The notes beneath the pieces are model-generated. The model saw only the letters and a list, made by a program, of their open reading frames with translations. It was not told where the DNA came from and made no database searches. This document shows, one piece after another, positions 1 through 15,709 of a stretch of 15,709 nt of DNA. Position 1 is the stretch's first letter. Each line of letters starts with the position of its first letter. This DNA is from an uncultured Mycoplasma sp. (GTDB lineage Bacteria; Bacillota_I; Bacilli_A; Mycoplasmatales; Mycoplasmoidaceae), in NCBI GenBank assembly GCA_947174035.1, contig CAMWHH010000004.1, positions 1 through 15,709 of the forward strand, read 5' to 3'. The translations under genes and the position numbers were made by a program.

Positions 1-6
1 TTTTTA

Positions 7-12
7 TATAAT
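7..12 (+). promoter_or_regulatory. -10 box of mnmG, leaderless spacing
   Basis: A perfect TATAAT lies six bases before the mnmG ATG at 19. Transcription normally starts about six or seven bases after the -10 box, so the predicted first base is at or next to the A of the start codon. No Shine-Dalgarno sequence fits in the space. The -35 region lies outside the window. Confidence 0.55.
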
Positions 13-18
13 ACTGAT

Positions 19-1866
19 ATGACAAAAAGATATGATTGTTTAATTATTGGTGCTGGTCATGCAGGACTAGAAGCAGCTTTTATTTTGGCAAAAAAAAAGT
101 ATAAAGTTGCTCTTTTTGCATTAGATAAAAATTTAGTTGGAAATATGCCATGCAATCCTTCTGTTGGAGGTCCAGCAAAAGGAATAGTAACTAGAGAAAT
201 TGATGCATTAGGTGGAATGCAAGGAATAGCTGCAGATGCTAATCAATTGCAAATGAAATTATTAAATTCATCAAAAGGACCAGGAACTTGAGCTTTAAGA
301 GCACAAATTGATAAAATTGAATATTCAAAATGATTTCTAAAAAAAATAGAAGAAAATAATTTTATTGATTTAATCCCTTTAGAAGTAAGTAAAATAAAAA
401 TCTTTAACAATAAAGTTCAAGGTATTTATACAATTGATAACATTTTTTTTGAGTCTGATAATTTAATTATTACTACTGGAACTTTTCTAGATTCATCAAT
501 TCACATTGGTGATAAAGTCATTAAAAAAGGTCCAGATAATTACAATGGATCTTATTTATTAGCAAAACAAATTAAAGAATTAGATTTTAAAACAATTCGA
601 TTAAAAACTGGAACACCACCAAGAATATTAAAAAATTCAATTGATTATTCAAAATTATTAATTGAACCTGGTACAAATAAAAAATTAAGCTTCTCTCATT
701 TTGATAAAAAGTTTTTAGATTTTGAAAAACAAGAAGTTTGTTATTTAGCTTATACTAACCAAAAAGTTCATGAAATTATTAACAAAAATTTAAATAAGTC
801 TGCAATGTATAGTGGATTTATTACAGGAACCGGTCCTAGATATTGTCCTTCAATTGAAGATAAAATAGTAAGATTTAATGATAAAAATAGACACCAACTT
901 TTTGTTGAACCAGAGTCAAAACAATTAGACACGATTTATTTAGGTGGATTTTCATCATCACTTCCTGAAGATGTTCAAACTGAAGCTGTTAAAAATATTG
1001 TTGGATTTGAAAATGCTGTAATAAAAAAATACGCATATGCTATTGAGTATGATGCAATTAGTTCAATTCAACTATATGCAACTTTAGAAACAAAAAAAAT
1101 TACTGGATTATTTTTTGCAGGGCAAGTTAATGGTACAAGTGGTTATGAAGAAGCTGCTTGTCAAGGATTAATGGCTGGCATTAATGTTATTTGTAAATTA
1201 GAAAACAAAGAACCTTTTATTTTAAAAAGAAATGAATCATATATTGGTGTATTAATTGAAGATTTAATTAATAAAGAAATAACTGATCCTTATCGTTTAT
1301 TAACATCAAGAGCAGAACATAGATTAGAACTAAGAAATGATAATGCTGATCAAAGACTTTTAAAATATGGATATGATTTAGGTTTAGTTAGTGAAAATAA
1401 CTGAAAAACTTATAACAAGAACTTAGAAAATTTTGACAAAACCATTAGTGAATTGAAAAATAGCACTTTAAAAAGTACAAAAAATTTTGACTATAATTCA
1501 AGAAAAACAAATATTACTTTATATGAAATTTTAAAAAGACCAGATTATTCATTTAAAGATGTTGAAAAATTTTTAACTTCTAAAAATCTTTTAGATGACT
1601 ATTGAAAAGATAAGGTTGATATATCTATCAAATATGAAGGATACATTAAGTCACAACAGAAAATCATAAATGATTATAAAAATATTGAAAACATTAAAAT
1701 CAATTCAATTTTAGATTATAAAAATGTACCTAATATATCTTTAGAAGCACAAGAAAAATTAAACAAAATAAAACCACTAACATTAGGACAAGCTTCTAGA
1801 ATTAGTGGAATTAATTTAGTGGATTTAATAAATATAAAACTATATTTAGAAAATTTAAAAAAATAA
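19..1866 (+). CDS. mnmG: tRNA uridine-5-carboxymethylaminomethyl(34) synthesis enzyme MnmG (GidA)
   Basis: Flavoprotein partner of MnmE. The complex adds the carboxymethylaminomethyl group to C5 of wobble uridine 34, using 5,10-methylene-THF, FAD and NADH. The 615-aa length is normal for the family. Visible landmarks are the N-terminal FAD-binding GAGHAG at residues 11-16, the CNPSVGG signature starting at residue 45, the conserved cysteine of the RYCPSIEDK segment at residue 276, and the GidA-type signature [10 protein letters not shown] at residues 371-380. [11 protein letters not shown] follows in the helical C-terminal half. The frame is continuous only with TGA read as Trp. The ATG at 19 gives the family N-terminus exactly and follows a -10 box by six bases, so the message is probably leaderless. 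The gene converges on the minus-strand lipoprotein gene and ends at a shared hairpin. A run of nine A (90-98) lies in frame within a Lys-rich stretch. Confidence 0.96.
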
Positions 1867-1880
1867 ATAAAATAACTGTG

Positions 1881-1925
1881 ATTACAAAAAAATACAAGAA
1901 ATTATATCTTGTATTTTTTTGTAAT
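1881..1925. terminator. Bidirectional terminator between mnmG and lipoprotein gene
   Basis: A perfect 19-bp inverted repeat (arms 1881-1899 and 1907-1925, 7-base loop). Each arm contains a run of seven A or T, so transcripts from either side end in a hairpin with a U-rich 3' arm. The right arm touches the stop codon of the minus-strand gene, whose TAA is the complement of 1925-1927. This fits a shared terminator for two convergent genes. Confidence 0.85.
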
Positions 1926-2695
1926 TACTCAGTTGGTGTGTAGTATGTTAATAAATCATTAATAATTGAACTGTCTATGTTAAAGCTTTTTGGATTACTA
2001 CCATTTTTAAAAGCAATTATTGCTCCAGAATCAGCTGTACTTGCCAAACTTGGTCTAATTTCTTTTACATATTTAACAAGTTCTCTATAAGTGATTGCTG
2101 ATTCATCATTTCTTTTGTAATTACCAACTTTTAATTGTGCTTCAGCTGGCAAAGTTGCTTCAGTGTATTTTCCAGGACTTTTTCCTTCATTATATTCGCT
2201 TAAAACATTTTCAATAGTAAATTTATCAGTAGGAGATTCTCAACCTGTTTCTCCATAAGCTTCAATGGCATTTTCATTATAAACAGGAATATCAATATAC
2301 ATTAAGAAGCTAACAGTAAAACCTAAATCACCATTTTGTAAAATGGAATTAAAATAAGTTTCAAAAAAATTGCTAGTAGAAAAATTTGGTTCTTCAACTA
2401 AACCTTGATTATTGTTGCCATAAAGAAATTTAGCAACTTCACTACTTGCTAATGATCCATACATAAATATATAATTACCAGAATTATAATTTGATCCATA
2501 AACTGAAGATTCTAAACTAATATCAGCAGACTTTAGTTCAGTGTATTTCACTTCACCATTATTTCAGTTAGAAGAATCTAAAACTTTTGTGCTAGTAGAT
2601 GCAACTGCTGAACACGAAGAAATAATAGAAGGTAAGGCAATAGCTGCAACTAATGGCATCCCATATTTAAAAATTTTCAAAACTTTGTTTTTCAT
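1925..2695 (-). CDS. Predicted surface lipoprotein, 256 aa, unknown function
   Basis: I do not recognise the family. The N-terminus MKNKVLKIFKYGMPLVAAIA is a lipoprotein signal peptide: a basic start, a hydrophobic core, then a lipobox ISSC with cysteine 28. The mature protein would be diacylated at that cysteine and held on the outer face of the membrane. The rest is polar, rich in Ser, Asn, Tyr and Glu, and has no further membrane segment. Two in-frame TGA codons (in SNWNNG and TGWESP) read as Trp, so the apparent breaks are not real. The gene stands alone between convergent mnmG and divergent miaB. The start chosen is the ATG at 2695-2693 that begins the signal peptide. A TATAAC box ends eight bases upstream, so its leader is very short. 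It could be a substrate-binding or variable antigen lipoprotein, but nothing in the sequence decides this. Confidence 0.85.
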
Positions 2696-2703
2696 ATTTT
2701 TCT

Positions 2704-2709
2704 GTTATA
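2704..2709 (-). promoter_or_regulatory. Candidate -10 box of the lipoprotein gene
   Basis: Read on the minus strand this is TATAAC, ending eight bases before the lipoprotein ATG. If used, the transcript would begin within one or two bases of the start codon. No convincing -35 box is seen, and the AT-rich surroundings contain other weak matches. Confidence 0.35.
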
Positions 2710-2743
2710 GCTTATATTTATATTAATAAAAACATAAAGAAAT

Positions 2744-2754
2744 TATAATATAAT
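2744..2754 (+). promoter_or_regulatory. Two overlapping -10 boxes for miaB
   Basis: TATAAT occurs twice, overlapping by one base (2744-2749 and 2749-2754). It lies in the divergent region between the lipoprotein gene and miaB. The leader to the ATG at 2793 would be about 30-35 bases, with no Shine-Dalgarno match. No clear -35 is visible. Confidence 0.5.
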
Positions 2755-2792
2755 ACATTGAATAATAAAATAAATTTTTTTAATTTAGAAAA

Positions 2793-4244
2793 ATGAGTAG
2801 TAAAAAAAGAGATTTATCAAAATATTTTTTACCTGATTTTAAACAGGCAAGAAAAAGAATTAAAAAAGCAGATATTATTGAGAATGGCTTTGAAATTCCA
2901 ACAAACTTAATTAATTATGGTGTAGGAAAAACTTATCATATTAAAACTTTTGGTTGTCAGTCAAATTTAAGAGATACAGAAACAATGATGGGAATGTTGG
3001 AATTAATTGGTTATGAATTCAATGAAAACCCTTTAACATCAGATTTAGTTGTTTTAAACACATGTGCAATTAGAGAACATGCTGAAGATAAAGTTTTTGC
3101 AGACATAGGAATTTTAGAAAAAATTAAAAAAACAAATCCTAATTTTATTTTCGGTGTTTGTGGTTGTATGGCACAAGAAGAAATTGTAGTAAAAAGAATT
3201 TTGAAATCAAATTCTAACATTGATTTTATTTTTGGAACTCACAATGTTCATAGAATTTTAAATATTTTAGAACAAGTTATTTTTGAAAAAAATTTAGTTG
3301 TTGAAGTTTGATCTCATGAAGGAGATGTTATTGAAAACTTGCCAACTAAAAGGTCAAATAACTTAAAAGGTTTTGTTAACGTTATGTATGGATGTGATAA
3401 GTTTTGTACTTATTGTATAGTTCCAGTAACAAGAGGAAAAATTAGAAGTAGAAGAAAACAAGATATTTTAAATGAAGTTAACCAAATGATTAGTGAAGGT
3501 TATAAAGAAGTTACTTTAATAGGTCAAAATGTTAATTCATACGGAATAGATTTTGAAGGAGAATCTAATTACTTATTTTGAAATCTATTAGAAGATGTTG
3601 CAAAGACAGGGATTCAAAGAATTAGATTTACAACTAGTAATCCTTGAAATTTTTCTAAACAAATTGTTGATATTATGAAAAAATATCCAAATATTATGCC
3701 TCATATTCATTTACCAATTCAAAGTGGTGATGAATTAATTTTAAAAAAAATGAACCGTGCTATGAAAATCAATGATTACATTGATTTAATTGATTATATT
3801 AGACTTAACATCCCAAATTGTTCTATTACAACTGATTTAATTGTTGGTTTTCCAAATGAGACAAAAGAACAATTTAATAAAACTTTAGAACTTTATAAAA
3901 GAATCGAATTTGATAATGCATTTACTTTTATTTACTCAAAAAGAGATGGTACAGTAGCTGCAATTATTCCTGATGAAGTATCAATTGAAGAAAAAAAAGA
4001 AAGACTTCAAGAATTGAATGAAATGGTAAAACTTTATTCAAAAAAGAACAATGAAAAATATGTTAATAAAGTAATTGATGTTTTAGTGGATGGTCCAAGT
4101 AAAAAAGACAAAAATGTTATTTCTGGATATTCTCCACAATGAAAAGTTGTTAATTTTATTGGTGATGCAAAAGCAGGTGAGATTGTTAAAGTTTTAATTA
4201 CAAGTGCTTCTAGATTTACTTTAAATGGGAAAATGGTAGATTAA
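2793..4244 (+). CDS. miaB: tRNA-2-methylthio-N6-dimethylallyladenosine synthase MiaB
   Basis: Radical-SAM methylthiotransferase that converts i6A37 to ms2i6A37 in tRNAs reading UNN codons. At 483 aa it is full length. The N-terminal MTTase domain carries the three cluster-binding cysteines at residues 55 (TFGCQSN), 91 (LNTCAIRE) and 125 (CGCMAQEE). The radical SAM motif CxxxCxxC is at residues 201, 205 and 208 ([10 protein letters not shown]), followed by [10 protein letters not shown]. The C-terminal TRAM region is recognisable from about residue 430 to the end. Several in-frame TGA codons encode Trp. The start at 2793 leaves a basic N-terminal extension of about 45 residues before the MTTase domain, common in Firmicute and Mollicute MiaB. 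A tRNA dimethylallyltransferase (MiaA) must be encoded elsewhere for this enzyme to have its substrate. The gene diverges from the lipoprotein gene and appears to be transcribed alone. Confidence 0.95.
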
Positions 4245-4276
4245 TTTTTATCTGAATTTAATAGCTTAAAATTATT

Positions 4277-4303
4277 ATTTTTTTAAATTTTTATTAAAAA
4301 AAT
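4277..4303 (+). terminator. Weak AT-only hairpin after miaB
   Basis: A perfect 10-bp inverted repeat (arms 4277-4286 and 4294-4303) made only of A and T, 32 bases after the miaB stop. It could end the miaB transcript, but in sequence this AT-rich such repeats arise easily and there is no strong T run after it. Confidence 0.3.
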
Positions 4304-4338
4304 CAAAAAAATATAGTATAAATAAAGTTTAACTATAT

Positions 4339-4367
4339 TTGATAATTACTAAAAAATATAGGATAAT
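4339..4367 (+). promoter_or_regulatory. Sigma-A type promoter of the 1412-aa surface protein gene
   Basis: TTGATA (4339-4344) and GATAAT (4362-4367) are separated by exactly 17 bases. Transcription would start near 4374, giving a leader of about 36 bases. The leader has no recognisable Shine-Dalgarno sequence before the ATG at 4410. A second TGG-TATTGA box at 4398-4406 is too close to the ATG to be a normal start. Confidence 0.6.
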
Positions 4368-4409
4368 AAAGAGAGATTATTGTTTATTTTATTTTTTTGG
4401 TATTGAATT

Positions 4410-7400
4410 ATGGGTAAGTTTAAAAAAATTAATTTTCTAAGATTTTCTTTATTATCTGGTGTAACAGCTCTTTCGCTTGGTGCTGTATTTTCAAATATAA
4501 AACTAAATGAATCAATTAGTCTGGTTAGTACTAACAATCAATCAACAACTGCAACTGATTCTGTAGCAGCTAGTGGAACTGATAATGTTTTTACTACCTT
4601 TACAGCAAACAGTAACACTAATACTGCTGTTACAATATATCCATTTGATTTAAACAACAACAACAATACTTATGAAGCTAATAAAGTTAGTGAAACCCAA
4701 ATTATTCAAAACACAGCAAACGATGATTCTGGAAATACAGGTTATGCAACCTTTGTAAAACAAGGGGGCAATGATGCTATTGCTAAGTTTTTATCAACAA
4801 ATACTTATGATGCAGATGGAAATGTTTCAAAATACGCTGGAACAGTTGATTGAATAGTTACCAAAGATGATTTAATTAAATTAGCATATCAAGGTGTTAA
4901 TGGCACTAGTTTAACTAACACTGCTGGTTATGATTTAAAATTCAAAGCAATGTTATTTTCATCAGGTGGTAATACTGCTCCTAAATCTCTTTTTGTAATT
5001 GCTTCAGTTACAAAAAGTGGTGATAGTATTAATGGAAGTTATTTATTCCAAATTAATTGATCAACTATAGAAGATAATAGTGCATTATCTAATTCCATTA
5101 ATGGAGATAAAAAAGGAGGTAGTTACAGACTTGCAGCTGTACTTTCTAAAACAACAACTACAGGTAGTGAAACAAAGCAATTTATAGACTACAACTTTTT
5201 AGTAATGGAAGCAGTTTCTACTAATACAATGCAAGCTATTTATTTAGCCAATAGAGATAATAATGCTATGAGTGGAAATAAGTATGTTACTGTTTCTAAC
5301 TCTTTGTTTGGTACTACATCTACTAAAAGTGCTGTTGATATTACTTTTTCAGGTGAAACAAATTATTTTGCATCTGGAAAAAAATATATTCCAGTTTATG
5401 CTAATAGAATTAACTCTAGATTTTTCTTTATTTATCAATTAATTGATGGTTCTGTAAACAATTGTTTAGTTTTTGTCAGATCTGATGAATTAACTGATAA
5501 TGCTAACAACAGTATAACAATTAGTGGAAGCAATAATTTCAAATCATTAACTTTGGGTGATTATAGCAGTGCTAACATGCTTAAAACTAATGTTTACTAT
5601 AATCAAAATGCTTCAACATCAAGAGCTGATTTTAATTTAATTCTTAGTTCGCCAGATAGTAATAGATATGTTTGATCACAATTTGATTTTATTTCATTTA
5701 ACTTTACAAGTAGCCCTACTAGTACACTTTATAACTGATTTCCAATTGGTGGCTTTATAACTCAAGTAGTACCTTACTATTCTCTTAATAGTTATGATGT
5801 TAGTGGGTATTATGCTTTAACTTCTGCTAATAGAGTAATTTCATTAAATGCAGATTTTAGTTTTGATAAATTAGTTTATGACTTTAATAGTTCAATTTAT
5901 TCATTAGGTGATATTTATAGAATCTACACAATTCCTGGAAGTGCATCAGGTGTTTGATATGCTCAAATGACTGATGGTACTTTTGCAAAAATGAATTATA
6001 GTAGTTTAGTTGGTCAGTGAAATAAATTAGAAGAAAATTCATCTTATGAAAAAGAAGCTGATTTTACTATCAAATCACAAGATGAAGTAGATTCATCAGT
6101 TTTCTTTAGACAAGTTGTTGCTAATGGTGGAAATAGTTTTGATGGTGCATTTTTAGAATTCTTAAGTGGAAACACTGTTTGAAAAAACTTTTTAGATTTT
6201 GATGAGTCTTCAATTGATGGTCAGTTACCTGCAGGAACTGAACCTGTTGTTAGTGTTAAAGTATTTAATCAAGATACAGCTGATTATTATTTTGGTTCAA
6301 GTGCTACTCATAAACTAGAAGCTAACAAATCAAATAGTTTAACATTAGTTTTTACTCAAAACTTAAGAAAAATTAGTCCTGGTGGAAATTTGGATTATTC
6401 AGAGAGTAAAAGTGTAATTATTGGTTCTTATACTTATACTTTCTATTATGGTGAAGCAAAAATTAATAACACTGGTAAAGGTTCTACAAGTTATGCAAAC
6501 TATGAATTATATAAAAGTTTAACTGGTTTAACTATTCCAGAATATGTGCTAGAAATGTACCCTTCAAAAATTGCTTCATTAATAAATGGAACAGATTCTG
6601 ATAGTGAAAATAATGCTAATTTTATTAATTCATTCTTAAAAATGGAAAACATTGTTAGTCCAGTAGTTACTGCTTCTGGAAATGATATTACAGGTTCACT
6701 AACAATCAATGTTGCAGTACCTTATATATGAGATGTTGGTAACATTGTTACTCCAGGTGCAAACTGAGTATTTACTTTTGGTACAAATACAGAACCATTT
6801 TTCAAATATAATCCATTTGGATTTACAGATTCTGTTAATTATGTTTCAAATGCTAGTGTTACTCCAGTTGATGAAAGTTTTTCAAATTTAACTGATAACA
6901 GTGAAAAAATGGATACTTTAATTAGTAAATATTCAACTATGCTACCTTCACAAGTAAGTAAAGAAAGTTATTATAATGACTTTTTGGTTTTAGGTTCAGC
7001 ATTTGCATTGTCTAGTAATATTTCAAGTAATTTAATAGTTTTACCTACTAGCGATAGTGATGCAAATATTACTATTATTCCAGATGATGTTAATGGAAAT
7101 GCTTTTGTTTCAATTAATTTCCCAAAAATTGGACCAGATGAAAATTACACAGTTAGTTTTACTACTCCAAGTATTTTCTTAAAAGATCCATCTGCTTCAC
7201 AAAGTGTTTATTTCACTTGAAAATCTAATAAACAAGTTAATGATTCTATTACTTTAAGTAATTTTAAAGCTTCAAATATTGCTAATTCTTTACAATCTTC
7301 TTCATATGTTGACCAACTAGCAATGTTAGATAATTTTGCAGTATATTCAGATTACTATGCTAACTTAATTGCTAATGGAAAATTACAAATTAATACAAGT

Positions 7401-8648
7401 TATGATGACAAACAAGGGTTTTTAATGATAACTTTAACTCCAATTGATGGAACTGAAATTCCAGGTGTGGATACTGAAATTGTTATGTCATATAACACAT
7501 TCCAAACTGATCCAAATGGTTTATCTAATGTTGATATTAATGATACATCTAAATTTACTTCAAATTTCAGTTTCAAAACTTATTCTGCAAGTAATACAAA
7601 ATCACCTTCATCTGTTACAATCAATGATTTGGTAAGTGGTGGATTATTGGATGCAAATTTCCAAAATTGACTTGCAAATGATTTAGCAACAATAACTTTA
7701 ACTCCATCAAATTTAACTGGTACTTTAAAAGTTTCTGTTACTTTAAAAAATTATTCTGAAAATAGTTCTATTACTCCATTAAAAACATTCACTACTAACA
7801 TTGGTGGATTTGCAACAAGTGGTCAAAGTGCAAATATGATAGTTTGAAAAACTAATGATGATGAAGTTTTAAAACAAAAATTACCAAGCATAATAGTAGA
7901 AGCTGCTACAAATACTGCTACTGCTAATGCTGGTAACCAAACAGACAGAATGAATTTTGAAAAATTATTATACTTTGCAAATATTTCAGATGATCTTAAA
8001 ACAAAACTAGATGCTAATCCAGCTATGGTATCAGCTTTAACAGTTCAACCAGATGATAAAAGTGGGAACTTAATTGTGACTGTTGTTATTGTTGAGAATG
8101 GAATTTCAACTGTTTATACAAACACATTAACTGGGTTAGGAACAAGTGCATCTTTACAACCTGTTATAACATTTAATGTTGATGACGCATCTGGTAATAA
8201 TGCAATCTTAAATAGTTTAAGAGAATTAAATCCATCAAAAATTTCTATTGAAAATTCAGGTTTGTTACAATTGTTTACAATTTCTGATTCTTCACCAAAT
8301 TACATTACTTCAATTGATTTAAGTTATGATGACTTTGGAGGAACACTTACAATTAATGTTACTGTTAAAGATGCATCAGGACTTGAATTAGCTACAAACT
8401 CTAGAACTTATACAGGTTTTTCAACTGTTAAAGATACTTCTAAAGGTACAAATTGAGGAATTGTAGCAGCAGCAATAATTGTTCCGTTAGTTGTTTTATT
8501 GATTCCAGTATTATTAGTTGGACAAATTCAACAAAGAAGAAACATGAAAGCAATTGCAAAAAGATTATCTACAAGATTGAAAGAAGAACAAGAAAGAGAA
8601 AAAAGATTGAAAAAACACCAACTTTTACTTTCTCAAAAAAACAGATAA
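4410..8648 (+). CDS. Large modular surface protein, 1412 aa, single C-terminal membrane anchor
   Basis: Not recognised as a named protein. The N-terminus has a basic stretch and a hydrophobic core (about residues 10-28) without a lipobox cysteine, so it is a signal peptide or signal anchor. The outside part is very rich in Asn, Ser, Thr and Asp; the only cysteine I noticed is at residue 352. From about residue 700 to 1345 there are roughly six degenerate modules, each with a strand like GxLxVxVxV near residues 770, 900, 1005, 1107, 1221 and 1314, usually preceded by a DD or ND pair. This resembles the repeat style of the Mycoplasma lipoprotein-associated/DUF1410 domains, a low-confidence match. 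Residues 1350-1371 form the membrane segment, followed by a strongly basic, Glu/Lys/Arg-rich tail of about 40 residues, probably helical. All 13 Trp that I find are TGA. A large adhesin-like role is plausible from its topology only. Promoter at 4339-4367. Confidence 0.85.
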
Positions 8649-8667
8649 TTATTTTGTGTTAGAAACT

Positions 8668-8707
8668 ATGAAAAAATGAAAGCATAAAAAGTTTTCATTT
8701 TTTTCAT
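8668..8707 (+). terminator. Hairpin terminator after the 1412-aa protein gene
   Basis: An imperfect inverted repeat (arms 8668-8681 and about 8692-8707, with one extra T in the right arm) around a 10-base loop. The 3' arm is T-rich. It starts 20 bases after the TAA at 8646-8648 and precedes the promoter of the next gene. Confidence 0.6.
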
Positions 8708-8761
8708 TATCATACTTTTTAATTTTTTATTAAATTTTTTGAAAAAATTGGATTTTGAAAT

Positions 8762-8790
8762 TTGATTTTTGCAAAATTAAAGTTTATCAT
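8762..8790 (+). promoter_or_regulatory. Promoter of the 484-aa protein gene
   Basis: TTGATT (8762-8767) and TATCAT (8785-8790) are separated by 17 bases. Predicted transcription start is near 8797, leaving a leader of about 31 bases that contains the Shine-Dalgarno sequence at 8815-8820. Confidence 0.45.
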
Positions 8791-8814
8791 TAATTTACAC
8801 AATAAAAAATGGAC

Positions 8815-8820
8815 AGGAGG
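8815..8820 (+). promoter_or_regulatory. Perfect Shine-Dalgarno AGGAGG
   Basis: AGGAGG lies seven bases before the ATG at 8828. It fixes the start there and rules out the longer in-frame reading from 8762. It is the only full-strength ribosome binding site in the window. Confidence 0.85.
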
Positions 8821-8827
8821 ATTTAAT

Positions 8828-10282
8828 ATGAACAAGAAAAAAATATTAGAATCTGTGCTAGTTGGAACTTCAGCACTTGCAATAGGTGTGGGTGTTGGTG
8901 TCCCTGCTGCAATAGTTTCAAATCAACAATCTTCTAACATTGATATAAAAGACAATAATAAGGGCACTGAAACTCCAAGTGATGAAAATACAAATATTGA
9001 AACTCCAAGTGATGAAAAAGAAACTGAAAAACTTGCTAGTGCTCCACAGCAAGCAATTTATGAAGGAGTTATTAATTGGGGTGAAGCAAAAGACAAAGAT
9101 ACTTTAAATGATTATCTATACTCAAAATTTCATGAAGGAACTTCACAATCTTATGATGTGTTTAAAGATTTACTTGAAAACAATAGTGAGTTTGCAAATG
9201 TTAATATTGAATATGTAGAAAATTCAGCAAATTATGAAAGTAGTTCTTTTGAAATTAAAGTTACTCCAATCCAAGATTATTCTTGAAATGACAAAACAAA
9301 TGAATCTAAAAATATTTTAGTAGAAATACCAAATTTAGATAAAACTGAATGAACTTCAATTGTTCCACAAAGTTTATCTTATTCAGTAACAATTGATGGA
9401 AAAGATGTGAAAAACACTAGTCAGTTAAATACATATTTATCAAATAGTTTTAGTAGTTCAAATTTAAACTTAGATACAAAATTAGATGCTAAGTTAATTG
9501 ATAATTCAGCTTCTTTTGAAAACAAAAATTTTAAAGTTGCAGTTGCTCCAAAATCTGGATTTGCTTGAACTGATGGTTCATCTAAAGCAGTAGAAGTTAC
9601 AGTTAGTGTAAAAATTAGTGAATTAAAATATGATGCTGCTTCTATTTCAAATGATAACTATAAAGTTAGTCTTAATTTAAACCAAGTTTCAAATAGTAAA
9701 GCTTTTAATGAATATTTAATGAAAAATTTTAGAGCAATGGATTTAGAAAAATTTGCTTTATACAAAAATGTTGAAATTAAATATGTAGAAAATTCAGCAA
9801 GTTATGATGCAAACCAATTCAAAGTTTCTATTACTCCAGTTGCTGGACATGCTTTTAGTGATGATAAATCAATTGAACCAAGAATTAGAGTAGTAAATGG
9901 AGGATTAAACAAGGACTTTGCTAACTTTGATACTAAAACACTTGCACAAACTAGTGGTGTATTTAAAGATGCTCCTTATTTAATTGTTACAAATAATAAT
10001 GATGCTGCTATAACTTATTCAATTTCTAATTGATCTTATGATTGAGAATTTTATAGAAACTTAGAAGGATGAAGTACATACTGATGCATTTCAACAGACT
10101 CTGGGAAAACATGAGAAAGAGCTGGGTATGGTAAATCAGTAACAGTTAATAAAGCAATGCTTCCTGATTCTGGATTATTTTTAAGATATGAAATTGAAGC
10201 CAAAGAAACTGATGTCTCAGTTTTTGGTGAATCAGATTCATTTATTGCTTATCGTACACTTCCTATTAAAGTACTTAACTAA
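8828..10282 (+). CDS. Secreted or membrane-anchored protein with three tandem modules, P35-like, 484 aa
   Basis: The N-terminus has a basic start and one hydrophobic segment (about residues 9-30, SVLVGTSALAIGVGVGVPAA) with no cysteine, so it is not a lipoprotein. A linker follows (residues about 35-70) with a duplicated ETPSDE motif. Three tandem modules of about 95 residues come next. Each ends in a strand and Pro-aromatic pattern: FEIKVTP at 141, FKVAVAP at 235, FKVSITP at 331, followed by a Trp/Phe and an Asp/Ser-rich turn. Modules 1 and 3 share YVENSA. This pattern resembles the C-terminal part of the M. penetrans P35 surface lipoproteins, as I remember them. The last 80 or so residues form a distinct Trp-rich domain (WSYDWEFYRNLEGWSTYW). 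All but one Trp are TGA; the exception is TGG at 9077. It has its own promoter and a strong ribosome binding site. Function unknown; likely a surface antigen. Confidence 0.85.
8968..9018 (+). repeat. Tandem-spaced 21-bp direct repeat in the linker of the 484-aa protein
   Basis: The same 21 bases occur at 8968-8988 and 8998-9018, exactly 30 bases apart. They encode the two ETPSDE motifs in the acidic linker after the membrane segment. The in-frame 10-codon period means copy number could change by slippage without breaking the frame. Confidence 0.8.
9210..9800 (+). repeat. 21-bp identical block shared by modules 1 and 3 of the 484-aa protein
   Basis: Identical 21-base blocks sit at 9210-9230 and 9780-9800, 570 bases (190 codons, two modules) apart. 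Each encodes YVENSA in the same module position. Module 2 has the related IDNSASF at this place but a different DNA sequence, so modules 1 and 3 look more closely related to each other. Confidence 0.75.
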
Positions 10283-10283
10283 G

Positions 10284-10327
10284 AAAAATAACATTGATTT
10301 CTTTTTTGAAAAATCAATGTTATTTTT
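10284..10327. terminator. Bidirectional terminator between the 484-aa gene and glyA
   Basis: A perfect 17-bp inverted repeat (arms 10284-10300 and 10311-10327, 10-base loop) begins with an A run and ends with a T run. It fills almost the whole 45-base gap between the two convergent stop codons, and its right arm abuts the glyA stop (complement of 10328-10330). Confidence 0.88.
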
Positions 10328-11566
10328 TTAATATTTTAAGTTTTGATATATTGGAAATTTTTTAGTAATTTCATTAACTTCAGTTTTTATTTTTTTAATG
10401 ATTTTTTCATCACCTTGACTATTAATAATTTCATGAATTCAATTTGCAATTTTTTCAAATTCTTTTCTTTTAAATCCCCTAGTTGTCATTGCAGCTGAAC
10501 CTATTCTAATTCCAGAAGGAGTTTTTGCTGGGTTTTTATCATAAGGAATTAAATTTTTATTTACTACAATGTTTGCTTGTTCAAGTCATTTTTCTACTAA
10601 ATCACCTGTAATTTGTTTTGATGAAAATAAATCTATACTTAACAAGTGATTATCACTTCCATTTGCAACAATTTTATAACCCTTTTCTTTTAGTGAGTTA
10701 ACTAGTTGACTTGTGTTTTCAATAACATCTTTTATATAATTTTTAAAACTTGGTGTATCTGCTTCTTCAAAACAGATGTATTTAGCTGCAATTACATGCA
10801 TTAGTGGTCCGCCTTGTGTCCCTGGGAAAACAGCACTATTAATTTTTTTACTAAGTTCTTCATTGTTAGTTAAAACCAATCCACTTCTAGGTCCTCTTAA
10901 TGTTTTGTGAGTTGTTGTTGTTACAATATCTGCATAAGGGAAAGGATTCATGTGATAACCAGCTACTATTAAACCAGAAATGTGTGCAACATCTGCTAAT
11001 AAATATGCATTAACAGAATCTGCAATTTCTTTAAATTTTTTAAAGTCAATTTTTCTTGAATAGTTAGAAGCTCCACAAACAATTAATTTTGGTTTTATTT
11101 TATTTGCTTGTTCATAAATTGCTTGATAATCAATTTCATGAGTTAAAGGATTTACCCCATAGTGATAAGCTTCATAATTTTTACCTGATATACTAACTTT
11201 TGATCCATGTGATAGATGACCACCTTCATTTAATCCCATTGCTAAAATTTTGTCATTTGTTGAAAGTAAAGCCAAATATGCTGCAATATTTGCTTGTGTA
11301 CCAGAATGAGGTTGAACATTTGCAAAATTACAGTTAAAAATTTTTTTTGCTTTTTCTATTGCTAACTTTTCAATTTCATCAGCAAATTCACATCCAGCAT
11401 AATATCTTCTTGATGGATAACCTTCACAATATTTATTTGTAAAAATACTTCCAGTTGCTTCTAAGATATCTTCACTTACATAATTTTCAGATGCTATTAA
11501 ATCAATATATTGTTGCTGTCTGTTTAATTCCTTACTTAAAATTTGTTTTAAAACTGTATTTTTCAT
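10328..11566 (-). CDS. glyA: Serine hydroxymethyltransferase GlyA
   Basis: PLP enzyme that converts serine and THF to glycine and 5,10-methylene-THF, the main one-carbon source in mycoplasmas. The product is 412 aa, normal for the family. The active-site segment [14 protein letters not shown] contains the PLP lysine at residue 221. IASENYVS lies at residues 24-31, [13 protein letters not shown] at about 48-60, and HSGTQAN (the PLP phosphate region) at 87-93. The C-terminal third runs through two in-frame TGA Trp codons, which is why a standard-code reading appears to stop near 10586. The ATG at 11566 is preceded by GTGAGG, four bases away, as a modest ribosome binding site. The gene converges on the 484-aa protein gene and is divergent from the noncoding RNA and mnmA. 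Its product methylene-THF is also the donor used by MnmE-MnmG, whose MnmG half is encoded at the left end. Confidence 0.97.
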
Positions 11567-11752
11567 TTTTCCTCACTGTTAAATCTTTTATATTTCTATA
11601 CTTTGATTTTATAAATAAGGGTTAATTTTTAAAAAAATTTAGTATTTTTTATTAACTTTTTACTAAAAATGGACAAAAAAAGTCATTTTTTTGTAAAAAA
11701 ATGAAAAATTTTTTATTTTTTTTAGAATTTTTTGTTTTTTTATGCTCTAATA
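11567..11752. other. AT-rich divergent intergenic region upstream of glyA
   Basis: No open frame of note. The first part (to about 11620) is the glyA leader and holds several TATAAA-like boxes on the minus strand, none with a clear -35. From about 11620 to 11740 the sequence is dominated by T and A runs. A TATGCT box at 11741-11746 is a candidate -10 for the RNA that follows. Confidence 0.5.
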
Positions 11753-11753
11753 A

Positions 11754-11765
11754 TATTGCGCAATA
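11754..11765. repeat. 12-bp perfect palindrome at the 5' end of the noncoding RNA
   Basis: TATTGCGCAATA is its own reverse complement. Its left half, TATTGCGC, recurs at 11788-11795. GC-rich palindromes are rare in this background. In RNA the second copy can pair with 11758-11765; in DNA the palindrome could be a binding site for a dimeric regulator. Confidence 0.6.
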
Positions 11766-12207
11766 ATGTTAAATCATTTGAACTTGATATTGCGCTTTTC
11801 GCTAATTTTTATTTTTAGTCAAAAGAATAAAAAGCCTGGTCACCTGATAGCCTGGTGGGTGACAATTCTTGAGAATGAAAAAATAAAAAACAAGGTAGCG
11901 TAACAGAATAGCAATTCGCTGATTCTGTGTCGGGCAGTTTTGGTGTCATATAATAGTCACTGAAAATAGAACCTATTCTTGGCCGGATAAAGTTCTATTG
12001 GATGGGATTTAAAAATGGTAAGGGCCACCTGATGCGTTGTGATGTTATAGTTACTGAGTTTGGTATTGGTTTGTTTAAGAGAAAAGTTTCCCTTATTCAT
12101 AATACATGCTAAAAACTTATTGGTGAAATTTCAGCGATATCTTTTATTTAAAAGATTGGTATTGTGCACCGGTTACCTCAAAAGGGTAGCAAAAGTGAGT
12201 AGATTTT

Positions 12208-12236
12208 GAAGGACTCTTAGGGATAAAGAGTCCTTC
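12208..12236 (+). terminator. Intrinsic terminator of the noncoding RNA
   Basis: A perfect 11-bp stem with good GC content (arms 12208-12218 and 12226-12236, 7-base loop), followed at once by TTTTATTTT. It is the most GC-rich terminator in the window and separates the noncoding RNA from mnmA. Confidence 0.88.
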
Positions 12237-12253
12237 TTTTATTTTCTTCATAA

Positions 12254-13408
<1,155 letters not shown>

Positions 13409-13432
13409 AATAGTACTAATAGGAAATTATTT

Positions 13433-13462
13433 TTGAATTTTAAAAATATTAATAACTATAAT
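13433..13462 (+). promoter_or_regulatory. Promoter of the aldo/keto reductase-tyrS operon
   Basis: TTGAAT (13433-13438) and TATAAT (13457-13462) are separated by 18 bases. Predicted start is near 13469, giving a leader of about 36 bases to the ATG at 13505. The -10 box lies inside an AT-only inverted repeat. Confidence 0.5.
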
Positions 13463-13486
13463 TAAAATTATATTGTTAATATTTTT
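13442..13486 (+). terminator. AT-only inverted repeat after mnmA, possible terminator
   Basis: An 11-bp perfect outer stem (13442-13452 with 13476-13486) and a 7-bp inner stem (13457-13463 with 13466-13472) are joined by a 4/3 internal loop. The 3' arm ends in a T run. It could terminate mnmA, but it overlaps the -10 box of the next operon and has no GC pairs. Confidence 0.4.
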
Positions 13487-13494
13487 TATTCAAT

Positions 13495-13498
13495 GGAG
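13495..13498 (+). promoter_or_regulatory. Shine-Dalgarno GGAG that decides the start of the reductase
   Basis: GGAG lies six bases before the ATG at 13505 and overlaps an earlier in-frame ATG at 13493. The spacing favours 13505. The start at 13493 would have no ribosome binding site and would add only four residues. Confidence 0.6.
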
Positions 13499-13504
13499 CA
13501 AAAG

Positions 13505-14305
13505 ATGAAAAAAAGAATAGGTTATGGAACATTTCAAGTTCGTGATGTTAACATTTTAAAAGAATGTATAAAACAAGCAGTACTAAGTGGATATGATTTT
13601 ATTGATACTGCTCATGTTTATAGAAATGAAGAAGAAATTGGAAAAGCAATTAAAGAATTAGAAAAAGAAGGATTTAATCATAAAATCGTTATTCAAACAA
13701 AAGTATGACCACAATTTTATGATAATGTTAAAGATGCAATTTTATTATCTTGTCAAAAACTACAAGTAAAAAAATTAGATATGTGTTTATTACACAGAAG
13801 ACACTTTAATTTAAATATGGATATTTCTGCTTGAGAACAACTGATTCAGTGTAAAAAAGAAGGGTTAGTTGATGAAATTGGTGTTTCTAATTATGATAGA
13901 GATGCATTAGATATAATTTACCAAAGAACAAGAGTTTATCCTACTTCTAACCAAATTGAATTATCAGTAAATAACTATCGTGCTGATCGTGTTGCTTACA
14001 ATAATTCTAAAAATATTGAAATACAAGCTTGAAGCCCTTTAGGTGATATTGAAAATAATCAAAAAAATCCATTATTGATTGAAATGAGTAAAAAATATGG
14101 AACTGATGTTGCAGGAATTTTAATTGCTTTTATTGGAACATTAGGTCACAGTATAATTGTTAAAACAAGTTCAGTTCAAAGAGTTATTAATAATATAAAT
14201 TCATTTCAAATTAAATTAGATGACAAAGATGTTGAAGAACTAAAAAAATTAAATACTTTTAAAATCAAATTCTCTGAAGGTTTTGTATACGATCTTGAAG
14301 ACTAA
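13505..14305 (+). CDS. Aldo/keto reductase family oxidoreductase
   Basis: NAD(P)H-dependent TIM-barrel reductase of small carbonyl compounds; the physiological substrate is unknown. The product is 266 aa from the ATG at 13505 (270 aa from 13493), close to the 270-280 of bacterial members. The catalytic tetrad is visible: D34 and Y39 in FIDTAHVYRNE, K66 in QTKVW, H97 in LLHRR. GVSNY at about residues 126-130, AWSPLG and the cofactor-phosphate region IVKTSSVQRVINNINSF follow in the right order. Odd point: the usual HWP after the catalytic histidine is HRR here, which changes residues lining the substrate pocket. TGA encodes Trp (KVWP, SAWEQ, QAWSP). tyrS starts 15 bases downstream, so the two are probably co-transcribed. 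No functional link between them is evident. Confidence 0.9.
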
Positions 14306-14320
14306 TTAAGGTTTGTTAAA

Positions 14321-15553
14321 ATGAAAAAAAAGAATATTTTTGAATTTTTAAAAAAACGTGGGTATATTTACCAATGTTCTAATTTTGAAAATGTTGAAAA
14401 AGAACTTCAAAAAGGAATTTCTTTTTACATTGGTTTTGATCCAACTGCTGATAGTTTACATGTTGGCCACTTTTTAACAATGATGGCTATTAAACATCTA
14501 CAAGATGCTGGTAATAATCCGATTTTAGTAGTGGGTGGTGGAACAGGTTCTGTTGGTGACCCTTCTGGAAGAAGTGAAATTAGAAAACTTTTGGATAGAA
14601 AAACAATTGATCACAACTGTGAATGCTTAAAAAAACAAATGTCAAAGTTTGTTAGGTTTGAAGGTAAAAACAAAGCAATCATGCTTAACAATGCTGATTG
14701 ATTATTAAAAATTAACTGAATTGATTTTTTAAGAGAATTTGGTGTTTACTTTTCAGTTAATAAAATGTTGACAGCTGATGCTTTTAAAACAAGATTTGAA
14801 CAAGAGTCTGGACTTTCATTTTTAGAGTTTAACTACATGATTATGCAAGCTTATGATTTTTATTATCTAAATCAAAATTACAAAGTTGTTTTACAAATGG
14901 GTGGAAGTGATCAATGATCAAATATTTTAGCAGGTGCTGATTTAATTAGAAGAAAAGCAAACAGTGAAGCTTATGCTTTAACTTTAAATTTACTTACTAA
15001 ACACGATGGAACAAAAATGGGTAAGTCAGCAAGTGGTACTGTTTGATTAGACGCTAATAAAACTAGTCCATATGAGTTTTATCAATATTGATTAAATATT
15101 GATGATTTAGATGTTGAAAAATTATTGATGTTATTAACTGAAGTTGATGAATCTGTTATTGCAGATTTATGTAAAGAAAAAGGTAAAAAAATTGTTGAAG
15201 CAAAAAAAGTTCTAGCAGCTGAAGTTACTAAAATGATTCATGGCGAAAAAGAACTTGCAAAAGCAATTGAGCAATCAAAAGCAGCATTTGAAAATGTTGG
15301 GCAAAATTTACCAACTATTGAACTAAATAAATCAGATTTAGAAAAAGATAATTCAATTGCAAATATTTTAGTGTTAACTAAATTATCACCTTCAAAAGCT
15401 GAATCTAGAAGATTGATTAGTGGGAATGGAGTATCAGTTAATGATACAAAAATAACTGATGTTAATTCAAAAATTAGTGATTTAAAAATTGACCAAAACA
15501 ATTTTGTTATTCATAAAGGTAAAAAGAATCACCTTAGAGTTCTTGTTAAATAA
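14321..15553 (+). CDS. tyrS: Tyrosyl-tRNA synthetase TyrS
   Basis: Class I synthetase that charges tRNA-Tyr. The 410-aa product is typical of bacterial TyrRS. The first class I motif appears as HVGH at residues 47-50 within [11 protein letters not shown]. The KMSKS loop is KMGKS at 232-236, a common TyrRS variant. GGSDQW, the tyrosine and ATP site region, precedes it. The last 65 or so residues form an S4-type RNA-binding domain ([19 protein letters not shown]). In-frame TGA Trp codons occur at ADWLLKINWIDF, SDQWSN, TVWLD and YQYWLN. The start at 14321 follows a short AAGG about nine bases upstream and lies 15 bases after the reductase stop. The gene ends at a hairpin with a long T run. No T-box leader precedes it; the only upstream space is the short operon junction. 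Confidence 0.97.
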
Positions 15554-15561
15554 GAAAAATA

Positions 15562-15621
15562 AAATAGTTTCAAATTACATAGAATTGTAATGGAACTATT
15601 TTTTTTTTTTTTTTTTTTTTT
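15562..15621 (+). terminator. Terminator of the reductase-tyrS operon with 23-base T run
   Basis: Outer stem 15562-15569 with 15594-15601 and inner stem 15574-15579 with 15586-15591 form a long hairpin, broken by a small internal loop. It runs straight into 23 consecutive T (15599-15621). This is a strong intrinsic terminator. Confidence 0.88.
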
Positions 15622-15640
15622 AAAAAAAAATAAAAAAAAA
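15599..15640. repeat. Homopolymer cluster T23 followed by A9-T-A9
   Basis: Twenty-three T, then nine A, one T and nine A (15622-15640). Runs of this length are prone to slippage in replication. The T and A runs can also fold on each other. No gene start is recognisable in the remaining 70 bases to the window edge. Confidence 0.85.
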
Positions 15641-15709
15641 GGATAGCTTACAAATTTTTTATTAAGTTTTTTTACGTTATTTGGTAAATATATGTAGAAA
15701 AAGAAAAAT

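What the first reader, a model, noticed from the sequence alone, without database searches (positions are those of the whole stretch)
11753..12241. Candidate large structured noncoding RNA of unknown class between glyA and mnmA
Seen directly: about 490 bases with no usable reading frame, raised GC content, at least six separate complementary stem pairs in order, and a strong GC-rich terminator. The hallmarks of RNase P RNA, tmRNA, SRP RNA and group II introns are not visible. Few bacterial RNA classes of this size are known (ROOL, GOLLD, OLE, RNase P, tmRNA). If it matches none, it may be a new class; if it matches one, finding it as a stand-alone housekeeping-region gene in a reduced genome would still be notable.
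Basis: partly seen in the sequence, partly recalled or inferred. Interest (0 to 1): 0.82.

Follow-up and report, generated by a model that had tools for sequence, protein, structure and literature searches.

The report
New large structured RNA in Malacoplasma
Between two ordinary genes of a mycoplasma-like bacterium lies what looks like a real gene for a roughly 485-letter folded RNA that matches no catalogued RNA family, is kept in its genus and in some close relatives, and has no known job.

Summary
Window 11757-12241 (+) looks like a stand-alone RNA gene of about 485 nt, with a -10-like box and a terminator. No Rfam 15 family reaches its gathering score. RNase P, tmRNA and SRP RNA genes lie elsewhere in the genus. 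Full-length homologues occur in 10 of 10 genomes of the genus (Malacoplasma, inferred) and 2 of 3 of a sister genus; no other was accepted among 320 order and 395 class genomes. The fold shows covariation: on a sequence-only alignment 87.6% of cells pair against 37-47% with partners slid, and 40 pairs change on both sides against 13-21. A long arm joins the ends. A loop-loop pseudoknot (CCUGA/UCGGG or CUCGA/UCGAG) fits all 12 members. One hairpin loop keeps GGCC in 12 of 12. No reading frame is conserved. mnmA follows in 10 of 10 genus genomes but not in the sister genus, so a trans-acting RNA is likelier than a leader. No transcript has been seen and the function is unknown; my best guess is an architectural RNA that may dimerise.

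The parts
11743..11751 (+). extended -10-like promoter box (TG C TCTAAT)
   Evidence: TGnTnnAAT lies just upstream in 11 of 12 members; G020 (L163) has TATAAT without the TG. The promoter consensus is recalled knowledge.
11757..12241 (+). the RNA gene, about 485 nt (start inferred from the -10 box, end from the terminator)
11757..11765 (+). P1 5' strand, pairs 12160-12168 (closes the molecule)
   Evidence: 98.1% of cells paired; 7 of 9 pairs never vary and none changes on both sides, so it is not supported by covariation
11772..11782 (+). P2 5' strand, pairs 12147-12157
   Evidence: 90.2% paired, 4 of 11 pairs with changes on both sides
11786..11793 (+). P3 5' strand, pairs 12134-12141
   Evidence: 99% paired, 2 of 8 pairs changed on both sides; also found by the scan that assumes no structure
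11801..11805 (+). P4 5' strand, pairs 12120-12124
   Evidence: 100% paired, 2 of 5 pairs changed on both sides; also in the scan
11812..11830 (+). P4b (11812-11818 with 12109-12115) and P4c (11825-11830 with 12093-12098), end of the long arm
   Evidence: P4b 80.7% paired with 4 of 7 pairs changed on both sides, P4c 73.6% with 1 of 6; assigned by hand per member
11834..11856 (+). P5 hairpin; its loop carries the 5' half of the loop-loop pairing K (11843-11848)
   Evidence: 83.3% paired, 6 of 7 pairs changed on both sides; flank-shuffle test combined p 1e-5 over 8 lineages, 5 of 8 below 0.05, the window's own 0.29
11895..11905 (+). P6 5' strand, pairs 12043-12054 (encloses P7, P8, P9)
   Evidence: 86% paired, 6 of 10 pairs changed on both sides
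11917..11945 (+). P7 hairpin (7a 11917-11922/11940-11945, 7b 11925-11927/11935-11937); its loop carries the 3' half of K (11929-11934)
   Evidence: flank-shuffle combined p 4e-5, 4 of 8 lineages below 0.05; K complementary in 10 of 10 genus rows as aligned and in both sister-genus members when aligned by hand
11944..11948 (+). P9 5' strand, pairs 12016-12020 (overlaps the end of P7a by 2 nt)
   Evidence: found by the scan that assumes no structure, one compensatory pair; not assigned in the sister genus
11966..11998 (+). P8 hairpin with palindromic loop GGCC at 11981-11984
   Evidence: GGCC kept in 12 of 12; the hand-assigned stem differs in sequence in each of 8 lineages; local shuffle test weak, combined p 0.04, only 2 of 8 lineages at or below 0.06
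12023..12027 (+). second GGCC (GGCCA), possible internal partner of the P8 loop
   Evidence: 10 of 10 genus members, absent from both sister-genus members
12172..12190 (+). P10 hairpin after the closing arm
   Evidence: 79.4% of cells paired, 2 of 6 pairs changed on both sides
12208..12241 (+). intrinsic terminator; loop GGGAUAA kept in 10 of 10 genus members, not in the sister genus
   Evidence: 73.1% paired but 7 of 9 pairs changed on both sides on the sequence-only alignment; full stem in all 8 lineages by hand; loop tally

Best explanation
A stand-alone gene for a large, trans-acting structured RNA, a family not in Rfam, found so far only in Malacoplasma and a sister genus. Shown by sequence: a promoter-like box and a terminator of its own, a conserved fold with a long arm pairing the two ends, and a loop-loop pseudoknot between P5 and P7. 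Inferred: that it is transcribed, that it acts in trans, and that it works as an architectural RNA. The long arm clamps the ends, the P5-P7 contact folds the molecule back on itself, and the palindromic GGCC loop of P8 may join two copies loop to loop, as the loop L9.3 does in OLE RNA; the result would be a scaffold for proteins or for itself. Gene and fold about 0.93 likely; architectural, possibly dimeric role about 0.35.
For: No Rfam match at gathering score. Full-length homologues in 10/10 genus and 2/3 sister-genus genomes. Covariation above shuffled and slid controls; a scan that assumes no structure recovers P3, P4, P7b, P9 and the P5-P7 pairing. No conserved frame. -10-like boxes before both the RNA and mnmA. 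Other neighbours in the sister genus. GGCC loop in 12/12, while its only candidate internal partner is missing in the sister genus. OLE uses a symmetric kissing loop whose core is the palindrome GGCC, GAUC or AGCU (PMC12286853; abstract and sections 5 and 8 read).
Against: No transcript seen. mnmA follows in 10/10 genus genomes although the upstream gene changes, which fits a link to mnmA. In the genus the GGCC loop has a perfect internal partner, so dimerisation is not needed there. GGCC never varies, so no covariation supports dimerisation. The P5-P7 pairing rests on one compensatory pair and one one-sided change. P8 is weak in the local shuffle test (combined p 0.04; at least 0.22 in all six genus lineages). 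A looser scan gave 6 and 5 windows for true pairing but 3 and 7 for a like-with-like rule. At deeper distances the RNA is less conserved than RNase P RNA, tmRNA and mnmA DNA.
Confidence: 0.45

Rival explanations
1. A trans-acting regulatory RNA that base-pairs with messenger RNAs or holds a regulatory protein, the structure being mainly a stable frame for exposed segments such as GAGUWGAUUU or the terminator loop.
For: GAGUWGAUUU before the terminator and GGGAUAA in its loop are kept in 10 of 10 genus members.
Against: No target was tested. 485 nt with a pseudoknot is much larger than usual base-pairing sRNAs (recalled). Neither segment is kept in the sister genus.
Confidence: 0.2
2. A very long 5' leader of mnmA whose terminator is an attenuator, so that the RNA senses something and lets mnmA be read through.
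For: mnmA lies directly downstream, same strand, in 10 of 10 genus genomes while the upstream gene differs.
Against: By eye a -10-like box lies between terminator and mnmA in all 10, though such boxes come easily in AT-rich DNA. In the sister genus the next gene is a cas9-like frame (G029) or a lipoprotein-like frame (G020; my reading, no family search).
Confidence: 0.13
3. A functional stand-in for 6S RNA, which Rfam does not find in the genus: a long interrupted arm that mimics an open promoter and binds RNA polymerase.
For: 0 of 10 genus genomes match 6S RF00013 at E <= 0.001; it rings in 5 of 14 control genomes. The arm P1-P4c is long and interrupted.
Against: More than twice the size of the 187-position 6S model, with a pseudoknotted core that 6S lacks (recalled); no 6S match to the RNA itself.
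Confidence: 0.1
4. A guide or accessory RNA of a CRISPR or transposon nuclease (tracrRNA, HEARO-like).
For: In G029 it ends 84 nt before a cas9-like frame; 6 of 10 genus genomes have a Cas9 match.
Against: Four genus genomes with the RNA have no Cas9 match: G000, G001, G004, G007; G001 is a single contig, 98% complete. In G008 cas9 is about 320 kb away. In G020 the gene on the other side is an MPN551-family DNA-binding protein, with a sub-cut-off match to a putative nuclease family; no Cas9 match in G020.
Confidence: 0.04
5. Not an RNA gene: a small protein gene on the minus strand, or similarity without function.
For: A 140-codon minus-strand frame in the window, still 119 to 139 codons in five of the 12 members.
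Against: Frame cut to 38-80 codons in the other seven, no Pfam match; covariation.
Confidence: 0.02

Closest known systems
OLE RNA (577 nt in C. acetobutylicum; PMC12286853, abstract and sections 5 and 8 read)
   Same: Large structured RNA with several stems and, in OLE, a symmetric kissing loop with a GGCC-type palindrome; this RNA keeps a GGCC hairpin loop in 12 of 12.
   Different: No OLE match up to E 10. In OLE the loop palindrome covaries, here it is invariant. No OLE-associated protein gene was looked for; dimerisation untested.
ROOL and GOLLD RNAs
   Same: Large, ornate, role unknown, loop-loop contacts.
   Different: No match up to E 10. ROOL and GOLLD are recalled as phage- and plasmid-linked; this is chromosomal in the single-contig genomes, and 0 of 11 viral contigs with the 5' pattern hold it.
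RNase P RNA class B, tmRNA, small SRP RNA
   Same: Chromosomal structured RNAs of a conserved lineage.
   Different: Separate genes found in the genus: 9/10, 10/10 and 10/10 genomes (SRP over cut-off in 7 of 10; the window's own genome 38.1 against 40 bits).
6S RNA
   Same: Long interrupted arm pairing the two ends (6S architecture recalled).
   Different: Size, pseudoknotted core, no Rfam match; function untested.

Membership tests
Any Rfam 15 family (4227 models) | score at or above the family's gathering threshold | tested here: not met
   0 matches in the window. Permissive: 4 matches, best rli45 23.2 of 60 bits; 7 matches in 8 loci, all below threshold. The archaeal sR35 model hits the same place weakly in the window (12.6 bits) and G009 (22.0), threshold 60; taken as chance
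OLE / ROOL / GOLLD | match to the family covariance model | tested here: not met
   not among matches up to E 10 or up to E 2 in 8 loci
OLE-like dimeric RNA (works like) | symmetric palindromic loop-loop contact between two copies | tested here: inconclusive
   GGCC loop in 12/12, no second GGCC in the sister genus, but invariant and with an internal partner in the genus
RNase P RNA | match to RF00011 and no other RNase P RNA gene | tested here: not met
   RF00011 found elsewhere in 9 of 10 genus genomes including the window's own
tmRNA | match to RF00023; tRNA-like ends | tested here: not met
   tmRNA gene elsewhere in 10 of 10; ARAGORN finds none in the window
6S RNA | match to RF00013 | tested here: not met
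   no match in the window or in the 10 genus genomes
6S RNA | binds RNA polymerase | not testable with these tools
   needs pull-down
mnmA leader / attenuator | always transcribed into mnmA | tested here: inconclusive
   adjacent in 10/10 genus genomes, not in 2/2 sister-genus members; -10-like box before mnmA by eye
tracrRNA | co-occurrence with cas9 | tested here: not met
   RNA present without a Cas9 match in 4 of 10 genus genomes, of which G001 is a single contig

The most novel reading that the evidence does not exclude
A new class of large RNA, unrelated to any known family, that arose in the Malacoplasma line, folds through a loop-loop pseudoknot and joins two copies through a palindromic GGCC loop, making a protein-free or protein-binding RNA particle in a bacterium with a small, reduced genome.
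Probability: 0.3. Interest if true: 0.88.

Novelty: categorically new. Interest (0 to 1): 0.76.

Why it matters
Few bacterial RNA classes of this size are known and several have no known job (recalled). That makes it testable by deletion, probing and pull-down, and the GGCC loop gives a direct test of whether RNA self-assembly recurs outside OLE, ROOL and GOLLD. 'Categorically new' refers to the RNA family; the broader kind, large structured RNA of unknown function, is known.

Tried and rejected
Rejected: RNase P, tmRNA, SRP RNA (separate genes); 6S and all other Rfam families; tracrRNA, suggested by the cas9-like neighbour in G029; minus-strand protein.

Dropped matches; 14 of 59 genomes matched; 3 (G030, G038, G052; stretches of 26-36 bases, E about 9e-4) did not match the profile at E <= 1; 7 of 72 pattern matches are the RNA, the other 65 are not supported (best E 0.0057). 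That scan did not return G001 or G008, which do carry the pattern, so it is not complete; 0 of 11 viral contigs; 48 of 95 genomes had a match at E <= 1 and 12 were accepted; G021 (0.0016) and 17 weaker places held as loci have no 3' half by profile (nine of them also read); the weaker places not held as loci were not checked. (model R2 on 30 genomes): 28 had a match at E <= 0.5, 2 were accepted; six of the weaker (from 0.001) were checked by profile, the rest not; 2 of 395, own and G422 (9.8e-4), the latter dropped because only the 5' part matched.

Limits. R1 was trained on 11 of the 12 members, so only G020 (E 2.8e-6) was an independent find. Searches over more than 40 genomes scored 40, 12 and 9 candidates per genome, so distant relatives may be missed. 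G011 of the sister genus gave no accepted match. The first alignment had five loci on the wrong strand and was discarded. In the looser scan true pairing gave 6 and 5 windows; parallel orientation 1 and 2; control rules c1 and c2 none, c3 2 and 1, like-with-like 3 and 7 (antiparallel) and 2 and 3 (parallel): it does not discriminate against the last. In one search the hairpin scores beat the 95th percentile of random positions in 5 of 8 lineages for P5, 4 of 8 for P7 and 2 of 8 for P8; that test looks only near the loop and so would miss the outer P8 stem. Helix strings were assigned by hand. A third RNA model was not built. A viral search with MnmA found nothing. Paper searches for this RNA: (1, 0, 7, 0, 26 and 0 papers; 10 of the 26 listed); only listings and starts of abstracts were seen and none named such an RNA there. 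One search served to find the ornate-RNA paper.

Full report
Where it is. The window's genes read through TGA as tryptophan. Its closest relatives include a single-contig genome of 1,358,633 bases (G001), which I recognise by size, from memory, as Malacoplasma penetrans; G008 (1,278,574 bases) I guess to be M. iowae, unverified. Contigs of the same length as those of G003 and G009 are labelled Malacoplasma sp., others uncultured Mycoplasma sp., and that of G029 uncultured Mycoplasmataceae. I therefore call the genus Malacoplasma; this is inference. NCBIfam names the flanking genes serine hydroxymethyltransferase (glyA) and MnmA.

The gene. A -10-like box lies at 11743-11751 and an intrinsic terminator at 12208-12241. 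TGnTnnAAT stands upstream in 11 of 12 members; the twelfth, G020, has TATAAT. The terminator stem forms in all 8 lineages. A start near 11757 and an end near 12241 give about 485 nt. GC is 34.5%, above most of the neighbouring sequence. The strand folds better than all 100 shuffles (z -4.07). The window's own genome, held at 79.7% completeness, shows one copy.

Not a known RNA. Rfam 15 gives no match at gathering thresholds in the whole window. With permissive settings four weak matches appear, none to RNase P, tmRNA, SRP, 6S, OLE, ROOL or GOLLD. Eight loci (the window's and seven homologues') give seven weak matches, all below threshold; only the archaeal sR35 model recurs at the same place, in the window and G009, at 12.6 and 22.0 bits against 60. 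RNase P RNA is found elsewhere in 9 of 10 genus genomes, tmRNA in 10 of 10, SRP RNA in 10 of 10 (7 over cut-off, the window's own genome just under), and 6S in 0 of 10.

Who has it. BLASTN finds it in all 10 genus genomes and in G029 of a sister genus. A covariance model of the 5' 109 positions adds G020 of the same sister genus, which was not in its training set (E 2.8e-6); the profile aligns it over nearly its full length (by then it was in the profile) and its sequence carries the P5-P7 loops, the GGCC loop and the terminator. So 10 of 10 and 2 of 3. No further member was accepted among 95 family, 320 order and 395 class genomes; these sets overlap and the larger searches score few candidates per genome. 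A pattern scan of the GTDB species collection gave 72 stretches, of which 7 are this RNA, all from Malacoplasma or unnamed Mycoplasma relatives; it did not return G001 or G008, so it is incomplete.

The fold. On a sequence-only alignment of all 12 (A5) I named 101 pairs. 87.6% of cells form standard pairs (shuffled mean 79.7%, 0 of 500 as high; slid by 1-3 columns 36.6-47.1%). 40 pairs change on both sides (shuffled mean 23.7; slid 13-21) and the covariation score is 0.302 (shuffled 0.176; slid 0.066-0.104). The structure was derived from these sequences, which favours it against the slid versions, and related sequences can exceed the shuffles without structure. A scan that assumes no structure, over the 10 genus rows, asked for 5-base windows that pair in every row with at least one compensatory pair: 5 windows under the true rule and orientation, 2 in total over seven control scans. 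The five are P3, P4, the P5-P7 pairing twice, and P9; a 4-base scan asking for two compensatory pairs gave only P7b, and none in the controls. A looser scan did not discriminate against a like-with-like rule.

The P5-P7 pseudoknot. The P5 loop reads CCUGA and the P7 loop UCGGG in the window and L002-L006; in L007-L010 and both sister-genus members they read CUCGA and UCGAG. All 12 pair fully once the two sister-genus rows are aligned by hand; on the automatic alignment those two rows each have one broken pair. The change is one compensatory pair (C-G to U-A) and one one-sided change (U-G to C-G), so a single event. The hairpins around these loops are better than shuffled flanks (combined p 1e-5 and 4e-5 over eight lineages, which are not independent; 5 of 8 and 4 of 8 below 0.05).

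The GGCC loop. The P8 hairpin loop keeps GGCC in 12 of 12 although the hand-assigned stem differs in sequence in each of 8 lineages. In the genus a second GGCC could pair with it inside the molecule (10 of 10); the sister genus lacks that second copy. In OLE RNA the loop L9.3 makes the symmetric dimer contact and switches between the palindromes GGCC, GAUC and AGCU (PMC12286853; abstract and sections 5 and 8 read). Dimerisation here is therefore open, not shown; the P8 stem is weak in the local shuffle test (combined p 0.04).

Neighbours. mnmA is the next gene on the same strand in 10 of 10 genus genomes. Upstream lies glyA in G000, G005 and G009 and something else in G001, G004, G006, G007 and G008; G002 and G003 were not examined. 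By eye a -10-like box stands between the terminator and mnmA in all 10, weak evidence in AT-rich DNA. In the sister genus the next gene is a cas9-like frame (G029, NCBIfam 99.5 bits against a cut-off of 100, no Pfam match) or a lipoprotein-like frame (G020). Cas9 has no match in G001 and three other genus genomes that have the RNA, and a match in the other six. Together this favours an independent, trans-acting RNA over a leader or a guide RNA.

Rate. Between the window's genome and G001 the RNA is 78% identical, RNase P RNA 83%, tmRNA 87%, mnmA DNA 74%. Against G009 the RNA (71%) exceeds the others (65-68%), whose two RNAs carry insertions there. Against G008, G006 and G004 the RNA (62-63%) is less conserved than the other two RNAs (71-78%) and mnmA DNA (66-71%). 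It thus looks like a structured RNA under looser sequence constraint than the housekeeping ones.

Verdict. A very probable new family of large structured RNA with an unknown role. What is shown is conservation, fold and gene boundaries by sequence; what is inferred is transcription, trans action and the architectural or dimeric mechanism.

Noticed in passing
L137 7905-9269 (G029): A cas9-like frame begins 84 nt after the RNA in the sister-genus genome G029; the contig ends inside it.
   Followed up: partly
G010 C1 598570-601608: Cas9 matches lie in four overlapping pieces, three of them with in-frame TAA or TAG stops, which looks like a decayed cas9.
   Followed up: no
window 12259-12267: mnmA seems to have an extended -10 box (TGGTATATT) seven bases before its ATG, which would make a leaderless mRNA.
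   Followed up: partly
L133 6272-8378 (G001): Four tandem frames of 115-135 codons beside the RNA; the two read are near copies of each other. The first has no Pfam match and only a sub-cut-off NCBIfam match.
   Followed up: no
L004 (G002), between terminator and mnmA: A second hairpin followed by a T run lies after the terminator; not seen in the other stretches printed.
   Followed up: no
window 12217-12227: The terminator loop GGGAUAA is kept in 10 of 10 genus members although the stems differ; unexplained.
   Followed up: partly
window 4380-8648 and 8762-10282: Large surface-protein-like frames by my reading of the translations; not examined.
   Followed up: no
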